DNA of 64,000 nt, taken from Streptacidiphilus neutrinimicus. Lineage in GTDB: Bacteria; Actinomycetota; Actinomycetes; Streptomycetales; Streptomycetaceae. The notes under the pieces are model-generated. The model was given only the letters and a program-made list of their open reading frames with translations, ran no database searches and was not told the DNA's origin. The stretch is taken from contig NZ_BBPO01000027.1 of NCBI RefSeq assembly GCF_000787815.1, positions 15,281 to 79,280 of the forward strand, read 5' to 3'. The position numbers were made by a program, and so were the translations under genes. Below, piece after piece: positions 1 to 64,000 of this stretch. The first letter of the stretch is position 1. Each line of letters starts with the position of its first letter.

Positions 1-2084
1 GTCCACGGGCTGAGGCTGCCGCTCTCGAAGCCGCCGTTGGTGAGCGCGCCGGAGCCGCCGCTCGCGTTGACGGTCCAGGTGAAGGACGTCGACCCCGACG
101 CGGTCCCGGACGAGGCCGTGACCGTCACATTCGACGTCCCCGCCGTCGTCGGCGTACCCGAGACCAGACCCGACGACGAGATGCTCAACCCCGCCGGCAG
201 ACCCGTCGCCGTAAACGTCAACGACTTCCCCGCCGAATCCGAACCGGACACCTGCACCGACGCAGCCGTCCCCACCGTCCCCGTCTGATTGCCCGGGTTG
301 GTGACCGACACCGTCTCCGAACCGCCGCCGCTGGAGTTCACGGTCCAGGTGAAGGACGTCGACCCCGACGCGGTCCCGGACGAGGCCGTGACCGTCACAT
401 TCGACGTCCCCGCCGTCGTCGGCGTACCCGAGACCAGACCCGACGACGAGATGCTCAACCCCGCCGGCAGACCCGTCGCCGTAAACGTCAACGACTTCCC
501 CGCCGAATCCGAACCGGACACCTGCACCGACGCAGCCGTCCCCACCGTCCCCGTCTGATTGCCCGGGTTGGTGACCGACACCGTCTCCGAACCGCCGCCG
601 GTCGGGCAGGAGCCGGCGGAGCCGCTGATGTCGTTGACGGCCGCGTTGAAGAGCGTGGCGGCCGGGTCGAGGTCGTACAGGGAGAACATCATGAACCCGG
701 CCAGGCCGTGGCAGTGCGCGTAGTCGGCGCGAGCCTGGATGGACTGGGAGGACTCCCCGCCGTAGAAGTTGTTGCCGTCGTAGAAGTAGGCCGAGTCGGT
801 CACCGGATCCCAGAAGGTGTCCGACGCGTTGTTCACGACGCCGCTGAGCTCCTTGTACATGGCCACGCCCGGCACGTCACCCGAGTCGGTCTGGCCTGGT
901 GAGCCGCCGGTCGCCGTCTGGTAGAGCCCGTGGTTGGAGCCCGCGGGCACGCCTGTCCAGCCGCGGTAGTAGAACGGGATGCCGACCGTGAGCTTGTTGG
1001 CCGGGAACCCGCCTGGGATGCCGTAGGCGCTGTCCCCGACGGTCCAGGCTCTGATCGCGTTGTCGATGCTGTACGTCTCGTTCCCGGGGGCGATCTTCGA
1101 CTCCGGCGAGTTCGGGTTCGCGTAGAGCGGGTCCTGTTCGTCCGTCGGACCGGTCGCGTTCCACGCCCCGTACATGTCGTACGTCATCGCGTCGGCGAAG
1201 TTGAGGTACTGGCCGATCTGGTTCGTCTGGATCTTGCTGATCTTGTCCTGCCCGGACGGCACCGCGGCGGAGAGGGCGTAGGTGTGGCCGTCGGCCGCGC
1301 CCTGTGCGCTGAGCTCGCTGCGGAACTCGGCCAGCAGCGCGGTGTAGTTCGCCGTGTCGGCCGCCGAGTAGTGGTTGCCGAGGTGCCCGGCCGCGCCCGG
1401 GTACTCCCAGTCGATGTCGAAGCCGTCGAAGATGCCGGCGCCGGTGCCCGTGCCGCCGTAGCCGCCCTGCGAGGGCAGGTTGCCCTTGATGAACATGTCG
1501 ATGCAGGAGGAGACGAACTTCTGCCGCGAGGCGGCCGTGGCGGCCACGTCGGAGAAGTACTTGGAGTAGGTCCAACCGCCGATCGACAGCAGGATCTTGA
1601 GGTTCGGGTACTTCTTCTTCAGCTCCTGCAACTGGTGGAAGTTGCCGGCGATGGGCTGGTTGTAGACGTCGGAGGTGCCGTCGACGCTGATCGAGGAGTC
1701 GAAGCTCTTCTGGTAGTCGGCGAAGCTGTCTCCGGCGCCGTCGCCCGCGTTCGGATCGTTCTCACCCGCCGGGTCCGGGTCGGTGGCCTTGGTGGTCTCG
1801 AAGCAGGTCAGGTTGCTTGGATCGATGTTCTCGAAGTCGTAGATCAGGTAGTTGAGCTTGCCCGCGATCCCCTCGGTGTCGAGGTTCTTGAGGTAGAAGG
1901 CGTTCTGGTAGATCGACCACTGGTCGAAGTAGGCGACCTTGATCCCCCCGCTGGTCGCCGCGGCGCCCGTGGTGTTGCCCGCCGCGGCCGCGCTGGCGGG
2001 CGCGCCGAGCAGCGAGGCGGCCAGGCCGAGCACGGCCGTGGCCGCCCCCGCGAGTGTGAGTCCGAACCGTCTGGAGCGTGGCAT
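1..2084 (-). CDS. Secreted GH18 chitinase with Ig-like repeats (3' end outside window)
   Basis: Extracellular chitinase that hydrolyses beta-1,4-GlcNAc chains. It starts at ATG 2084-2082, with GGAGG at 2091-2095. The order is a signal peptide (about residues 1-33, ending ASAAA), a GH18 catalytic domain (about 45-490) with the DxxDxDxE signature in FDGFDIDWEYPG (acid Glu near residue 226), and two putative-Ig (He_PIG-like) domains at about 495-582 and 585-672. After these comes the start of a carbohydrate-binding module (LTNGGFESGSLSPW), cut by the window edge. The two Ig domains are encoded by identical DNA. DasR-type sites sit upstream at 2126-2164. The product is secure; the exact chitinase subclass and full length are not known. 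Confidence 0.93.
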   Translation of the reverse strand, partial: MPRSRRFGLTLAGAATAVLGLAASLLGAPASAAAAGNTTGAAATSGGIKVAYFDQWSIYQNAFYLKNLDTEGIAGKLNYLIYDFENIDPSNLTCFETTKATDPDPAGENDPNAGDGAGDSFADYQKSFDSSISVDGTSDVYNQPIAGNFHQLQELKKKYPNLKILLSIGGWTYSKYFSDVAATAASRQKFVSSCIDMFIKGNLPSQGGYGGTGTGAGIFDGFDIDWEYPGAAGHLGNHYSAADTANYTALLAEFRSELSAQGAADGHTYALSAAVPSGQDKISKIQTNQIGQYLNFADAMTYDMYGAWNATGPTDEQDPLYANPNSPESKIAPGNETYSIDNAIRAWTVGDSAYGIPGGFPANKLTVGIPFYYRGWTGVPAGSNHGLYQTATGGSPGQTDSGDVPGVAMYKELSGVVNNASDTFWDPVTDSAYFYDGNNFYGGESSQSIQARADYAHCHGLAGFMMFSLYDLDPAATLFNAAVNDISGSAGSCPTGGGSETVSVTNPGNQTGTVGTAASVQVSGSDSAGKSLTFTATGLPAGLSISSSGLVSGTPTTAGTSNVTVTASSGTASGSTSFTWTVNSSGGGSETVSVTNPGNQTGTVGTAASVQVSGSDSAGKSLTFTATGLPAGLSISSSGLVSGTPTTAGTSNVTVTASSGTASGSTSFTWTVNASGGSGALTNGGFESGSLSPW
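70..600. repeat. Two perfect tandem copies of a 261-bp segment (period 270 bp)
   Basis: Bases 70-330 and 340-600 are identical by eye over 261 bp, separated by 9 differing bases. They encode consecutive Ig-like domains of the chitinase. Perfect identity at wobble positions implies a very recent duplication or gene conversion. Confidence 0.95.
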
Positions 2085-2125
2085 GTGCAACCTCCGTGTG
2101 GACGTGTACCCGACAGTCCATCACG

Positions 2126-2164
2126 TTGGTATATACCAATCCGGCCGTCAAGGGTCTGGACCAA
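2126..2164 (-). promoter_or_regulatory. Chitinase promoter with paired DasR-type (dre) motifs
   Basis: On the minus strand the order is TTGGTCCAGACC (2164-2153), a -35-like TTGACG (2151-2146), then the palindrome TTGGTATATACCAA (2139-2126). Each core matches the dre consensus TGGTCTAGACCA at 10 of 12 positions. The arrangement copies the pair of 12-bp direct repeats known from streptomycete chitinase promoters, where the GntR regulator DasR (released by glucosamine-6-phosphate) binds. Binding is inferred from the motif. Confidence 0.75.
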
Positions 2165-2259
2165 TTTGACCTGACGTTAAGTCAGAGTTAGGGAACCACT
2201 CGTCGGTTCGGCCGCCGGAGACATCAAGGGGCGCCGTCGGGCGAGGCGTCGGCAGGGGG

Positions 2260-2607
2260 TCAGAGCAGACTCTGGCCCATCGCCTCGGCGAGCCGCAGCT
2301 GTGTGGCCGCCTCCTCGGCTCGGCCGCCCTGACGCTCCAGCGTGCGGCCCAGCATCAGGCGCGCGTAGCCGTCCACCGGGTCCGCGTCCAGCACCCGCCG
2401 CAGCTCCTCCTCGGCGCGGCGCAGCTGCGCGGAGTGGTAGTACGCGCGGGCCAGCAGCAGCCGCGCCGCGCCGTGCGCGGGCTCCGCCTCGACGATCGGC
2501 GCCAGGATCAGCGCGGCGTCGCTGTAGGCCTTGGAGTCGAAGAAGAGCTGAGCGCGGGCGTACTCCTCGGCGAGCGCGTAGGTCTCGGTTCCAGCTTCGT
2601 AGGTCAC
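2260..2607 (-). CDS. Small tetratricopeptide-repeat protein
   Basis: A 115-residue cytoplasmic protein made almost entirely of TPR helices (AEEYARAQLFFDSKAYSDAA, then ARLLLARAYYHSAQLRRAEEEL, then ARLMLGRTLERQGRAEEA in outline). TPR proteins mediate protein-protein contacts; no partner can be named here. The start is GTG at 2607 with AAAGGCGA about 9 nt upstream. It follows the divergent gap to the leader peptide and oxygenase and is probably its own transcription unit. The fold is clear; the function is unknown. Confidence 0.8.
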   Translation of the reverse strand: MTYEAGTETYALAEEYARAQLFFDSKAYSDAALILAPIVEAEPAHGAARLLLARAYYHSAQLRRAEEELRRVLDADPVDGYARLMLGRTLERQGGRAEEAATQLRLAEAMGQSLL

Positions 2608-2736
2608 GGGCGTCGCCTTTCACTTCTTCGAATCACGGCCCGGGTGGCTTGTTGGCCCCTGTAACGCAGGATCACACGGGGGCATTCCCTGAGAAATGTT
2701 GGCCTGATCACGTGCTGCCACACGTCGCGGTCGCGT

Positions 2737-2742
2737 TACGCT
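2737..2742 (+). promoter_or_regulatory. -10 box of the leader peptide / oxygenase transcript
   Basis: TACGCT ends 6 nt before the ATG of the leader peptide at 2749. This is the spacing expected if transcription begins at the start codon. Confidence 0.6.
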
Positions 2743-2748
2743 CGAAGC

Positions 2749-2823
2749 ATGGTCTTGCTCGTCTCCCGTCGCCACGTGGACTTCGTCCGCGTCACGAGCA
2801 TGTCCTGTCGCGCCGAGAACTGA
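2749..2823 (+). CDS. Putative 24-aa leader peptide (RRHVD/Cys family), leaderless
   Basis: A 24-codon ORF running ATG to TGA contains SRRHVDFVRVTSMSCR. It resembles the short actinobacterial leader peptides with an SRR-x-VD-L/F-xRV core followed by one Cys, which are annotated as putative leader peptides and are often upstream of sulfur-related genes. The start codon lies 6 nt after a TACGCT -10 box and has no Shine-Dalgarno sequence, so it is likely translated from a leaderless mRNA. It ends 42 nt before the 2OG oxygenase gene. Translation-coupled control (attenuation) of that gene is inferred, not shown. Confidence 0.65.
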   Translation: MVLLVSRRHVDFVRVTSMSCRAEN

Positions 2824-2865
2824 CCCCAGCGTCCCTCTGTCCCTCCGCGCTTTCCGAGGACCCTC

Positions 2866-3843
2866 ATGTCCGTCGCCACGATCGAAGCCCTCCCCGTCAT
2901 CGACCTCGCGCACGTCGACCGCGAGGCGCTGCACCGCGCCGCCCGCGACGTCGGTTTCTTCCAGCTCACCGGCCACGGCGTCAGCCAGGCCGAGATGGAC
3001 GAGCTGCTCCGCGTCTCACGTGCCTTCTTCGCCCTGCCCGAGGAGGACCGGCTCGCTCTCGACAACCGCAACTCCCCGCACTACCGCGGCTACACCCGCG
3101 TCGGCACGGAGCTGACCCGCGGCACCCGCGACTGGCGCGACCAGCTGGACATCGGCGAGGAGCTGCCGCCGCACGTCCCGGGCCGGGGCGAGCCCGCCTA
3201 CTGGTGGCTGGAGGGCCCGAACCAGTGGCCGACGGCCCTGCCGGAGCTGCGCACCACCGCGCTCGACTGGATCGCCCGCCTCAGCACCATCGCCGACCAC
3301 CTGCTGCACGAGCTGCTGGCCGCGATCGGCGCCCCGCCGGACTTCTACGACGACGCCTTCGCGGGACATCCGCGCAGCCATCTGAAGCTGATCCGGTATC
3401 CCGGGCGGGCTCCCCAGGGCGACGACCAGGGCGTGGGCGTCCACAAGGACTACGGTTTCCTGACGCTGCTGCTCACGGACGGTGTGAGCGGACTGCAGGT
3501 GGAGGACCCGTCGGGTGAGGGCTACCTGGATGTGCCGCACATCCCCGGCGCCTTCGTGGTGAACCTGGGCGAGCTGCTGGAGGTCGCCACCAACGGGTAC
3601 CTGAAGGCGACCAACCACCGCGTCGTCGGCACTCCGAGCGAGCGTTACTCCGCGCCGTTCTTCTACAACCCGCGCCTGGACGCCCGGATCGAGCCGGTGC
3701 CCTTCCCCCACGCGGCACAGGCCACCGGCGTCACCCAGGACCCGCGCAACCCGCTGCACGCGGAGTTCGGCTTCAACGAGTTGAAGGGGTGGGTCCGGGC
3801 GCACCCGGAGGTCACCTCCAAGCACCACCCCGAGCTGCTCTGA
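2866..3843 (+). CDS. 2-oxoglutarate/Fe(II) oxygenase, isopenicillin-N-synthase-like
   Basis: A 325-residue non-haem iron oxygenase of the IPNS/2OG superfamily, of usual length. The N-terminal DIOX_N part (about 8-120) has GFFQLTGHGV. The double-stranded beta-helix carries the Fe ligands H193 and D195 (GVHKDYGF) and H251 (NHRVVG), and the co-substrate motif R260-Y-S262. All ligands are present, so it should be active, but the substrate cannot be read from sequence. No antibiotic genes adjoin it, so a beta-lactam role is not supported. A leaderless Cys-containing leader peptide precedes it on the same strand. Confidence 0.85.
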   Translation: MSVATIEALPVIDLAHVDREALHRAARDVGFFQLTGHGVSQAEMDELLRVSRAFFALPEEDRLALDNRNSPHYRGYTRVGTELTRGTRDWRDQLDIGEELPPHVPGRGEPAYWWLEGPNQWPTALPELRTTALDWIARLSTIADHLLHELLAAIGAPPDFYDDAFAGHPRSHLKLIRYPGRAPQGDDQGVGVHKDYGFLTLLLTDGVSGLQVEDPSGEGYLDVPHIPGAFVVNLGELLEVATNGYLKATNHRVVGTPSERYSAPFFYNPRLDARIEPVPFPHAAQATGVTQDPRNPLHAEFGFNELKGWVRAHPEVTSKHHPELL

Positions 3844-3848
3844 TCCGA

Positions 3849-3864
3849 CCGGCTTCGGAGCCGG
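3849..3864. terminator. Short hairpin between convergent genes
   Basis: CCGGCT-tcgg-AGCCGG lies 5 nt after the oxygenase stop and before the mgtC stop. It is a stable tetraloop stem with no U-tract, so it is a modest terminator candidate. Confidence 0.5.
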
Positions 3865-3918
3865 CCAGAGCCCCGAAGTCGATCAGGGCGTCGAGGTCGG
3901 TCACGGCATCGGAGCCGG

Positions 3919-4644
3919 TCAGGCGAGAGCGGGCTGCTCGGCGTTGTCGCCGTCCGCGGTGTGCCAGTGCAGGTCGCGGACACCCGGCTCCAGCGAGAGC
4001 CGGGTGACCACCGGCTCCAGCGCCTTCCCCACCTCGCCGTCGACGTCCACCGTGGCTCGCAGGCTCGTGGTGTCCTCGCCCTCGCGGCTGGCCCGCAGCC
4101 CGGTCGGGGTGAAGCCGGCGGCGGACAGAGCCTGGAGCAGGAGCGCCCTGATGTGCGCCTCGTCGCGCCGCGCACAGCGCAGGTGGACGGTGGCGCGCAC
4201 GGTGGTGTCCGGATCGCTGCCCGCAGCGGGGGCCCGGTCGAGCAGGCGTCCGGCCGGGCGCAGCACCAGGTGCACCGCCAGGACGCAGAACGTGCCGAGC
4301 CAGGCCAGCTCGAGTCGTCCGCTGGCGGCCAGGACCCCGACCGCCGCCGAGCACCACAGCGTCGCGGCCGTGTTCAGCCCGCGCACGCCGCCGCGGTCAC
4401 GCAGGATCACCCCACCGCCCAGGAAGCCGATGCCGGAGACGACGTACGAGGCGACCCGGGTGGCGCTGCTGTCCCCCGCCGACACGCTGTACAGGACGAA
4501 GAGCGTGGCGCCGGTGGCGACCAGCGCGTTGGTCCGCAGTCCGGCCATCCTGGCCCGCCACTGACGTTCGACGCCGATCAGCGCACCGCAGCCGACGCCG
4601 GTGGCCAGGCGGATCAGGAAGTCGGCGGTGGTCAGGGTCTGCAC
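3919..4644 (-). CDS. MgtC/SapB family membrane protein
   Basis: A 241-residue protein. The hydrophobic N-terminal half has the MgtC signature (GVERQWRARMAGLRTNALVATGATLF and GFLGGGVILRD; about residues 23-85) with four to five membrane helices. A soluble C-terminal ACT-like domain follows (about 145-235). MgtC proteins act in Mg2+ limitation and modulate F-type ATPase or phosphate uptake in other bacteria. The start is GTG 4644 with AGGAGGA 7-8 nt upstream. It lies downstream of arsR on the same strand, 69 nt away. A 7-bp inverted repeat (GTTCACA at 4664-4670, TGTGAAC at 4700-4706) separates them. The exact role here is unknown. Confidence 0.85.
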   Translation of the reverse strand: MQTLTTADFLIRLATGVGCGALIGVERQWRARMAGLRTNALVATGATLFVLYSVSAGDSSATRVASYVVSGIGFLGGGVILRDRGGVRGLNTAATLWCSAAVGVLAASGRLELAWLGTFCVLAVHLVLRPAGRLLDRAPAAGSDPDTTVRATVHLRCARRDEAHIRALLLQALSAAGFTPTGLRASREGEDTTSLRATVDVDGEVGKALEPVVTRLSLEPGVRDLHWHTADGDNAEQPALA

Positions 4645-4713
4645 GGCGCAGTCCTCCTTCGGCGTTCACACAGCGAGCGGCACCAGCCTCTCGCGTCAAT
4701 GTGAACAGACCGG

Positions 4714-5091
4714 TCACGCGTGCGGCGGCAGGCCGCGCAGGGTGTGGTCCGCGTGGGCAGCCACCTCGTCCAGCAGTCGCCGCAGGTGCGCGCCGCGGAG
4801 TCGGTAGAGCCGGGCGCGCCCCTGCGCCCGCTGGTCGACCAGCCCGCTGATCCGCAGCTTGGACAGGTGCTGGCTCGCCGCGGTCGGCGAGCAGCCCGCC
4901 GCCTCGGCCAGCGCCGTCACCCCGAGCTCCCCCTCGCGCAGCGCCCACAGCAGCCGCAGCCGGGTGGGCTCGGCGAGCATGGCCAGGTCGGCGACAGCCG
5001 TGCTGACCTGCGCGTCCGAGAGCGGCTCGCCCGGCACGGTGTGCGCGGCATGGTGGGGCGGGTCCTGGTCGATCGGGTCCATGGGCGTCAT
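4714..5091 (-). CDS. ArsR-family metal sensor, probably Ni/Co/Zn responsive
   Basis: A winged-helix ArsR repressor (AEPTRLRLLWALREGELGVTALAEAAGCSPTAASQHLSKLRISGLV). The last helix shows His-x10-His-x2-His (in GAHLRR..AAHADH), the alpha-5 metal site spacing of NmtR and CzrA. The usual first Asp is Gly here. Extra His residues occur at both ends (PPHHAAH and LPPHA), as in nickel/cobalt sensors. The start could be ATG 5091 or 5082; the reading frame also opens upstream to 5133, which would cover the operator. It is divergent from a His-rich nickel/cobalt exporter, its probable target. Confidence 0.85.
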   Translation of the reverse strand: MTPMDPIDQDPPHHAAHTVPGEPLSDAQVSTAVADLAMLAEPTRLRLLWALREGELGVTALAEAAGCSPTAASQHLSKLRISGLVDQRAQGRARLYRLRGAHLRRLLDEVAAHADHTLRGLPPHA

Positions 5092-5096
5092 CTTCC

Positions 5097-5119
5097 CACC
5101 TGCGAAGACGTCGCAGGTG
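5097..5119. promoter_or_regulatory. Perfect 9-5-9 palindrome, candidate ArsR operator
   Basis: CACCTGCGA (5097-5105) and TCGCAGGTG (5111-5119) are exact reverse complements around AGACG. It lies between the divergent arsR and exporter genes, just before the preferred arsR start, as an autoregulatory operator would. Confidence 0.55.
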
Positions 5120-5182
5120 GCAGTCGTGGGCATCTACCTTCCCATCTTCACGCATGCGCAGATGAGACGTTACGGTGGGAGG

Positions 5183-6004
5183 GTGAACACGCTTCCCGCG
5201 CTGGTCCTCGCCGCCGCCGGGGTCGGCCTCGGCCACGCCGTGATGCCGGACCACTGGCTCCCTCTCGCCGTCCTCGCCCGCACCCGCCGGTACCGGACGC
5301 GGCAGATCCTCCGCCTCTCGTTGGCCGCCGGCCTGACCCACGTCCTGGTCTCCGTCGCACTCGGCGCCGTCCTCATGCTCGTCGGGATGCAGTTCCGCAC
5401 CACGGTCGCCCGCCACACCGACCTCGTGGTCGGCGGCCTCCTGCTCGCGACGGGCGTGGTGTTCCTGGTGCTGGAGCTCCTGGGCAAGGGCCACGGCCAC
5501 GGCCACGGCCACTCCCACCACGAGCACGGGCACGGGCACGGTCATGGGCATCACCACCACACCCACGACGTCGACCACGGACACGCGCGCGAGCGCGAGC
5601 ACCGGCACGACGACACGCACGAGCACGACCACGGGCCCGGACACAGACACGGACACGACCACAGCGCCACCGCCGTGCTGGACCGGCCGCGCACGGCGGC
5701 CATGGCCGAGCAGGGGCGCGGCCGCCGACTCGCCGGACTCCTCATCCCGTTCGGCGCCGCCGCCTCGCCCGATCTGACGATCCTGCCGGTGTTCCTGGCC
5801 GCCGGAGCCCTCGGCACCACCGCCGCGCTCGGCTCCCTCGCCGCCTTCACCGTGGCCACGGTCGGCACGATCGTGGGGCTCACCACGGCCACCGCGCTCG
5901 GGGCGCGCCTGCTCACGGCCCCGTGGATCGAGCGACGCGCCAACCTGATCACCGCGCTCACGCTGATCGGCATCGGCATTCTGGTCGCGACCGGCACCGT
6001 CTGA
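5183..6004 (+). CDS. Nickel/cobalt transporter with His-rich loop, probable exporter
   Basis: A 273-residue membrane protein of the NicO/RcnA-like type. Helix 1 carries HAVMPDH, the H-x4-DH metal motif. After three helices (to about residue 95) comes a loop of more than 70 residues packed with His (GHGHGHGHSHHEHGHGHG and onward). It ends in three further helices with FGAAASPDLTILPVFLAAGALG. His-rich loops of this type occur in RcnA Ni/Co efflux proteins. The divergent ArsR sensor favours export over uptake. GTG 5183 is preferred: TACGGT (5171-5176) lies 6 nt upstream, suggesting a leaderless mRNA. ATG 5162 is an in-frame alternative. Confidence 0.75.
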   Translation: MNTLPALVLAAAGVGLGHAVMPDHWLPLAVLARTRRYRTRQILRLSLAAGLTHVLVSVALGAVLMLVGMQFRTTVARHTDLVVGGLLLATGVVFLVLELLGKGHGHGHGHSHHEHGHGHGHGHHHHTHDVDHGHAREREHRHDDTHEHDHGPGHRHGHDHSATAVLDRPRTAAMAEQGRGRRLAGLLIPFGAAASPDLTILPVFLAAGALGTTAALGSLAAFTVATVGTIVGLTTATALGARLLTAPWIERRANLITALTLIGIGILVATGTV

Positions 6005-6098
6005 GAGCCGCCCGGAGGACACCCGGGCGAACAGAGCGCACCCGATCCGGAGTACGCTCACGCCCTTGTCGGACAGGACGATTCCAGAAGGGCACCCC

Positions 6099-6869
6099 AT
6101 GTCGGTCGCCACCCCCACGCTCACCGAACTGCGGGACGTCTGCCAGCCGCAGGCAAAACTCGGGAGCCGCAACGGCGAACACTGGGCCGGGCGCCTCTAC
6201 ATGCGGCGGCTTTCCCTGCGCGCGACGCGCTACCTGGTCCGCACCTCCGTCACGCCCAACACGCTGACCTGGGCCATGGTCGTGGCCGGCGTGGGCGCGG
6301 GCGCGGCCCTGCTGATCCCGGGCGTCGCCGGGCCGCTGCTGGCCGCGCTGCTCTTCCAGGCGTTTCTCTTCTTCGACTGCGTGGACGGCGAAGTCGCCCG
6401 CTGGAAGCGGCAGTTCAGCCCGGTCGGCGTCTACGTGGACCGCCTCGGCGCCTACCTGGCCGACGCGGCCCTGCTGATCGGTGCGGGATTCCGGGTGGCC
6501 GAGAACGCCTCCGTCGCCTGGGTGTCCGTCGGGCTGGCCGCGGCGCTCGGCATCGTGCTGCTCAAGGCGTCCACCGACCTCGTCGACGTGGCCCGCACCC
6601 GCAGCGGTCTGGAGGCGGTGACCGAGGACGCCACCGAGGTGCGCTCGGCGCGTGTGAACTCGGTGCGGCGGCTGGCCGCCGCGTTCAAGGTTCACAGGAT
6701 CGCCAACGGCATCGAGGCGTCGCTGCTCTTCCTGGTGGCTGCCCTGGTCGAGCTGGGCACCGGCGGCCACGCGCCGACCGAGTGGGCCGTGGCCGCGGTC
6801 GCGGTCGTCGCGTGGCTGATGGTGCCCGCGCACCTGGTCTCGATCCTGTCCTCGTCGCGTCTGCGCTGA
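6099..6869 (+). CDS. CDP-alcohol phosphatidyltransferase family protein
   Basis: A 256-residue membrane enzyme. The CDP-OH-P motif D-x2-D-G-x2-A-R-x8-G-x3-D-x3-D is complete in FDCVDGEVARWKRQFSPVGV followed by YVDRLGAYLAD. Members transfer a phosphoalcohol from a CDP-alcohol to an acceptor at the membrane, for phospholipids or inositol/glycerol lipids. The acceptor cannot be told from sequence. About six hydrophobic helices follow the motif. ATG 6099 is chosen because AGAAGG lies 7 nt upstream; an earlier TTG at 6066 is in frame but has no ribosome site. It is convergent with the VOC gene. Confidence 0.8.
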   Translation: MSVATPTLTELRDVCQPQAKLGSRNGEHWAGRLYMRRLSLRATRYLVRTSVTPNTLTWAMVVAGVGAGAALLIPGVAGPLLAALLFQAFLFFDCVDGEVARWKRQFSPVGVYVDRLGAYLADAALLIGAGFRVAENASVAWVSVGLAAALGIVLLKASTDLVDVARTRSGLEAVTEDATEVRSARVNSVRRLAAAFKVHRIANGIEASLLFLVAALVELGTGGHAPTEWAVAAVAVVAWLMVPAHLVSILSSSRLR

Positions 6870-6962
6870 GCGACCAGCCGTTGGCTGAGCGACCAGCCGT
6901 TGAGGGTCCGCGGGCCGAGGGACCAGCCGTTGAGGGTCCGCGGGCCGAGGGACGGGCGCTGA
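6868..6962. repeat. Degenerate short tandem repeats between convergent genes
   Basis: A 30-bp unit built on GACCAGCCGTTGAGGGTCCG recurs at 6891-6920 and 6921-6950 with nearly no change. A truncated copy is at 6871-6884 and a decayed one begins at 6951. It fills the gap between two gene ends and has no obvious reading frame or stem. Confidence 0.8.
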
Positions 6963-6972
6963 GCTTGCCTGA

Positions 6973-7605
6973 TCAGGCGGCGGCGACCGCCGTCGACGAG
7001 GCCTCCCAGGCGAAGCCGTCCGGGTCGGTGAACGGCCCGGCTGTGCCGCCGATCGCGAGGCGGTGCGAGCCGTCGCCCTCGGGAGCGACGCCGGCGTCCT
7101 TGGCCAGCGCACGACGGCGGTAGAGCGCGAGCCTGACGGCGTTCGAGTCCCCGGCGAACTCGACGTACATGGGCCCGAAGCTCTTGCCCACGGTGAGGCC
7201 GTGCTCGACGTAGAACCGCTTGCTCGCGGAAATGTCCGCGACGCCGAGCAGCAGCACGATCGAGTCGATCCGCCGCGCGGCCGGGCCGGAGTCCTTCTTC
7301 GCGGAGGTCGCGATCTTCCAGACGGTCCCGTCGGGAGCCTGGACGACGCCGCCGTAGCCCCAGAGCGACTTGGTGACGGGCTTGAGCTGCGTCGCGCCGG
7401 CTTGCACGGCGGCGTCGAAGAGGGCGCGGACATCGGCCGGCTGGGCCACGACGAGCGACAGCGTGAACCCGCGGAAACCGCTCGTCGCGGCGTCCGAGGC
7501 GCGCAGCCGCAGCCGGTCGTCGCCCAGGCCGAAGGCGGCGGTGTAGAAGCGTTCCGCGGCCGAGAGGTCGGCCACGTCGAGAGTGACGGATTCGATGGAG
7601 GTCAT
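6973..7605 (-). CDS. VOC-superfamily protein with two glyoxalase-like domains
   Basis: A 210-residue protein with two beta-alpha-beta-beta-beta VOC modules. The first is at about residues 1-100 (SVTLDVADLSAAERFYTAAFG to QAPDGTVWKIA). The second is at about 108-205 (IDSIVLLLGVADISASKRFYVEHG to FTDPDGFAWE). This fold serves dioxygenases, glyoxalases and antibiotic-binding proteins; the reaction here is unknown. ATG 7605 is preferred to the upstream GTG 7614, because a minus-strand TAGCGT box ends 7 nt before it, indicating a leaderless transcript. Confidence 0.8.
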   Translation of the reverse strand: MTSIESVTLDVADLSAAERFYTAAFGLGDDRLRLRASDAATSGFRGFTLSLVVAQPADVRALFDAAVQAGATQLKPVTKSLWGYGGVVQAPDGTVWKIATSAKKDSGPAARRIDSIVLLLGVADISASKRFYVEHGLTVGKSFGPMYVEFAGDSNAVRLALYRRRALAKDAGVAPEGDGSHRLAIGGTAGPFTDPDGFAWEASSTAVAAA

Positions 7606-7719
7606 GGCCGCCACGCTAGTGACGGCACGGCGGTCGGGGCTTCTCGAATCCTGCTCGATCCCGCCCCGGCGACGCCGTGCCGTATATCCGCCCTTCCGCC
7701 TACCGCCTACCGACGCGCG

Positions 7720-8688
7720 TCAGCGCTCGCGGCCCCGGGGCTTCAGGCGCAGGGCGGGCAACTCCGGGGCGGGAATCGGCCCGCCGTCGTAGCCGTGGAC
7801 CTCGCCGAAGCGGTCGCCGGTCATCCAGTCCTCGCGGGCCTGGGCGATCTCCTCGTGGGTGCGGCCGACGAAGTTCCACCACATGACCAGCTTCTCGGCG
7901 AAGGGCTCGCCGCCCAGCAGCATCACCTGGGCCGGGCCGTCGTCCGCGCGGAGCGGCAGTTCGCGGCGGCCGCAGCCGAGGTAGAGCAGGGAGCCGACCT
8001 CCACGCGCACGCCGTCGACCGTCGCGGCGCCGCTCATGGCCAGGACGGCGTACTCGAAGTCGGGGTGCAGCGGGAGGCGGGCGTCGGCGCCGTCCGCGAG
8101 CGAGAGATCCGCTCCGACGAGCGGGGTGAAGGTGCGGCCCGGGGACGCGGCGCCGTCCAGGCTGCCGAGGATGACCGTCGCGTCCACGCCCTGGCCCTGG
8201 ACCCGCGGCAGCTCCGGGTGGTGCTCGAAAGTCGGCTCGGTGAACCGGTGCTCGTCGGGGAGCGCGACCCACAGCTGCGCGCCGTGCAGCCACTTGCCGT
8301 GCGCGCGCGGCGACTGCTCCGAGTGGGAGATGGCGCGACCGGACGTCATCAGCCCGAGCTGGCGCGGGCGGACCGTCTGCACCGTGCCGAGGCTGTCCCG
8401 GTGCTCGATGAAGCCGTCGTGGAGCCAGCTGACGGTCTGCAGACCCATGTGCGGATGCGGCGCGACCTGCATGCCGGGCTCGCGCTCGATGTCGTCGGGG
8501 CCGTAGTGGTCAACGAAGCACCAGGCGCCGATCATCCGCCGGCCCAGGTTGGGCAGCAGGCGCCGGACGACGGTGCTCTCGCCCAGCTGCACGTCACGCC
8601 CGGTGAGGAGTTCACGGACCGGCTCGGCGACGACGTCCTCCCGGCCGCCGCACACGCTCGGTTGGGGCTTCAGGTCCAGGTTGCTCAT
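7720..8688 (-). CDS. Pirin family protein
   Basis: A 322-residue bicupin with the pirin N-terminal metal site (PHPHMGLQTVSWLHDG then IEHRDS; His, His, His, and acidic ligand of the Fe site). The pirin C-terminal cupin begins near residue 190 (GVRVEVGSLLYLG and FVGRTHEEI). Bacterial pirins can act as quercetinases or redox-sensitive regulators; which applies is not visible. It starts at ATG 8688 with a minus-strand TACCCT 7 nt upstream and no Shine-Dalgarno sequence, so it is probably leaderless. It is followed upstream by oxyR on the same strand, not closely linked. Confidence 0.9.
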   Translation of the reverse strand: MSNLDLKPQPSVCGGREDVVAEPVRELLTGRDVQLGESTVVRRLLPNLGRRMIGAWCFVDHYGPDDIEREPGMQVAPHPHMGLQTVSWLHDGFIEHRDSLGTVQTVRPRQLGLMTSGRAISHSEQSPRAHGKWLHGAQLWVALPDEHRFTEPTFEHHPELPRVQGQGVDATVILGSLDGAASPGRTFTPLVGADLSLADGADARLPLHPDFEYAVLAMSGAATVDGVRVEVGSLLYLGCGRRELPLRADDGPAQVMLLGGEPFAEKLVMWWNFVGRTHEEIAQAREDWMTGDRFGEVHGYDGGPIPAPELPALRLKPRGRER

Positions 8689-8776
8689 GCCCGCCAGGGT
8701 ATGCCGCAGGGCGTCCGACCGGGGATCACACGCCGGGGTCGGGCTGCGGGGGCAGAGGCCGGGTCAGGCGCCAGGG

Positions 8777-9733
8777 TCAAACGCCGGTGCCGTTCACCGC
8801 CCCCAGCACCCTGACCGGGAGTTCGCACACCGCGTCACGCAGTGACTCGGCGAAGCGCCGGTACTCCGCCGTCCTGGGCGAGGAAGGACGGTGGGCGAGG
8901 CCGACCCGACGGCCCGGCGCCGGGTCCGCGAAGCGGGTGACGGTGAGCGCGGAGGCGCGCCCGGCCTCGACGGGCACGGCCGTTGCGGGCAGCAGGGTGA
9001 CCCCGAGCCCGCCCGCGACCAGCTGGACCAGCGTGGACAGGCCCGCCGCCCGGGTCGCGCCCGGCTCGGCGCCCACCTCGCGACACAGGTCGAGCGCCTG
9101 GTCGCGCAGGCAGTGGCCCTCCTCCAGCAGCAGGACGTCCAGGTCCAGCAGCACGTCACGCGGCACGTCCACGCGTCCGGCCAGCTCGTGGTCGGAGGGC
9201 GTGACCAGGACGAAGTCCTCGTCGTAGAGGGGGATGTCGACCAGCCCTCCGCCCGCCGGGAGGGCGAGCAGCAGCAGGTCGAGCCGGCCTGTGCCGAGGC
9301 CGTCCAGCAGCTGGTCCGTGCGCTCCTCGTGCACGTGCAGCTCCAGGTCCGGGTACCGGTCGCGGGCCAGCCGCAGCACCGTGGGGAGCAGGTAGGGTGC
9401 GATCGTCGGGATCACCCCGAGGTGGAGCGGCCCGGTGAAAGGCCGCCGGGAGGCCTCGACCTCCTCCGTCAGCGCGTGCAGCGCGCCGAGGACGGACTGT
9501 GCGTGCCGCGCCACGCGCTCCCCCACCGGCGTCAGCAGCACCTTGCGCGTCGTCCGCTCGACCAGCTGGACGTCGAGCGACTCCTCGAGCGCGGCGACGG
9601 CGCCGGACAGCGCCGGCTGGCTCATCCGCAGCGCGGCGGCCGCCTCCCGGAAGTGCAGGTGCTCCGCGACGGCCACGAAGGCTCGAAGCTGGGAAACACT
9701 GGGCGGGCGGCTGGTGGTGCGGGCCTTACTGAT
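8777..9733 (-). CDS. oxyR: OxyR peroxide-sensing LysR regulator, possible AUC start
   Basis: A LysR-type activator of peroxide defence. The redox cysteines are in GHCLRDQALDLC, with the C-x8-C spacing of E. coli OxyR Cys199/Cys208. The helix-turn-helix is RMSQPALSGAVAALEESL. The first standard start codon is GTG 9676 (299 aa), but that cuts the first helix of the DNA-binding domain (QLRAFVAVAEHLHFREAA). Extending upstream to residue ISKARTTSRPPSVSQLRAF gives 318 aa, starting at ATC 9733-9731 with a perfect GGAGG (9743-9739) five bases before it. No ATG, GTG, TTG or CTG lies between them. It is divergent from ahpC. Confidence 0.9.
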   Translation of the reverse strand: MSKARTTSRPPSVSQLRAFVAVAEHLHFREAAAALRMSQPALSGAVAALEESLDVQLVERTTRKVLLTPVGERVARHAQSVLGALHALTEEVEASRRPFTGPLHLGVIPTIAPYLLPTVLRLARDRYPDLELHVHEERTDQLLDGLGTGRLDLLLLALPAGGGLVDIPLYDEDFVLVTPSDHELAGRVDVPRDVLLDLDVLLLEEGHCLRDQALDLCREVGAEPGATRAAGLSTLVQLVAGGLGVTLLPATAVPVEAGRASALTVTRFADPAPGRRVGLAHRPSSPRTAEYRRFAESLRDAVCELPVRVLGAVNGTGV

Positions 9734-9841
9734 AACTTCCTCCGATCAACTCCTTCGATTCTAGCTATTTCACTGATCAATGTCCGACATGCGAGATTGA
9801 CGGGGCACACCGCACGCACCGGATCCCGGAGGACACCCCTC
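9734..9841. promoter_or_regulatory. Divergent oxyR-ahpC control region
   Basis: This region has lower GC than its surroundings. Two GATCAA copies (9744 and 9775) are 31 bp apart and flank TAGCTA (9762-9767). This is the expected place for OxyR binding to control ahpCD and itself; the precise site is not assignable. GGAGGACACC before 9842 is the ahpC ribosome site. Confidence 0.5.
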
Positions 9842-10396
9842 ATGCTCACCATCGGTGACCAGTTCCCCGCCTTCAAGCTCAACGCCGTCGTCGGCCCCTC
9901 CGCCGACAAGCTGGAGTTCAAGGAGATCTCCGGTGAGGACCAGAAGGGCTGGAAGGTCGTCTTCTTCTGGCCGATGGACTTCACCTTCGTGTGTCCGACC
10001 GAGATCGCCGCGTTCGGCAAGCTGAACGAGGAGTTCACGGACCGCGACGCGCAGATCCTGGGCGTCTCCGGCGACTCCGAGTTCGTGCACCACGCCTGGC
10101 GTCGTGACCACAAGGACCTGGCCGAGCTGCCCTTCCCGATGCTGGCCGACATCAAGCACGAGCTGATGAGCGCCTGCGGCGTCGAGAACGCGGACGGCAC
10201 CGCCCAGCGCGCCGTCTTCATCGTCGACCCGAACAACGAGATCCAGTTCGTGATGGTCACCGCCGGCTCCGTGGGCCGCAACCCCAAGGAGGTCCTGCGG
10301 GTCCTCGACGCCCTGCAGACCGACGAGCTGTGCCCGTGCAACTGGAACAAGGGCGAGAACACCCTCGACCCGGTCGCGCTGCTCGCGGGCGAGTGA
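9842..10396 (+). CDS. ahpC: Alkyl hydroperoxide peroxidase AhpC
   Basis: A 184-residue typical 2-Cys peroxiredoxin that reduces H2O2 and organic peroxides in the cytoplasm. The peroxidatic Cys51 is in TFVCPTE; the resolving cysteines are at C164/C166 in ELCPCNW, as in mycobacterial-type AhpC. It starts at ATG 9842 with CGGAGG upstream. It is divergent from oxyR and only 9 nt before ahpD, its reductant partner, so the two form an operon controlled by OxyR. Confidence 0.97.
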   Translation: MLTIGDQFPAFKLNAVVGPSADKLEFKEISGEDQKGWKVVFFWPMDFTFVCPTEIAAFGKLNEEFTDRDAQILGVSGDSEFVHHAWRRDHKDLAELPFPMLADIKHELMSACGVENADGTAQRAVFIVDPNNEIQFVMVTAGSVGRNPKEVLRVLDALQTDELCPCNWNKGENTLDPVALLAGE

Positions 10397-10405
10397 GCTG
10401 ATCGC

Positions 10406-10936
10406 ATGGCACTCGACGAACTGAAGGCGGCTCTGCCGGAGTACGCCAAGGACCTCAAGCTCAACCTGGGCTCGGTCATCGGCAACAGCGAGCTGCCGCA
10501 GCAGCAGCTCTGGGGCACCGTCCTGGCCTGCGCGATCGCCTCGCGCAGCGAGCGGGTCCTGGCGGAGCTGGAGCCGGAGGCGCGCGCCAACCTCAAGCCC
10601 GAGGCGTACGACGCGGCGAAGGCCGCGGCGGCGATCATGGCGATGAACAACGTCTACTACCGGACGCTGCACCTGCTCTCCGACAAGGAGTACGGGACCA
10701 TGCGCGCCGGCCTGCGGATGAACGTCATCGGCAACCCGGGCGTGGAGAAGGTCGACTTCGAGCTCTGGTCCCTGGCGGTCTCGGCCATCAACGGCTGCGG
10801 CCAGTGCCTCGACTCCCACGAGCAGGTGCTGCGCAAGGCGGGCGTGGACCGCGAGGTCATCCAGTCCGCGTTCAAGATCGCCGCGGTCGTCCAGGCCGTC
10901 GGCGTCACCCTCGAAACCGAGGGCCGCCTGGCCTGA
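10406..10936 (+). CDS. ahpD: Alkyl hydroperoxide reductase AhpD
   Basis: A 176-residue carboxymuconolactone-decarboxylase-fold disulfide reductase that regenerates AhpC. The catalytic motif is C131-G-Q-C134 with H138 ([11 protein letters not shown]). It is co-transcribed with ahpC (9-nt spacing), and its length is normal for the family. The start at ATG 10406 has only a weak GAG-type ribosome site, consistent with translational coupling to ahpC. Confidence 0.96.
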
Positions 10937-10964
10937 GGCTTTCACCGCAGCAGCCAGCTGCAGC

Positions 10965-11160
10965 GCGCAAGGGGCGGGGCTGTGCCGACCTGCGGCTCCG
11001 CCGCCTGGGCGCGACCAGCCCCACGGCACTCCCGCGGCCAGTTGCACCGCCCGGGGGCGCGGGGCACTGCGCGACAAGCCACGCCGAGTGGTGAGTCGCC
11101 CAGCGAGCAGGGCCACCCGCACAGGGTGCTTGCCCGCGCAGTTCCCCGCGCCCCTTTCGG
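10965..11160. repeat. Streptomycete intergenic GGGGCGCGGGGA-type repeat with inverted copy
   Basis: Direct and inverted versions of an AAGGGGCGCGGGGAACTGCG-like motif occur at about 10965-10980, 11053-11081 and, inverted, 11136-11160. It fills the gap between the convergent ahpD and AI-2E genes and can form a large stem. This kind of interspersed element is common between streptomycete genes and may aid termination. Confidence 0.65.
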
Positions 11161-11164
11161 TTCG

Positions 11165-12484
11165 CTACTCGCTTGCCGCGGCCGTCAGTGCGGCGCGAAT
11201 GTCCTCGTCGACCGCGTGCCGGGCACGCAGGTAGCCGACGACGGTGTTGGTCACCGCGACCAGCGGGACCGCCACCACCGCGCCGCCGATGCCGCCGATG
11301 ATGGAGCCGGAGGCCACCGCCAGGATGACCGCGAGCGGGTGGACCCGCACGGCGCGGCCGAGGATCAGCGGCTGGAGCAGGTGGCCCTCGATCTGCTGGA
11401 CCCCTAGCAGCACCGCCAGCACCAGCAGCGCGGTGACCGGCCCGTGCGTCACCAGGCCGATGAGGACCGCGATGGTGCCGGTGATCAGCGCCCCGACCAG
11501 CGGGACGAACGCGCCGAGGAAGATGATCACCGCGATGGGCATGGCCAGCGGCACGCCCAGCAGGTAGATGCCGATGCCGATCGACAGCGAGTCGATGAAG
11601 GCGACGACGACCGTTCCGCGCACGTACGCGGTCAGCGTGGACCAGGCCCGCGGACCCGCGCCCGCCGCGGACACGCGGGAGCGGACGGGTAGCAGCCGCA
11701 GGCACCAGCCCCAGATGCGCTCGCCGTCGTACAGCAGGAAGTACGTGCAGAACGCGGCCAGGAACACCCCGGTCACGATCTCGACCACGACGCTGACGGT
11801 GTCGAAGCCGAAGGACGCGATCTGGTCGCTGTTGGTGCCGACGACCTTGGTGAGCTGGTTGGCGAACTGGTTGATCTGCGTGTCGGTGAGGTGCATCGGG
11901 CCGGTCTCCAGCCAGTGGCGGATCTGGCCGATGCCCTTCTGCACCTGGTCGGTCAGCTGGTTGAGATGGGTGCTGACCTGCCAGAACACGAACCAGGCGA
12001 CCAGCCCGATGCTGGCCAGGCCGCCGAGGAAGGTCAGGGCCGTCGCGAGGCCGCGCGGGACGCCGTGGCGCTTGAGCCAGTGGACCGTGGGCTGCAGCAG
12101 CGCGCTGATCAGCAGGGCGGCGACGAAGGCCAGGGCGACGATCCGCAGCGTGCCGATGATCTGCAGCAGCACGTACAGGCCGGCGCCGACCAGCAGCAGC
12201 CGCCACATGCCCTCCGCGGCCACCCGCAGGGTCCACGGGACCGCCTCCGCCGGATGCGCGGGACGGGCCGGGTAGGGAGGGAGGTCCGACCGCGCCGCGA
12301 CGGGCATCACCTGGGGCGGGACGACCGGGGTCGTCGTCTCGGGCGCGTGCACGTGCACGACCCGGTCGGGGGCCTTGGCCGACTCGGACTCGGCCTCGGC
12401 GCGCCGATGGGCCAGCCACCCTCGAAACGCCTGCCATGCGTTGCCCACGCCCGCCATCCCGTCCGCCCTCGCCTCCGCGACCAT
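11165..12484 (-). CDS. AI-2E family transporter
   Basis: A membrane protein of about 439 residues in the AI-2 exporter/UPF0118 family. After a polar N-terminus there are paired helices at about 80-130, then a long amphipathic segment (HLNQLTDQVQKGIGQI). The conserved C-terminal block includes FLGAFVPLVGALITG, IEGHLLQPLILGRAVRVHP and GGAVVAVPLVAV. Relatives export AI-2 or act as Na+/H+ antiporters; the substrate is unclear. ATG 12484 or 12457 is the likely start; the frame stays open to 12658, but that part is low-complexity and lacks a ribosome site. Confidence 0.85.
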   Translation of the reverse strand: MVAEARADGMAGVGNAWQAFRGWLAHRRAEAESESAKAPDRVVHVHAPETTTPVVPPQVMPVAARSDLPPYPARPAHPAEAVPWTLRVAAEGMWRLLLVGAGLYVLLQIIGTLRIVALAFVAALLISALLQPTVHWLKRHGVPRGLATALTFLGGLASIGLVAWFVFWQVSTHLNQLTDQVQKGIGQIRHWLETGPMHLTDTQINQFANQLTKVVGTNSDQIASFGFDTVSVVVEIVTGVFLAAFCTYFLLYDGERIWGWCLRLLPVRSRVSAAGAGPRAWSTLTAYVRGTVVVAFIDSLSIGIGIYLLGVPLAMPIAVIIFLGAFVPLVGALITGTIAVLIGLVTHGPVTALLVLAVLLGVQQIEGHLLQPLILGRAVRVHPLAVILAVASGSIIGGIGGAVVAVPLVAVTNTVVGYLRARHAVDEDIRAALTAAASE

Positions 12485-12683
12485 TCCGGCTGTGAACGCT
12501 ACCTGGTGCGTGTGGCTGCAGGGCGCTCGCCCACGGGAAAGCCGTGCGACCGACCGCGGAACGGCGATGGAGGTATCAGATTTTTTTGGGCAAATCAGGA
12601 GAAAGAGGTTTAGCCCCGGAAGGCCCCGGGGACTGTCCACCACGAGGCCGTCCCGCACACGCGGCCTCTCCGTGGGAGAAGTA

Positions 12684-12718
12684 GGAAGCCCCCGATCGGA
12701 CAGGGATCGGGGGCTTCC
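12684..12718. terminator. Strong rho-independent-type hairpin
   Basis: Fourteen-bp perfect arms (GGAAGCCCCCGATC and its complement) surround a 7-nt loop. It lies downstream of the SLT transglycosylase gene, 37 nt after its stop. The 12485-12754 gap otherwise holds only the upstream region of the AI-2E gene, with a T-run at 12577-12583. Confidence 0.85.
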
Positions 12719-12754
12719 GCGCGTTCGTCGCGAACCGTGTTCGTCGTGAACGGC

Positions 12755-13414
12755 TCAGTACCAGCTGTTGGCCTGCCAGAACGACCAGGCGCCGCAGGGG
12801 CTGCCGTAGCGGGAGTTCATGTAGTTGAGGCCCCAGCGTATCTGCGTCGCGGGGTTGGTCCGCCAGTCGGCGCCGGCCGAGGCCATCTTGGAGCCCGGCA
12901 GGGCCTGCACCAGGCCGTACGCGCCGGAGCCCGGATTGGTGGCCTGGTAGTTCCAGCCGCTCTCGCGCGTGACGATGTGGCTGAAGCAGGAGAACTGCGT
13001 GGCGTTCCCGATGATCGACGCGGCGAGCGCCTGCACCGACCCGGGGCTGTAGGAGACCAGCTGCTGCCGCTGCTGGGCCGCGGCGGCACGCGAGGCCGCC
13101 TGCTCCTTGGCGCGCTGCTCGGCCGCGGCCTTGGCACGCGCCGCGTCGGCGGCCTTGGTGCGGGCCTCCTGAGCGGCGGCCTTCTGCGCGGTCACGAGCG
13201 CAGCGGACTGCTGCGCGTCACTCTGGCGGGTCAGATTGTCCGCGACAACCTGCGCCGAGCCGCCCATGGGGACTTCGGCAAGAAGGGTCGAGCCTGCGAC
13301 GTCGGACACCTGGGCCGGCTTCGTCTCGCCAGAGGCGACACCGACGACCGCACCGACAGCAGTCACAGCAGTGGCGGAGGCCACTGCCATCCCCCGAACC
13401 GAGATCCGGTTCAC
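12755..13414 (-). CDS. Secreted SLT-type lytic transglycosylase
   Basis: A 219-residue secreted protein. The N-terminal signal-like segment (about 1-35, MAVASATAVTAVGAVVGVASG) is followed by an Ala/Lys/Glu-rich coiled coil (about 75-120). A compact C-terminal transglycosylase domain has catalytic Glu in TRESGWNYQATNPGSGAYGL and ends in WSFWQANSWY. It is expected to cut peptidoglycan glycan strands. GTG 13414 is chosen for the SD GGAAGGAAA 5 nt upstream; the frame opens further upstream but without a signal peptide. The 5' leader forms a stem that reaches the ribosome site. Confidence 0.9.
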   Translation of the reverse strand: MNRISVRGMAVASATAVTAVGAVVGVASGETKPAQVSDVAGSTLLAEVPMGGSAQVVADNLTRQSDAQQSAALVTAQKAAAQEARTKAADAARAKAAAEQRAKEQAASRAAAAQQRQQLVSYSPGSVQALAASIIGNATQFSCFSHIVTRESGWNYQATNPGSGAYGLVQALPGSKMASAGADWRTNPATQIRWGLNYMNSRYGSPCGAWSFWQANSWY

Positions 13415-13425
13415 ATGGTTTCCTT

Positions 13426-13477
13426 CCAGCGTCGCCCGTATGGTGACCGAACGGACGAACCCCGCCCCTGACGCTGG
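13426..13477 (-). promoter_or_regulatory. Structured 5' leader abutting the ribosome site; riboswitch candidate
   Basis: In the mRNA, CCAGCGUC (13477-13470) pairs perfectly with GACGCUGG (13433-13426), enclosing CCGUUCGG-type inner pairing. The closing strand runs directly into the GGAAGGAAA ribosome site (13427-13419). Cell-wall hydrolase genes of actinobacteria often carry c-di-AMP (ydaO) riboswitches, and some local motifs resemble one, but the canonical core is not convincingly complete. The rest of the 13415-13788 gap shows no gene. Confidence 0.4.
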
Positions 13478-13788
13478 CCTCCCCCATGCTCTGGTCACGG
13501 AAGACGCGGGCCCGTTGCTCCCCGGTCTCCCGGATCGCGATCTGCTCGGGCGGCGTGCGGCGCCATGCATGCTGCACGCGGGGCCTGACAGATCCCACAC
13601 ACTGCCGCACCGCAACGCGCAAGCGCAATTCTCGTTTGCGTGGCGAAGCTCACACGGCCCATACGGGCGTCAATTCTCGCCAGAACCTGGCCCACGGTCT
13701 GACGAATCGTTACGCTGCTGTGCCCTCCCGCGCCGTGGGCTCGCCACGGTGGTGCGGAAGGGCACAGTTACGAGGGATTTCGCCCGTT

Positions 13789-15111
13789 TCAGGGCTGGAT
13801 GTCCTCCAGCATCTCGGTCACCAGTGCGGCAATCGGAGAACGCTCCGAGCGGTTGAGCGTGACGTGAGCGAAGAGGGGATGCCCCTTCAGCTTCTCCACG
13901 ACCGCCACCACACCGTCGTACCGACCCACCCTCAGGTTGTCACGCTGGGCGATGTCGTGGGTCAGCACGACCCGCGAACCCTGCCCGATCCGGGACAGAA
14001 CGGTCAGCAGCACGTTGCGCTCCAACGACTGCGCCTCGTCGACGATCACGAAGGCGTCGTGCAGCGAGCGGCCACGGATGTGGGTGAGCGGAAGGACCTC
14101 CAGCATCCCGCGGGAGAGCACCTCCTCGATGACGTCCGGGGTGGTCACCGCGGAGAGCGTGTCGAAGACGGCCTGGGCCCACGGGCCCATCTTCTCCGCC
14201 TCGCTGCCCGGGAGGTAGCCCAACTCCTGCCCGCCGACCGCGTACAACGGCCGGAACACCATCACCTTGCGGTGCTGACGCCGCTCGAGCACCGCCTCCA
14301 GGCCGGCGCAGAGCGCGAGCGCGGACTTGCCGGTGCCGGCCCGTCCGCCGAGGGACACGATGCCGACCTCCTGGTCGAGCAACAGGTCCAAGGCCACCCT
14401 CTGTTCGGCGCTGCGTCCGCGCAGCCCGAAGGCCTCACGGTCTCCGCGCACCAGGCGCACCCGCTGGTCGGCCGTCACCCGGCCGAGCGCCTTGCCCCGC
14501 TCCGAGGTCAGCACGAGGCCGGTGTGAACCGGGAAGTCGCGCGCCTCAGGGACGTCGAGCGGGTCGCCTGCGAACAGGCCGTCAACCTCCTCGGCACTGA
14601 CGGCCAATTCAGACATTCCGGTCCAGCCGGAGGTGATCGCCAGCTCGGCCCGGTACTCCTCGGCCAGCAGGCCGACGGAGGAGGCCTTGACCCGCAGCGG
14701 CAGGTCCTTGGAGACGACGGTGACGTCGTACCCCTCGGCCTGCAGGTTCCTGGCCACGGCCAGGATCCGGGTGTCGGCGTCGCCCAGCCGGTAGCCGGCG
14801 GGGAGGACGGAGGGATCGGTGTGGTTCAGCTCGACCCTGATCGTGCCGCCCAGCTCGCCCACGGGGATGGGCGTGTCGAGGCGGCCGTAGCGGACCCGGT
14901 AGTCGTCCAGCAGACGCAGGGCCTGCCGGGCGAAGTAGCCGAGCTCCGGGTGGTGTCGCTTGGCCTCCAGCTCGGTCACCACGACCACGGGCAGCACGAC
15001 CTCGTGCTCCTCGAACCTGGTCATGGCACTCGGGTCAGCCAGCAGGACACTGGTGTCGAGGACGTACGTGCGCCGGTCGTGCAAGCTCCGGCGGCTCTTG
15101 GAACTGACCAC
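13789..15111 (-). CDS. PIN-PhoH family ATPase/ribonuclease
   Basis: A 440-residue PhoH2-type protein. The N-terminal PIN ribonuclease domain (about 10-150) has acidic residues in [22 protein letters not shown] and [11 protein letters not shown]. The C-terminal PhoH P-loop domain has Walker [13 protein letters not shown], Walker [12 protein letters not shown] and [11 protein letters not shown]. Family members are sequence-specific RNA helicase/RNases. GTG 15111 is preferred, with GGGAGG 5 nt upstream; the upstream 45 codons of open frame lack PIN homology. Confidence 0.93.
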
Positions 15112-15373
15112 AGGGCCTCCCGGGCGAGTGGCCCCGTGCCACCCGCAGTCGCCGCGTCCTCCGGCCCCGTTGGCCGAGGTCGCGGTCTGACTGCGGTATT
15201 CCCCAGGTGTCCCATTCCATGCAGCCGGCGACATCGTGACGACCAAGATTCACCTGGCGGTGACCTTGCCCACCTGCTGTGAACCGGACGTCCACATCCG
15301 TCCCGAGGAGCTCGCGCCGAGCGGACCCCGGCCCGGGTAGGCCTTCTGGAGCCCCGTCAGCCTTCTGCGGCCG

Positions 15374-16165
15374 CTATCCGCCGTATCTGCGGTTGCGGGC
15401 GGCGTAGTCGCGCAGGGCGCGGAGGAAGTCGACCTTGCGGAAGGCCGGCCAGTAGGCCTCGCAGAAGTAGAACTCCGAGTGCGCCGACTGCCACAGCAGG
15501 AAGCCGGAGAGACGCTGCTCCCCCGAGGTGCGGATGACCAGGTCCGGGTCCGGCTGCCCGGAGGTGTAGAGGTGGCGCGAGATCTGCTCGATGTCGATCA
15601 TCTCCGCCACCTGCTCCACCGGCTTGCCCGCGGCCCCCTGCTCACGCAGCAGCTTGCGGACGGCCTCGACGATCTCGTGGCGCCCGCCGTAGCCGACGGC
15701 GACGTTCACCACCAGCCCGGGGTTGTCCGCGCTGGCCTGGTCGGCCTCCTTGAGCACGGTGGCGGTGGAGGCCGGCAACAGGTCGAGCGCGCCGACGGGG
15801 TGGACCCGCCACCGGCCCGTCGCGGCCAGGCCGCGCACGGCCTCCTCGATGATGCCGAGCAGCGGCACCAGCTCCTCGGCCGGACGGTTGAGGTTGTCCG
15901 TGGAGAGCAGCCACAGGGTGACCACCTCGACGCCGGTCTCCTCGCACCAGCCGAGGAACTCCGGGATCTTGTCCGCCCCGGTCTGGTGGCCGTCCGCCGT
16001 GGACATGCCCGCGGCGCGGGCCCAGCGCCGGTTGCCGTCGAGCATCACGCCGACGTGCCGAGGCGCCCGGGCGCGGTCGAGGTGGGCCTCGACTCGGTGG
16101 CCGTACAGCCCGTAGACGGCACTCCGGAGCAGCGGCGTGCGCCGGACCAGCCTTCCGATGTCCAT
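15374..16165 (-). CDS. uppS: cis-Prenyltransferase (undecaprenyl diphosphate synthase family)
   Basis: A 263-residue UPP synthase-type enzyme that condenses isopentenyl diphosphate onto allylic diphosphates. The catalytic motif HVGVMLDGNRRWAR holds the essential Asp. The other family blocks are LSTDNLNRP, VAVGYGGRHEI and RTSGEQRLSGFLLWQSAHSE. It starts at ATG 16165 with GGAGGGG 10 nt upstream. Streptomycetes usually carry two such paralogs, one for cell-wall undecaprenyl and one for shorter or different chains; which one this is cannot be decided here. Confidence 0.9.
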   Translation of the reverse strand: MDIGRLVRRTPLLRSAVYGLYGHRVEAHLDRARAPRHVGVMLDGNRRWARAAGMSTADGHQTGADKIPEFLGWCEETGVEVVTLWLLSTDNLNRPAEELVPLLGIIEEAVRGLAATGRWRVHPVGALDLLPASTATVLKEADQASADNPGLVVNVAVGYGGRHEIVEAVRKLLREQGAAGKPVEQVAEMIDIEQISRHLYTSGQPDPDLVIRTSGEQRLSGFLLWQSAHSEFYFCEAYWPAFRKVDFLRALRDYAARNRRYGG

Positions 16166-16290
16166 GACGACGGCCCCTCCATGTGCTCGCGCGTGCGGGG
16201 GCCACCCTACTCCGCGCCGGTTAATGTTCAGTCTGGAGACAAAACCCCGGAGCCGCCTCCCTCCCCGGACCACCCCTGGAGTACGCCCCC

Positions 16291-17331
16291 GTGATCCCCG
16301 CCCCCTACCAGCCCGCCGAGTCCCGGTACGACGGATCGATGCGCTACCGCCGGACCGGGCGCAGCGGACTGAAGCTGCCCGAGATCTCTCTGGGCCTGTG
16401 GCACAACTTCGGCGACGACAAGACGCTGGAGGTGCAGCGCGCCATCCTGCGCCGCGCGTTCGACCTCGGCGTCACGCACTTCGACCTGGCCAACAACTAC
16501 GGTCCGCCCTACGGCGCCGCCGAGGCGAACTTCGGCCGGCACCTGGCCGCCGACTTCCGCCCGTTCCGGGACGAGCTGGTCATCTCGACCAAGGCCGGCT
16601 ACGACATGTGGCCCGGCCCGTACGGCGAGTGGGGTTCGCGCAAGTACCTGACCGCGAGCCTGGACCAGTCGCTCAGGCGGATGGGCCTCGACTACGTCGA
16701 CATCTTCTACTCGCACCGCTTCGACCCGGAGACGCCGCTGGAGGAGACCATGGGCGCGCTCGCGTCCGCGGTCCAGCAGGGCAAGGCGCTGTACGTCGGC
16801 ATCTCCTCCTACAGTGCGGAGAAGACGCGCGAGGCGGCGGCGATCCTGCGCGACCTGGGTGTGCCGCTGCTGATCCACCAGCCGTCCTACTCGATGCTGA
16901 ACCGCTGGATCGAGGACGACTCGCTGCTCGACGTGCTGGAGGCCGAGGGCGCCGGCTGCATCGGCTTCGCGCCGCTGGCGCAGGGCATCCTGACCGACCG
17001 CTACCTGAACGGCATCCCGGCGGACTCGCGCGCGGCGCAGGGCAAGTCGCTCGACCCGGACTCGATCACCGAGCAGACGCTGGCCAAGCTGCGCGGGCTG
17101 AACGAGGTCGCGGCGGCGCGCGGCCAGTCGCTGGCGCAGCTCGCGCTCAGCTGGCTGCTGCGCGACCCGCGGATGACCTCGGCGCTGATCGGCGCCTCGT
17201 CGGTGGCCCAGCTGGAGGCCAATGTGGCGGCGGTGCAGGGCGCTCCGCTGACCGAGACGGAGTTGGCCGAAATCGATCGCTATGCGACCGACGCGCACCT
17301 CAACCTCTGGGCGAAGTCCAGCGAGGGGTGA
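16291..17331 (+). CDS. Aldo/keto reductase, L-glyceraldehyde-3-phosphate reductase type
   Basis: A 346-residue TIM-barrel NADPH oxidoreductase close to the YghZ/MgrA branch. Catalytic residues are visible as Asp and Tyr in FDLANNYGPPYGAAE, Lys in ISTKAGYDMWPGPYG and His in YSHRFD. The NADPH site is SALIGASSVAQLEAN. Relatives detoxify methylglyoxal and reduce L-glyceraldehyde 3-phosphate. It starts at GTG 16291 with GGAG upstream, about 125 nt from the divergent uppS. A strong hairpin follows the gene. Confidence 0.9.
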   Translation: MIPAPYQPAESRYDGSMRYRRTGRSGLKLPEISLGLWHNFGDDKTLEVQRAILRRAFDLGVTHFDLANNYGPPYGAAEANFGRHLAADFRPFRDELVISTKAGYDMWPGPYGEWGSRKYLTASLDQSLRRMGLDYVDIFYSHRFDPETPLEETMGALASAVQQGKALYVGISSYSAEKTREAAAILRDLGVPLLIHQPSYSMLNRWIEDDSLLDVLEAEGAGCIGFAPLAQGILTDRYLNGIPADSRAAQGKSLDPDSITEQTLAKLRGLNEVAAARGQSLAQLALSWLLRDPRMTSALIGASSVAQLEANVAAVQGAPLTETELAEIDRYATDAHLNLWAKSSEG

Positions 17332-17356
17332 CCAGGGAACCGCTGACGCGGTGACA

Positions 17357-17391
17357 GGTGATGCCGTGGTGGTCTGGACCACGGCATCACC
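17357..17391. terminator. Terminator hairpin after the aldo/keto reductase, with dre-like core
   Basis: Fourteen-bp perfect arms (GGTGATGCCGTGGT and complement) flank a GGTCTGG loop, followed by CTTAA. Its centre, TGGTCTGGACCA (17370-17381), also matches the DasR consensus at 11 of 12 positions. Confidence 0.85.
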
Positions 17392-17422
17392 TTAACCAGC
17401 CCTTAAGTCATCGGCGACACCC

Positions 17423-17451
17423 TTGACATGACTAATGGTCTAGTCCAACTT
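17423..17451 (+). promoter_or_regulatory. Chitinase promoter with DasR (dre) site
   Basis: The -35 TTGACA (17423-17428) is followed 17 nt later by CAACTT (17446-17451) as the -10 candidate. TGGTCTAGTCCA (17436-17447), 11 of 12 to the dre consensus, lies between them. DasR bound here would block transcription until amino-sugar inducers accumulate. Confidence 0.8.
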
Positions 17452-17511
17452 GTGTGGCGGGCTTCACATCCTGTCTTTCCCCGCTTCCCCCACAGTTGAG
17501 GACAGACCCCT

Positions 17512-19077
17512 ATGCCTTCTCCCCGTACGGTCAACGCCGCGCTGGCGACCGTGGCCGCGCTTGGCCTCGGCCTGACCGGCCTGGTGGCGATCAGCGGCGG
17601 CGCGAGCGCCGACACCACCAACCTCGTGGTCAACCCCGGTTTCGAGACCGGCTCCCTGACCAACTGGAACTGCGACCCCGGAACGCCGACGGTCACCACG
17701 ACCACCGTCCACTCCGGCTCCCACGCGCTCGCGGCCACCCCCACGGCCTCCGACGACGCGCAGTGCACGCAGACCATCAGCGTCCAGCCCAACTCCTCGT
17801 ACACACTGAGCGCCTGGGTCAACGGCCCGTACGTCTACCTGGGCACCCAGGGCGACGGCACCACCGACGTCAGCACCTGGTCCAGCAGCAGCTCCTGGAA
17901 CCAGCTGTCCACCAGCTTCAAGACCGGCGCCTCCACCACGAGCGTCACGATCTACCTGCACGGCTGGTACGGGCAGTCCACCTACTACGCGGACGACGTG
18001 GCGCTGAGCGGCGCGGCCGGCTCCAGCCCGAGCCCGACGCAGACGCCGACGCAGAGCGCGTCCCCGACGCCGACGGCCAGCTCCACGCCGACGTCGAGCC
18101 CGACCCCCACGGCCTCCTCCACGCCGACCAGCTCCCCCACCCCGACGGCCACCTCGACCGGCGGCAGCGGTGGCGGCGGCAACCCGAAGCACTGGGTGAC
18201 CGGCTACTGGCAGGACTTCGACAACGGCGCGACCGACCAGAAGATCAGCGACGTCAGCTCGCAGTACAGCATCATCGCGGTCGCCTTCGCCAACGCCGAC
18301 TCCGCCGGTGACGGCGGCATCACCTTCTCGCTCGACCCGACCCTGCAGAGCAAGCTCGGCGGCTACACCGACGCGCAGTTCAAGGCGGACATCGCCGCCA
18401 AGCAGGCGCAGGGCAAGAAGGTGATCCTCTCGGTCGGCGGCCAGAACGGCACCATCTCGATCACCAGCGCCGCACAGGCCACGGCCTTCGCGAACAGCGC
18501 GTACTCGATCATCCAGCAGTACGGCTTCAACGGCGTGGACATCGACCTGGAGAACGGGATCAACCCGACTTACATGGCCTCCGCGCTGCACCAGCTGGCG
18601 TCGAAGGTCGGCTCAGGCTTCATTCTGACCATGGCCCCGCAGACCATCGACGTGCTGAACTCCTCGTCCGACTACCTGGCCACCGCGCTGCAGGTGAAGG
18701 ACATCCTGACGATCATGAACACCCAGTACTACAACTCGGGCTCCATGAACGGCTGTGACGGCGGTGTCTACAGCGAGGGCAGCGTCGACTTCATCACCAC
18801 GCTGGCCTGCACCGCGATCCAGGCCGGCCTCAGCCCGAACCAGGTCGGCATCGGCGTCCCCGCGTCGAGCAGCGCGGCCGGCAGCGGCTACGTCTCGCCG
18901 ACCGTCGTCGAGAACGCCCTGAACTGCCTGGCCAAGGGGACGGGCTGCGGCACCTTCAAGCCCAGCACCACCTGGCCGACCATCGGCGGCGTGATGACCT
19001 GGTCGACCAACTGGGACGCCAGCAACGGCAACCAGTTCGCGAACAGCGAGGGCGCGTTCACCAACGCGATGCCCTGA
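17512..19077 (+). CDS. Secreted GH18 chitinase with N-terminal carbohydrate-binding module
   Basis: A 521-residue extracellular chitinase. It has a signal peptide (about 1-32, ending SGGASA) and a CBM4/16-like binding module (about 33-165, LVVNPGFETGSLTNW to YYADDVALSG). A Pro-Thr-Ser linker (about 166-222) leads to a GH18 catalytic domain (about 223-521). The catalytic Glu347 is in FNGVDIDLEN, where the first Asp of the usual DxxDxDxE is Asn, a variant seen in this subgroup. It is preceded by a dre-containing promoter and followed by a strong terminator, so it is monocistronic. Confidence 0.95.
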   Translation: MPSPRTVNAALATVAALGLGLTGLVAISGGASADTTNLVVNPGFETGSLTNWNCDPGTPTVTTTTVHSGSHALAATPTASDDAQCTQTISVQPNSSYTLSAWVNGPYVYLGTQGDGTTDVSTWSSSSSWNQLSTSFKTGASTTSVTIYLHGWYGQSTYYADDVALSGAAGSSPSPTQTPTQSASPTPTASSTPTSSPTPTASSTPTSSPTPTATSTGGSGGGGNPKHWVTGYWQDFDNGATDQKISDVSSQYSIIAVAFANADSAGDGGITFSLDPTLQSKLGGYTDAQFKADIAAKQAQGKKVILSVGGQNGTISITSAAQATAFANSAYSIIQQYGFNGVDIDLENGINPTYMASALHQLASKVGSGFILTMAPQTIDVLNSSSDYLATALQVKDILTIMNTQYYNSGSMNGCDGGVYSEGSVDFITTLACTAIQAGLSPNQVGIGVPASSSAAGSGYVSPTVVENALNCLAKGTGCGTFKPSTTWPTIGGVMTWSTNWDASNGNQFANSEGAFTNAMP

Positions 19078-19092
19078 CCGGTGGGAGCCGAG

Positions 19093-19125
19093 AGGCCCGG
19101 CGCTCCGAGGGGGAGCGCCGGGCCT
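19093..19125. terminator. Terminator of the chitinase gene
   Basis: Fourteen-bp perfect arms (AGGCCCGGCGCTCC) with a 5-nt loop, followed by TTCC, 15 nt after the stop codon. Confidence 0.88.
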
Positions 19126-19164
19126 TTCCGCGCCCGCGGCACGCTGGCAGGATGGGCGAGCACC

Positions 19165-19181
19165 GTTGCAAGGCGTGCAAC
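19165..19181. promoter_or_regulatory. Palindromic operator candidate before the D-amino-acid cassette
   Basis: GTTGCAAGGCGTGCAAC is an inverted repeat with 6-bp arms and a 5-bp centre. It is immediately upstream of the ribosome site AGAAGGAG of the 19198 gene. The position suits a repressor blocking transcription; the cognate regulator is not encoded next to it. Confidence 0.45.
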
Positions 19182-19197
19182 CGAGAAGGAGCCGTTC

Positions 19198-20460
19198 ATG
19201 GACCAGGCCGCGCTCGACGCGCTGGGCGAGACCGTCGTCGACTGGCGTTTCAAGGGCATGCCGATGGGCGTGGACCCGACCGTGAACCAGATGCGCGACG
19301 CGAAGCTCGATCTCTTCGAGGACGGTTTCGTCACCCCGCTGCTCACCCTGGACGCGGCCGCGCTCGGCCACAACCTGGAGCTGATGGCCTCCTGGGCACG
19401 GACCCACGGCCTCGCCCACGCCCCGCACGGCAAGACGCCGCTCGCGCCGCAGCTGTTCCAGCGGCAGTTGGAGCTGGGCGCGTGGGGCATCACCGCCGCG
19501 ACACCGAGCCACATGCAGATGTACCGGCACTTCGGCGTGAACCGGATCTTCCTCGGGAACGAACTCGTCGACGCCGCCGCGCTGCGCTGGCTCAGCGCGG
19601 AGCTGGAGCGTGATCCCGAGTTCCGCTTCGTCTGTTATGTCGACTCGGTTCACGGGGTAGAGCTGATGGACGCGGCGCTCACGCACCGCGTCGACGTCGT
19701 GGTCGAGCTCGGAGCGGTCGGTTCACGCACCGGGGTGCGGTCCTGGGCCGAGGCGGACGAGGTGGCCAGGGCCGTCCGGGGCTCTCAGCGGCTGCGCCTG
19801 GTCGGCGTCGCGGGCTACGAGGGCACCCTGGCCGGCGTGGACGAGACGCGCGCCGCCGTCCGGGACTGGCTGCAGGAGCTGGTGAACACCGCGCACCTCT
19901 TCGACGCGCACGGGTACTTCGCCGACGCCGAGGAGATCGTCGTCAGCGCGGGCGGCAGCGAGCACTTCGACCTGGTCGCGGAGGCCCTCACCGAGAACGC
20001 GCTGGAGCTGTCCCGCCCGGTGCTGCGGCTGCTGCGCGCGGGGGCCTACGTCACTCACGACCATCTCCACTACGCGAAGATCACCCCGTTGACGGAGGAG
20101 ACAGAACGCTTCCTCCCGGCGCTGAAGCTGTGGGCGCAGGTCGTCTCCCGGCCGGAGCCCGGCCTCGCGCTGCTCAACGCGGGCAAGCGGGACGTCCCCT
20201 ACGACCTCGGCCTGCCGATCCCACTGCAGGTGCGCGACGCCCAGGACGGCCTGCTGCGCCGGGCCGAGGGCTTGAGCGTGACCAAGCTCTCCGACCAGCA
20301 CGCCTTCGTAGCCATCGCTCCGGAGGCCCGGGTCGAGGTCGGCGACTGGGTCGCCCTCGGGCTGTCGCACCCGTGCACCGCCTTGGAGAAGTGGCCGCTC
20401 ATCCCCGTCGTGCAGCCGGACGGCCGGACCGTCGTCGACTACATCCGCACATTCTTCTGA
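19198..20460 (+). CDS. D-amino acid deaminase / D-threonine aldolase-like PLP enzyme
   Basis: A 420-residue alanine-racemase-fold (type III) PLP enzyme of the DSD1/D-TA group. The PLP lysine is in HAPHGKTPLAPQ. The C-terminal domain ends with SHPCTALEKWP, whose His and Cys are the usual metal ligands of D-serine dehydratases. It is expected to deaminate or retro-aldol cleave D-amino acids in the cytoplasm. It starts at ATG 19198 with AGAAGGAG; the frame is open from 19081, but that part is the terminator region. The next gene, 16 nt on, is an N-acyl-D-amino-acid deacylase, giving a D-amino-acid catabolic operon. Confidence 0.85.
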   Translation: MDQAALDALGETVVDWRFKGMPMGVDPTVNQMRDAKLDLFEDGFVTPLLTLDAAALGHNLELMASWARTHGLAHAPHGKTPLAPQLFQRQLELGAWGITAATPSHMQMYRHFGVNRIFLGNELVDAAALRWLSAELERDPEFRFVCYVDSVHGVELMDAALTHRVDVVVELGAVGSRTGVRSWAEADEVARAVRGSQRLRLVGVAGYEGTLAGVDETRAAVRDWLQELVNTAHLFDAHGYFADAEEIVVSAGGSEHFDLVAEALTENALELSRPVLRLLRAGAYVTHDHLHYAKITPLTEETERFLPALKLWAQVVSRPEPGLALLNAGKRDVPYDLGLPIPLQVRDAQDGLLRRAEGLSVTKLSDQHAFVAIAPEARVEVGDWVALGLSHPCTALEKWPLIPVVQPDGRTVVDYIRTFF

Positions 20461-20476
20461 TGAACCAGGAAGGCTG

Positions 20477-22111
20477 ATGCCCTCACCCCGGACCGTCCTG
20501 CGCGGCGCGCTCGTCGTCGACGGCAGCGGCGGCGCGCCCTACCGCGCCGACGCCGTTCTCGACGAAGGCCGCGTCTCCGCGCTGCACCGTGAGGGCGATC
20601 CGGGGCCCCGGCCCGGCGGCGGCCGGGTCCTCGACGTGGACGGGCTGGCGCTCACGCCCGGCTTCGTCGACATGCACGCGCACTCCGACCTGGCCCTGTT
20701 GACCGACCCGGGCCACGAGGCGAAGGTCGCCCAGGGCGTCACCCTGGAGGTGCTCGGCCAGGACGGGCTCTCGTACGCGCCCGTCGACGACACGACCCTG
20801 GCCGGTCTGCGCCGTCAACTCGCCGGCTGGAACGGGGACCCGTCGGACGCGGACTTCGACTGGAACTGGCGCAGCGTCGGCGAGTACCTGGCCCGACTCG
20901 ACGCCCGGGGCATCGCCGTCAACGCCGCCTACCTGGTTCCGCAGGGGACGCTGCGCGCGCTGGTGCTCGGCTGGGAGGACCGCCGGGCCACACCCGGCGA
21001 GCTGGACCGGATGCGGCGGCTTCTCGCGCAGGGCCTCGACCAGGGCGCGGTCGGCATGTCCTCCGGGCTGACGTACACACCGGGCATGTACGCCGACGCC
21101 GCCGAACTCACCGCGCTGTGCGAGGTGGTGGCGGCCCACGGCGGCTACTGGTGCCCGCACCACCGCTCCTACGGAGCGGGCGCGCTGGAGGCCTACGCGG
21201 AGGTCGTCGCCATCGCCCGCGCCTCCGGCTGCGCGCTGCACCTGGCCCACGCCACGATGAACTTCGAGGTCAACCGCGGTCGCGCCGGCGAGCTGCTGTC
21301 CCTCGTCGACGCCGCCCTCGCCGACGGCGTCGACCTGACCCTGGACAGCTACCCCTACCTCCCCGGCTCGACCACCCTCGCCGCGCTGCTCCCGGGCTGG
21401 GCGGCCGCGGGCGGACCGGCGAGGACGCTGCGCCGTCTCGCGGATCCCGCGGCACGGGCGCGCATCCGCGCCGACCTGGAGGTGCACGGCTCCGACGGTT
21501 GTCACGGCGTCATCGCCGACTGGGACACGGTGCAGGTCAGCGGCGTCCGCGAGCCCGCACTGCGCTCCGCGGTGGGCCTGACGGTCCGGCAGCTCGCACA
21601 GCGGGACGGCGTCGAGCCGTTCGAGGCGTTCGCAGGCCTGCTGCTCGACGACGGCCTCGGCACGACGATCCTGCAGCACGTCGGCCACGAGGAGAACGTC
21701 CGCGCCGTCATGCGCCATCCGGCGCACTGCGGCGGCAGCGACGGCCTGCTGACCGGCGACCGCCCGCATCCGCGCGCCTACGGCACCTTTCCCCGCTATC
21801 TCGGCGCCTACGTCCGGGAGGAGGGGGTCCTCTCCCTCCCGGAGGCCGTGCGCCACCTGTCCGCCAACCCGGCCCGCCGCCTCGGCCTCCCCGACCGCGG
21901 CCAGGTGCGCGAGGGCTGGGTCGCGGACCTGGTCCTGCTCGACCCGGGGACCGTCGCCGCGGAGGCGACGTTCGAGGATCCGCGCAGGACCCCGAGCGGG
22001 ATCCCGTACGTGTTCGTGGGCGGCGTCGCGGTGATGGACGACGGACGACGGACCGACGCGCTGCCGGGCCGGGCGATCACCCGACGTTCGTCGACTGGGA
22101 CGCCGGCGTGA
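20477..22111 (+). CDS. N-acyl-D-amino-acid deacylase family amidohydrolase
   Basis: A 544-residue metal-dependent amidohydrolase of the D-aminoacylase type. The metal motif is in GFVDMHAHSDLALL. Other family blocks are YTPGMYADAAEL, CALHLAHATMNF and HCGGSDGLLTGDRPHPRAYGTFPRYL. It releases free D-amino acids from N-acyl forms, feeding the upstream deaminase. It starts at ATG 20477 with GAAGG. Its 3' end overlaps the convergent GH5-like gene by 35 bp. Confidence 0.88.
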   Translation: MPSPRTVLRGALVVDGSGGAPYRADAVLDEGRVSALHREGDPGPRPGGGRVLDVDGLALTPGFVDMHAHSDLALLTDPGHEAKVAQGVTLEVLGQDGLSYAPVDDTTLAGLRRQLAGWNGDPSDADFDWNWRSVGEYLARLDARGIAVNAAYLVPQGTLRALVLGWEDRRATPGELDRMRRLLAQGLDQGAVGMSSGLTYTPGMYADAAELTALCEVVAAHGGYWCPHHRSYGAGALEAYAEVVAIARASGCALHLAHATMNFEVNRGRAGELLSLVDAALADGVDLTLDSYPYLPGSTTLAALLPGWAAAGGPARTLRRLADPAARARIRADLEVHGSDGCHGVIADWDTVQVSGVREPALRSAVGLTVRQLAQRDGVEPFEAFAGLLLDDGLGTTILQHVGHEENVRAVMRHPAHCGGSDGLLTGDRPHPRAYGTFPRYLGAYVREEGVLSLPEAVRHLSANPARRLGLPDRGQVREGWVADLVLLDPGTVAAEATFEDPRRTPSGIPYVFVGGVAVMDDGRRTDALPGRAITRRSSTGTPA

Positions 22112-23531
22112 GCCGCAGCGTGTGAACCGTCCCCGGCACGGGATGGGTGACCGTCAGGGCGAGGATGTGACGCGCTGGATCCCAGATGCCGGTGTACTCC
22201 GTGTCGAAGTCGATCTGCGGGCCGAACGGGAAGTCCGACGGCGGGAGATAGACCTCCGTCGGGCCGGTGACCCCGGCCTCGTCGCGGAACTGGAGCGTGA
22301 ACGCGAGAATGCCCTTGTCGTAGTCGAAGGCCACCGGCGTTCCGGCGATCACCCGCGGGTACGCGGTCTGCAGGACGTCCGCGATGTCCGCGCCCTTGCC
22401 GGGCCGCTGCCAGGGCGACCACGGGCCCGGCGCGGCCGTGCAGCAGGCCGAGCCCGCCATCAGGCTGTCGAGCAGCGCCTGCACGTGGTCGACGAAGAGG
22501 TGCGCGCCGGGTGCGGTGAAGTCCGCACCCCAACCGCTCACCAGGACCGGAGCGTTCAGGCGCTTGGCGGTCCGGGTGATCTGGATGGCCCAGGAGTTGA
22601 GGAAGCGGTCGGTCCAGAAGGCGCCGGTGCCGGTGTAGTTCCCGTTCGGGTCGACCGGTGCGGGGTAGAGCTGCGGGGCGTAGCCGATGCGGGCGTCGCC
22701 GTGGCGCGGGTCCGGCAGGTAGGGCAGGGCGCTCGGGAGCCCGGTGTCCGCGGACGCGGCCTCCGGCTCGACGAAGAGCCAGTGGCCCTGGTCGACGGCG
22801 CGGACGCGGGCGATGACGCGCTCGTAGAAGGCGGCCAGCGCACCCGTCTCGAAGCCAGGCCCCTGGAGGGATCCGCCCCAGGGGCGGTCCAGCAGGTCGA
22901 ACCCCACGACGGCGTCGGCGGGCGGGAGCAGTCCGCCGCTGTGCGGGAGGTGCGCGGCCAGGTAGCTCGCGATGTGCGCCCAGGCCGCGGCGTAGCGGTC
23001 CTGGAGGTCGGGGGCGTCGTCGCGGGTGTGCCAGAACTCGTCGGCCGCGTGGATCCGGGCGGCGTCCACCGCGACCGGGGCGGACGCGGTGCCGGGCGGC
23101 GGACCGTAGGCGTCCTGGGTCATCGCGAGTACCACGTGGTCGCCCACGGCGGTGTCCTGCTCGACGCGCCGGACGAGCCCGGCGAGGTAGGCGTCGTCGT
23201 AGTGGCCCGGGCTCGGCTCGACGCCGCTCCAGTGCAGCAGGATCCGGGAGAAGTCGTCCCCGAGCAGCCCGTACTCGTCGGCTGCTTCATCCGCCGGCGA
23301 CGCGCTCGCGGACGCCGACGCGGACGCCGACGAGGCGGGCGCGCCGGGCGCGGACGCGGGGGCGTCGTCCGTGTTCAGGCCGTAGAGGATCAGCGCCCGG
23401 CCCCGGGCGTCCGTCAGGAAGCGCGGCGTCGTCGCCCCGACCGCCGCGGGCGTGCCGAGCCGCACCAGCAGCCCCGCCGCGCAGGCCAGGACCGCCAGTC
23501 CCGTGAGCCATCGACGCGCACGTCCGCGCAC
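22077..23531 (-). CDS. Secreted GH5 / endoglycoceramidase-like protein, probable pseudoenzyme
   Basis: A 484-residue protein with a signal peptide (about 1-33), a Ser-Ala low-complexity stretch (about 66-80), a GH5-like TIM barrel and a small C-terminal beta domain (YTGIWDPARHILALTV). The strand-4 motif that normally reads N-E-P with the acid/base Glu is GFDLLDRPWGG here. The strand-7 motif that normally carries the nucleophile (GEWG or TEFG) is VLVSGWGADF. Both catalytic Glu appear to be replaced, so hydrolysis is unlikely. It may bind glycan or glycolipid instead. The frame is intact and codon use is normal, so it is not a decayed gene. Confidence 0.75.
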   Translation of the reverse strand: MRGRARRWLTGLAVLACAAGLLVRLGTPAAVGATTPRFLTDARGRALILYGLNTDDAPASAPGAPASSASASASASASPADEAADEYGLLGDDFSRILLHWSGVEPSPGHYDDAYLAGLVRRVEQDTAVGDHVVLAMTQDAYGPPPGTASAPVAVDAARIHAADEFWHTRDDAPDLQDRYAAAWAHIASYLAAHLPHSGGLLPPADAVVGFDLLDRPWGGSLQGPGFETGALAAFYERVIARVRAVDQGHWLFVEPEAASADTGLPSALPYLPDPRHGDARIGYAPQLYPAPVDPNGNYTGTGAFWTDRFLNSWAIQITRTAKRLNAPVLVSGWGADFTAPGAHLFVDHVQALLDSLMAGSACCTAAPGPWSPWQRPGKGADIADVLQTAYPRVIAGTPVAFDYDKGILAFTLQFRDEAGVTGPTEVYLPPSDFPFGPQIDFDTEYTGIWDPARHILALTVTHPVPGTVHTLRLTPASQSTNVG

Positions 23532-23615
23532 CCCTCACCCCCGTGCAGTCATGGTGATCGTAGATCCACTACCTGGAAGCGCGCAGGGAGTCGTCCTGAT
23601 TCTGTATCAACATCG

Positions 23616-23637
23616 ACGCGCACCGGCCGGTGCGCGT
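23616..23637. promoter_or_regulatory. Perfect 22-bp palindrome between divergent genes
   Basis: ACGCGCACCGG followed directly by its reverse complement, with no spacer. It is centred in the 127-bp gap between the GH5-like gene and the membrane protein gene, 22 bp before the latter's start. It could be an operator or a hairpin in the leader. Confidence 0.5.
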
Positions 23638-23658
23638 GCGCACGGGTAAAGTCCGGCC

Positions 23659-24279
23659 ATGACCCCGCGCCTGGACCGGCCCCGTTCCGTGCTGCTCGCG
23701 GGCCTGGCCGCGGCCCTGCTGCTGGTGCTGGCCCTCGGCACGGGCACGGTGTGGCTGCGGCTGACGGACGCGTTCCCCTCGGTGCTGCGCGACGCGGCCC
23801 TCGGGGTGCCGCCGTTCCTGCCGGGGCTGCGCCCGGATCCGCGCGGGGACAGCACCTGGGCGTTCACCCTCTCGGAGGATTTCGCGGCACTGCTGCTGGT
23901 CGGCTCCGTCGCGCTGCGGCTCCGTCGCCACGTGGTGCGCCATCCCTACGCGGGCGCGCTGCGGCGGTTGGGCGCGGCCTGGTCCGCGGTAGTGCTGGGC
24001 GGGGCGGTCGCCGGGGTGTTCCGTGGGCTCGCGCTGGCGCGGATGACCGGCGCGGCGCCGCTCGGCTGGACGGTCCATCCGCTCGCCGGAGCCGTGGCGG
24101 GTGCGGTCTGGGGCGTGCTGCTGGGCTGGACGGTCGGCCTGGCCGCCGCGCTCGTCGGCAACCGCCGACTGCGGCAGCTGCGGCCGTCGGGCACGGCCGC
24201 CGCGCCGGCGGCGCGCCTCTCCCACGTCCCCCTCCCACATGGTGAAAATCACCGCGCGGCGGGTATGGCGAGGCACTAG
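23659..24279 (+). CDS. Hypothetical membrane protein
   Basis: A 206-residue protein I do not recognise. It has four hydrophobic segments: about 11-34 (VLLAGLAAALLLVLALGTGT), 72-87, 108-125 and 143-168. A short extracytoplasmic-type stretch rich in Pro/Asp lies after the first, and the C-terminal tail is basic and Ala-rich. It ends 11 nt before the aminotransferase start. That gene has its own -10 box, so co-transcription is uncertain. Confidence 0.7.
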   Translation: MTPRLDRPRSVLLAGLAAALLLVLALGTGTVWLRLTDAFPSVLRDAALGVPPFLPGLRPDPRGDSTWAFTLSEDFAALLLVGSVALRLRRHVVRHPYAGALRRLGAAWSAVVLGGAVAGVFRGLALARMTGAAPLGWTVHPLAGAVAGAVWGVLLGWTVGLAAALVGNRRLRQLRPSGTAAAPAARLSHVPLPHGENHRAAGMARH

Positions 24280-24290
24280 GCTGCATCGGT

Positions 24291-25505
24291 ATGCAGGTGA
24301 TCCAGTCCAGCAAGCTCGCCAACGTCTGCTACGACATCCGCGGCCCGATCCTCGACGAGGCCATGCGGCTTGAGGACGAGGGCCACCGCATCCTGAAGCT
24401 GAACACCGGGAACCCGGCGCCGTTCGGCTTCGAGGCGCCGCCGGAGATCCTGCAGGACATCCTCCGCAACCTCGCCGGGGCGCACGGCTACGGCGACTCC
24501 AAGGGCCTGCTCTCCGCCCGGCGCGCCGTGGTGATGCACTACGAGGAGCGCGGCCTGCACGGCCTGGGCGTCGAGGACGTCTACATCGGCAACGGCGTCT
24601 CCGAGTTGATCCAGATGGCCATGCAGGCGCTGCTGGACGACGGCGACGAGATCCTCGTCCCCTCCCCCGACTACCCGCTGTGGACGGCGTCGATCAGCCT
24701 GTCCGGGGGGACGGCGGTGCACTACCGCTGCGACGAGCAGTCCGACTGGTTCCCCGACCTCGCGGACATCGAGTCGAAGATCACCGACCGCACCCGCGGC
24801 ATCGTGATCATCAACCCGAACAACCCGACCGGCGCGGTCTATCCGGTCGAGCTGCTGGAGGGCCTGGTCGGCATCGCCCGCCGGCACAACCTGATCGTCT
24901 ACTCGGACGAGATCTACGACAAGATCCTCTATGACGACGCCGAGCACACCTCCACCGCCGTGCTCGCCCCCGACCTGCTCTGCCTGACCTTCAACGGCAT
25001 GTCCAAGGCCTACCGGGTGGCCGGCTTCCGCAGCGGCTGGATGACCATCTCCGGCCCGAAGGAGGAGGCCCGCAGCTACATCGAGGGCCTGACCACGCTG
25101 GCCACCATGCGCCTGTGCGCCAACATGCCCTCGCAGCACGCGATCGCCGCCGCGCTCGGCGGGCGTCAGTCGATCAAGGACCTGATCCTCCCCGGCGGCC
25201 GGCTGCGCGAGCAGCGCGACATCGCCTGGAAGATGCTGAACGACATCCCCGGTGTGTCCTGCGTCAAGCCCAAGGGCGCGCTCTACGCCTTCCCACGGCT
25301 GGACCCGAAGGTCTACAAGATCAAGGACGACGCCCAGATGGTGCTGGACCTGCTCAAGCAGCAGCACATCTACGTCGTCCAGGGCACCGGGTTCAACTGG
25401 CCCGACCCGGACCACTTCCGCCTGGTCACGCTGCCGCACGCGGAGGATCTGAGCGAGGCGATCGAGAAGATCGGCGTCTTCCTGTCGACGTACGCGCAGC
25501 CCTAG
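24291..25505 (+). CDS. Fold-type I PLP aminotransferase, AlaA/AlaT-like
   Basis: A 404-residue class I aminotransferase resembling glutamate-pyruvate transaminase AlaA. Family blocks are NTGNPAPFGFEAPPEI, PSPDYPLWTASISLSGG and NPNNPTGAVYP. YSDEIYDKILYD comes next, then the PLP Lys in NGMSKAYRVAGFRSGW. It likely interconverts pyruvate/alanine with 2-oxoglutarate/glutamate. ATG 24291 lies 8 nt after TAGGCT (24277-24282) with no Shine-Dalgarno sequence, so a leaderless transcript is likely. Its length equals that of E. coli AlaA within a few residues. Confidence 0.9.
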   Translation: MQVIQSSKLANVCYDIRGPILDEAMRLEDEGHRILKLNTGNPAPFGFEAPPEILQDILRNLAGAHGYGDSKGLLSARRAVVMHYEERGLHGLGVEDVYIGNGVSELIQMAMQALLDDGDEILVPSPDYPLWTASISLSGGTAVHYRCDEQSDWFPDLADIESKITDRTRGIVIINPNNPTGAVYPVELLEGLVGIARRHNLIVYSDEIYDKILYDDAEHTSTAVLAPDLLCLTFNGMSKAYRVAGFRSGWMTISGPKEEARSYIEGLTTLATMRLCANMPSQHAIAAALGGRQSIKDLILPGGRLREQRDIAWKMLNDIPGVSCVKPKGALYAFPRLDPKVYKIKDDAQMVLDLLKQQHIYVVQGTGFNWPDPDHFRLVTLPHAEDLSEAIEKIGVFLSTYAQP

Positions 25506-25543
25506 GGGCCGGGGCGTCCACGCCTCAAAACGGAATCTTCTTT

Positions 25544-25565
25544 TAGACAAAGTCTAAGTTATGCT
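25544..25565 (+). promoter_or_regulatory. Promoter with TTAGAC-AAA-GTCTAA operator
   Basis: A perfect 15-bp inverted repeat (25544-25558) lies directly before the -10 TATGCT (25560-25565), which ends 6 nt before the next ATG. The A/T-rich dyad is Fur/PerR-like in size and stands out in this GC-rich DNA. The regulator is not identified. Confidence 0.5.
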
Positions 25566-25571
25566 GTTCGC

Positions 25572-25973
25572 ATGTACGAGCAGCCCAAGACCCGTCCTGT
25601 CGTACGTCGGTCGCGGCAGTCCCAGACGCCGAGCACGCCCGTGCCTGCTCTCAGCGGGCTGCGCGGACAACTGGCGGGCCACCTGGCGGCGCTCCTCGAC
25701 GTCACGCGCGAGCTGCACACGCGCACCGGCGACCGCGCGCTGGAGGACGCCGCCGCGGCACTGACCACGCGCATCGCCGAGATCGGCGCGTGTCTTCCGC
25801 AGCGCGCCGCCGTCGCCTACCCCGCCGGGCTCCCCGCCCTGCACGCGCAGGCGTTCGACCTGGCCGGACGGGTGCTGGTGGTGGCCGCCGCCCAGCAGGA
25901 CACCCGGACGGCGATACTCGCGTGCCGCCGTATGGACTTCCATACGGCGGCACGCGAGTCGGTGATCTCCTGA
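25572..25973 (+). CDS. Conserved-looking hypothetical protein
   Basis: A 133-residue protein I cannot assign. It is helical and Ala-rich (ALSGLRGQLAGHLAALLDVT, then ELHTRTGDRALEDAAAAL) with a short basic N-terminus. It has no signal peptide or membrane segment. It starts at ATG 25572 right after a TATGCT box, so it is probably leaderless, and is controlled through the 15-bp dyad before it. Its last codons are occupied by a very long hairpin (25916-25959). Confidence 0.65.
   Translation: MYEQPKTRPVVRRSRQSQTPSTPVPALSGLRGQLAGHLAALLDVTRELHTRTGDRALEDAAAALTTRIAEIGACLPQRAAVAYPAGLPALHAQAFDLAGRVLVVAAAQQDTRTAILACRRMDFHTAARESVIS
25916..25959. terminator. Hairpin with 21-bp perfect arms inside a gene end
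   Basis: Bases 25916-25936 and 25939-25959 are exact reverse complements around CT. The repeat lies within the last codons of the 25572 gene and 36 bp from the end of convergent pckG. It probably works as a bidirectional terminator that is also coding. A second small stem, GCCTCGGC, follows the stop. Confidence 0.65.
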
Positions 25974-25994
25974 GCCTCGGCTCAGGCGCTCACC

Positions 25995-27830
25995 TCAGCC
26001 CAGACGCTGGGTCAGCTTCTCGTACTCGTCCCACAGAGCCTTCGGCGTGTGCTCGCCGAACAGCTCCAGGTGCTCGGGGATGAGCGCGGCCTCCTGCTTC
26101 CAGATGTCACGGTCGACGGTGAGCAGCAGGTCCAGGTCGGCCTGGTCGATGCTGAGACCGTCCAGGTCGAGCGCGTCCTCGGTCGGCAGGATGCCGATCG
26201 GCGACTCGACGCCCTCGCCGGTGCCCTCCAGGCGCTCGACGATCCACTTCAGCACGCGGCTGTTCTCGCCGAAGCCCGGCCAGACGAACTTGCCGTCGGC
26301 GTTCTTGCGGAACCAGTTCACGTAGTAGATCTTCGGCAGCTTGGCGGCGTCGGCGTTCTCGCCGATCTCCAGCCAGTGGGCGAAGTAGTCGCCCATGTTG
26401 TAGCCGCAGAAGGGCAGCATCGCGAACGGGTCACGGCGCAGCTTGCCGACGGTGCCCTCGGCGGCGGCGGTCTGCTCCGAGGCCACGTTGGCGCCGAGGA
26501 AGACGCCGTGCTGCCAGTCGAAGGACTCGGTCACCAGCGGAACCGCGCTGGCGCGGCGGCCGCCGAAGAGGATGGCCGAGATCGGCACACCCGCCGGGTC
26601 CTCCCACTCCGGGGCGATGGTCGGGCACTGGGCGGCCGGGACGGTGAACCGGGCGTTGGGGTGCGCCGCCGGGGTCTCCGACGCGGGCGTCCAGTCGTTG
26701 CCCTTCCAGTCGGTGAGGTGCGCGGGCTTCTCCTCGGTCATGCCCTCCCACCACACGTCGCCGTCGTCGGTGAGCGCCACGTTGGTGAAGACCGTGTTGG
26801 CGTACATCGAGTCGATGGCGTTGGCGTTGGTGTCACGACCGGTGCCGGGCGCGACGCCGAAGAAGCCGGCCTCCGGGTTGATCGCGTAGAGGCGGCCGTC
26901 CGCACCGAACCGCATCCAGGCGATGTCGTCGCCGATGGTCTCGACCTTCCAGCCCGGGATGGTCGGCTGGAGCATGGCCAGGTTGGTCTTGCCGCAGGCG
27001 CTGGGGAACGCGGCGGCGACGTACTTGGCCTCGCCGGACGGCGGGGTGAGCTTCAGGACGAGCATGTGCTCGGCCAGCCAGCCCTCGTCGCGGGCCATCG
27101 TCGAGGCGATGCGCAGCGCGTAGCACTTCTTGCCGAGCAGGGCGTTGCCGCCGTAGCCCGAACCGTAGGACCAGATCTCCTTGGTCTCCGGGAAGTGCGA
27201 GATGTACTTGGTCTCGTTGCACGGCCACGGGACGTCGGCCTCGCCCTCTGCGAGCGGGGCGCCGAGGGTGTGCACGGCCTTGACGAACTCGCCGTCCTCA
27301 CCGAGGTAGTCCAGCACGGCCTGACCCATGCGCGTCATCGTGCGCATCGACACGGCGACGTAGGCGGAGTCGGTGATCTCGACGCCGTAGGCGGCCAGCG
27401 GTGAACCCACGGGACCCATGGAGAACGGCACCACGTACATGGTGCGGCCCTTCATGGAGCCCTTGAAGATGTCACCGAAGATGGCACGCATCTCGGCGGG
27501 GGCCTTCCAGTGGTTGGTCGGGCCCGCGTCCTTCTCCTGCTCGGAGCAGATGAACGTGCGGTCCTCGACGCGCGCCACATCGCGCGGATCGGAGGCGGCG
27601 TAGTACGAGTTCGGCCGCTTCTCCTCATTGAGCTTGCGGAAGGTGCCCTTCTCGACAAGCAGGTCGCACAGACGCTGGTACTCGGCTTCAGAGCCGTCGC
27701 ACCATTCGATCCGATCCGGCTGGGTGAGCTCTGCGATCTCCTGGACCCACGCCAGCAGCTTCTTGTGCCGGGTCGGGGCAGCGTTGACCTGGGCAGAGTT
27801 CTCGTTCGGCACGATCGCTCCGTTTCCCAT
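25995..27830 (-). CDS. pckG: Phosphoenolpyruvate carboxykinase (GTP)
   Basis: A 611-residue GTP-dependent PEPCK that converts oxaloacetate to PEP, for gluconeogenesis or anaplerosis. The P-loop with the reactive Cys is [13 protein letters not shown]. Other signature blocks are [31 protein letters not shown], split over substrate and GTP sites, and [23 protein letters not shown]. Its length is standard. ATG 27830 is chosen, with AAGGA upstream; the 44 upstream codons of open frame do not match the family. Confidence 0.97.
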
Positions 27831-27966
27831 CCGGTCGTCCTTGAACGGATGGTGAGGGGTTGAGGGTCTTCGCAGCGTATCCCCGATGTCCGAGAAGTGA
27901 CACACCGCGGCCATGTGAGAACGACAACATCGCAGGTCAGCGTCACTTTGACGAGAATTCAAGCAG

Positions 27967-27999
27967 ACCTACCAGTAGGTAACCTACGGTGCCGTAGGT
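27967..27999. promoter_or_regulatory. Two adjacent palindromic operators before trhA
   Basis: ACCTAC-CA-GTAGGT (27967-27980) and ACCTACGG-TG-CCGTAGGT (27982-27999) are perfect dyads whose centres are 17 bp apart. The second touches the -10 TATGCT (27999-28004) of trhA. The shape fits tandem dimer binding by a TetR-like repressor, in the pckG-trhA divergent gap. Confidence 0.55.
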
Positions 28000-28012
28000 A
28001 TGCTTCGGAAAC

Positions 28013-28675
28013 ATGACTCCAGGGGTGGAAATGAGTGAGCTGAATTTCCCGCTGAAGCCGGCCATGCGCGGCTGGCTGCATGCCGGAATGTTTCCGGCGA
28101 CGGTGGCGGCCGGCATCGTGCTGATCTGTCTGGCCACGACCCCCGCCGCCCGCGCGGCCTGCGCGGTCTACGCCGTCAGCGCATGGATGCTGTTCGGCGT
28201 CAGCGCGCTGTACCACCGCTTCACCTGGGGCCCCCGCGGCGAGGCCGTCCTGCGGCGGCTCGACCACAGCAACATCTTCCTGATCATCGCCGGCACGTAC
28301 ACGCCCGTCACCATCCTGCTGCTGCACGGGGCGCGGCAGCAGGTGCTGCTCTGGCTGGTCTGGGCGGGGGCGCTGGCCGGGATCGCGTTCCGGGTCTTCT
28401 GGGTCGGCGCGCCGCGCTGGCTGTACACGCCCTGCTACCTGGCCCTCGGCTGGGCCGCGGTCTTCTTCCTGCCCGACTTCTTCCGCACCGGGGGCGTCGC
28501 GGTGACGGTGCTGATCATCATCGGCGGCGCGCTCTACAGCGTCGGCGGCGTCATCTACGGCCTCAAGCGCCCGAACCCCTCGCCGCGCTGGTTCGGCTTC
28601 CACGAGGTCTTCCACGCGTGCACGCTCGCCGCCTTCATCGTGCAGTTCGTGGGGGTCTCGCTGGTCGCGATGTAA
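28013..28675 (+). CDS. trhA: Hemolysin III / TrhA family membrane protein
   Basis: A 220-residue protein with seven membrane helices of the PAQR/hemolysin III superfamily. Conserved residues are visible: Ser and His in GVSALYHRFTW, Asp in LRRLDHSNIFLIIAGTYTP, and the paired His in FHEVFHACTLAAF. These form the Zn site. Bacterial TrhA tunes membrane fluidity. ATG 28013 lies 8 nt after TATGCT, suggesting a leaderless mRNA; ATG 28031 is the alternative. Two palindromes overlap the promoter. Confidence 0.9.
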   Translation: MTPGVEMSELNFPLKPAMRGWLHAGMFPATVAAGIVLICLATTPAARAACAVYAVSAWMLFGVSALYHRFTWGPRGEAVLRRLDHSNIFLIIAGTYTPVTILLLHGARQQVLLWLVWAGALAGIAFRVFWVGAPRWLYTPCYLALGWAAVFFLPDFFRTGGVAVTVLIIIGGALYSVGGVIYGLKRPNPSPRWFGFHEVFHACTLAAFIVQFVGVSLVAM

Positions 28676-28685
28676 GCCGCTAGAG

Positions 28686-28722
28686 GCTGTCGATTGACAG
28701 CTCCTAGATTTTGAGAGTTACT
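28686..28722 (+). promoter_or_regulatory. MFS-tetR promoter with overlapping operator
   Basis: The -35 TTGACA (28694-28699), a 17-nt spacer and GTTACT form the promoter. The dyad GCTGTC-gatt-GACAGC (28686-28701) covers the -35 and a half copy CTGTCAG follows the -10. The TetR encoded by the second gene of the operon is the likely ligand. Confidence 0.6.
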
Positions 28723-28757
28723 GTCAGAAGACTGGGGGAACTCTCTAGGGGGCTGCC

Positions 28758-30320
28758 ATGAGCACGGACCGGACCGTGGGCACCACAGCACCATCAGACC
28801 TCGCACCACCCGCCGGGGGCATCCAGACCAGCAGCCGCCGCTGGTGGGCGCTGGCCGCCGTCTGCCTGAGCGTGTTGGTGCTCGGCTTCGACGGCACGAT
28901 CCTCAACGTCGCCCTGCCCGACATGGCGGTGCAGTTGCACGCCACCACGGGCCAGCTGCAGTGGATCGTCGACGCGTACCTCGTCGTCTTCGCCGCCGCG
29001 ATGCTCCCCGCCGGGCTGCTCGGCGACCGCTTCGGACGGCGTCGGCTGCTCATCGGCGGGCTGGTGCTCTTCGGCGTCGCCTCGCTGATCGGCACGCTCG
29101 CGGACTCGCCGAACACGCTGATCGCGGTCCGCGCCGTGATGGGCCTCGGCGGCGCGCTCATCATGCCGCTCGGCATCGCGATCCTGCCGAGCCTCTTCTC
29201 CCCCGCCGAACGACCGCGCGCCATCGCCGTGATGACGGCGGGCATGGCCGTCGGCATGCCGCTCGGCCCGATGCTGGGCGGGCTGCTGCTCAACCACTTC
29301 TGGTGGGGCTCGATCTTCCTGATCAACGTCCCGCTGATCGCGATCGGCATCGCCGCCTGCCTGTGGCTGGTGCCCGAGTCGCGCGACCCGTCCGTACCCC
29401 GGGTCGACCCGCTCAGCGCCGTCGTCGGCGTGCTCGGCCTCGGCGCGCTCACCTTCGGCATCATCCAGGGCCCGACCGACGGATGGGGATCCGCCCGGGT
29501 CGTCGCCCCGCTGGTGGCCTCCGTGCTGCTGCTCGGCCACCTGGTCCGGCGCGAGCGCACGCTGCCGCACCCGATGGTCGACTTCACGCTGCTCGCCGAC
29601 CGCGTCTACCGCTGGAGCACGGCCGCCTCGGTGCTGGTCTCCTTCGTGCTGATGGGCGGCCTGTTCGTGTTGCCGCAGTACCTGCAGTCGGTGCTCGGCT
29701 ACGACGCCCTCGGCACCGGCGTCCGGCTCATGCCGATGATGGCCGGCCTGCTGCTCGCGGCGCGCGTCGCGGAACGGCTGGTCGCAAGGCTGTCGGTCCG
29801 CTGGGTCGTCGCCTCGGGCATGCTCGTCGTCGCCGCCTCGATGCTGCTCGGCGCCTCGACCACCACCGGCGACGGCTACGGCCGTACGGCGCTGTGGCTG
29901 GGCGCGCTCGGCCTCGGCATGGGCTTCACCATGGTCCCGGCCATGGGCGCGGCCATGGCGGCGCTCCCGGACGACCGGGCCGGCGTCGGCTCCGGGCTGC
30001 TCCAGACGCTGCGACAGTCCGCCAGCGCGATCGGCGTCGCCCTGCTCGGCAGCCTTCTGGCCGGCGGCTACACCGCGCGGCTCGACACCGGCAGCCTGCC
30101 GGAGCCCCTGGCCCGCACCGCGCGCGGTTCGGTCTCGGCCGCCCAGGCGATCGCGGAACAGCTGCACGACACGGCGCTGGCCGCGTCCGCGCACGCCGCG
30201 TTCGTCCACGGCATGGATCTGGTGCTGCTCGCGTGCGGCATCGGATCGGCCCTCTCGGCGGCGTTGATCGCCTGGCGGATGCCCAGCTCTGGGGGCGGTG
30301 CGGGAGAATCCCAGGCATGA
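28758..30320 (+). CDS. MFS drug exporter, DHA2 (14-TM) family
   Basis: A 520-residue proton-driven efflux pump in the inner membrane with 14 predicted helices. The DHA2 signature is LGFDGTILNVALPDMAV with LQWIVDAYLVVFAAAMLPAG, and motif A is GDRFGRRRLL. Substrates are probably cationic or aromatic drugs but cannot be specified. Its stop overlaps the start of the tetR gene by ATGA, so the repressor is translated with it, a usual autoregulated efflux operon. A dyad lies on the promoter. Confidence 0.92.
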   Translation: MSTDRTVGTTAPSDLAPPAGGIQTSSRRWWALAAVCLSVLVLGFDGTILNVALPDMAVQLHATTGQLQWIVDAYLVVFAAAMLPAGLLGDRFGRRRLLIGGLVLFGVASLIGTLADSPNTLIAVRAVMGLGGALIMPLGIAILPSLFSPAERPRAIAVMTAGMAVGMPLGPMLGGLLLNHFWWGSIFLINVPLIAIGIAACLWLVPESRDPSVPRVDPLSAVVGVLGLGALTFGIIQGPTDGWGSARVVAPLVASVLLLGHLVRRERTLPHPMVDFTLLADRVYRWSTAASVLVSFVLMGGLFVLPQYLQSVLGYDALGTGVRLMPMMAGLLLAARVAERLVARLSVRWVVASGMLVVAASMLLGASTTTGDGYGRTALWLGALGLGMGFTMVPAMGAAMAALPDDRAGVGSGLLQTLRQSASAIGVALLGSLLAGGYTARLDTGSLPEPLARTARGSVSAAQAIAEQLHDTALAASAHAAFVHGMDLVLLACGIGSALSAALIAWRMPSSGGGAGESQA

Positions 30321-30961
30321 CCCCCGGCAACTCCTCCACCCCGACTACCGCCGGCGCCGAGCTCGAAGAACTCCTCGCCGCCCCGCTGGGCCTGCGGGAG
30401 CGCAAGAAGCTGAAGACCCGCCGCGCGATCCGCTCGGCGGCCTTCGGCCTGTTCACCGAGCAGGGCTACGAGGCCACGACGGTCGACCAGATCGCGGCCG
30501 TGGCGGAGGTCTCGCCCAGCACCTTCTTCCGGTACTTCCCCACCAAGGAAGACCTGGTCATCAGCGACGACTACGACCCGCTGATGGAGGCCTCCTTCCG
30601 CTCGCGCCCCAGCGACGAACCGCTGATCGAGTCCGTCCGGCAGGCGATGATCGATCCGCTGCGCCAGGTCCTCGCGGCCGAGCGCGAGGAGGTGCTGCTG
30701 CGCATGCAGCTGTACCGGACGGTCCCGGCGATCCGCGCCCGCGCCCTGGTGGAGCTGCAGCGCACCGGCGAGATGATGTGCCGCCTGCTCGCGGAGCGGA
30801 CCGGCCTGCCCGCCGACGGCCTGGAACTGCGCGCCCTGGTGGCGTCGATCCTCGCCGCGTCCAGCGAGGCGGTGCAGTACTGGGCCGAACGCGGGGGCGA
30901 GGACGAGCTGGAGGACCTGCTGAACCGGGCGATCAACGCCCTTGGCAGCCCCGGCCTGTGA
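30317..30961 (+). CDS. TetR-family transcriptional regulator of the efflux operon
   Basis: A 214-residue repressor. The N-terminal helix-turn-helix (about 30-75) has RRAIRSAAFGLFTEQGYEATTVDQIAAVAEVSPSTFFRYFPTKEDLV in family order. The C-terminal ligand domain is helical, of the TetR_C type found in actinobacterial MftR-like regulators. It starts at ATG 30317, overlapping the stop of the MFS gene. It is expected to bind the GCTGTC-GACAGC dyad at 28686 and release on drug binding. Confidence 0.92.
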   Translation: MTPGNSSTPTTAGAELEELLAAPLGLRERKKLKTRRAIRSAAFGLFTEQGYEATTVDQIAAVAEVSPSTFFRYFPTKEDLVISDDYDPLMEASFRSRPSDEPLIESVRQAMIDPLRQVLAAEREEVLLRMQLYRTVPAIRARALVELQRTGEMMCRLLAERTGLPADGLELRALVASILAASSEAVQYWAERGGEDELEDLLNRAINALGSPGL

Positions 30962-30981
30962 CCCCGGGTCCAGCCCCGGGG
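30962..30981. terminator. GC hairpin between convergent genes
   Basis: CCCCGGG-tccagc-CCCGGGG lies immediately after the tetR stop and before the DUF255 stop. Confidence 0.55.
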
Positions 30982-30984
30982 CAC

Positions 30985-33000
<2,016 letters not shown>

Positions 33001-33123
33001 CTCGCCAGCCTCTCACACGGGATGCGCGACGGTGGGTCGCACGGCTGGCGCGGCGTGCGGGGGCCCGGCGGCGGGATGACGATGGAGACATCACGAGGCA
33101 CGAAAGGAAGGAGGTGGAACGGC

Positions 33124-33426
33124 ATGCGCACGCTCATGACGATCCGCCTCGGCAACGAGAAGACGACCCAGGCCATCAGTGACAAGCGGATGGCCGAGTT
33201 CATGCAGACCAACCTCGCCAGGCTCCAGCCCGAAGCCGTCTACTTCGCCACCGTGGACGGACAGCGGGGCGGCTTCGTCGTGTTCGACCTGAAGGAGCCC
33301 GCGCAGATGCCCTCGATCGCCGAGCCGTTCTTCCAGGAGCTCGGCGCCGACGTGACGTTCTCCCCGGCGATGGTCCCGGACGACGTCATGCGGGGGCTCG
33401 ACCCCGGCTACCAGCCGCCCGCCTGA
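33124..33426 (+). CDS. Small conserved hypothetical protein
   Basis: A 100-residue cytoplasmic protein that I recognise only as an actinobacterial conserved hypothetical. It reads as an alpha-beta protein: LMTIRLGNEKTTQAISDKRM, then EAVYFATVDGQRGGFVVFDL, then IAEPFFQELGADVTFSPAM. The shape suggests a ferredoxin-like (dimeric alpha/beta barrel) fold. It starts at ATG 33124 with an excellent AAGGAGGT 8 nt upstream. No function is proposed. Confidence 0.75.
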   Translation: MRTLMTIRLGNEKTTQAISDKRMAEFMQTNLARLQPEAVYFATVDGQRGGFVVFDLKEPAQMPSIAEPFFQELGADVTFSPAMVPDDVMRGLDPGYQPPA

Positions 33427-33450
33427 ACCCCTCGCCGCACCTCCAGGAGC

Positions 33451-33482
33451 AGCCCAGGCCCACGCTTCGACCTGGGCTTTTC
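33451..33482 (+). terminator. Terminator after the small hypothetical gene
   Basis: AGCCCAGG and CCTGGGCT arms with a 12-nt loop, then TTTTCC. The remaining gap to 33773 holds no convincing gene; its last bases carry the TAGGCT -10 of the decarboxylase. Confidence 0.75.
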
Positions 33483-33759
33483 CGCGTCCGCCGGGAGAGT
33501 CCGCTCCACCCGCGGGGCGGAGCCCAGTTGCGCGCGGGTGCGCGGGTCCGACGAACCGCCGGATCGGCCCGTCCGGCCGCCGACCCGCCCACGTTGGTGC
33601 CGGCTCCGCTGCCCTCGGCCTCCTTGCGCAGCGCGCCACTGACAGGCGTCGACGTGGTCGGTGCCGAGCCGCCGCAGGCCGGGCTCGACCGCGCGGCGTC
33701 CGTCCCCCGGAGTGCGCACGAAGCAAGCGTTTCGCCGCGCCGTCCCGGCGGGGCGTGCA

Positions 33760-33765
33760 TAGGCT
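33760..33765 (+). promoter_or_regulatory. -10 box of glutamate decarboxylase
   Basis: TAGGCT ends 7 nt before ATG 33773, with no ribosome site between them, implying a leaderless mRNA. Confidence 0.55.
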
Positions 33766-33772
33766 GGTCGGC

Positions 33773-35182
33773 ATGGCGCTGCATCAGGGACAGGACAAGC
33801 AAAAGCCGCTGAGCCTCCCGCGGGTGGCCGGAGTCGAGGACCTCCTCAACGGGATGGAGGAGGCGGTGCCGAAGAACCGCCTGCCGCACCACCCGCTTCC
33901 GGCCCCGATCGCTCACCAGCTGATCCGCGACGAGCTGCTGCTCGACGGCAACGCACGGCTCAACCTCGCCACCTTCGTGACCACCTGGATGGATCCCCAG
34001 GTCACCGAGCTGATCGGTGAGTGCCTCGACAAGAACATGATCGACAAGGACGAGTACCCGCAGACGGCCGAGTTCGAGCGCCGCTGTGTGAACATCCTTG
34101 CCGACCTGTGGCACGCCCCGGAGGCGACGAAGGCCGTCGGCTGCTCCACCACCGGCTCCAGCGAGGCGTGCATGCTCGCCGGCATGGCCCTCAAGCGGCG
34201 CTGGATGCAGCGCAACCGCGCGAAGTACGACAGCGGCGCAGCTCGGCCCAACCTGGTGATGGGCGCGAACGTCCAGGTGTGCTGGGAGAAGTTCTGCAAC
34301 TTCTGGGAGGTCGAGTGCCGGCTCGCCCCCATGGAGGGCGAGCGCTACCACCTCGACGCGCAGTCGGCGCTGGCCCTGGTCGACGAGAACACCATCGGCG
34401 TCGTCGGCGTACTCGGCTCCACCTTCGACGGCAGCTTCGAGCCGATCAAGGAGATCTGCGAGGCGCTGGACGACCTGCAGCGCCGGACCGGCCTGGACGT
34501 CCCCGTCCACGTCGACGGCGCGTCCGGCGGCATGATCGCCCCCTTCATCGACCCGGATCTGGAATGGGACTTCCGCCTGCCGCGCGTCGCTTCGATCAAC
34601 ACCTCCGGCCACAAGTACGGCCTGGTCTACCCGGGCGTCGGCTGGGCGCTGTGGCGCGACGCGGAGGCCCTGCCGGAGGAGCTGGTCTTCCGGGTCAACT
34701 ATCTGGGCGGCAACATGCCGACCTTCGCCCTCAACTTCTCGCGCCCCGGCGCGCAGGTGATCGCCCAGTACTACAACTTCCTGCGTCTGGGCCGGGCCGG
34801 CTTCACGGCGGTCCAGCAGGCGTCGCGCGACGTCGCGATCCGCCTCGCGCAGGGCATCGAGGCGCTCGGCGTCTTCCGCCTGCTGACGCGCGGCGACGAG
34901 CTGCCCGTCTTCGCCTTCACCACGACGGACGACGTGACGAACTTCGACGTCTTCGACGTCTCCCGCAGGCTGCGTGAACGCGGCTGGCTCGTCCCGGCGT
35001 ACACCTTCCCGGAGAACCGCACGGACCTGGCGGTCATCCGCATCGTCATCCGCAACGGGTTCACCTTGGACCTCGCGGATCTCCTGCTGAACGACCTGTC
35101 CCGGCTGTTGCCCGAGCTCCAGGCCCAGCCCAACCCGGGCACGGAGCACGGCGTGAAGCCCCGGGAGGGCTTCCACCACTGA
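33773..35182 (+). CDS. gad: Glutamate decarboxylase
   Basis: A 469-residue group II PLP decarboxylase that turns glutamate into GABA and CO2, consuming a proton. The substrate blocks are VTTWMDPQVTEL and GSSEACMLAGMALKRRW, then PVHVDGASGGMIAPF. The PLP Lys is in INTSGHKYGLVYPGVGW. The C-terminus ends in REGFHH; the corresponding His-bearing tail plugs the active site at neutral pH in E. coli GadB, so pH control is possible. It starts at ATG 33773 from a leaderless-type promoter. It is convergent with the nickel transporter 13 nt on. Confidence 0.95.
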   Translation: MALHQGQDKQKPLSLPRVAGVEDLLNGMEEAVPKNRLPHHPLPAPIAHQLIRDELLLDGNARLNLATFVTTWMDPQVTELIGECLDKNMIDKDEYPQTAEFERRCVNILADLWHAPEATKAVGCSTTGSSEACMLAGMALKRRWMQRNRAKYDSGAARPNLVMGANVQVCWEKFCNFWEVECRLAPMEGERYHLDAQSALALVDENTIGVVGVLGSTFDGSFEPIKEICEALDDLQRRTGLDVPVHVDGASGGMIAPFIDPDLEWDFRLPRVASINTSGHKYGLVYPGVGWALWRDAEALPEELVFRVNYLGGNMPTFALNFSRPGAQVIAQYYNFLRLGRAGFTAVQQASRDVAIRLAQGIEALGVFRLLTRGDELPVFAFTTTDDVTNFDVFDVSRRLRERGWLVPAYTFPENRTDLAVIRIVIRNGFTLDLADLLLNDLSRLLPELQAQPNPGTEHGVKPREGFHH

Positions 35183-35195
35183 GGTCGACGACGCG

Positions 35196-36314
35196 CTACT
35201 CCTCGGCGGCGACGGCCGCCGTGGAGGGCGTGCCGACGGACACGGCCGCCCACTTCTCCTCCACCCGCCCGAGGCGCCAGAAGGCCAGCGCCGCCAGCCA
35301 GGTGACGACGAAGAGTCCCACGATCACGAAGCCGACGTTGTTCAGGTCCAGCCCGGCGATCCAGCCGATCACGCCGCCGCTGATGTCCAGCTTCTCCGCC
35401 AGCAGGCCGATCAGCTCGATGCCGCCGATGATCACCGCCACGGCGACCGACAGGCCCGTGATCGTGATGTTGTAGTAGACCTTGCGGACCGGCTGCGAGA
35501 AGGCCCAGTCGTAGGCGAAGTTCATGAACGAGCCGTCGATGGTGTCCAGCAACGACATGCCGGCCGCGAAGAGGATCGGCAGGGTCAGGATCGCGTACCA
35601 GGGCAGCGAGAAGGCCGAGGCCCCGCCCGCGAGGACCAGCAGCGAGACCTCCGTCGCGGTGTCGAAGCCGAGGCCGAACAGGAAGCCCACCGGGTACATG
35701 TGCCAGGACTTGGTGACGGCCTTGGTCACCCGGCCCAGGATCCGGTTCATGAAGCCGCGCTTGTTCAGGTGCTCCTCGAGCTCGGCCTCGGAGTACTCGC
35801 CCCCGCGCATCTTCCGGAAGACCTTGACGATGCCGACCAGCACCACCGCGTTGATCACGGCGATCAGCATCAGGAAGGTCCCGGAGACGGTCGTACCGAT
35901 CGTTCCCGCGACGGTCTGCAGCGTCGAGGAGCCGTTCGAGACCTGGCCGGCCAGGGCCTTCACGCCGAAGGAGAGCAGCAGGCAGAGGCCGAAGACCACG
36001 GAGGAGTGGCCGAGCGAGAACCAGAAGCCGACCGAGAGCGGGCGCTGCTCCTCGCCCATCAGCTTGCGGGTGGTGTTGTCGATGGCCGCGATGTGGTCGG
36101 CGTCGAACGCGTGTCGCATGCCGAGGGTGTACGCGGTGAGGCCCATGCCGAGGCCGAAGGCCTGCGTGCCGACCTGGTAGTGGTGCGGGGCGACGATCAG
36201 CGCCAGGACGCCCCAGCCGACGACGTGCAGGGCGACGATGAACGCCGCCATGCCCCCCAGCCGGGCCCACTCGCGCCGGGTCAGAGCACCTCTGATACGC
36301 GTGATCGTCCCCAT
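35196..36314 (-). CDS. NiCoT-family nickel/cobalt importer
   Basis: A 372-residue permease of the HoxN/NixA class with eight helices. The diagnostic RHAFDADHIAAIDN motif in helix II is complete, with LGHSSVVF, LGFDTATEVSLL and GMSLLDTIDG as the other NiCoT blocks. It imports Ni2+ (or Co2+) at high affinity for urease, hydrogenase or NiSOD. ATG 36314 has GGAGGGG 8 nt upstream. A Nur box lies 60 bp before the start, indicating repression when nickel is sufficient. Confidence 0.95.
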   Translation of the reverse strand: MGTITRIRGALTRREWARLGGMAAFIVALHVVGWGVLALIVAPHHYQVGTQAFGLGMGLTAYTLGMRHAFDADHIAAIDNTTRKLMGEEQRPLSVGFWFSLGHSSVVFGLCLLLSFGVKALAGQVSNGSSTLQTVAGTIGTTVSGTFLMLIAVINAVVLVGIVKVFRKMRGGEYSEAELEEHLNKRGFMNRILGRVTKAVTKSWHMYPVGFLFGLGFDTATEVSLLVLAGGASAFSLPWYAILTLPILFAAGMSLLDTIDGSFMNFAYDWAFSQPVRKVYYNITITGLSVAVAVIIGGIELIGLLAEKLDISGGVIGWIAGLDLNNVGFVIVGLFVVTWLAALAFWRLGRVEEKWAAVSVGTPSTAAVAAEE

Positions 36315-36372
36315 GCCACACACCCCTCCGTGGTTCAGCTGCTGATCCACGGTAGGGGCTGCCGATATTTAG

Positions 36373-36389
36373 TTGCAAGTCATTCGCAA
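36373..36389. promoter_or_regulatory. Nur box (nickel-responsive Fur-family operator)
   Basis: TTGCAAGTCATTCGCAA fits the streptomycete Nur consensus tTGCaa-N5-ttGCAA with one mismatch. It is placed at the promoter of the NiCoT gene, whose AT-rich TAAATAT follows on the minus strand. Confidence 0.8.
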
Positions 36390-36405
36390 TAGCGACCCTC
36401 TGGCG

Positions 36406-36603
36406 CTACTGCTTGACGTCCTCGGCAGGCTCCGGCTCCTCCACGAAGTCGACCTTGCCCAGCGAGCGGTTCATGGCCTTCAGGATCCACCAGGTCCCCG
36501 CGCCCAGCGCGGCGAAGACCAGAAAGCCCAGGATGCCCGGGGTGACCTTGTTCTCGTCCAGGGCGAGCAAGGCGGTGGCGGCGGGGTGCATGGCAGTGTT
36601 CAC
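36406..36603 (-). CDS. Small single-pass membrane protein after mca
   Basis: A 65-residue protein with one hydrophobic helix (about 24-42, GILGFLVFAALGAGTWWILK) and an acidic C-terminal tail (FVEEPEPAEDV). It starts at GTG 36603, 12 nt after the mca stop, and is probably in the same transcript. Its position beside mca recurs in actinobacteria, to my knowledge, but no function is known. Confidence 0.75.
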   Translation of the reverse strand: MNTAMHPAATALLALDENKVTPGILGFLVFAALGAGTWWILKAMNRSLGKVDFVEEPEPAEDVKQ

Positions 36604-36615
36604 CGTTCCATCGTC

Positions 36616-37503
36616 TCAGGAGGCGTTGGAGATCTTGGCAGCGATCCCCTCGAAGAGGTCGCCCTCGGGAATGGACGAGTCGACCAGGGAGCGGGCGAGC
36701 TCGTAGTCCTCCGTCGGCCACACCTCGCGCTGGATCTCCATCGGCACCCGGAACCACGGCCCGTCCGGGTCGATCTGGGTGGCGTGGGCGATCAGCGCCT
36801 TGTCGCGGATCTCGAAGAAGTCGCCGCAGGGAACGCGCGTGGTGATCTCACGCGGCTTGCGGTCCGACTCCTCCCAGCGGGCGATCCACTCCTTGTAGGG
36901 GGACTCCAGGCCGCGCTCGTTCATGGCCGCGTCCAGAGCCTTGATCCGCTCCAGGGAGATGCCCTGGTTGTAGTAGACCTTCAGCGGCTGCCACGGCTCG
37001 CCCGCCTCCGGGTAGGCGTCCGGGTCGCCCGCCTTGTCGAAGGCCAGCATCGTGATCTTGTGGGTCATGATGTGGTCCGGGTGCGGGTAGCCGCCGTTCT
37101 CGTCGTACGTGGTGATCACGTGCGGACGGAACTCGCGGATCAGCTTCACCAGCGCGCCGGCCGCCTCCTCCACCGGCTGGAGCGCGAAGCAGCCCTCCGG
37201 CAGCGGCGGCAGCGGGTCGCCCTCCGGCAGGCCGGAGTCGACGAAGCCGAGCCAGGCCTGCTTGACGCCCAGGATCTCGCGCGCGGCGTCCATCTCCTTG
37301 GCCCGGACCTCGTGGATGTTCTCCTCGATCCACGGATCCCCCTGGAGCTTGGGGTTCAGCACCGAACCACGCTCGCCCCCCGTACATGTGGCCACGAGCA
37401 CGTCCACGCCACGCGAGACGTACATCGCCATGGTGGCCGCGCCCTTGCTGGACTCGTCGTCCGGGTGCGCGTGCACCGCCATCAGTCGCAACTGCTCAGT
37501 CAC
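36616..37503 (-). CDS. mca: Mycothiol S-conjugate amidase
   Basis: A 295-residue Zn-dependent amidase of the LmbE/PIG-L fold that cleaves mycothiol-drug conjugates, releasing a mercapturic acid for export. Zn ligands are in HAHPDDE (H13, D16) and GGYPHPDHIMTH. The size and the GWVDSGLP-like WLGFVDSGLPEGDPLPPLP segment favour Mca over the paralog MshB. It starts at GTG 37503. It is divergent from the DUF4307 gene. Confidence 0.93.
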   Translation of the reverse strand: MTEQLRLMAVHAHPDDESSKGAATMAMYVSRGVDVLVATCTGGERGSVLNPKLQGDPWIEENIHEVRAKEMDAAREILGVKQAWLGFVDSGLPEGDPLPPLPEGCFALQPVEEAAGALVKLIREFRPHVITTYDENGGYPHPDHIMTHKITMLAFDKAGDPDAYPEAGEPWQPLKVYYNQGISLERIKALDAAMNERGLESPYKEWIARWEESDRKPREITTRVPCGDFFEIRDKALIAHATQIDPDGPWFRVPMEIQREVWPTEDYELARSLVDSSIPEGDLFEGIAAKISNAS

Positions 37504-37609
37504 TGCCCCTGTGCCCTTCGTCTTCGGTACAGACTCCTATAGTGACGGACGGGGGTATGCCGTTGATTCCGCGATCATGCGCGGAACCCCCGAAGGAGGC
37601 CAAAGTCCG

Positions 37610-38059
37610 ATGGCGGATACGACCCCGGACGTACGCCCGGCCGAGAGCCCGGCCGAGAGCCCGGCCGAGCAGTTGGGCGCGAAGCCGCCCGTCGGCCGCT
37701 ACGGCCGCCGCGACGAGAAGAAGGCGCGCGTGCGCGGCAAGCGCGTCTACTACGTCACCGTCGCGCTGGCGCTCGCGCTGGTCGCCGCGATCGGTTACCA
37801 GTACGTCTCCGGCAACCCCGTCAACGGCGAGGTGCAGACCTTCCAGGTGATCTCCGCCCACGAGGTGCGGATCACGCTGGAGGTGAGCAAGCCCAGCGAC
37901 CAGGCCGCCTCCTGCACCGTCCGCTCGCGCGACGCGAACGGCGACGAGGTGGGGCGCGTCAGCGTCGCGATCCCCAAGGGCACCGGCGACACGCAGACGA
38001 CCGTGCTGCTGAAGACCACGTCCCTCGGCACCACCGGAGAGCTCGTCGGCTGCTCCTGA
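37610..38059 (+). CDS. DUF4307 membrane protein
   Basis: A 149-residue protein with an acidic, Pro-rich repeat at the N-terminus (ESPAESPAE), a basic patch (RRDEKKARVRGKR) and one membrane helix (about 47-65). The extracytoplasmic DUF4307 domain (about 75-149) has two Cys (AASCTVR and LVGCS) that may pair. It starts at ATG 37610 with GAAGGAGG upstream. It sits between mca and greA, the usual actinobacterial order. The function is unknown. Confidence 0.85.
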   Translation: MADTTPDVRPAESPAESPAEQLGAKPPVGRYGRRDEKKARVRGKRVYYVTVALALALVAAIGYQYVSGNPVNGEVQTFQVISAHEVRITLEVSKPSDQAASCTVRSRDANGDEVGRVSVAIPKGTGDTQTTVLLKTTSLGTTGELVGCS

Positions 38060-38232
38060 CCGGTGTCCCGGGCCCGCTCAGACCTCGCCTGGGACTCCTC
38101 CGGCGGCCGTCGACACCCGGGTGACGCCGTTCACGGCCCTGACTCCCGGCGCGGGAATTGTTAGGGTTGTGGTTTCGCCCGTTCCGACCGAGCGGGCGAT
38201 GCTTTGTATCCCAGTACCTACGAGGAGCACCA

Positions 38233-38730
38233 GTGACCCAGACCAGCGACAACGTCACCTGGCTCACCCAGGAGGCGTACAACCAGCTCCGCGCCGAGCT
38301 GGAGCACCTGTCGGGTCCCGGACGCACCGAGATCGCGCAGAAGATCGAGCAGGCGCGCGAAGAGGGCGATCTCAAGGAGAACGCCGGCTACCACGCCGCC
38401 CGCGAGGAGCAGGGCAAGATGGAGCTGCGCATCCGCCAGCTCACCCAGCTCCTGGAGCGCGCCCAGGTCGGCGAGGCCCCGGCGGACAACGGCGTGGTCG
38501 GCCCGGGTATGACCATCACGGTCGCGTTCGACGGCGACCTGGACGACACCATGACGTTCCTGCTCGGCTCTCGCGAGGCGGCCTCGGGCGACATCGAGGT
38601 CTACTCCCCGCAGTCGCCGCTGGGCCGCGCGATCGTCGGCCAGAAGGTCGGCACGGACGTGACCTACGAGCTGCCGAACGGCCGCAAGGCGAACGTCAGG
38701 ATCACCGAGGCCAAGCCCTTCACCGGCTGA
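38233..38730 (+). CDS. greA: Transcription elongation factor GreA
   Basis: A 165-residue RNA polymerase secondary-channel factor that rescues backtracked complexes. The N-terminal coiled coil has the acidic tip EEGDLKENAGYHAAREEQ, and the C-terminal FKBP-like domain includes SPQSPLGRAIVGQKVGTDVTYELP. It starts at GTG 38233 with GAGGAG; the open frame from 38158 is the leader. A strong terminator follows. Confidence 0.96.
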   Translation: MTQTSDNVTWLTQEAYNQLRAELEHLSGPGRTEIAQKIEQAREEGDLKENAGYHAAREEQGKMELRIRQLTQLLERAQVGEAPADNGVVGPGMTITVAFDGDLDDTMTFLLGSREAASGDIEVYSPQSPLGRAIVGQKVGTDVTYELPNGRKANVRITEAKPFTG

Positions 38731-38750
38731 GGCCCGCCCGCAGCTGGCCC

Positions 38751-38790
38751 CGTACCGCTCCCCGCCGGCCCTGCCGCGGGGAGCGGTACG
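38751..38790. terminator. Terminator between greA and the ABC exporter
   Basis: Fourteen-bp perfect arms (CGTACCGCTCCCCG) with a 12-nt loop, then TGCTTTCG. It serves both convergent genes. Confidence 0.85.
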
Positions 38791-38843
38791 TGCTTTCGTC
38801 CCCGTGCCCCGGGCTCGGCGGTCCCGGGCTCGGCGGTCCCGCC

Positions 38844-39644
38844 TCAGCCGTCGGAGCGGCGGTACTTGCTCACCGCCAGGGCGCGGAACACGACGATGAT
38901 CAGCAGCGACCAGCCGATCGACACCGGGACGGCGTGCTTCATCGGCCACGCCGTCTGCACCATGCCCGGCGGCACGTTGCCGAACAGCTCCCGCACCGCC
39001 TGCACGGTGGCGCTGAACGGGTTCCAGTAGGCGATCGGCTGCAGCCAGCCCGGCATGGTGGCGACCGGGACGAAGGCGTTGGAGATGAAGGTCAGCGGGA
39101 ACAGCCACACCAGCCCCGCCGAGGTCGCCGCCTCCGGGCTGCGCACGGAGAGGCCGATCAACGCGCCGATCCAGGAGAAGGCGTAGCCCAGCAGCAGGAG
39201 CAGCAGGAAGCCGCAGAACACCTTCCACAGGTCGTTGTGGGTCCGCCAGCCGATGAGCAGGGAGACGACCGACAGCACCACCAGGATCAGGGCGGTCTGC
39301 ACGGAGTCCGCCATGGTGCGGCCGGTCAGCACCGCGCCGCGGGCCATGGGCAGCGAGCGGAAGCGGTCGACCAGGCCCTTGGTCATGTCCTCCGAGATGC
39401 CCGCCGAGGCCCCGGCCACCGCGAAGGTGACCGTCTGCGCGAAGATGCCCGCGATCAGGTACTGCTTGTAGGCGTTCGGGTCCGAGGCCGCCCCGGGGAC
39501 GGTGATCGCGCCACCCATGACGTAGGTGAACAGCAGCACGAACATCACCGGCTGGATCAGCCCGAAGACCAGAACCTCAGGAATCCGGGTCATCCGGCGC
39601 ACGTTGCGCTTGGCGACGACCACGGAGTCGTTCACGGCGCTCAT
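38844..39644 (-). CDS. ABC exporter permease, DrrB-like
   Basis: A 266-residue ABC-2 type permease with six helices. It has the ABC2_membrane pattern, including EVLVFGLIQPVMFVLLFTYV and the conserved SPEAATSAGLVWLFPLTFISNAFVPVATMPGWLQPIAYWNP region, in outline. It pairs with the ATPase whose stop overlaps its start (ATGA at 39644-39641). Together they resemble daunorubicin-resistance DrrAB exporters; the substrate is unknown and no biosynthetic cluster adjoins. Confidence 0.92.
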   Translation of the reverse strand: MSAVNDSVVVAKRNVRRMTRIPEVLVFGLIQPVMFVLLFTYVMGGAITVPGAASDPNAYKQYLIAGIFAQTVTFAVAGASAGISEDMTKGLVDRFRSLPMARGAVLTGRTMADSVQTALILVVLSVVSLLIGWRTHNDLWKVFCGFLLLLLLGYAFSWIGALIGLSVRSPEAATSAGLVWLFPLTFISNAFVPVATMPGWLQPIAYWNPFSATVQAVRELFGNVPPGMVQTAWPMKHAVPVSIGWSLLIIVVFRALAVSKYRRSDG

Positions 39645-40702
39645 ACCCGGGCCTTCTTCCTGCTCGCCTTCCGCCCGGCCGCGCTCTGCCCGTCCGGGCT
39701 CTCCGCGCCGTCGCCCCGGTCCTCCTCTGCGTCGGACTCGGACTCGGAGTCGGCGTCGGACTCGGTCGCGTGGCCGGTCAGGGAGAGGAAGACGTCGTCG
39801 AGGGTCGGCCGGCGCAGCCCGATGTCGTGAATGAGGATCTCCCGCGCGTCCAGATCCCGGATCACGTCCGCGAGCACCCGCGCGCCGCCGGTCACCGGCA
39901 CCGTGATCCGGCGGGTGTGCGGCTCGACGGTGGGCTCCCCGATCGCGTACGGGGCCAGCGCCTCCACGGCGAGGGGCAGGGCCGCGGAGTCGGTCACCAC
40001 GACCTCGACGCGCTCGCCGCCGATCTGCGCCTTCAGCTGGTCCGCGGTGCCGCGGGCGATCACGCGGCCGCGGTCGACGACGGCGATGTCGTGGGCGAGC
40101 CGGTCGGCCTCCTCCAGGTACTGCGTGGTCAGCAGCAGCGTCGTGCCGCCCGCGACCAGCTCCTCGATGACCTCCCACAGGGCCATCCGGTTCCGCGGGT
40201 CGAGACCGGTGGTCGGCTCGTCGAGGAACATCACCGGCGGCCGCACGACCAGCGCCGCGGCGAGGTCGAGGCGGCGTCGCATGCCGCCGGAGTACGTCTT
40301 GGCGATCCGCCCGGCGGCGTCGGCCAGCTTGAACTGCTCCAGCAGCTCCCGGGCGCGGGCCTTCGCGTCGCGCGCTGACATCTGGTACAGCTCGCCGACC
40401 ATCTGCAGGTTCTCCTGCCCGGTCAGGTACTCGTCCACGGCCGCGTACTGGCCGGACAGCCCGATCAGGCTGCGCACCTTGTCCGGGTGCTTCAGCACGT
40501 CGACGCCGGCGACAGTGGCCCGCCCCGCGTCCGGCCGCAGCAGCGTGGTGAGCACCCGCACCGTGGTGGTCTTGCCGGCGCCGTTCGGGCCGAGCAGCCC
40601 CAGCACCGTGCCCTCGGGCACGTCCAGATCCACACCGTCGAGCGCCAGAACATTCCCGAAGGTGCGCACCAGCCCCTCGGCGGAGATGGCTGCCTCACTC
40701 AT
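39641..40702 (-). CDS. ABC exporter ATPase, DrrA-like
   Basis: A 353-residue ATPase of the daunorubicin-resistance subfamily. Walker A is GPNGAGKTTT, the signature is KTYSGGMRRRLDLAAAL, Walker B is VMFLDEPTTGLD, and the DrrA-type C-terminal domain ends near PTLDDVFLSLTGHA. A further 35-residue tail of alternating Asp/Glu/Ser then Lys/Arg (ESDADSESESDAEED) is unusual. It starts at ATG 40702 with GGGAGGGAG. It is co-translated with the permease. Confidence 0.93.
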   Translation of the reverse strand: MSEAAISAEGLVRTFGNVLALDGVDLDVPEGTVLGLLGPNGAGKTTTVRVLTTLLRPDAGRATVAGVDVLKHPDKVRSLIGLSGQYAAVDEYLTGQENLQMVGELYQMSARDAKARARELLEQFKLADAAGRIAKTYSGGMRRRLDLAAALVVRPPVMFLDEPTTGLDPRNRMALWEVIEELVAGGTTLLLTTQYLEEADRLAHDIAVVDRGRVIARGTADQLKAQIGGERVEVVVTDSAALPLAVEALAPYAIGEPTVEPHTRRITVPVTGGARVLADVIRDLDAREILIHDIGLRRPTLDDVFLSLTGHATESDADSESESDAEEDRGDGAESPDGQSAAGRKASRKKARV

Positions 40703-40821
40703 CGACTGCGTCTCCCTCCCGCGTTGATCCGTGCGGTCACCCCAGCCTCGCGTAAGACGGCGGAGCCCGCATGTTCGTGCGCCGGAGTGCGTCGCGCCCC
40801 GCCTGCGCGCTCCGCCTGGGA

Positions 40822-42039
40822 CTACGCCTGGGAGAGGACCAGGTAGCCGGCGTCGCGGAGTTCGGCGACGACCGCGGCGCAGTGCTCGGGGCCCTTCGTC
40901 TCCAGGTGGAGGTCGACCTCGGCCTCGCCGAGGCCGAGCTTCGGGTCGGTGCGGACGTGGGCGACGTCGACGACGTTCGCGTCCGTGCGCGACAGCACGC
41001 CCAGCAGGTCCGCCAGCACGCCCGGGCGGTCGTTGATGCGCAGCCGCAGCGACAGGTAGCGGCCCGCCGCCGCCATGCCGTGGCGGAGGACGCGCTGCAT
41101 TAGCAGCGGGTCGATGTTGCCGCCGGAGAGGACCGCGACGACCGGCCCCTCGATCTCCGCGCCGTGCTCCAGCAGCGCCGCGACCGTGCTCGCTCCCGCC
41201 GGTTCGACGACGAGCTTCGCTCGTTCGAGGCAGACGAGCAGGGCCCGCGCCAGGGCGTCCTCGCTGACGGTCAGGACGCCGTCCGCGAGCTGGTTGATGA
41301 TCTCGAACGGCACGTCGCCGGGTCTGCGGACCTGGATGCCGTCGGCCATCGTCGCGCACTTCTCCAGGGTCACCGGACGTCCGGCCCGCAGCGACGGCGG
41401 GTACGCGGCCGCGCCCTCCGCCTGGACGCCGATCACCCGCACGTCGGGGCGCACGTGCTTGACGGCCGCGGCGACGCCCGCGAGCAGACCGCCGCCACCG
41501 GCGCCGACCAGGATGGTCCGCACCTCGGGGCTCTGCTCCAGGATCTCCAGGCCGACGGTCCCCTGACCGGCCACCACGTCGGGGTGGTCGAACGGGTGGA
41601 TGAAGACCGCGCCGGTCGTCTCCGCGTACTCCAGGGCCGCGGTCAGCGTCGCGTCGAAGTGGTCGCCGACCAGGCGCACGTCCGCGCCGTAGTCGCGGGT
41701 GGCGGCGACCTTCGGGAGCGGCGCGGCGACGGGCATGAAAACGGTGGAACGGACGCCGAGGGTGTGCGCGGCGAGCGCCACGCCCTGCGCGTGGTTTCCG
41801 GCGCTCGCGGCGACGACGCCGGCCGCGCGCTCGACGGGCGACAGTCCGGCGATGCGCACGTACGCGCCGCGCAGCTTGAACGATCCGGTGCGCTGCAGGT
41901 TCTCGCACTTGAGCTGGACCGGCGCGCCGATCAGCGAGGAGAGGTAGCGGCTGCTCTCCATGGGGGTGATCCGGGCCAGCCCGGAGAGCATCTTGTGAGC
42001 CCCCCGGACGTCGTCGAGGGTGATCGGCCAGGCGTTCAT
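40822..42039 (-). CDS. ilvA: Threonine ammonia-lyase with ACT domain
   Basis: A 405-residue PLP enzyme converting threonine to 2-oxobutyrate for isoleucine synthesis. The PLP Lys is in QRTGSFKLRGAYVR, the phosphate loop in VGAGGGGLLAG, and the regulatory ACT domain (about 328-405) begins at SLRLRINDRPGVLADLLG. One ACT domain and this length match the short TdcB/IlvA type of actinobacteria. ATG 42039 is 6 nt after a minus-strand TAGGCT, so it is likely leaderless. It is divergent from a MarR gene. Confidence 0.93.
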   Translation of the reverse strand: MNAWPITLDDVRGAHKMLSGLARITPMESSRYLSSLIGAPVQLKCENLQRTGSFKLRGAYVRIAGLSPVERAAGVVAASAGNHAQGVALAAHTLGVRSTVFMPVAAPLPKVAATRDYGADVRLVGDHFDATLTAALEYAETTGAVFIHPFDHPDVVAGQGTVGLEILEQSPEVRTILVGAGGGGLLAGVAAAVKHVRPDVRVIGVQAEGAAAYPPSLRAGRPVTLEKCATMADGIQVRRPGDVPFEIINQLADGVLTVSEDALARALLVCLERAKLVVEPAGASTVAALLEHGAEIEGPVVAVLSGGNIDPLLMQRVLRHGMAAAGRYLSLRLRINDRPGVLADLLGVLSRTDANVVDVAHVRTDPKLGLGEAEVDLHLETKGPEHCAAVVAELRDAGYLVLSQA

Positions 42040-42110
42040 GGGTTCAGCCTAGGGGCCCGGCACGGATACGCTCGGAGGGCTCAGCCGAACGACAGAACGC
42101 GACGATTCCC

Positions 42111-42581
42111 ATGTCCGATGACATCGCCCCCGAGGCCGCCCCCGCCGAGCTGTACGACCAGCTCCAGTACCAGGTCGCGATCTTCGCGCGCCGGGTCGAG
42201 CAGGCACGGATCGGCGCGCTGGGCGAGCAGCGCAACTCGATGGACCGCGCGGCGTTCCTGCTGCTGAACCGGCTCGACCGAACGGGCCCGGTGGGCGTCA
42301 AGGCGCTCGCGCAGGCCATGGGGATCGACTCGTCCACGGTGACCCGTCAGGTGGCCCCGCTGGTCGACTGCGGCATGGTGGACCGGGTGCCCAACCCGGA
42401 GGACGGCCGGGCCGTGCTGCTGGGCCTGTCCGACCAGGGACGGCGGCGGCTGGAGGAGGTCCGCAGCTCCCGGCAGGAGTTGATGCGGGTGCTGCTGGCG
42501 GACTGGCCGGCCGAGGACCGGGAGACCTTCGTCGAGCTGCTGACGCGCTTCAACCAGTCCATCAAGGCGCACCGGCCCTGA
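42111..42581 (+). CDS. MarR-family regulator
   Basis: A 156-residue winged-helix regulator. The DNA-binding part (about 60-110) reads VGVKALAQAMGIDSSTVTRQVAPLVDCGMVDRVPNPEDGRAVLLGL, in family order with the wing Asp-Gly-Arg. Dimerisation helices flank it. It is divergent from ilvA, 71 bp away, but nothing shows that ilvA is its target. The ligand is unknown. Confidence 0.9.
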   Translation: MSDDIAPEAAPAELYDQLQYQVAIFARRVEQARIGALGEQRNSMDRAAFLLLNRLDRTGPVGVKALAQAMGIDSSTVTRQVAPLVDCGMVDRVPNPEDGRAVLLGLSDQGRRRLEEVRSSRQELMRVLLADWPAEDRETFVELLTRFNQSIKAHRP

Positions 42582-42626
42582 GCCTGTGCCCAGAGCCGGC
42601 GCTCCTCGTACTGCCTCGGGGCCTGG

Positions 42627-43784
42627 TCAGCCCAGCGCGCGCTGGAGGTCGGCCAGCAGGTCGTCGACGGACTCGATGCCGACGGACAGGCGCACCAGGT
42701 CGCTCGGCACCTCCAGCGGGGAACCCGCCGCCGAGGCGTGGGTCATCCGGCCCGGGTGCTCGATCAGCGACTCGACGCCGCCGAGGGACTCGCCGAGGGT
42801 GAACAGCTCGGCGCGGTTGCAGACCTGGATCGCCGCCTCCTCGCCGTCGCGGTGGCGGAAGGAGACCATGCCGCCGAAGGCGCGCATCTGCTTGGCCGCG
42901 ATCTCGTGGCCGGGGTGCTCCGGCAGGCCCGGGTAGTACACCTGGGCGACCTTCGGGTGGCCGGTCAGGAACTCCGCGATCCGCGTGGCGTTGGCGCTGT
43001 GACGGTCCATCCGGACGCCGAGGGTCTTGATGCCCCGCATGACCAGCCAGGAGTCGAACGGACCGGCCACGGCGCCCATCGCGTTCTGGTGGTAGGCCAG
43101 CTCCTCGCCCAGCGTGACGTCGTCGGTCACCAGCGCGCCGCCGACCACGTCGGAGTGGCCGCCCATGTACTTGGTGGTGGAGTAGACGACCACGTCCGCG
43201 CCGAGCGCCAGCGGCTGCTGCAGGTAGGGGCTGGCGAAGGTGTTGTCGATGACCAGCAGGGCGCCGGTGTCGTGCGAGATGTGCGCGAGGGCCGAGATGT
43301 CGGCGATCCCCATCAGCGGGTTGCTGGGCGTCTCGACCCAGATCACCTTGGTGTTCGGCCGGACGGCCGCGCGCACGCTCTCCGGGTCGTGGGTGTTGGC
43401 GACGGACCACTCGACGCCCCAGCGCGTCAGCACCTTGGAGAAGAGGCGGAAGGTGCCGCCGTAGGCGTCGTTGGGGATGACGATGTGGTCCCCGGGCTTG
43501 GTGACGGTCCGCAGCAGAGTGTCCTCGGCGGCGAGGCCGGAGGCGAAGGCGAGGCCCCTGCGCCCACCGTCCAGCGCCGCGAGGTTCTCCTCCAGCGCGG
43601 TGCGGGTCGGGTTGGCGGAGCGGCTGTACTCGTAGCCGCCGCGCAGCCCGCCCACTCCGTCCTGCTTGAAGGTGGAGACCTGGTAGATGGGGGTGACCAC
43701 GGCCCCGGTCTGCGGGTCCGCCTCCTGCCCGGCATGGATGGCCAGGGTCTCGAAGGCGTAGTGATGCTGCTCGTGCTCGCTCAT
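42627..43784 (-). CDS. metB: Cystathionine gamma-synthase
   Basis: A 385-residue Cys/Met-metabolism PLP enzyme. Blocks are IHAGQEADPQTGAVVTPIYQ, YEYSRSANPTRTALE, FASGLAAEDTLL, VVYSTTKYMGGHSDVVGG (PLP Lys) and LGESLGGVESLIEHPG. It joins O-succinyl- or O-acetyl-homoserine with cysteine. A gamma-lyase activity cannot be excluded from sequence. ATG 43784 lies 8 nt after a minus-strand TACGCT with no Shine-Dalgarno sequence, so it is leaderless. Together with cbs (48189) it connects cysteine and homocysteine. Confidence 0.92.
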   Translation of the reverse strand: MSEHEQHHYAFETLAIHAGQEADPQTGAVVTPIYQVSTFKQDGVGGLRGGYEYSRSANPTRTALEENLAALDGGRRGLAFASGLAAEDTLLRTVTKPGDHIVIPNDAYGGTFRLFSKVLTRWGVEWSVANTHDPESVRAAVRPNTKVIWVETPSNPLMGIADISALAHISHDTGALLVIDNTFASPYLQQPLALGADVVVYSTTKYMGGHSDVVGGALVTDDVTLGEELAYHQNAMGAVAGPFDSWLVMRGIKTLGVRMDRHSANATRIAEFLTGHPKVAQVYYPGLPEHPGHEIAAKQMRAFGGMVSFRHRDGEEAAIQVCNRAELFTLGESLGGVESLIEHPGRMTHASAAGSPLEVPSDLVRLSVGIESVDDLLADLQRALG

Positions 43785-43903
43785 GAAGCCTGAGCGTAGT
43801 CCGCACCTGCGATGACCGCCCGTTTCCCCGGCTTTCTGGCGGCTTTTGGCCCCCCGGTAACCCCCGTGCGACGGCGGGGTCGGCCCGGGCACACTCTGCG
43901 TCC

Positions 43904-44632
43904 ATGACAGGAAGCACTCCAGGGGTGACCACCGGGGCCGGCGGCCGTGGCCTGAACGAGGACGGCACCATCGCCCGGGAGGGGGCGCGGGACCGGGTGG
44001 CGCCCGAGTTCGCGCCGGTCGTCGAGGCGACCAGGTCGCGGATCCTTTCGGCCTTCGGCGATCCCGACGCGGGCGCCTCGCGGCTGCACAGCGCCTACTT
44101 GTACGGCAGCGTCCCGCGCGGCACGGCCCTCCCGGGGCGCTCCGACCTCGACGTGCTGCTCGCGCTCCGGAGCGCGCCCACGGCGGAGGACCGCGCGAGG
44201 ACCGAGGCGCTCGGGCGGTCCGTCGACGCGGACTTCCCGCAGATCGACGGCGTGGGCGCGCTGCTCTTCGACACGGCCACCCTGCTCAGCGAGCGGGAAC
44301 GGCACGACCTGGGCTTCTTCGTCGCCTGCCTGTGCACCCCCCTGCTCGGCAAGGACCTCGCCGAGCGGCTGCCGCGCTACCGCCCCACCTCGCTCCTCGC
44401 TCGGGAGACCAACGGCGACCTCGCCCGCCTGCTCCCGCTCTGGCGCGAACGCCGCGCCGCGGCGACCACCGACGCCGAGCTGCTGCGCCTCGCCCGCCAC
44501 GTCGGCCGCCACCTCACCCGCACCGGCTTCACCCTGGTCATGCCGCACTGGGGCGGCTGGACCAGCGACCTCGAGGAGTCGGCCGACCTGTTCGGCCGCT
44601 CCTACCCGGCGCGCAACGATCACTACGGATAG
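43904..44632 (+). CDS. Nucleotidyltransferase-domain protein
   Basis: A 242-residue protein with an MNT-type nucleotidyltransferase core. YLYGSVPRGTALPGRSDLDVLL carries the G-S-x10-D-x-D metal motif (about residues 64-86). A helical C-terminal part (about 150-242) resembles kanamycin-nucleotidyltransferase-like accessory regions. It may adenylylate a small molecule, protein or RNA; no partner gene is next to it, so a toxin-antitoxin MNT/HEPN role is not supported. Confidence 0.78.
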   Translation: MTGSTPGVTTGAGGRGLNEDGTIAREGARDRVAPEFAPVVEATRSRILSAFGDPDAGASRLHSAYLYGSVPRGTALPGRSDLDVLLALRSAPTAEDRARTEALGRSVDADFPQIDGVGALLFDTATLLSERERHDLGFFVACLCTPLLGKDLAERLPRYRPTSLLARETNGDLARLLPLWRERRAAATTDAELLRLARHVGRHLTRTGFTLVMPHWGGWTSDLEESADLFGRSYPARNDHYG

Positions 44633-44672
44633 CCGTTCGAAGCGTCGCACCCGATCGGCTACTCTCGCGCGG

Positions 44673-45734
44673 GTGACCCAGACCCCGCCGCCCTCCGCCT
44701 CGGCGCCGCAGGCGTCCCCGTACCCCGTCGCCGCGCCCCCGTCGGTCCCGGCGGCGAAGCTGAGCGCGGCGGCGGTGTGCGCGCTGGTCGCCTCGGCCGT
44801 CGCGCTGGTGCCGGTGGGCGTCGTGCTGGGCATCGTCGCGCTGTTCCGCACGCGGCGACTGGGGCAGCGCGGTCGTCGGCTGGCCGTGGTGGCGCTCTCC
44901 CTGTGCGCCGCGTGGACGGCGATGGGAATGGTGGCGATCATCGCGACCGCCACGGTGATCGGATCAAGCCAGGGCCCGCTCACCACCTTCGGCGCGGGGA
45001 CGTGCTTCACCTACCAGGACGGCGTGGACACCGCGCAGGGCGTGGACGTCGTCTCCTGCTCGGACCCGCACGACGGGCAGATCGTCGCCGACCACGGCCT
45101 CGGCTCCGGCTACCCGGGCCTGAGCGCCGCATCGAAGGAGTCGGTGCTGGGCTGCCTGACCGACGCGGCCCACGCGATCCCCGACGCGGGGCGCTTCGGA
45201 CCGTCGACCAGGCTGAGGATCTACTACCCCAGCCAGGACAGCTGGGACGGGGGCATGCACTCCGCTGTCTGCGTGCTGACGAACCCCGACCGCTCCGCGC
45301 TGACCGGCGACGCACTCGCCGCCCCGGGGCTGACCCCGTTGCAGCGTCAGGTGCTGGGGCTCACCAACGAGTCGGTCCTGCTCCGGATCAAGCTGCACGA
45401 CGTGCCGCAGGGCAGCTGGCAGATCGCCGGGGCGCTGGAGCAGCGGCTGGGCGCGGCCGACCGCGCGGAGAGCGCGGGCCTGGGCGCGCTCGCGGCGAAC
45501 CCGCCGCAGGGCACGACCTCGGCCCTGCCGCCGCTGCTGCGCGCTCTCGCCGCCGCGGACGCGACGGAGGCGTCGCAGGCGGACGCGGCCTCCGCGGCGG
45601 TCACGGGCGCCGACGCCTGGCAGGCCCTGATCGACGGCGGCCGCGTGACGTACGCCCCCGCGGCCGCGGACTATCAGGAGCTGCGCGAGCCGCTGGGCCT
45701 GCCCCAGCCGGGCGTGCAGCCGACGGGCGTGTAG
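44673..45734 (+). CDS. DUF4190 / septum-formation-domain membrane protein
   Basis: A 353-residue protein. A Pro-rich cytoplasmic N-terminus is followed by two membrane helices (about 31-55 and 70-95), a DUF4190-type hairpin, and then an extracytoplasmic septum-formation-like domain (about 100-205). That domain has Cys in GTCFTYQDG, VSCSDPHDGQIV, LGCLTD and SAVCVL, a usual Cys-paired pattern. The Ala-rich tail is helical. GTG 44673 is 7 nt after TACTCT, so it is leaderless. The role is unknown. Confidence 0.8.
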   Translation: MTQTPPPSASAPQASPYPVAAPPSVPAAKLSAAAVCALVASAVALVPVGVVLGIVALFRTRRLGQRGRRLAVVALSLCAAWTAMGMVAIIATATVIGSSQGPLTTFGAGTCFTYQDGVDTAQGVDVVSCSDPHDGQIVADHGLGSGYPGLSAASKESVLGCLTDAAHAIPDAGRFGPSTRLRIYYPSQDSWDGGMHSAVCVLTNPDRSALTGDALAAPGLTPLQRQVLGLTNESVLLRIKLHDVPQGSWQIAGALEQRLGAADRAESAGLGALAANPPQGTTSALPPLLRALAAADATEASQADAASAAVTGADAWQALIDGGRVTYAPAAADYQELREPLGLPQPGVQPTGV

Positions 45735-45768
45735 CCGACGGGCGCTCGCGCGCCGCTCTTTCGGAGGG

Positions 45769-46971
45769 TCAGACCGCGCTGCCGGACTTCCAGGTGGCCC
45801 AGTCCAGGTTCCAGCCGTTCAGGCCGTTCGCGGCGTCGACCGTGCGGTCGCCGGAGTTGATGACCTCGACGACGTCGCCCACGATCGAGCTGTTGTAGAA
45901 CTCCGCCGCGGGGGTGCCCGGGTCGGAGGCGCCCCGGACGTCGTGGAGGCCGACACAGCCATGGCTGGTGTTGACGTTGCCGAAGGTGCCGTAGGACCAG
46001 TAGTTGCCGTGGATGAAGGTCCCGGAGTTGGTGAGCCGCTGCGCGTGCGGGACGTCGGGGATGTCGTACTCGCCGCCCAGGTTGACGGTGCGTGAGTCCA
46101 TCCGGGTCTGCAGCAGCTTCTCGGAGATGACCATCTTGCCGGCCCACGTGGTGTGCTCGGGGCTGCCGCCCGAGATCGGGAAGGTGCTGGTGACCTTGCC
46201 GTCGCGGGTGACGGTGAGCTGGTGGCTGGCGAGGTCGGCGACGCTGGTCTGACTGCGGCCGACGGTGAAGGTCGCGGACCTGCTCTGGGTGCCGAAGCGG
46301 CCGTCCGCACCCTCGACGTCCTTCAGGGCGATGGTGACGCTGACCGTCGTGCCGGGCTTCCAGTAGTGCTCGGGGCGGAAGTCCAGCCGGGTGTCGCCGA
46401 ACCAGTGGCCCACGATCTCGACGGGCGGTTCGGACTTCACGGTGATGGCCTTCTGTACCGCGGCCTTGTTGGTTATCGCGTTGTCGAAGGTGAAGGAGAC
46501 CGGCATGCCGACCCCGACCGTGGCCTTGTCGTCGGGGGTGTACACACCGACGAAGGACTTCACGGGCTTGCCGGTCGTGAACGCGGACAGCGTGGTCGCG
46601 GTGGTGCCGGCGGTGTCCTTGGTGACTGCGGCGATCTTGTAGCCGGCACTGGAGGAGAGCGGGGTGGCGCTGGTCCATCCGGTGCGGTCGGCGGTGAGCC
46701 GGCCGGCTATGTGCTTGCCGTCGGGGCCGGTGAGGGTGACCGACTCCAGCGTGCCCTGGGCCACCTGGACGGTGACGGGGGCGGTCATGTCGACGCCGGT
46801 CGCACCGTCCTTCGGAGTGACCGTCACGTTCGCCTTCGAGGCCGCGGGCGAGGCGCCGCCGGAGCCCTTGGTGCCGGAGCCCGACCCCGTGCAGCCGGCT
46901 ATCAGCAGCACCGGCGTCCCGACCATGCCCGCGACCACGGATCGCCGGGTCCAGTTCGCTGCTGTCGCCAT
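45769..46971 (-). CDS. L,D-transpeptidase lipoprotein with Ig-like domains
   Basis: A 400-residue cell-wall enzyme that forms 3-3 peptidoglycan crosslinks. The N-terminus has paired Arg (TRRSVVAG) and the lipobox LIAGC, so it is exported and lipidated, perhaps via Tat. Two Ig-like domains follow (about 48-150 and 152-250), then the YkuD domain with catalytic Cys in NTSHGCVGLHD and IHGNYWSYGTFG. This matches mycobacterial LdtMt2-type architecture. It starts at ATG 46971 with CAGGAG upstream. Confidence 0.94.
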   Translation of the reverse strand: MATAANWTRRSVVAGMVGTPVLLIAGCTGSGSGTKGSGGASPAASKANVTVTPKDGATGVDMTAPVTVQVAQGTLESVTLTGPDGKHIAGRLTADRTGWTSATPLSSSAGYKIAAVTKDTAGTTATTLSAFTTGKPVKSFVGVYTPDDKATVGVGMPVSFTFDNAITNKAAVQKAITVKSEPPVEIVGHWFGDTRLDFRPEHYWKPGTTVSVTIALKDVEGADGRFGTQSRSATFTVGRSQTSVADLASHQLTVTRDGKVTSTFPISGGSPEHTTWAGKMVISEKLLQTRMDSRTVNLGGEYDIPDVPHAQRLTNSGTFIHGNYWSYGTFGNVNTSHGCVGLHDVRGASDPGTPAAEFYNSSIVGDVVEVINSGDRTVDAANGLNGWNLDWATWKSGSAV

Positions 46972-47148
46972 GGCTCACTCCTGCTCTAGGGGTCACGCGC
47001 TGGTGCGCTTATCACCCTAAGCAGGAGCGCCGATAACGCCCAATTCGGACGTCTCGGACACCACTCATCTGGCGGAAGGTCAGAACGCGCGGGCCGACCG
47101 GAACCTCGTCCGACCTGGGATCACTCCCCCGTCACTCCTCCGGGCCCG

Positions 47149-47472
47149 TCACTCCTCCGAGCCGGCCTCGAACGGCTCCCAGTCCTCTGTCTCTGCGTCG
47201 TAGTCGACGGGCTGCGTCTCCCAGCCGGCCTCGGCCAGCTCGACACCGGGGATGTTCTCGAGCATCGCCACCGGGTCGATGAAGTGCGCCACAGCACCGC
47301 TCGGGTCGAGGTTGATCGCCTCGAGCGCCTCGGCCCGCTCCTCGTCCTCCAGGTACTCGTCGTTCTCGACCTGCTCCAGCGCCGCGGCTTGCAGCGCCTT
47401 CTCGTCGACGATCTCGGCGATCAGCTCGATCTGCAGCCGGATGTAACGCGGCGAGCCGCTCTCAGTAGTCAT
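47149..47472 (-). CDS. Acidic hypothetical protein
   Basis: A 107-residue, strongly acidic protein (runs such as VENDEYLEDEERAEALEAI). No signal, membrane segment or recognised motif is present, and I cannot name a family. ATG 47472 lies 6 nt after a minus-strand TAGGCT, so a leaderless transcript is likely, which supports it as a real gene. It is divergent from the small surface protein. Confidence 0.7.
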   Translation of the reverse strand: MTTESGSPRYIRLQIELIAEIVDEKALQAAALEQVENDEYLEDEERAEALEAINLDPSGAVAHFIDPVAMLENIPGVELAEAGWETQPVDYDAETEDWEPFEAGSEE

Positions 47473-47570
47473 GGGCCGAGCCTATCCAAAGGCCGTCAAA
47501 GGTGATTAGCATCGTCCGGACCAGCGCGAAGCAGCCGTCGTCACGGCCGTCGTACGTAGTAGGAGCGCCC

Positions 47571-47822
47571 GTGGGTCGCCGTCATCTCACCGTCACCGCC
47601 GTCGCCGCCGGCATCGGCACCGCACTGACCCTCGCGGTGGGGCCCTACGCGACGTCAGGCGCCTCACCGGAGGCACAGGTTCACACCTCGGCGAGCAGCG
47701 GCGCCGCGTTCACAACGGCCGGTTCGGCGCGCACCGACGGCACGCCCTACCTCGTCGGCGGCGCGGGTTGCCTGCTGGCCGGGGCCGGCCTCGTGGTCGC
47801 CCGCCGCCGGGCCGCGCTCTGA
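47571..47822 (+). CDS. Small exported protein with C-terminal membrane anchor
   Basis: An 83-residue protein. It has a signal peptide (about 1-28, VTAVAAGIGTALTLAVGPYA), a Ser/Thr/Ala-rich exposed middle, a hydrophobic C-terminal helix (VGGAGCLLAGAGLVVA) and an RRR tail. The layout is that of a sortase substrate, but no LPxTG or LAxTG motif precedes the helix. GTG 47571 has AGGAGC 3 to 4 nt upstream. A perfect terminator follows. Confidence 0.65.
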   Translation: MGRRHLTVTAVAAGIGTALTLAVGPYATSGASPEAQVHTSASSGAAFTTAGSARTDGTPYLVGGAGCLLAGAGLVVARRRAAL

Positions 47823-47881
47823 CGGACGCCGAGGCCCTCGGCAGGACCCTCGCACGCGGGAGACACCGCGCGTGGAAACAC

Positions 47882-47915
47882 CAGCAGGGCCGGCCCGTAC
47901 GGGCCGGCCCTGCTG
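47882..47915. terminator. Perfect 16-bp-arm terminator
   Basis: CAGCAGGGCCGGCCCG, then TA, then its complement. It follows the small exported protein gene. The rest of the gap to 48188 holds no recognisable gene. Confidence 0.88.
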
Positions 47916-48117
47916 TCTCCGAGCTGTTCCCCCACCCGGGAACGCGGAGCTGGTGCCGCGGGGCGCCGCACCCCGTCATGACGACGGGGGCGGGACGACG
48001 GCGATCCCCGCGGGCTGGACGCGGCCGGCCGGGTCAGGGCCGTCCGACGCGTCCTGGTGACGGCGGAGTCAGGGAGCCGCTCCGTTCCCCACTGTCACCA
48101 CGCTCGGCTTCTCGCCG

Positions 48118-48180
48118 TTGACAAGAACAATGCCGGAGCGTTGTTAACCGCATGCTGCCGGTACGTGACGCCTACGTACC
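48118..48180. promoter_or_regulatory. Promoter-like elements and hairpins after cbs
   Basis: On the plus strand TTGACA (48118-48123) and TTGTTA (48141-48146) have a 17-nt spacer and point into the 3' end of cbs. In the other direction the AACAA-TTGTT stem and the GGTACGT-ACGTACC dyad (48160-48180) lie just past the cbs stop and could end its transcript. Confidence 0.35.
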
Positions 48181-48188
48181 AATCGGAC

Positions 48189-49580
48189 CTACTTACGCGA
48201 CATGAAGGCGAGCAGGTCCTGACGGGTGACGATGCCCTGCGGCTTGCCCTGGACCAGCACGACGGCCGCGTCGGCCCGCTCGAGCACGTTCATCAGGCTG
48301 CTGACCGACTCCATCGAGCCCACCACCGGCAGCGGCGCGGACATGTGCGTGCCGATCGGGTCCTCCAGGCTGAAGCGCTTGGCGAACAGGCCGTCCAGCA
48401 GGTCGCGCTCGACGATGGAGCCGATCACCTCGCCGGCCATCACGTCCGGGTGGCCGGCGCCCGGCGAGACCACCGGCATCTGCGAGACGCCGTACTCGCG
48501 CAGGATCTGCACGGCCTCGCCGACGGTCTCATTGGGGTGGACGTGGACGAACTGCGGGATGCCCTCGTGCTCCAGCGCGTCCTTGCGGGCCAGGACGTCG
48601 CCCACGTGCGCCTCGTCGCCGCCCTCCTCCTGGAAGCCGTAGTCGCGCATCCACTCGTCATTGAAGATCTTGCTCAGGTAGCCGCGCCCGGAGTCCGGCA
48701 GCAGCACCACGACGACGTCGTCCGGACCGAGCCGCTTGGCGACCTCCAGCGCGGCCACGACAGCCATGCCGCAGGACCCGCCCACCAGCAGGCCCTCCTC
48801 CTTGGCCAGCCGCCGGGTCATCTGGAAGGAGTCCTTGTCCGAGACCGGCACGATCTCGTCCGCGACGGTGCGGTCGTAGGCGGTGGGCCAGAAGTCCTCG
48901 CCGACGCCCTCGACCAGGTACGGGCGGCCGGTGCCGCCGGAGTAGACCGACCCCTCCGGGTCCGCGCCGATGACCTTGACCCGGCCCTCGGAGGCGTCCT
49001 TCAGGAAGCGGCCGGTGCCGGAGATGGTGCCGCCGGTGCCGACGCCCGCGACGAAGTGCGTGATCCTGCCCTCGGTCTGGTCCCAGATCTCGGGGCCGGT
49101 GGACTCGTAGTGCGAGGCCGGGTTGTTCGGGTTGGAGTACTGGTCCGGCTTCCAGGCGCCCGGCGTCTCGCGGACCAGGCGGTCGGAGACGTTGTAGTAC
49201 GAGTCCGGGTGCTCAGGGGCGACGGCGGTCGGGCAGACCACGACCTCGGCGCCGTAGGCGCGCAGCACGTTGATCTTGTCCGTCGAGACCTTGTCCGGGC
49301 AGACGAAGATGCACTTGTAGCCCTTCTGCTGGGCCACGATCGCCAGACCGACACCGGTGTTGCCGGAGGTGGGCTCGACGATGGTGCCCCCGGGCTTGAG
49401 CGCGCCGGAGGCCTCGGCGGCCTCGATCATCTTGATCGCGATGCGGTCCTTCACCGAACCGCCGGGATTGAAGTACTCCACCTTGGCCAGGACGGTGGCG
49501 GAGATGCCTTCGGCCACCTTGTTCAGCTTGACCAGGGGGGTGTTCCCGACCAGGTCGATGATCGAGTCGTGGTACCGCAA
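48189..49580 (-). CDS. cbs: Cystathionine beta-synthase
   Basis: A 463-residue enzyme condensing serine and homocysteine to cystathionine (reverse transsulfuration). The PLP domain has the Lys in NPGGSVKDRIAIKM and the PLP-phosphate loop GVGTGGTISGTG. The C-terminal Bateman module (two CBS domains, about 335-460) follows. TTG 49580 is chosen because GGAGG lies 5 nt upstream and it gives the family N-terminus (RYHDSIIDLVGNTPLV); the open frame upstream does not match. No haem-binding N-terminal extension is present. Confidence 0.94.
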   Translation of the reverse strand: MRYHDSIIDLVGNTPLVKLNKVAEGISATVLAKVEYFNPGGSVKDRIAIKMIEAAEASGALKPGGTIVEPTSGNTGVGLAIVAQQKGYKCIFVCPDKVSTDKINVLRAYGAEVVVCPTAVAPEHPDSYYNVSDRLVRETPGAWKPDQYSNPNNPASHYESTGPEIWDQTEGRITHFVAGVGTGGTISGTGRFLKDASEGRVKVIGADPEGSVYSGGTGRPYLVEGVGEDFWPTAYDRTVADEIVPVSDKDSFQMTRRLAKEEGLLVGGSCGMAVVAALEVAKRLGPDDVVVVLLPDSGRGYLSKIFNDEWMRDYGFQEEGGDEAHVGDVLARKDALEHEGIPQFVHVHPNETVGEAVQILREYGVSQMPVVSPGAGHPDVMAGEVIGSIVERDLLDGLFAKRFSLEDPIGTHMSAPLPVVGSMESVSSLMNVLERADAAVVLVQGKPQGIVTRQDLLAFMSRK

Positions 49581-49930
49581 CGGGGTCCTCCGCGGTGTAG
49601 CGGTGTGAGGGAAATATGCGGAGCGCACGGTTTGTCGACTCCACGGGTGCCAGCGTAATGCGGGAGACTCGGTCGCAGGGCGCGGGCTGCCCCGGTCCCC
49701 GCTGTCTTCGGCGACGCGGACGCACGCGGAGGCGGGGTCGGGGCGTGGTGCGGTGGGTGACGGCGGGGTCTCGGCCGATTTGGCGCGAATGCCGCTGTCG
49801 CGGCCGAAACACGAGCGCGTCCGCGAACGTTACCGGGTATTGACGCAGTGATGCAGAAGCCCCGGGTCCGGTCGGAACCGCCACGAGCGGGCCCGGCCGG
49901 GGCCCGGGCCCGACCCACTTGGGGGTGGTC

Positions 49931-50995
49931 ATGTCACGAGCACGAGTTGCCCGACGCATCGCCGCGGCCGCGGCGTACGGCGGTGGCGGGATCGGCCTCC
50001 TGGGTGTGGGCCTCGTGGGTGTGCTGCTGGCCGAGGCCAAGATCGCGGAGCACCAGCTGGACACCCTGAAGGGCGAGCCGCCGCGCGCCGACGGCCGCTA
50101 CGGCATGGCCTTCGCCGCCGACGACGCCCGACCGCTCCGGTTCGCGGTCCTCGGCGACTCCACCGCGGCCGGCTTCGGCGTGGATCGCGGCCGGGAGACT
50201 CCGGGCGCGCTGCTGGCCGCGGGCATCGCCTCGGTCGCCGAGCGTCCCGTCGACCTCTACGTGGTCGCCGCCAACGGCGCGACCTCCGAGGACCTGGCCC
50301 GGCAGCTGGAGGTGCTGCTCAGGATGACCGGCCCCGAGGGCCCGGAGCTGGCCCTCATCATGATCGGCGCCAACGACGTCACTCAGCTGACCAAGCGCGC
50401 CACCGCGGTCCGCCTGCTCGGCGACGCCCTGAAGCGGTTGCGCGCCGGCGGCGCCGAGGTGGTCGTCGGCACCTGCCCCGACCTCGGCACCATCGAGCCG
50501 GTCCGGCCGCCGCTGCGCTGGCTGGCCCGGCGGGCCAGCCGCCAGCTCGCCGCCGCGCAGGCGATCACCGTCGTCGAGGCGGGGGCGCGCAGCGTCTCCC
50601 TGGGGGACCTGCTCGGCCAGGAGTTCCGCGGCCGCCACGAGATGTTCGCCTCCGACCGCTACCATCCCTCCGCCCAGGGCTACGCCACGGCCGCGATGGC
50701 GATGCTGCCGACGCTCTGCGCGGCGCTCGGCGTCTGGCCGGAGATCCCCTCCGAACAGCGCGGCGAGGGTCTGCACTCGCTGGCCAAGGCCGCCGCGGTC
50801 GCCGCCTCCCACGGCGGCACCGAGGTCGCCCCGGCGGGCCACTGGGCCCAGTTGCTGCGCCGGGCCCGTCGGCCGCTCAGCGCGGTCGGCAACGGCGCGA
50901 GCCCCGAGGGCGGCGACCACCCGGCCGAGCCCGGGACCGGGGGCGGCACGACGCCCGTCGACCCCGCCCTGTCTACGTCAGACAGCTCACAGTGA
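49931..50995 (+). CDS. SGNH/GDSL hydrolase, membrane-anchored or secreted
   Basis: A 354-residue protein. An N-terminal hydrophobic segment (about 15-35) precedes an SGNH esterase fold with the block I Ser in VLGDSTAAGFG, block III Asn in IMIGANDVTQ, and block V Asp-x2-His in SDRYHPSAQGY. The C-terminal 80 residues are disordered and rich in Gly/Pro. It probably deacylates or de-esterifies an extracytoplasmic substrate. ATG 49931 has GGGGGTGG upstream. The 49581-49930 gap otherwise shows only the divergent promoter area. Confidence 0.88.
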   Translation: MSRARVARRIAAAAAYGGGGIGLLGVGLVGVLLAEAKIAEHQLDTLKGEPPRADGRYGMAFAADDARPLRFAVLGDSTAAGFGVDRGRETPGALLAAGIASVAERPVDLYVVAANGATSEDLARQLEVLLRMTGPEGPELALIMIGANDVTQLTKRATAVRLLGDALKRLRAGGAEVVVGTCPDLGTIEPVRPPLRWLARRASRQLAAAQAITVVEAGARSVSLGDLLGQEFRGRHEMFASDRYHPSAQGYATAAMAMLPTLCAALGVWPEIPSEQRGEGLHSLAKAAAVAASHGGTEVAPAGHWAQLLRRARRPLSAVGNGASPEGGDHPAEPGTGGGTTPVDPALSTSDSSQ

Positions 50996-51034
50996 CGGAG
51001 CGCTGACGACGCCCCTACCTGGGAGTAGCTTTCT

Positions 51035-51071
51035 GGCAGGCCTGTCTCCGCGTATGCGCGGCGGGCCTGCC
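51035..51071 (+). promoter_or_regulatory. Hairpin in the thiolase leader
   Basis: GGCAGGCC and GGCCTGCC arms enclose 21 nt, in the 108-bp gap between the SGNH gene and the thiolase. It may be the terminator of the former or a 5' leader stem of the latter. Confidence 0.4.
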
Positions 51072-51103
51072 GGCCGCCCCCTTCCGCATCTCCAGGAGCC
51101 ACG

Positions 51104-52324
51104 ATGCCCGAAGCCGTTATCGTCAGCGCCGCCCGTTCGCCGATCGGCCGGGCCGGGAAGGGCTCGCTCAAGGACGTGCGCCCGGACGACCTGACCACGC
51201 AGATCGTCGCCGCGGCGCTGGCCAAGGTGCCCGAGCTGGACCCGCGCGAGATCGACGACCTGATGCTGGGCTGCGGTCTGCCCGGCGGCGAGGCCGGCTA
51301 CAACCTCGGTCGCGTCGTCGCCGTGCAGCTGGGCATGGACCACCTGCCGGGCTGCACCATCACCCGCTACTGCTCCTCCTCCCTGCAGACCACGCGCATG
51401 GCGCTGCACGCGATCAAGGCGGGCGAGGGCGACGTCTTCATCTCGGCCGGCGTCGAGACCGTCTCCCGCTACGTCAAGGGCAGCTCGGACGGCCTGCCCG
51501 ACACCATGAACCCGCTCTTCGACGCGGCCCGCGCCCGCACCGAGGCCCGCGCGGCCGGCGGTGCGGACAGCTGGCACGACCCGCGCGAGGACGGCCTGGT
51601 GCCGGACGTCTACATCGCCATGGGCCAGACCGCGGAGAACCTCGCCCAGCTCAAGGGCGTCACCCGCCGTGACATGGACGAGTTCGGCGTCCGCAGCCAG
51701 AACCTGGCCGAGAAGGCCATCGCGGACGGCTTCTGGGCCCGCGAGATCACCCCGGTGACGACGCCGGACGGCACCGTCGTCAGCAAGGACGACGGCCCGC
51801 GCGCGGGCGTCACCCTGGAGGGCGTCGAGGGCCTGAAGCCGGTCTTCCGCCCCGACGGCCTCGTCACCGCCGGCAACTGCTGCCCGCTGAACGACGGCGC
51901 GGCCGCGCTCGTCATCATGTCGGACACCAAGGCCCGCGAGCTGGGCCTGACCCCGCTGGCCCGGATCGTCTCCACCGGCGTCTCCGGCCTCTCCCCCGAG
52001 ATCATGGGCCTCGGCCCGGTCGAGGCCTCCAAGCAGGCCCTGAAGCGCGCCGGCCTGTCGATCTCCGACATCGACCTGGTCGAGATCAACGAGGCCTTCG
52101 CCGCCCAGGTGATCCCCTCCTACCGGGATCTCGGCATCGACCTGGACCGCCTGAACGTCAACGGCGGCGCGATCGCGGTCGGCCACCCCTTCGGCATGAC
52201 CGGCGCCCGGATCACCACCACGCTGATCAACTCGCTGCAGTGGCACGACAAGCAGTTCGGCCTGGAGACCATGTGCGTCGGCGGCGGCCAGGGCATGGCG
52301 ATGGTCATCGAGCGGCTGAGCTGA
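51104..52324 (+). CDS. Acetyl-CoA C-acyltransferase (thiolase)
   Basis: A 406-residue thiolase acting in fatty-acid beta-oxidation or acetoacetyl-CoA formation. The nucleophilic Cys90 is in TRYCSSSLQ. Also visible are [10 protein letters not shown], the [16 protein letters not shown] signature and the second Cys in [11 protein letters not shown]. Its length is normal. It starts at ATG 51104 with CAGGAG. No hydroxyacyl-CoA dehydrogenase lies next to it, so it acts alone here. A strong terminator follows. Confidence 0.93.
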
Positions 52325-52384
52325 GGCCCGGGCCTCTCATAGGAACTTCACGATGACCCGTTTGGGCCAATAGCGGACGGGTAA

Positions 52385-52416
52385 GGGTTGGGTCACGTTC
52401 CGACGCGACCCAACCC
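52385..52416 (+). terminator. Thiolase terminator
   Basis: GGGTTGGGTC and GACCCAACCC arms with a 12-nt loop, then GATTTCTTTAT, a real U-tract. It is 61 nt after the stop. Confidence 0.88.
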
Positions 52417-52522
52417 GATTTCTTTATCTTCCCCTCATCTTCGGTCGACAGAGCGCGATCCTCCGGTCGCTTTCCGTAGAGAATTGTCCTCCGGAAAAGC
52501 TCGACAATGTCGGACGTCACAG

Positions 52523-52579
52523 ATGAAAAGGGCATTACGCCCTGCCGGGATTTGCCTCGGTGCGGCACTGTTGGGGTGA
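52523..52579 (+). CDS. Possible 18-aa peptide with a TTA codon
   Basis: ATG to TGA encodes MKRALRPAGICLGAALLG, whose fifth codon is TTA, the rare bldA-dependent codon. It overlaps a GGGC-attac-GCCC stem and ends 35 nt before the next gene. No ribosome site is evident. It could be a leader peptide or chance. Confidence 0.2.
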   Translation: MKRALRPAGICLGAALLG

Positions 52580-52613
52580 CCGCCTGTTCAGATCCTCGCA
52601 AGGGGTGCCTCCC

Positions 52614-53354
52614 GTGACCGTCCTCCTTCTCGCTGTGCTCGCGCTGGTCACCGTGCTCGCCGTGACCACGCTGCTTTCCGTGCGTGCCCTGCGGCGCCGC
52701 CTGGAGTCGGACCTGGAGTCCACCGTCCGCCGCGCCGTCGCCGTGGCACTCGCCGAGGACCGGGAGCGCGAGATCGCCGAGGCGCGCAGCTTCTGGGCCG
52801 AGCAGGAGGCCCGCGCCGCGGAGGATTCCCTGACCCCCGAGGACATCGAGGCCGTGGAAAGCCTCGACGCCCTTGTGGCGGAGAACACTCTCTTCCTGCC
52901 GGCCCCCCGCGGATTCATCGACGAGTCCGGGGAAATGGATCCGGAGTTCGCGGACGCGCTGCGTTCCGCACTCGAGGAGATGATCACCGAGGGCGACCGG
53001 GTCGCCCGTCCCAGCCACCCCGCCGAGCCCGGCTTCATCCCGCAGCCGACGCCGACCCCCGAGTGGACCGACCTGCGCCTGCTGGAGCTCGTCGAGGTCG
53101 GCACCGTCCTCAAGGACGTCCGCCCCGGCCCGATGGGCACCCTCGACGTCTACGTCTTCGAGGACGAGACCACACTGTGCGTCGCCCCGGGCGACGCGGG
53201 CACCGGCGCTCGCATCCGCGAGGCGGTCGCCTCCGGCGTCGCCGTCCGCCTCCTCGGCACCTCCCGCCTTCCGGGCGCCCACGCCCTGACCTTCGCCCTC
53301 TCCGACGACGAGACGGTCTACGTCCTCGCGGACCGGGTGGTCGCCAGCCTCTGA
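52614..53354 (+). CDS. Membrane-anchored hypothetical protein with coiled coil
   Basis: A 246-residue protein. One N-terminal helix (about 2-24, VLLLAVLALVTVLAVTTLL) is followed by a charged coiled coil (about 28-75). A cytoplasmic C-terminal alpha-beta domain (about 150-246) has repeated LLELVEVGTVLKDVRPG and YVLADRVVASL elements. I do not recognise the family. GTG 52614 with AAGGGG upstream is preferred to starts at 52560. Confidence 0.72.
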   Translation: MTVLLLAVLALVTVLAVTTLLSVRALRRRLESDLESTVRRAVAVALAEDREREIAEARSFWAEQEARAAEDSLTPEDIEAVESLDALVAENTLFLPAPRGFIDESGEMDPEFADALRSALEEMITEGDRVARPSHPAEPGFIPQPTPTPEWTDLRLLELVEVGTVLKDVRPGPMGTLDVYVFEDETTLCVAPGDAGTGARIREAVASGVAVRLLGTSRLPGAHALTFALSDDETVYVLADRVVASL

Positions 53355-53373
53355 GATCCGCGTTCCGCGGATC
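53355..53373. terminator. Hairpin at the gene end
   Basis: GATCCGCG-ttc-CGCGGATC begins right at the stop codon. The rest of the gap to 53609 shows no convincing gene. Confidence 0.6.
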
Positions 53374-53608
53374 CGCCCCCGCGCGTCAGCGCTGCTGCCC
53401 GGAGTGGGCCTCCCGGCAGGCGCGGACCGCATCGGCGTCACGGCGCCTTGAGCTCGCGGGCGTGCACGGTGAAGTGCCGGACCGCCGCGGGCAGTTGCCG
53501 CCGCCGACGCACACATCAGTCCGATGGCAGGTCGACGTCGTGGCCGGGCACGGGACGTGACGGCGAGCATGTCTGTGTTGGCGTGGTCTGCCCCCCGCCG
53601 GGGTTCGA

Positions 53609-53899
53609 TCAGCGAAGCTCCGCGATCGCCTTGAGCGCGTCGGCGAGGACGCGGTCCGCCTCCGGGCCCTCCGACGCGGTGAGCGTGAGCGCCAGATCGT
53701 GTGCCGCCACCGCGATCTGGTCCCCCACCACGAACGCCCCGGCGTCGGGAATCTCCGCCGTCGCACCCGAGGCCCGGGCCAGGGTGCGGGCGAGCTCCAG
53801 ACCCGCCGGAGCCTGACGCGCGAGCGAACTCTGCGGCATCGTGCGGAAACGGTCCGCCAAACGCTCGGCGGCGGCGAGAAGTGGTGTGGGATCGGGCAT
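53609..53899 (-). CDS. Small hypothetical protein
   Basis: A 96-residue helical Ala-rich protein (PLLAAAERLADRFRTM, then DQIAVAAHDLALTLTA). There is no signal, membrane helix or known motif. ATG 53899 is 6 nt after a minus-strand TACGCT with no Shine-Dalgarno sequence, so it is probably leaderless. It is divergent from the DUF4287 gene. The function is unknown. Confidence 0.65.
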   Translation of the reverse strand: MPDPTPLLAAAERLADRFRTMPQSSLARQAPAGLELARTLARASGATAEIPDAGAFVVGDQIAVAAHDLALTLTASEGPEADRVLADALKAIAELR

Positions 53900-54031
53900 G
53901 CACCGAGCGTATCCGCGCATCGTGGGTGAGAGCACGCGCGGCCGGGTACGGGAGCACTCGACGCCGACTGTTGCCAAGCCCCGGCCCCTGCGGCACAGTC
54001 GTGAAACGGACCGCTCTACCGGAGGCGCCCA

Positions 54032-54259
54032 GTGACCCTCATGTACTCCGCAGAGACCCATCAGAACCTGATGTCCCGGATCCCCGCCGTGACGGGCCGG
54101 AGCATCGACGACTGGCTTCGCGCCGTGGCCGAAGGCCCGGGGCTCCACCGCTGCGAGGAGAAGATCGAGTGGCTCCGGCGCGAGTACGAGATCTCGTACG
54201 GGTACGCCAAGGCGCTCGTCCACGAGTTCGACCTGCGTCGGGCCGCCGCGCGGATGTAG
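54032..54259 (+). CDS. DUF4287-like protein
   Basis: A 75-residue protein: a short helical domain with GRSIDDWLRAVAEGPGLHRCEEKIEWLRREYEISYGYAKALVHEFD in outline, matching the DUF4287 pattern (WLR, L.RREY..SYG.AKALV). The function is unknown; such domains sometimes occur beside tRNA genes and regulators. It starts at GTG 54032 with GGAGG 6 nt upstream. It ends 58 bp from the tRNA gene. Confidence 0.8.
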   Translation: MTLMYSAETHQNLMSRIPAVTGRSIDDWLRAVAEGPGLHRCEEKIEWLRREYEISYGYAKALVHEFDLRRAAARM

Positions 54260-54317
54260 CGGGAAGCTTGCGGGTCCGCGAACTGGCCTGAGCATGTCAG
54301 ACCAGTTCGCGGACCCG

Positions 54318-54399
54318 TGCCCGGAGCCGGACTCGAACCGGCACGGCCTCCCGGCCAGCGAGGTTTAAGCTCGCCGTGTCTGCGTTCCACCATCCGGGC
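54318..54399 (-). tRNA. bldA: tRNA-Leu (UAA anticodon), bldA
   Basis: An 82-nt class II tRNA on the minus strand. The acceptor stem is GCCCGGA/TCCGGGC with discriminator A. The D-arm is GTGGAACGCAGACAC, and the anticodon arm GCGAG-CTTAAAC-CTCGC gives anticodon UAA (plus 54365-54367 reads TTA). The variable arm pairs GGCC-GGGA-GGCC, and the T arm is GCCGG-TTCGAGT-CCGGC. CCA is not encoded. In streptomycetes the sole tRNA reading UUA is bldA, which controls development and antibiotic genes. By eye I saw no TTA codon in any confidently called gene here. Confidence 0.93.
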
Positions 54400-54414
54400 G
54401 TATTCCCGAGGCAA

Positions 54415-54447
54415 AGCCTATCCGGAGCTGTGCACCGCTCGTGCACA
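54415..54447 (-). promoter_or_regulatory. bldA promoter with palindrome at -35
   Basis: The minus-strand -10 TAGGCT (54420-54415) lies 15 nt before the mature tRNA end. TGTGCACCGCTCGTGCACA (54429-54447), a 7-5-7 perfect dyad, covers the -35 position. The dyad may be an operator. The remaining sequence to 54737 contains another dyad (CTGAC-GTCAG, 54480-54494) and the leader hairpin of the ABC genes. Confidence 0.5.
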
Positions 54448-54666
54448 GATGTCGGGAAGTTGGCCCATTTTACCGAACTCTGACAATGCGTCAGTGCAGC
54501 TCGCAGGGGGCGTGCGCCCGGCGCGCAGGCACAGCACGGAGTGCTGCCCCTGAGGGTGACCCTGAGAAGGGCCCCGAGACGTCCCCGAGGAGTCGGAGAC
54601 GGTGTCATACCGGGGAAGGAGCACCGGTCCGTGCTTCGGGCCGACTTCCGGGCCGGTAACGGCGGA

Positions 54667-54705
54667 GAGGATGAAGAGGCGGTGGCAGCACCGCACTTCA
54701 TCCTC
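54667..54705 (+). promoter_or_regulatory. Hairpin in the leader of the ABC transporter operon
   Basis: GAGGATGAAG and CTTCATCCTC (10-bp perfect arms) enclose a nested GGTG-CACC stem. It lies 32 nt before the ATPase start. It could be an operator dyad or an attenuator-like RNA stem. Confidence 0.5.
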
Positions 54706-54737
54706 GAACAGCCCGTTCCGACCCCCGGAGTCCCACC

Positions 54738-55496
54738 GTGACCACCACCGCTCTGCGCACCGCCGCAGCCCGAGCCTCGGACCTGTCCAAGGTCTACGGC
54801 TCCGGAGACACCCGCGTGACCGCTCTGGACCACGTCTCGGTGGAGTTCTACCGGGGCGAGTTCACCGCCATCATGGGGCCGTCGGGCTCCGGCAAGTCGA
54901 CCCTGATGCACTGCATGGCGGGCCTCGACAGCGTCAGCTCCGGCTCGGCCCGGATCGGCGAGGTCGAGCTGAACGGCCTGAAGGACAAGGCGCTCACCAA
55001 GCTGCGCCGGGATCAGATCGGCTTCGTCTTCCAGGCGTTCAACCTGCTGCCGACACTGACGGCGCTGGAGAACATCACCCTGCCCATGGACATCGCCGGC
55101 CGGAAGGCCGACAAGGCGTGGCTCGACCGGGTGATCGCCACCGTCGGCCTGGCCGACCGCCTCGGCCACCGGCCCAGCCAGCTCTCCGGCGGCCAGCAGC
55201 AGCGCGTCGCCTGCGCCCGCGCGCTGGCCTCCCGGCCCGAGATCATCTTCGCGGACGAGCCCACCGGCAACCTCGACTCCCGCTCCGGCGCGGAGATCCT
55301 CGGGTTCCTGCGCTCCTCCGTGCGCGAGCTGGGCCAGACCATCGTCATGGTCACCCACGACCCGGTCGCCGCCTCCTACGCGGACCGCGTCATCTTCCTC
55401 GCCGACGGGCGCATCGTCGACGAGCTCCAGGCCCCCACGGCCGACGGCGTCCTGGACCGCATGCGCCGGTTCGACGCCAAGGGCCGGACCAGCTGA
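54738..55496 (+). CDS. ABC transporter ATPase, LolD/MacB type
   Basis: A 252-residue ATPase of the MacB/LolD family. Walker A is GPSGSGKST, the Q-loop QAFNLLPTLTALENI, the signature LSGGQQQRVACARAL, and Walker B IIFADEPTGNLD. It powers a mechanotransmission-type transporter with the FtsX-like protein encoded 24 nt on, acting on extracytoplasmic substrates such as peptides or drugs. It starts at GTG 54738. A hairpin in the leader suggests regulation. Confidence 0.95.
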   Translation: MTTTALRTAAARASDLSKVYGSGDTRVTALDHVSVEFYRGEFTAIMGPSGSGKSTLMHCMAGLDSVSSGSARIGEVELNGLKDKALTKLRRDQIGFVFQAFNLLPTLTALENITLPMDIAGRKADKAWLDRVIATVGLADRLGHRPSQLSGGQQQRVACARALASRPEIIFADEPTGNLDSRSGAEILGFLRSSVRELGQTIVMVTHDPVAASYADRVIFLADGRIVDELQAPTADGVLDRMRRFDAKGRTS

Positions 55497-55520
55497 GCGA
55501 CGACGGGGATCCAAGAGCTC

Positions 55521-58073
55521 ATGTTCAAGACCGCACTGCGCAACGTGCTGTCCCACAAGGGGCGGCTGCTGATGACGATGCTCGCCGTCGTCCTGGGCAC
55601 GGCCTTCGTGGCCGGCACCCTCGTCTTCTCCGACTCGGTCAGCACGGCGCTGAAGAACAGCCTCTCGCACAACTACGACAACGTCTCCGTCCGCGTGGAG
55701 AACAACGCGGCCGGTGAGGACCGCCGGGCCCAGGACAACACCAGCGGCGCGAAGCCGCTGACCGACGCGACGCTGCGGCAGATCCGGGCTCTGCCGGGCA
55801 CCGCCTCCGCGACCGGCACGGTCGAGGGCTTCGCCGGGATCTCCGACCCGAACGGCAACCTGATCGGCGGCCGCGGCGAGACGCAGGGCGCCAACTTCAG
55901 CCCCGGCGCCGACGGCACCGACACGCGCTACCCGATGGCCCAGGGCTCCGGCCCGACCTCCGCCACCCAGGTCGCCGTCGACCAGCGCACCGCCCGGAAG
56001 AACGGCTTCAAGGTCGGCGACACCCTCCGCGTCGCCGTCAACGGTCCGGTCATGCGGCTGACCGTCTCCGGCATCTTCACCTCGGACGACCCGGCGCTCA
56101 GCTCCGGCGGCTCGCTGGTCCTGTTCGACACCGCGACGGCCCAGCGGCTCTACACCGGGCCGGGCCAGTACGGGTGGATCGACGCCCTGGCCAAGCCAGG
56201 CACCAGCCAGAGCGCGCTGGAGTCGCAGATCGAGCGGGTCGTCCCGCACAGCGACAACATCACGCTGCACACCGGCGCGTCCCTGACCGCCGACGCCAAG
56301 CAGATGGTCGAGGACGACTCGAAGAACATGAAGACGGCGCTGCTGTTCTTCGCCGGCATCGCCCTGTTCGTCGGGATCTTCCTGATCTCCAACACCTTCA
56401 CCATGCTGATCGCGCAGCGCACCCGTGAGCTGGCGCTGATGCGCGCCCTCGGCGCGAGCCGCAAGCAGGTGCGGCGCTCGGTGCTGCTGGAGGCGCTGTT
56501 GGTCGGCCTCACCGCGTCCGTGGCGGGCCTCGGGGCCGGCGTCGGCATCGGCGCGGCGCTCAAGGCCTGGGCCGGTTCCAGCGGCAACATCCCCGGCGGC
56601 GGTCTGACGGTCACCCCGTCGACGGTCCTGATCACGCTCGCGGTCGGCACCGTCGTCACGGGGATCGCCGCGCTCTTCCCGGCGCTGCGCGCCTCCCGGG
56701 TGCCCCCGGTGGCGGCGATGAGCAGCAACGACCAGCCCGCGTCGCAGAAGAGCCTGGTGGTGCGCAACAGCATCGGCGTCGTGCTGGCCGCTCTCGGCGT
56801 GGGGGTGGTGCTGCTCGGGGTCTCGCAGGGCGGCAGCGCGGGCCGCATGCCGGTCGCGCTGGGCGCTCTGCTGGTGATGCTGGGCGTCTTCGTGCTCACC
56901 CCGCTGCTGTCGCGGCCGATCATCGCGGCGACGGGTCCGCTGTTCCGCCGCCTCTTCGGCATCAGCGGCACGCTCGCCAAGCAGAACGCCATCCGCAACC
57001 CGCGTCGCACCGCGGCCACCGCGTCGGCGCTGACCATCGGCGTCACGCTGATCACCGCGCTGACCGTCATCGGCACCTCGGTCAGCACCACGATCACCAA
57101 GCAGGTCACCGCCAACATGAAGGCGGACTACGCGGTCAGCTCGCAGCTGGGCTACCCGGTCTCGCCGCAGCTGGTCTCCCAGCTCAAGTCGGCGAAGGGC
57201 GTCACCGCCGCCAGCGCCGCGGACTCGCAGTACGTCACGGTCAACGGCGCGGACCTGTCGCTGAACGGCTTCGACGCCGGCAGCTTCGACCAGCTGGTCG
57301 CCCCGGACCTGACGCAGGGAACGCTCGACGCCTTCAAGCAGGGGCAGCTCCTGATCGACGCCGACCACGCCAAGAGCCTCGACCTGGCGGTGGGCAGCAC
57401 GGTCAAGGTCGCCTACCCGAACGGCACCTCCGGCAGCCTGACGGTCGGCGGCGTCTACCCCAAGAGCGACCTCCTCGGCCCCGCGCTGCTGAGCGAGCAG
57501 GCCCTGACGGGCCACACCGTGGCCCCGTTCTACAACGTGGTCCTGGTCAAGACGGACGGCGGCTCCTCCAGCGCCAACGAGCAGGCGCTGCGCGACGCCA
57601 CGGGCCTGAACCCGCTCGTCAAGGTGCAGTCGCAGCAGCAGATGGTCGACCAGTTCAACTCGCTGATCTCGATGATGCTGACGATCCTCTACGCCCTGCT
57701 GGGCATGGCGGTCCTGATCGCCATCCTGGGCGTGGTCAACACGCTGGCGATGTCGGTCTTCGAGCGCAAGCGCGAGCTGGGCATGCTGCGGGCGGTCGGC
57801 CTCGACCGCCGCGGGGTCAAGCGCATGGTCCGACTGGAGTCCGTGGTCATCGCGGTCTTCGGCGCGGCGATGGGCGTCGCCATCGGCACCTTCCTCGCCT
57901 GGGCGGCCAACGGCCTGCTGAAGTCGAGCCTCTCCGGCCTCACCACAGCCCTCCCTTGGGGCCGCCTGGCCCTCTTCATCGCCCTCGGCGCCATGGTCGG
58001 CCTCCTCGCCGCCCTCTGGCCCGCCCGCCGAGCCGCCAGGCTCGACATCCTGGGCGCGATCAAGACGGACTGA
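55521..58073 (+). CDS. ABC transporter permease with two FtsX domains
   Basis: An 850-residue membrane protein with the double FtsX/MacB_PCD layout. TM1 (about 16-36) is followed by an extracytoplasmic domain (about 45-260) and three helices (about 270-390; the FtsX block RTRELALMRALGASRKQVRRSVLLEALLVG is in outline visible). A middle TM pair and a second extracytoplasmic domain (about 535-715) lead to three last helices with KRELGMLRAVGLDRRGVKRMVRLES. It partners the ATPase. It ends at a strong terminator. The substrate is unknown. Confidence 0.94.
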   Translation: MFKTALRNVLSHKGRLLMTMLAVVLGTAFVAGTLVFSDSVSTALKNSLSHNYDNVSVRVENNAAGEDRRAQDNTSGAKPLTDATLRQIRALPGTASATGTVEGFAGISDPNGNLIGGRGETQGANFSPGADGTDTRYPMAQGSGPTSATQVAVDQRTARKNGFKVGDTLRVAVNGPVMRLTVSGIFTSDDPALSSGGSLVLFDTATAQRLYTGPGQYGWIDALAKPGTSQSALESQIERVVPHSDNITLHTGASLTADAKQMVEDDSKNMKTALLFFAGIALFVGIFLISNTFTMLIAQRTRELALMRALGASRKQVRRSVLLEALLVGLTASVAGLGAGVGIGAALKAWAGSSGNIPGGGLTVTPSTVLITLAVGTVVTGIAALFPALRASRVPPVAAMSSNDQPASQKSLVVRNSIGVVLAALGVGVVLLGVSQGGSAGRMPVALGALLVMLGVFVLTPLLSRPIIAATGPLFRRLFGISGTLAKQNAIRNPRRTAATASALTIGVTLITALTVIGTSVSTTITKQVTANMKADYAVSSQLGYPVSPQLVSQLKSAKGVTAASAADSQYVTVNGADLSLNGFDAGSFDQLVAPDLTQGTLDAFKQGQLLIDADHAKSLDLAVGSTVKVAYPNGTSGSLTVGGVYPKSDLLGPALLSEQALTGHTVAPFYNVVLVKTDGGSSSANEQALRDATGLNPLVKVQSQQQMVDQFNSLISMMLTILYALLGMAVLIAILGVVNTLAMSVFERKRELGMLRAVGLDRRGVKRMVRLESVVIAVFGAAMGVAIGTFLAWAANGLLKSSLSGLTTALPWGRLALFIALGAMVGLLAALWPARRAARLDILGAIKTD

Positions 58074-58096
58074 CGGACCGTCGCACCATCGTCTCC

Positions 58097-58125
58097 GGGG
58101 GCGCGGGACTCGATCCCGCGCCCCC
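58097..58125 (+). terminator. Terminator of the ABC operon
   Basis: GGGGGCGCGGGA and complement with a 5-nt loop, followed by TTGCC, 24 nt past the stop. Confidence 0.85.
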
Positions 58126-58130
58126 TTGCC

Positions 58131-58548
58131 GTGTCGCCCAAGCCTCGTACGCTGCGGCGCACGGGCCTCACGGCGATCGACGCGCTGCCCACCCAGCCCT
58201 TCCCGCACGCGGCACCCCCGGGCGGCAGCGCCGCACCCGGTCATCTCGTGCTGACGCTGCACCAGAGCCGGGAGTGCGAGGCGGAGCTCACCGCCCTGGC
58301 GACCGCCCTCACCGCGCGGTGGGGGGCCGGTCACCGTGGAGCTTTGGCCGTATCTGCAGGCCGGCCAGGCGGGCGAGCAGGTGCCGGGGCCCGTCGTTTG
58401 CCGAGCCAGTACGTCGGCCGGACGCAGGTGTGGACGCGCCCGACGGCGGCCGCCGGCTGGCTCGGGCCGTGGGCCAGTGGGACAAGGAGCTTCGCGGGGA
58501 ACTCGTCGCCGCCGTGCGTACGGCGGGATTCCGAGCCTGGACGTGCCA
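58131..58548 (+). pseudogene. Frameshifted remnant of a hypothetical protein gene
   Basis: Coding-like text switches among all three frames. The first frame gives LVLTLHQSRECEAELTALATALTARWG. A second, after the six-G run at 58321-58326, gives PVTVELWPYLQAGQAGEQVPGP. The first frame returns with QYVGRTQVWTRP, then the third gives RRLARAVGQWDKELRGELVAAV. Joined, these read as one protein of about 125 residues. At least three shifts are needed, so it is decayed rather than a single sequencing error, though the G run is a risk spot. The intended family is unknown to me. Confidence 0.6.
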
Positions 58549-58580
58549 GCGCCCCCGCCCGTGGGAACGGGCGGGGGCGC
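58549..58580. terminator. Terminator after the pseudogene
   Basis: GCGCCCCCGCCCG, a 6-nt loop and its complement, then TTACGG. It also lies downstream of the NADH dehydrogenase gene end on the other strand. Confidence 0.8.
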
Positions 58581-58676
58581 TTACGGCAGCGGTGCCGGTC
58601 ATGAGCACCACGGTCTGTGGTCCGGCGACGCTGCCGGGCTGGGAGGTGGGCCGGAGCGGTACCGGCCCGTGGGCCG

Positions 58677-60032
58677 TCAGGCCGAGACCTTCTCCTTGGC
58701 GGGAGCCGGAATCACCGGGGCCGGGGCCGCGGCCTCGACGAACACCTCGCGCGGCGTCTCCATCTCCACCAGGGAGACGGTCTCGCGCTTGAGGAACATC
58801 GCGAGGGTCCAGTCCGCGAAGACGCGGACCTTGCGGTTCATCGTCGGCACGCGGCTGCCGTGGTACAGGCGGTGGAACCACCAGGCGGGACGGCCCTTCA
58901 GCTTGTACTTGCCGAAGAGGATCGCCACACCCTTGTGCAGGCCGAGACCGGCGACCGCACCCAGGTTCTTGTGCTTGTACTCCTTCTGCGGGAAGCCCCG
59001 CATGCCCGCGACGACGTTGTCGCCGAGGACGATCGCCTGACGCACGGCGTGCTGCGCGTTCGGCGGGCACCAGGCGCCCTCGCCGACGGCGAGGTCCGGG
59101 ACCTGGGCGTTGTCGCCGGCGGACCAGACGTTGTCGAAGCCCTGGACCTGGAGGGTCGGGGCGGTGTCGACGTGGCCGCGCGGGCCGAGCGGCAGGCCGA
59201 AGTTGGCCAGCGCCGGGTTCGGCTTGACGCCGGCCGTCCACACGATGGTGGAGGCGTCGACCTCGATGCCGTTCTTCAGCACGACGTGCTTGTCGACGCA
59301 GGACTCCATCGAGGTCTCGATGTAGATCTCGATGCCGCGCTCCTCGAGCTTCTCCTTGGTCCACAGACCGAGGTCCGGGCCCATCTCGGGGAGGATGCGG
59401 TTGGCGGCCTCGACCACGATGAAGCGCATGTCCTCACGCTTCACGTTGTGGTAGATCTTCGCCGAGTCGCGGGCCATGTCCTCGATCTCGGCGATCGTCT
59501 CGATGCCGGCGAAGCCGCCACCGATGACGACGAAGGTCAGCGCCTGCTTGCGCACCGCCTCGTCGGTCGTGGACTCGGCGCGGTCGAGCTGGGCCACGAC
59601 GTGGTTCCGGAGGCTGATGGCCTCCTCGACCGACTTCATGCCGATGCCGTGCTCCGCCAGACCCGGGATCGGGAAGGTGCGGGACACCGAGCCCATCGCG
59701 ACGACGAGGTAGTCGAAGGGGATCTCGTAGGGGTCGCCCGCGGCAGGGTGCACGGTGGCCACCTTGCGGTCCTGGTCGACCGAGGTGACGTGACCCGTCA
59801 GGACCTCGGCCTTCTTCAGGACGCGCCGCAGCGGGGCGACGAGGTTGCGAGGCGCGACGTTGCCGCCGGCCGCCTCGGGGAGGAAGGGCAGGTACGTCAT
59901 GTACGACCGCGGGTCGACGACCGTGACAGTCGCCTCTCCGTAGCGCATCTTCTTGAGGATGCGCATCGCGGCATACAGGCCGACGTAGCCACCGCCGACA
60001 ATCAGGATGCGAGGACGCTCCGTGGTGCTCAT
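58677..60032 (-). CDS. ndh: Type II NADH dehydrogenase
   Basis: A 451-residue FAD/NADH oxidoreductase that passes electrons from NADH to menaquinone without proton pumping. FAD site: RILIVGGGYVGLYAAMRILKK. NADH site: FVVIGGGFAGIETIAEI. Second FAD motif: VWSAGDNAQVPD. Quinone-side residues include AQHAVRQA. A C-terminal amphipathic stretch (about 385-425) would bind the membrane. ATG 60032 is preferred, 5 nt after a minus-strand TACTTT and without a Shine-Dalgarno sequence; 38 open upstream codons do not match the family. Confidence 0.93.
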   Translation of the reverse strand: MSTTERPRILIVGGGYVGLYAAMRILKKMRYGEATVTVVDPRSYMTYLPFLPEAAGGNVAPRNLVAPLRRVLKKAEVLTGHVTSVDQDRKVATVHPAAGDPYEIPFDYLVVAMGSVSRTFPIPGLAEHGIGMKSVEEAISLRNHVVAQLDRAESTTDEAVRKQALTFVVIGGGFAGIETIAEIEDMARDSAKIYHNVKREDMRFIVVEAANRILPEMGPDLGLWTKEKLEERGIEIYIETSMESCVDKHVVLKNGIEVDASTIVWTAGVKPNPALANFGLPLGPRGHVDTAPTLQVQGFDNVWSAGDNAQVPDLAVGEGAWCPPNAQHAVRQAIVLGDNVVAGMRGFPQKEYKHKNLGAVAGLGLHKGVAILFGKYKLKGRPAWWFHRLYHGSRVPTMNRKVRVFADWTLAMFLKRETVSLVEMETPREVFVEAAAPAPVIPAPAKEKVSA

Positions 60033-60100
60033 ATCCGAAAGTATCCACCCCCTCCCTGCCTGGCATTTGTGGGCCTGGTCACAAGGGTCTGGACAGCACC

Positions 60101-60331
60101 TGCTATAGTTCGCGCCCCCGTGATCCGAGCCGAGGGCACCGCTCACAGCCGTGATCGCGAGGCTGTGAATTTCCGCAGCTCGACGGCCTCATTGCGATTG
60201 TGCGTGCGACTGGGGCGCGTTGCCTCCGATCCGGCGGGCAGGCTCGCCGAGGTGCCTTCGGTCCCACAATTCGGACGAAGCACCCCAGTGGCCCTGGCAA
60301 CCGACGGGAACTCCATGTGAAGAAATTCACG
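60101..60331 (+). ncRNA. Candidate structured RNA in a gene-free gap
   Basis: In the 362-bp gap between ndh and ppx, a TATAGT box (60104-60109) is followed on the plus strand by several stems. GGCG-rich pairing is at 60231-60249. A bulged GGTGC/TTCG/TCC helix spans 60251-60284. CCAG-CTGG is at 60285-60297, and GTGAA-GAAA-TTCAC is at 60318-60331. No protein gene is evident. It could be a small RNA or a leader that ends before ppx. Not matched to any family. Confidence 0.3.
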
Positions 60332-60363
60332 AACATTTCCGGGAGAGGCGCGCGGCCGACCGC

Positions 60364-60386
60364 CGGGGCGCCCGCCGAACGCCCCG
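60364..60386. terminator. Terminator after ppx
   Basis: CGGGGCG and CGCCCCG arms with a 9-nt loop, 8 nt after the ppx stop on the minus strand. Confidence 0.7.
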
Positions 60387-60394
60387 ACCCGGCG

Positions 60395-61300
60395 TCAGAG
60401 CAGCGTGCTCCAGGCGATTCCGTCGAGGATGTCGTGCTCGCTGACGACCAGCTCGGCGGCGCCGGTCCGCTCCATGATCGCCAGCAGGACCAGGGCGCCC
60501 GCCACGATCACGTCAACCCGTCCCGGGTGCATCACGGGGATCGCCGCGCGCTCCTCGTGGGTGGAGGCCAGCAGCCGTTCCACGACCGCGCGGACGTCCG
60601 CGACGGGGATGCGGGAGCGGTGGATCAGCTCGCTCCGGTAGGAGGGCAGGTCGAGCGCGATGGCGGCCACCGTGGTGACCGTCCCCGCCAGGCCCACGAG
60701 AGTGGCGCCGCTGTCGAGGGGAACGGTCTCCGCGGCCTCGTCCAGCGCCTTGGCGATGTCGGCGCGCATCGCGTCGAAGTCCTCGCCGTGGCGCTCGGTC
60801 ATCCGCACGCAGCCGATGTCGACCGAGCGGGCCGCCTCGACCCGGTCCGTGCCCAGCACGAACTCCGTCGAGCCCCCGCCCAGGTCGAAGACCAGGTACG
60901 GGCCGCCCTCGCCGTTCAGCTCCTTGGTGGCGCCGGTGAAGGAGAGCTGCGCCTCCTCGTCGCCGCTGATCACCTCGGGGTCGACGCCGAGGATCTCGCG
61001 CACGCCCGCGACGAACTCGTCGCGGTTCTCCGCGTCGCGCGAGGCGCTGGTCGCCACGAAGCGCAGTCGCGTCGCGCCGAGGTCACGGATGATCGCGGCG
61101 TAGTCGCGGCAGGCCGCGAAGGTCCGCTCCAGGGCCTCCGGCGCGAGCCGACCGGTGCGGTCCACGCCCTGACCGAGGCGGACGATCGTCATCCGGCGGT
61201 CCAGCTCGTGCAGCTCGCCCGTCGCCGGGTCGAGGTCGGCGACCAGCAGGCGGATGGAGTTGGTGCCGCAGTCGACACCGGCCACGCGGGTCAGGCTCAC
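60395..61300 (-). CDS. ppx: Exopolyphosphatase / guanosine pentaphosphate phosphatase family
   Basis: A 301-residue actin-fold phosphatase of the Ppx/GppA family. Phosphate 1 block GVDCGTNSIRLLVAD, the FVATSASRDAENRDEF segment, and phosphate 2 block LVFDLGGGSTEFVLG are intact. The protein is of the short type lacking the C-terminal HD domain, as in many actinobacteria. It hydrolyses polyphosphate or pppGpp. GTG 61300 overlaps the DUF501 stop by 4 nt, showing co-translation in eno-ftsB-DUF501-ppx. Confidence 0.92.
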   Translation of the reverse strand: MSLTRVAGVDCGTNSIRLLVADLDPATGELHELDRRMTIVRLGQGVDRTGRLAPEALERTFAACRDYAAIIRDLGATRLRFVATSASRDAENRDEFVAGVREILGVDPEVISGDEEAQLSFTGATKELNGEGGPYLVFDLGGGSTEFVLGTDRVEAARSVDIGCVRMTERHGEDFDAMRADIAKALDEAAETVPLDSGATLVGLAGTVTTVAAIALDLPSYRSELIHRSRIPVADVRAVVERLLASTHEERAAIPVMHPGRVDVIVAGALVLLAIMERTGAAELVVSEHDILDGIAWSTLL

Positions 61301-61884
61301 GCGTTCTCCCCCTGGTCGTCGGCACCGTCGGCCGCCTGCTCCGCGTCCTGGTCCGCGCCCGTCACGCACACGCACGGGCCCTTGCGCCACCACTCCGGCA
61401 GCGCCGCCAGCGCCTCGTCGCCGAGCGGGTTCACACCCGGCCCCGCGGCCAGGGAGTGGCCGACCAGCACGTGCAGGCACTTGACCCGGTCCGGCATGCC
61501 GCCGGCGCTCGGGAAGCCCTCCAGCACCTCGATCGCGTCACGACGGGCGATGTAGTCCTCGTGGGCCTTGCGGTAGCCCTCGGCGAGCTCCGGCTCCTCG
61601 GCGAGCCGGGCCGTCTGCTCCTTCATCATCCCGTCGGCCTCCAGCGTGCCGATCAGCGAGGCGGCGCGGGGGCAGGTCAGGTAGTAGAGGGTCGGGAACG
61701 GCGTGCCGTCCTCGAGGCGCGGGGCCGTCTCGACCACGTCGGGCAGGCCGCAGGGGCAGCGGTGGGCGACGGCCCGCAGGCCTCGCGGCACGCGGCCCAG
61801 CTGGGCCTCGACGGCGGCTCGGTCGGCCTCGGAGACGGCGGTGGCGTCGGCAGGGCGGGCAACGGGGGGGTGGTCGTGCGACAT
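61297..61884 (-). CDS. DUF501 family protein
   Basis: A 195-residue protein of the actinobacterial DUF501 family (LRAVAHRCPCGLPDVVETAP, FPTLYYLTCPRAAS, EGFPSAGGMPDRVKCLHVLVGHSLAAGPGVNPLGDEAL in outline). Its Cys residues (CPCG, TCP, KC, CVC) suggest a metal or redox site. The function is not known. It starts at ATG 61884, 11 nt after ftsB, and overlaps ppx. Confidence 0.92.
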   Translation of the reverse strand: MSHDHPPVARPADATAVSEADRAAVEAQLGRVPRGLRAVAHRCPCGLPDVVETAPRLEDGTPFPTLYYLTCPRAASLIGTLEADGMMKEQTARLAEEPELAEGYRKAHEDYIARRDAIEVLEGFPSAGGMPDRVKCLHVLVGHSLAAGPGVNPLGDEALAALPEWWRKGPCVCVTGADQDAEQAADGADDQGENA

Positions 61885-61895
61885 GTCTCTATTCT

Positions 61896-62297
61896 TCAGT
61901 GTCCGGCGTGGTCTGCCGTGTCGAGGGAGCCGAGCAGGCTCTGGTACCAGGGCTGCGAGGCCTGCTGCTGCGCGGTCGGGGAGGCGGTCGGCGTGGTCGA
62001 GGGGTTCACAGCCGTGAACGGGGTGTCGCCGGGGAAGGCGTAGTGGAGGCGTTGCCGCGCCTGGGCCTCGACGAACGCCGGATCCTGCCAGCGCGCCTTC
62101 TCCCGGCGCAGCTCGTCCACCTGGCGCTGCGCCTGCTGCTGCGCGGCGCGCTGCTGGTCGATCTGTGAACGCTGGGCGATGAACTGCCGCATCGGGTAGG
62201 CCAGCGCGGCCACCAGCGCGCACACGACCAGGGCCAGCACCGCCGCCCGGCCGGTGAGCCGCGGCCGCCGTCGGACCTGCTGCTGCCCTGCCGCCAC
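61896..62297 (-). CDS. ftsB: FtsB/DivIC septum-formation protein
   Basis: A 133-residue divisome protein with a short cytoplasmic N-terminus, one membrane helix (about 18-38, AVLALVVCALVAALAYPM) and a coiled coil (about 45-75). The DivIC motif ends in WQDPAFVEAQARQRLHYAFPGD. A Pro/Thr/Ser tail follows. It acts with FtsL/FtsQ in septal assembly. GTG 62297 with GGGAGGG is preferred to TTG 62312. It lies downstream of eno in the usual actinobacterial order. Confidence 0.93.
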   Translation of the reverse strand: MAAGQQQVRRRPRLTGRAAVLALVVCALVAALAYPMRQFIAQRSQIDQQRAAQQQAQRQVDELRREKARWQDPAFVEAQARQRLHYAFPGDTPFTAVNPSTTPTASPTAQQQASQPWYQSLLGSLDTADHAGH

Positions 62298-62362
62298 TGC
62301 CGTCCCTCCCAAAACTCGCAGCCCTCCCCGGGTTCACGGCGTTCCCGTGCTCCGTGCGCGAA

Positions 62363-62407
62363 GACGCCCCGCCGCCCCACCCTAGAGGGTGAGAGCGGCG
62401 AGGCGTC
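62363..62407 (-). terminator. Long stem between eno and ftsB
   Basis: GACGCC-c-CGCCGC and GCGGCG-a-GGCGTC pair, with a nested CACCCT-AG-AGGGTG. It begins 12 nt past the eno stop and should separate or attenuate eno from the downstream genes. Confidence 0.7.
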
Positions 62408-62418
62408 GGAGGAGCGGG

Positions 62419-63858
<1,440 letters not shown>

Positions 63859-64000
63859 CTACCTCACGACGAGCCGCTCGCCGATGTGCAGCATGTCCGG
63901 GTCGCTCCCGATGGTGGCGCGGTTCTCCGCGTACAGCCGCTGCCAGCCGCCGAGGATGTGCTGCGCGGCGGCGATCTTCGACAGCGTGTCGCCGGGCTTG
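63859..64000 (-). CDS. C-terminal LysM domain of an rpfA-like secreted protein (partial)
   Basis: The last 46 codons of a gene that begins outside the window. They encode a LysM domain: KPGDTLSKIAAAQHILGGWQ, then LYAENRATIGSDPDMLHIGERLVVR, ending at TAG 63859-63861. LysM binds peptidoglycan. In streptomycetes the neighbour of eno on this side is commonly the resuscitation-promoting factor RpfA with a C-terminal LysM, so this is the likely identity; the catalytic part is not in view. Confidence 0.8.
   Translation of the reverse strand, partial: KPGDTLSKIAAAQHILGGWQRLYAENRATIGSDPDMLHIGERLVVR

Follow-up and report, generated by a model that had tools for sequence, protein, structure and literature searches.

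An endoglycoceramidase II-like protein lacking both catalytic glutamates, encoded beside a divergent membrane-protein gene in Streptacidiphilus

Endoglycoceramidase II and the non-catalytic proteins of GH5

Pseudoenzymes usually derive from a spare gene copy. In the GH5 family, Aspeborg et al. 2012 (PMC3526467) placed endoglycoceramidase II (EGC II, 2OSX) in GH5_28 and recognized several non-catalytic groups, namely GH5_30, a Xanthomonas subgroup of GH5_1 and a subgroup of GH5_8. The same paper cites Rsi24C-GH5, a non-catalytic GH5 protein of C. thermocellum that is a cellulose sensor, and several of its non-catalytic cases are fused to another module, although fusion is not a strict requirement. 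Rhodococcus EGC II itself has been studied in disarmed form, as the E351S variant was crystallised with GM3 (PDB 2osx) and the double variant E351S/D314Y was used as a glycosynthase (PMC10796935). In a genome survey of Streptacidiphilus (PMC7601586), GH5 genes were counted as potential endoglucanases; endoglycosylceramidase was not found when the text of that survey was searched. Our search of the open-access literature found no published EGC pseudoenzyme, EGC-adjacent membrane protein or pair of such genes.

Here, we describe a protein encoded in the window, that is, the whole stretch of 64,000 nucleotides of Streptacidiphilus neutrinimicus DNA that was analysed. With respect to Rhodococcus EGC II (GH5_28; 2osw/2osx/2osy), the window protein is alike in full-length homology and in combining a barrel with a C-terminal beta domain, but both Glu, like most of the invariant GH5 site, are replaced and it lacks the loop with W178, so that EGC hydrolysis is not expected. 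It resembles the non-catalytic proteins of Aspeborg et al. in its GH5 fold, its lost machinery and its long branch; however, none of those comes from the EGC branch, to which the window protein belongs, and the latter is unfused, its Pfam domains being GH5 and GH5_C only. It also differs from them in having arisen in place from the single EGC II-type copy; intact orthologs occupy the same locus, and a membrane-protein gene is its conserved neighbour. The engineered E351S glycosynthase has a natural counterpart in one group of orthologs (clade B, below), which bears the same E351 to Ser change but has also lost the acid/base residue (now Gln) and the His of strand beta3, whereas the window protein shows Arg at the acid/base position and Gly at that of the nucleophile. 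Non-catalytic GH5 proteins are already known, and a case from the EGC branch with parallel loss and a conserved partner adds to them.

The gene, its orthologs and the remodelled active site

The gene forms one frame without internal stops, and its GC content per codon position (0.73/0.56/0.94) is typical of a high-GC actinomycete. An earlier note on this DNA had described an intact frame, normal codon use and a C-terminal beta domain, and all three hold (Table 1). It had also described a signal peptide: a hydrophobic N-terminal helix is indeed present, which may be a cleaved peptide or equally a membrane anchor. The Pfam Cellulase profile scores the window protein at 19.6 bits, under its cut-off of 23.5 (intact orthologs score above 110), and the NCBIfam profile of endoglycoceramidase I matches it weakly, at 46 bits with a cut-off of 700. 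The 3' end of the gene overlaps that of the convergent D-aminoacylase-like gene by 35 bp (22077-22111). An antisense ORF (22122-24245, plus strand, 707 aa) was discarded as a by-product of high-GC coding, since its GC by codon position mirrors that of the minus-strand gene.

Table 1. Features of the locus, in positions of the window.
Feature	Position	Strand	Basis or remark
Non-catalytic endoglycoceramidase II-like protein (GH5_28-type barrel and GH5_C beta domain), 484 aa	22077..23531	-	GTG start at 23531; stop ends at 22077
N-terminal hydrophobic helix, residues 2-24	23460..23528	-	Helix in the model; residues 9-27 form a hydropathy peak
C-terminal beta domain, Pfam Glyco_hydro_5_C, about residues 390-474	22110..22364	-	Pfam 5e-11
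D215-R216-P217 codons (DRP; EGC II N232-E233-P, acid/base), end of strand beta4 (model strand 208-215)	22881..22889	-	
S332-G333-W334 codons (EGC II G-E351-F, nucleophile), end of strand beta7 (model strand 329-334)	22530..22538	-	
Conserved TGATCGTAGATC; -10-like TACGAT on the minus strand, 26 nt before GTG	23555..23566	-	Alignment of intergenic regions, 13 species
Partner gene: 206-aa small membrane protein with about 4 TM segments and without a Pfam family	23659..24279	+	Divergent

Each of the 14 Streptacidiphilus genomes has an ortholog at this locus, with constant flanks: the D-aminoacylase-like gene on one side and the genes of the membrane protein, an aminotransferase and PEPCK on the other. 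The same gene order surrounds the orthologs of three Streptomyces (G201, G330, G351). In clade A (G000, G002, G004, G006, G007, G008 and G009, seven species including that of the window), the acid/base motif reads DRP and the nucleophile motif SGW, GGW or GAW. Clade B (G001, G011, G012) has SQP or GQP with GSW; more specifically, these orthologs (L014-L016) carry natural replacements of the acid/base Glu by Gln and of the nucleophile Glu by Ser. Clade C (G003, G005, G010), the three Streptomyces and five distant actinomycetes have NEP with GEW, GEY or GEF and are catalytically intact by sequence. The remaining genome, G013, was left out, as its ortholog is broken, several neighbours are fragmented too and the assembly is 76% complete; the fragmentation around this gene (L061) probably reflects sequencing errors. 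The earlier note had proposed a family tree as a check on whether DRP defines a clade, and it does, in 7/7 species; that note did not mention that clade B lost the residues in parallel, that intact orthologs share the locus or that a membrane-protein gene is conserved next to it.

By sequence, the closest PDB relative of the window protein is Rhodococcus EGC II (phmmer, 2osx/2osw/2osy, E 1.3e-68), with homology over the full length. This alignment sets LMNEPFGG of EGC II against LLDRPWGG, and ILGEFGLD against LVSGWGAD, so that N232, E233 and E351 of EGC II correspond to D215, R216 and G333. EGC II numbering here is the PDB chain index plus 9; that of K66, D137, W178, Y306 and W382 fits the same offset. 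The acid/base Glu after strand 4 is thus replaced by R216 in 7/7 clade A species, and the nucleophile Glu after strand 7 by G333 (Ala in one of them). The codons now present, CGC or CGT for R216 and GGT, GGC or GCC for G333, lie several changes from GAG; together with the occurrence of DRP in seven species, this rules against an assembly error. All seven have also lost H138 (HQD to TQD), H287 (YxPH to YAPQ), N215 and K59, while R96 is kept, Y289 is kept in 5/7 and W364 is lost in 6/7. The loop with the GNGAPxWAT and WELxY motifs (W178 of EGC II) is deleted in the clade, and YW has become a pair of vicinal cysteines in 5/7 species.

We further analyzed the fold by prediction. The AlphaFold2 model of the window protein (43 sequences, pLDDT 83, pTM 0.84) is predicted to form a (beta/alpha)8 barrel followed by a C-terminal beta domain, as in EGC II, which is its best match among PDB structures (TM 0.80/0.86, 32-33% identity, 2osx). 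For the intact ortholog of G005, the model (pLDDT 90) matches EGC II at TM 0.96 with 46% identity (2oym), and its strands 207-214 (E215) and 332-337 (E336) correspond to window strands 208-215 (D215/R216) and 329-334 (G333). Neither in the alignment nor at the model strand ends did we find a replacement Glu at either catalytic site. The absence of both glutamates claimed by the earlier note is therefore confirmed against EGC II, and the comparison with an AlphaFold model that it had suggested returned the EGC II fold (TM 0.86) with no other Glu taking over. Judging from these residues, EGC-type hydrolysis is almost certainly gone in the window protein. Glycan or glycolipid binding, which the earlier note had suggested, may be the role of the window protein, but it is rather unlikely that clade A proteins still bind the ancestral ligand. 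Their -1 subsite, where the sugar next to the cleaved bond lies, has been extensively rebuilt by the Arg at the acid/base position, the loop deletion and, in most species, the change of YW to CC.

A scan of the genome contigs found one relative. A distant GH5 paralog, here called the L003 type (L003, L018-L026 and L030, on other contigs), retains NEP and GEWG; in the same genome it is EGC-like, with about 30% identity and the same domain order, but its catalytic residues are intact and it lies at another locus, and it is not an ortholog of the window gene. It is present in 7/7 clade A, 2/3 clade B and 0/3 intact clade C genomes and is a possible functional replacement of the EGC II-type gene, with few independent events behind this distribution. 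Beside the dead orthologs, no second EGC II-type copy was found.

The divergent membrane-protein gene and a proposed binding role

The partner gene belongs to an undescribed family of membrane proteins of about 200 aa (L138-L152 and the window member) without a Pfam match. All 22 genomes checked that carry an EGC II-type gene, dead or intact, have it divergently beside that gene: the 14 of Streptacidiphilus, 3 of Streptomyces and 5 of distant actinomycetes. At 1e-6, it was absent from 186 other Streptomycetaceae. Of 395 sampled Actinomycetia, 6 have an EGC II-type gene and 7 the membrane protein, with 6 having both (p=1.4e-12), the six carriers spanning three families and not all being phylogenetically independent; the seventh membrane-protein genome has a weak match, with no EGC gene nearby. 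The mean distance of the membrane protein is 0.34 in clade A, 0.35 in clade B and 0.07 in clade C, while PEPCK and the aminotransferase differ little, and the faster evolution of both genes of the pair in the dead clades also fits relaxed constraint. In a mirror-tree analysis, the partial correlation of the pair (0.53) does not single it out from unrelated neighbours (0.54-0.58), so that the link between the two genes rests on their adjacency and co-occurrence. We consider it likely that the two proteins are functionally linked. As the gene pair outlived catalysis, it points to a non-hydrolytic role, probably in binding or as a partner.

These results show that an EGC II gene lost its acid/base and nucleophile machinery at its original chromosomal place, as the sole EGC II-type copy, and was then kept under purifying selection, across the genus most likely twice. 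We propose that the protein would now be an outward-facing, non-hydrolytic binding subunit that works with the divergent membrane protein and whose rebuilt barrel groove captures, docks or senses a glycan, a glycolipid or a lipid. This non-hydrolytic role of the pair would probably predate the loss, having existed alongside catalysis. As a whole, this is the best explanation we have, and we hold it at about even strength; that the protein has a ligand-binding role in particular is a shade less probable. In clade B, changes of Glu to Gln or Ser are, by analogy, of a type that removes catalysis and can leave binding, while in clade A the ligand may differ from the ancestral one, the pocket being rebuilt. 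A broader proposal, tentative and rather doubtful, is that actinobacterial EGC II-type proteins would make up one half of a membrane module of two genes, with a main role other than hydrolysis, the site having been removed twice in Streptacidiphilus while the module kept binding, sensing or transport.

The strict co-occurrence and adjacency of the pair, and its survival after the loss of catalysis, would equally be expected if the role were one of protein-protein contact only, the EGC-fold protein being a scaffold or chaperone of the membrane protein with a ligand-free barrel. We regard this as unlikely, since the strongest invariance in clade A includes DRPWGGS and YAPQ at the barrel mouth, which a pure scaffold would not need.

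Selection on the gene and the history of the loss

Synonymous and nonsynonymous changes were compared by NG86, taken as the main figure because YN00 estimates are missing for many distant pairs. The dN/dS is 0.32 in the clade A core, 0.39 in deep clade A, 0.42 in clade B and 0.32 in intact clade C, with bootstrap intervals below 0.61 in all five single pairs; YN00 gives 0.08 both in the clade A core and in clade C, with many distant pairs not covered. Pseudogene status was rejected, as the frame is unbroken and dN/dS, at 0.3-0.4, is not near 1. The stem of clade A measures 0.41 in the gene tree and 0.09 in the flanking-gene tree, a raised rate, and that of clade B 0.15 and 0.06, less raised relative to the species tree. 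Losses concentrate at the active site: in each dead clade, 5/9 scored active-site columns were lost versus 9/106 others (Fisher p 0.0012). Upstream of the gene, the -10-like element, a putative promoter, is kept in dead and intact lineages, as TAGGAT in intact clade C. A 22-bp perfect palindrome, ACGCGCACCGGCCGGTGCGCGT (23616-23637), between the divergent genes occurs in this genome only and was therefore discarded as a conserved operator.

The earlier note had regarded the protein as a maintained pseudoenzyme, which agrees with an NG86 dN/dS of about 0.3, matching the intact clade, and with the presence of the gene in 14/14 genomes; the gene is very probably maintained and not decaying. A slowly decaying remnant, its function dispensable and perhaps taken over by the distant paralog with intact Glu, would explain why the gene and its partner evolve faster in the dead clades, and likewise the distribution of the L003-type paralog described above. 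Such decay is improbable, as the 10 dead orthologs (G013 not counted) hold no stop or frameshift despite deep divergence, and the dN/dS intervals lie far below 1. In addition, the upstream element is conserved, DRPWGGS is invariant in the seven clade A species, which share roughly 60-85% identity, and 68 of the 115 positions that do not vary among 11 intact-type sequences are retained by all members of clade A (92 by those of clade B).

Trees were compared to count the losses. The flanking-gene tree (3551 columns) joins clades B and C (100/100), and so does an unlinked rpoB+gyrB tree (1879 columns; 100/100), in which A+B is rejected (p=5e-6). Since the species tree joins B with intact clade C, catalysis was most likely lost twice, and we think it probable that clades A and B lost it separately. 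When all columns are used, the EGC gene tree unites A and B (94/91) without rejecting B+C (p 0.12), and the change of His287 to Gln and several other residues are common to A and B, as would be expected if the loss had been single, in the Streptacidiphilus ancestor, with clade C regaining an intact gene by recombination. That history, which concerns the order of events and not the function, is also improbable: the preference for A+B vanishes once active-site and gappy columns are dropped (B+C p 0.43), the replacement residues differ (DR versus SQ/GQ; G/A versus S), and clade C lies inside the genus (100/100) with its gene at the shared locus, which would require an intact Streptacidiphilus lineage as donor. 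Lastly, a new enzyme whose remodelled pocket (D215, R216, the vicinal cysteines and the retained carboxylates D140, D212 and E255) does other chemistry, such as a lyase or transferase reaction on a glycolipid, is very unlikely. In its favour, D215, R216 and Q287 are themselves invariant in clade A, a carboxylate remains near the former acid/base position, and E255 and D212 do not vary even in the dead clades, but clade B has S/G-Q-P with no Asp there, making a common new reaction unlikely, no cofactor motif was seen, and such a set of residues is not known to us from any chemistry on a GH5 fold.

In conclusion, sister species carry this ortholog at one and the same locus, intact in some and disarmed in others, which is a natural experiment on the functions that survive without catalysis. 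Soil bacteria that carry EGC II-type proteins are not known to encounter animal glycolipids. The role of EGC II-type proteins in these soil bacteria can be approached through their strict pairing with a so far undescribed family of membrane proteins, which is a testable handle.
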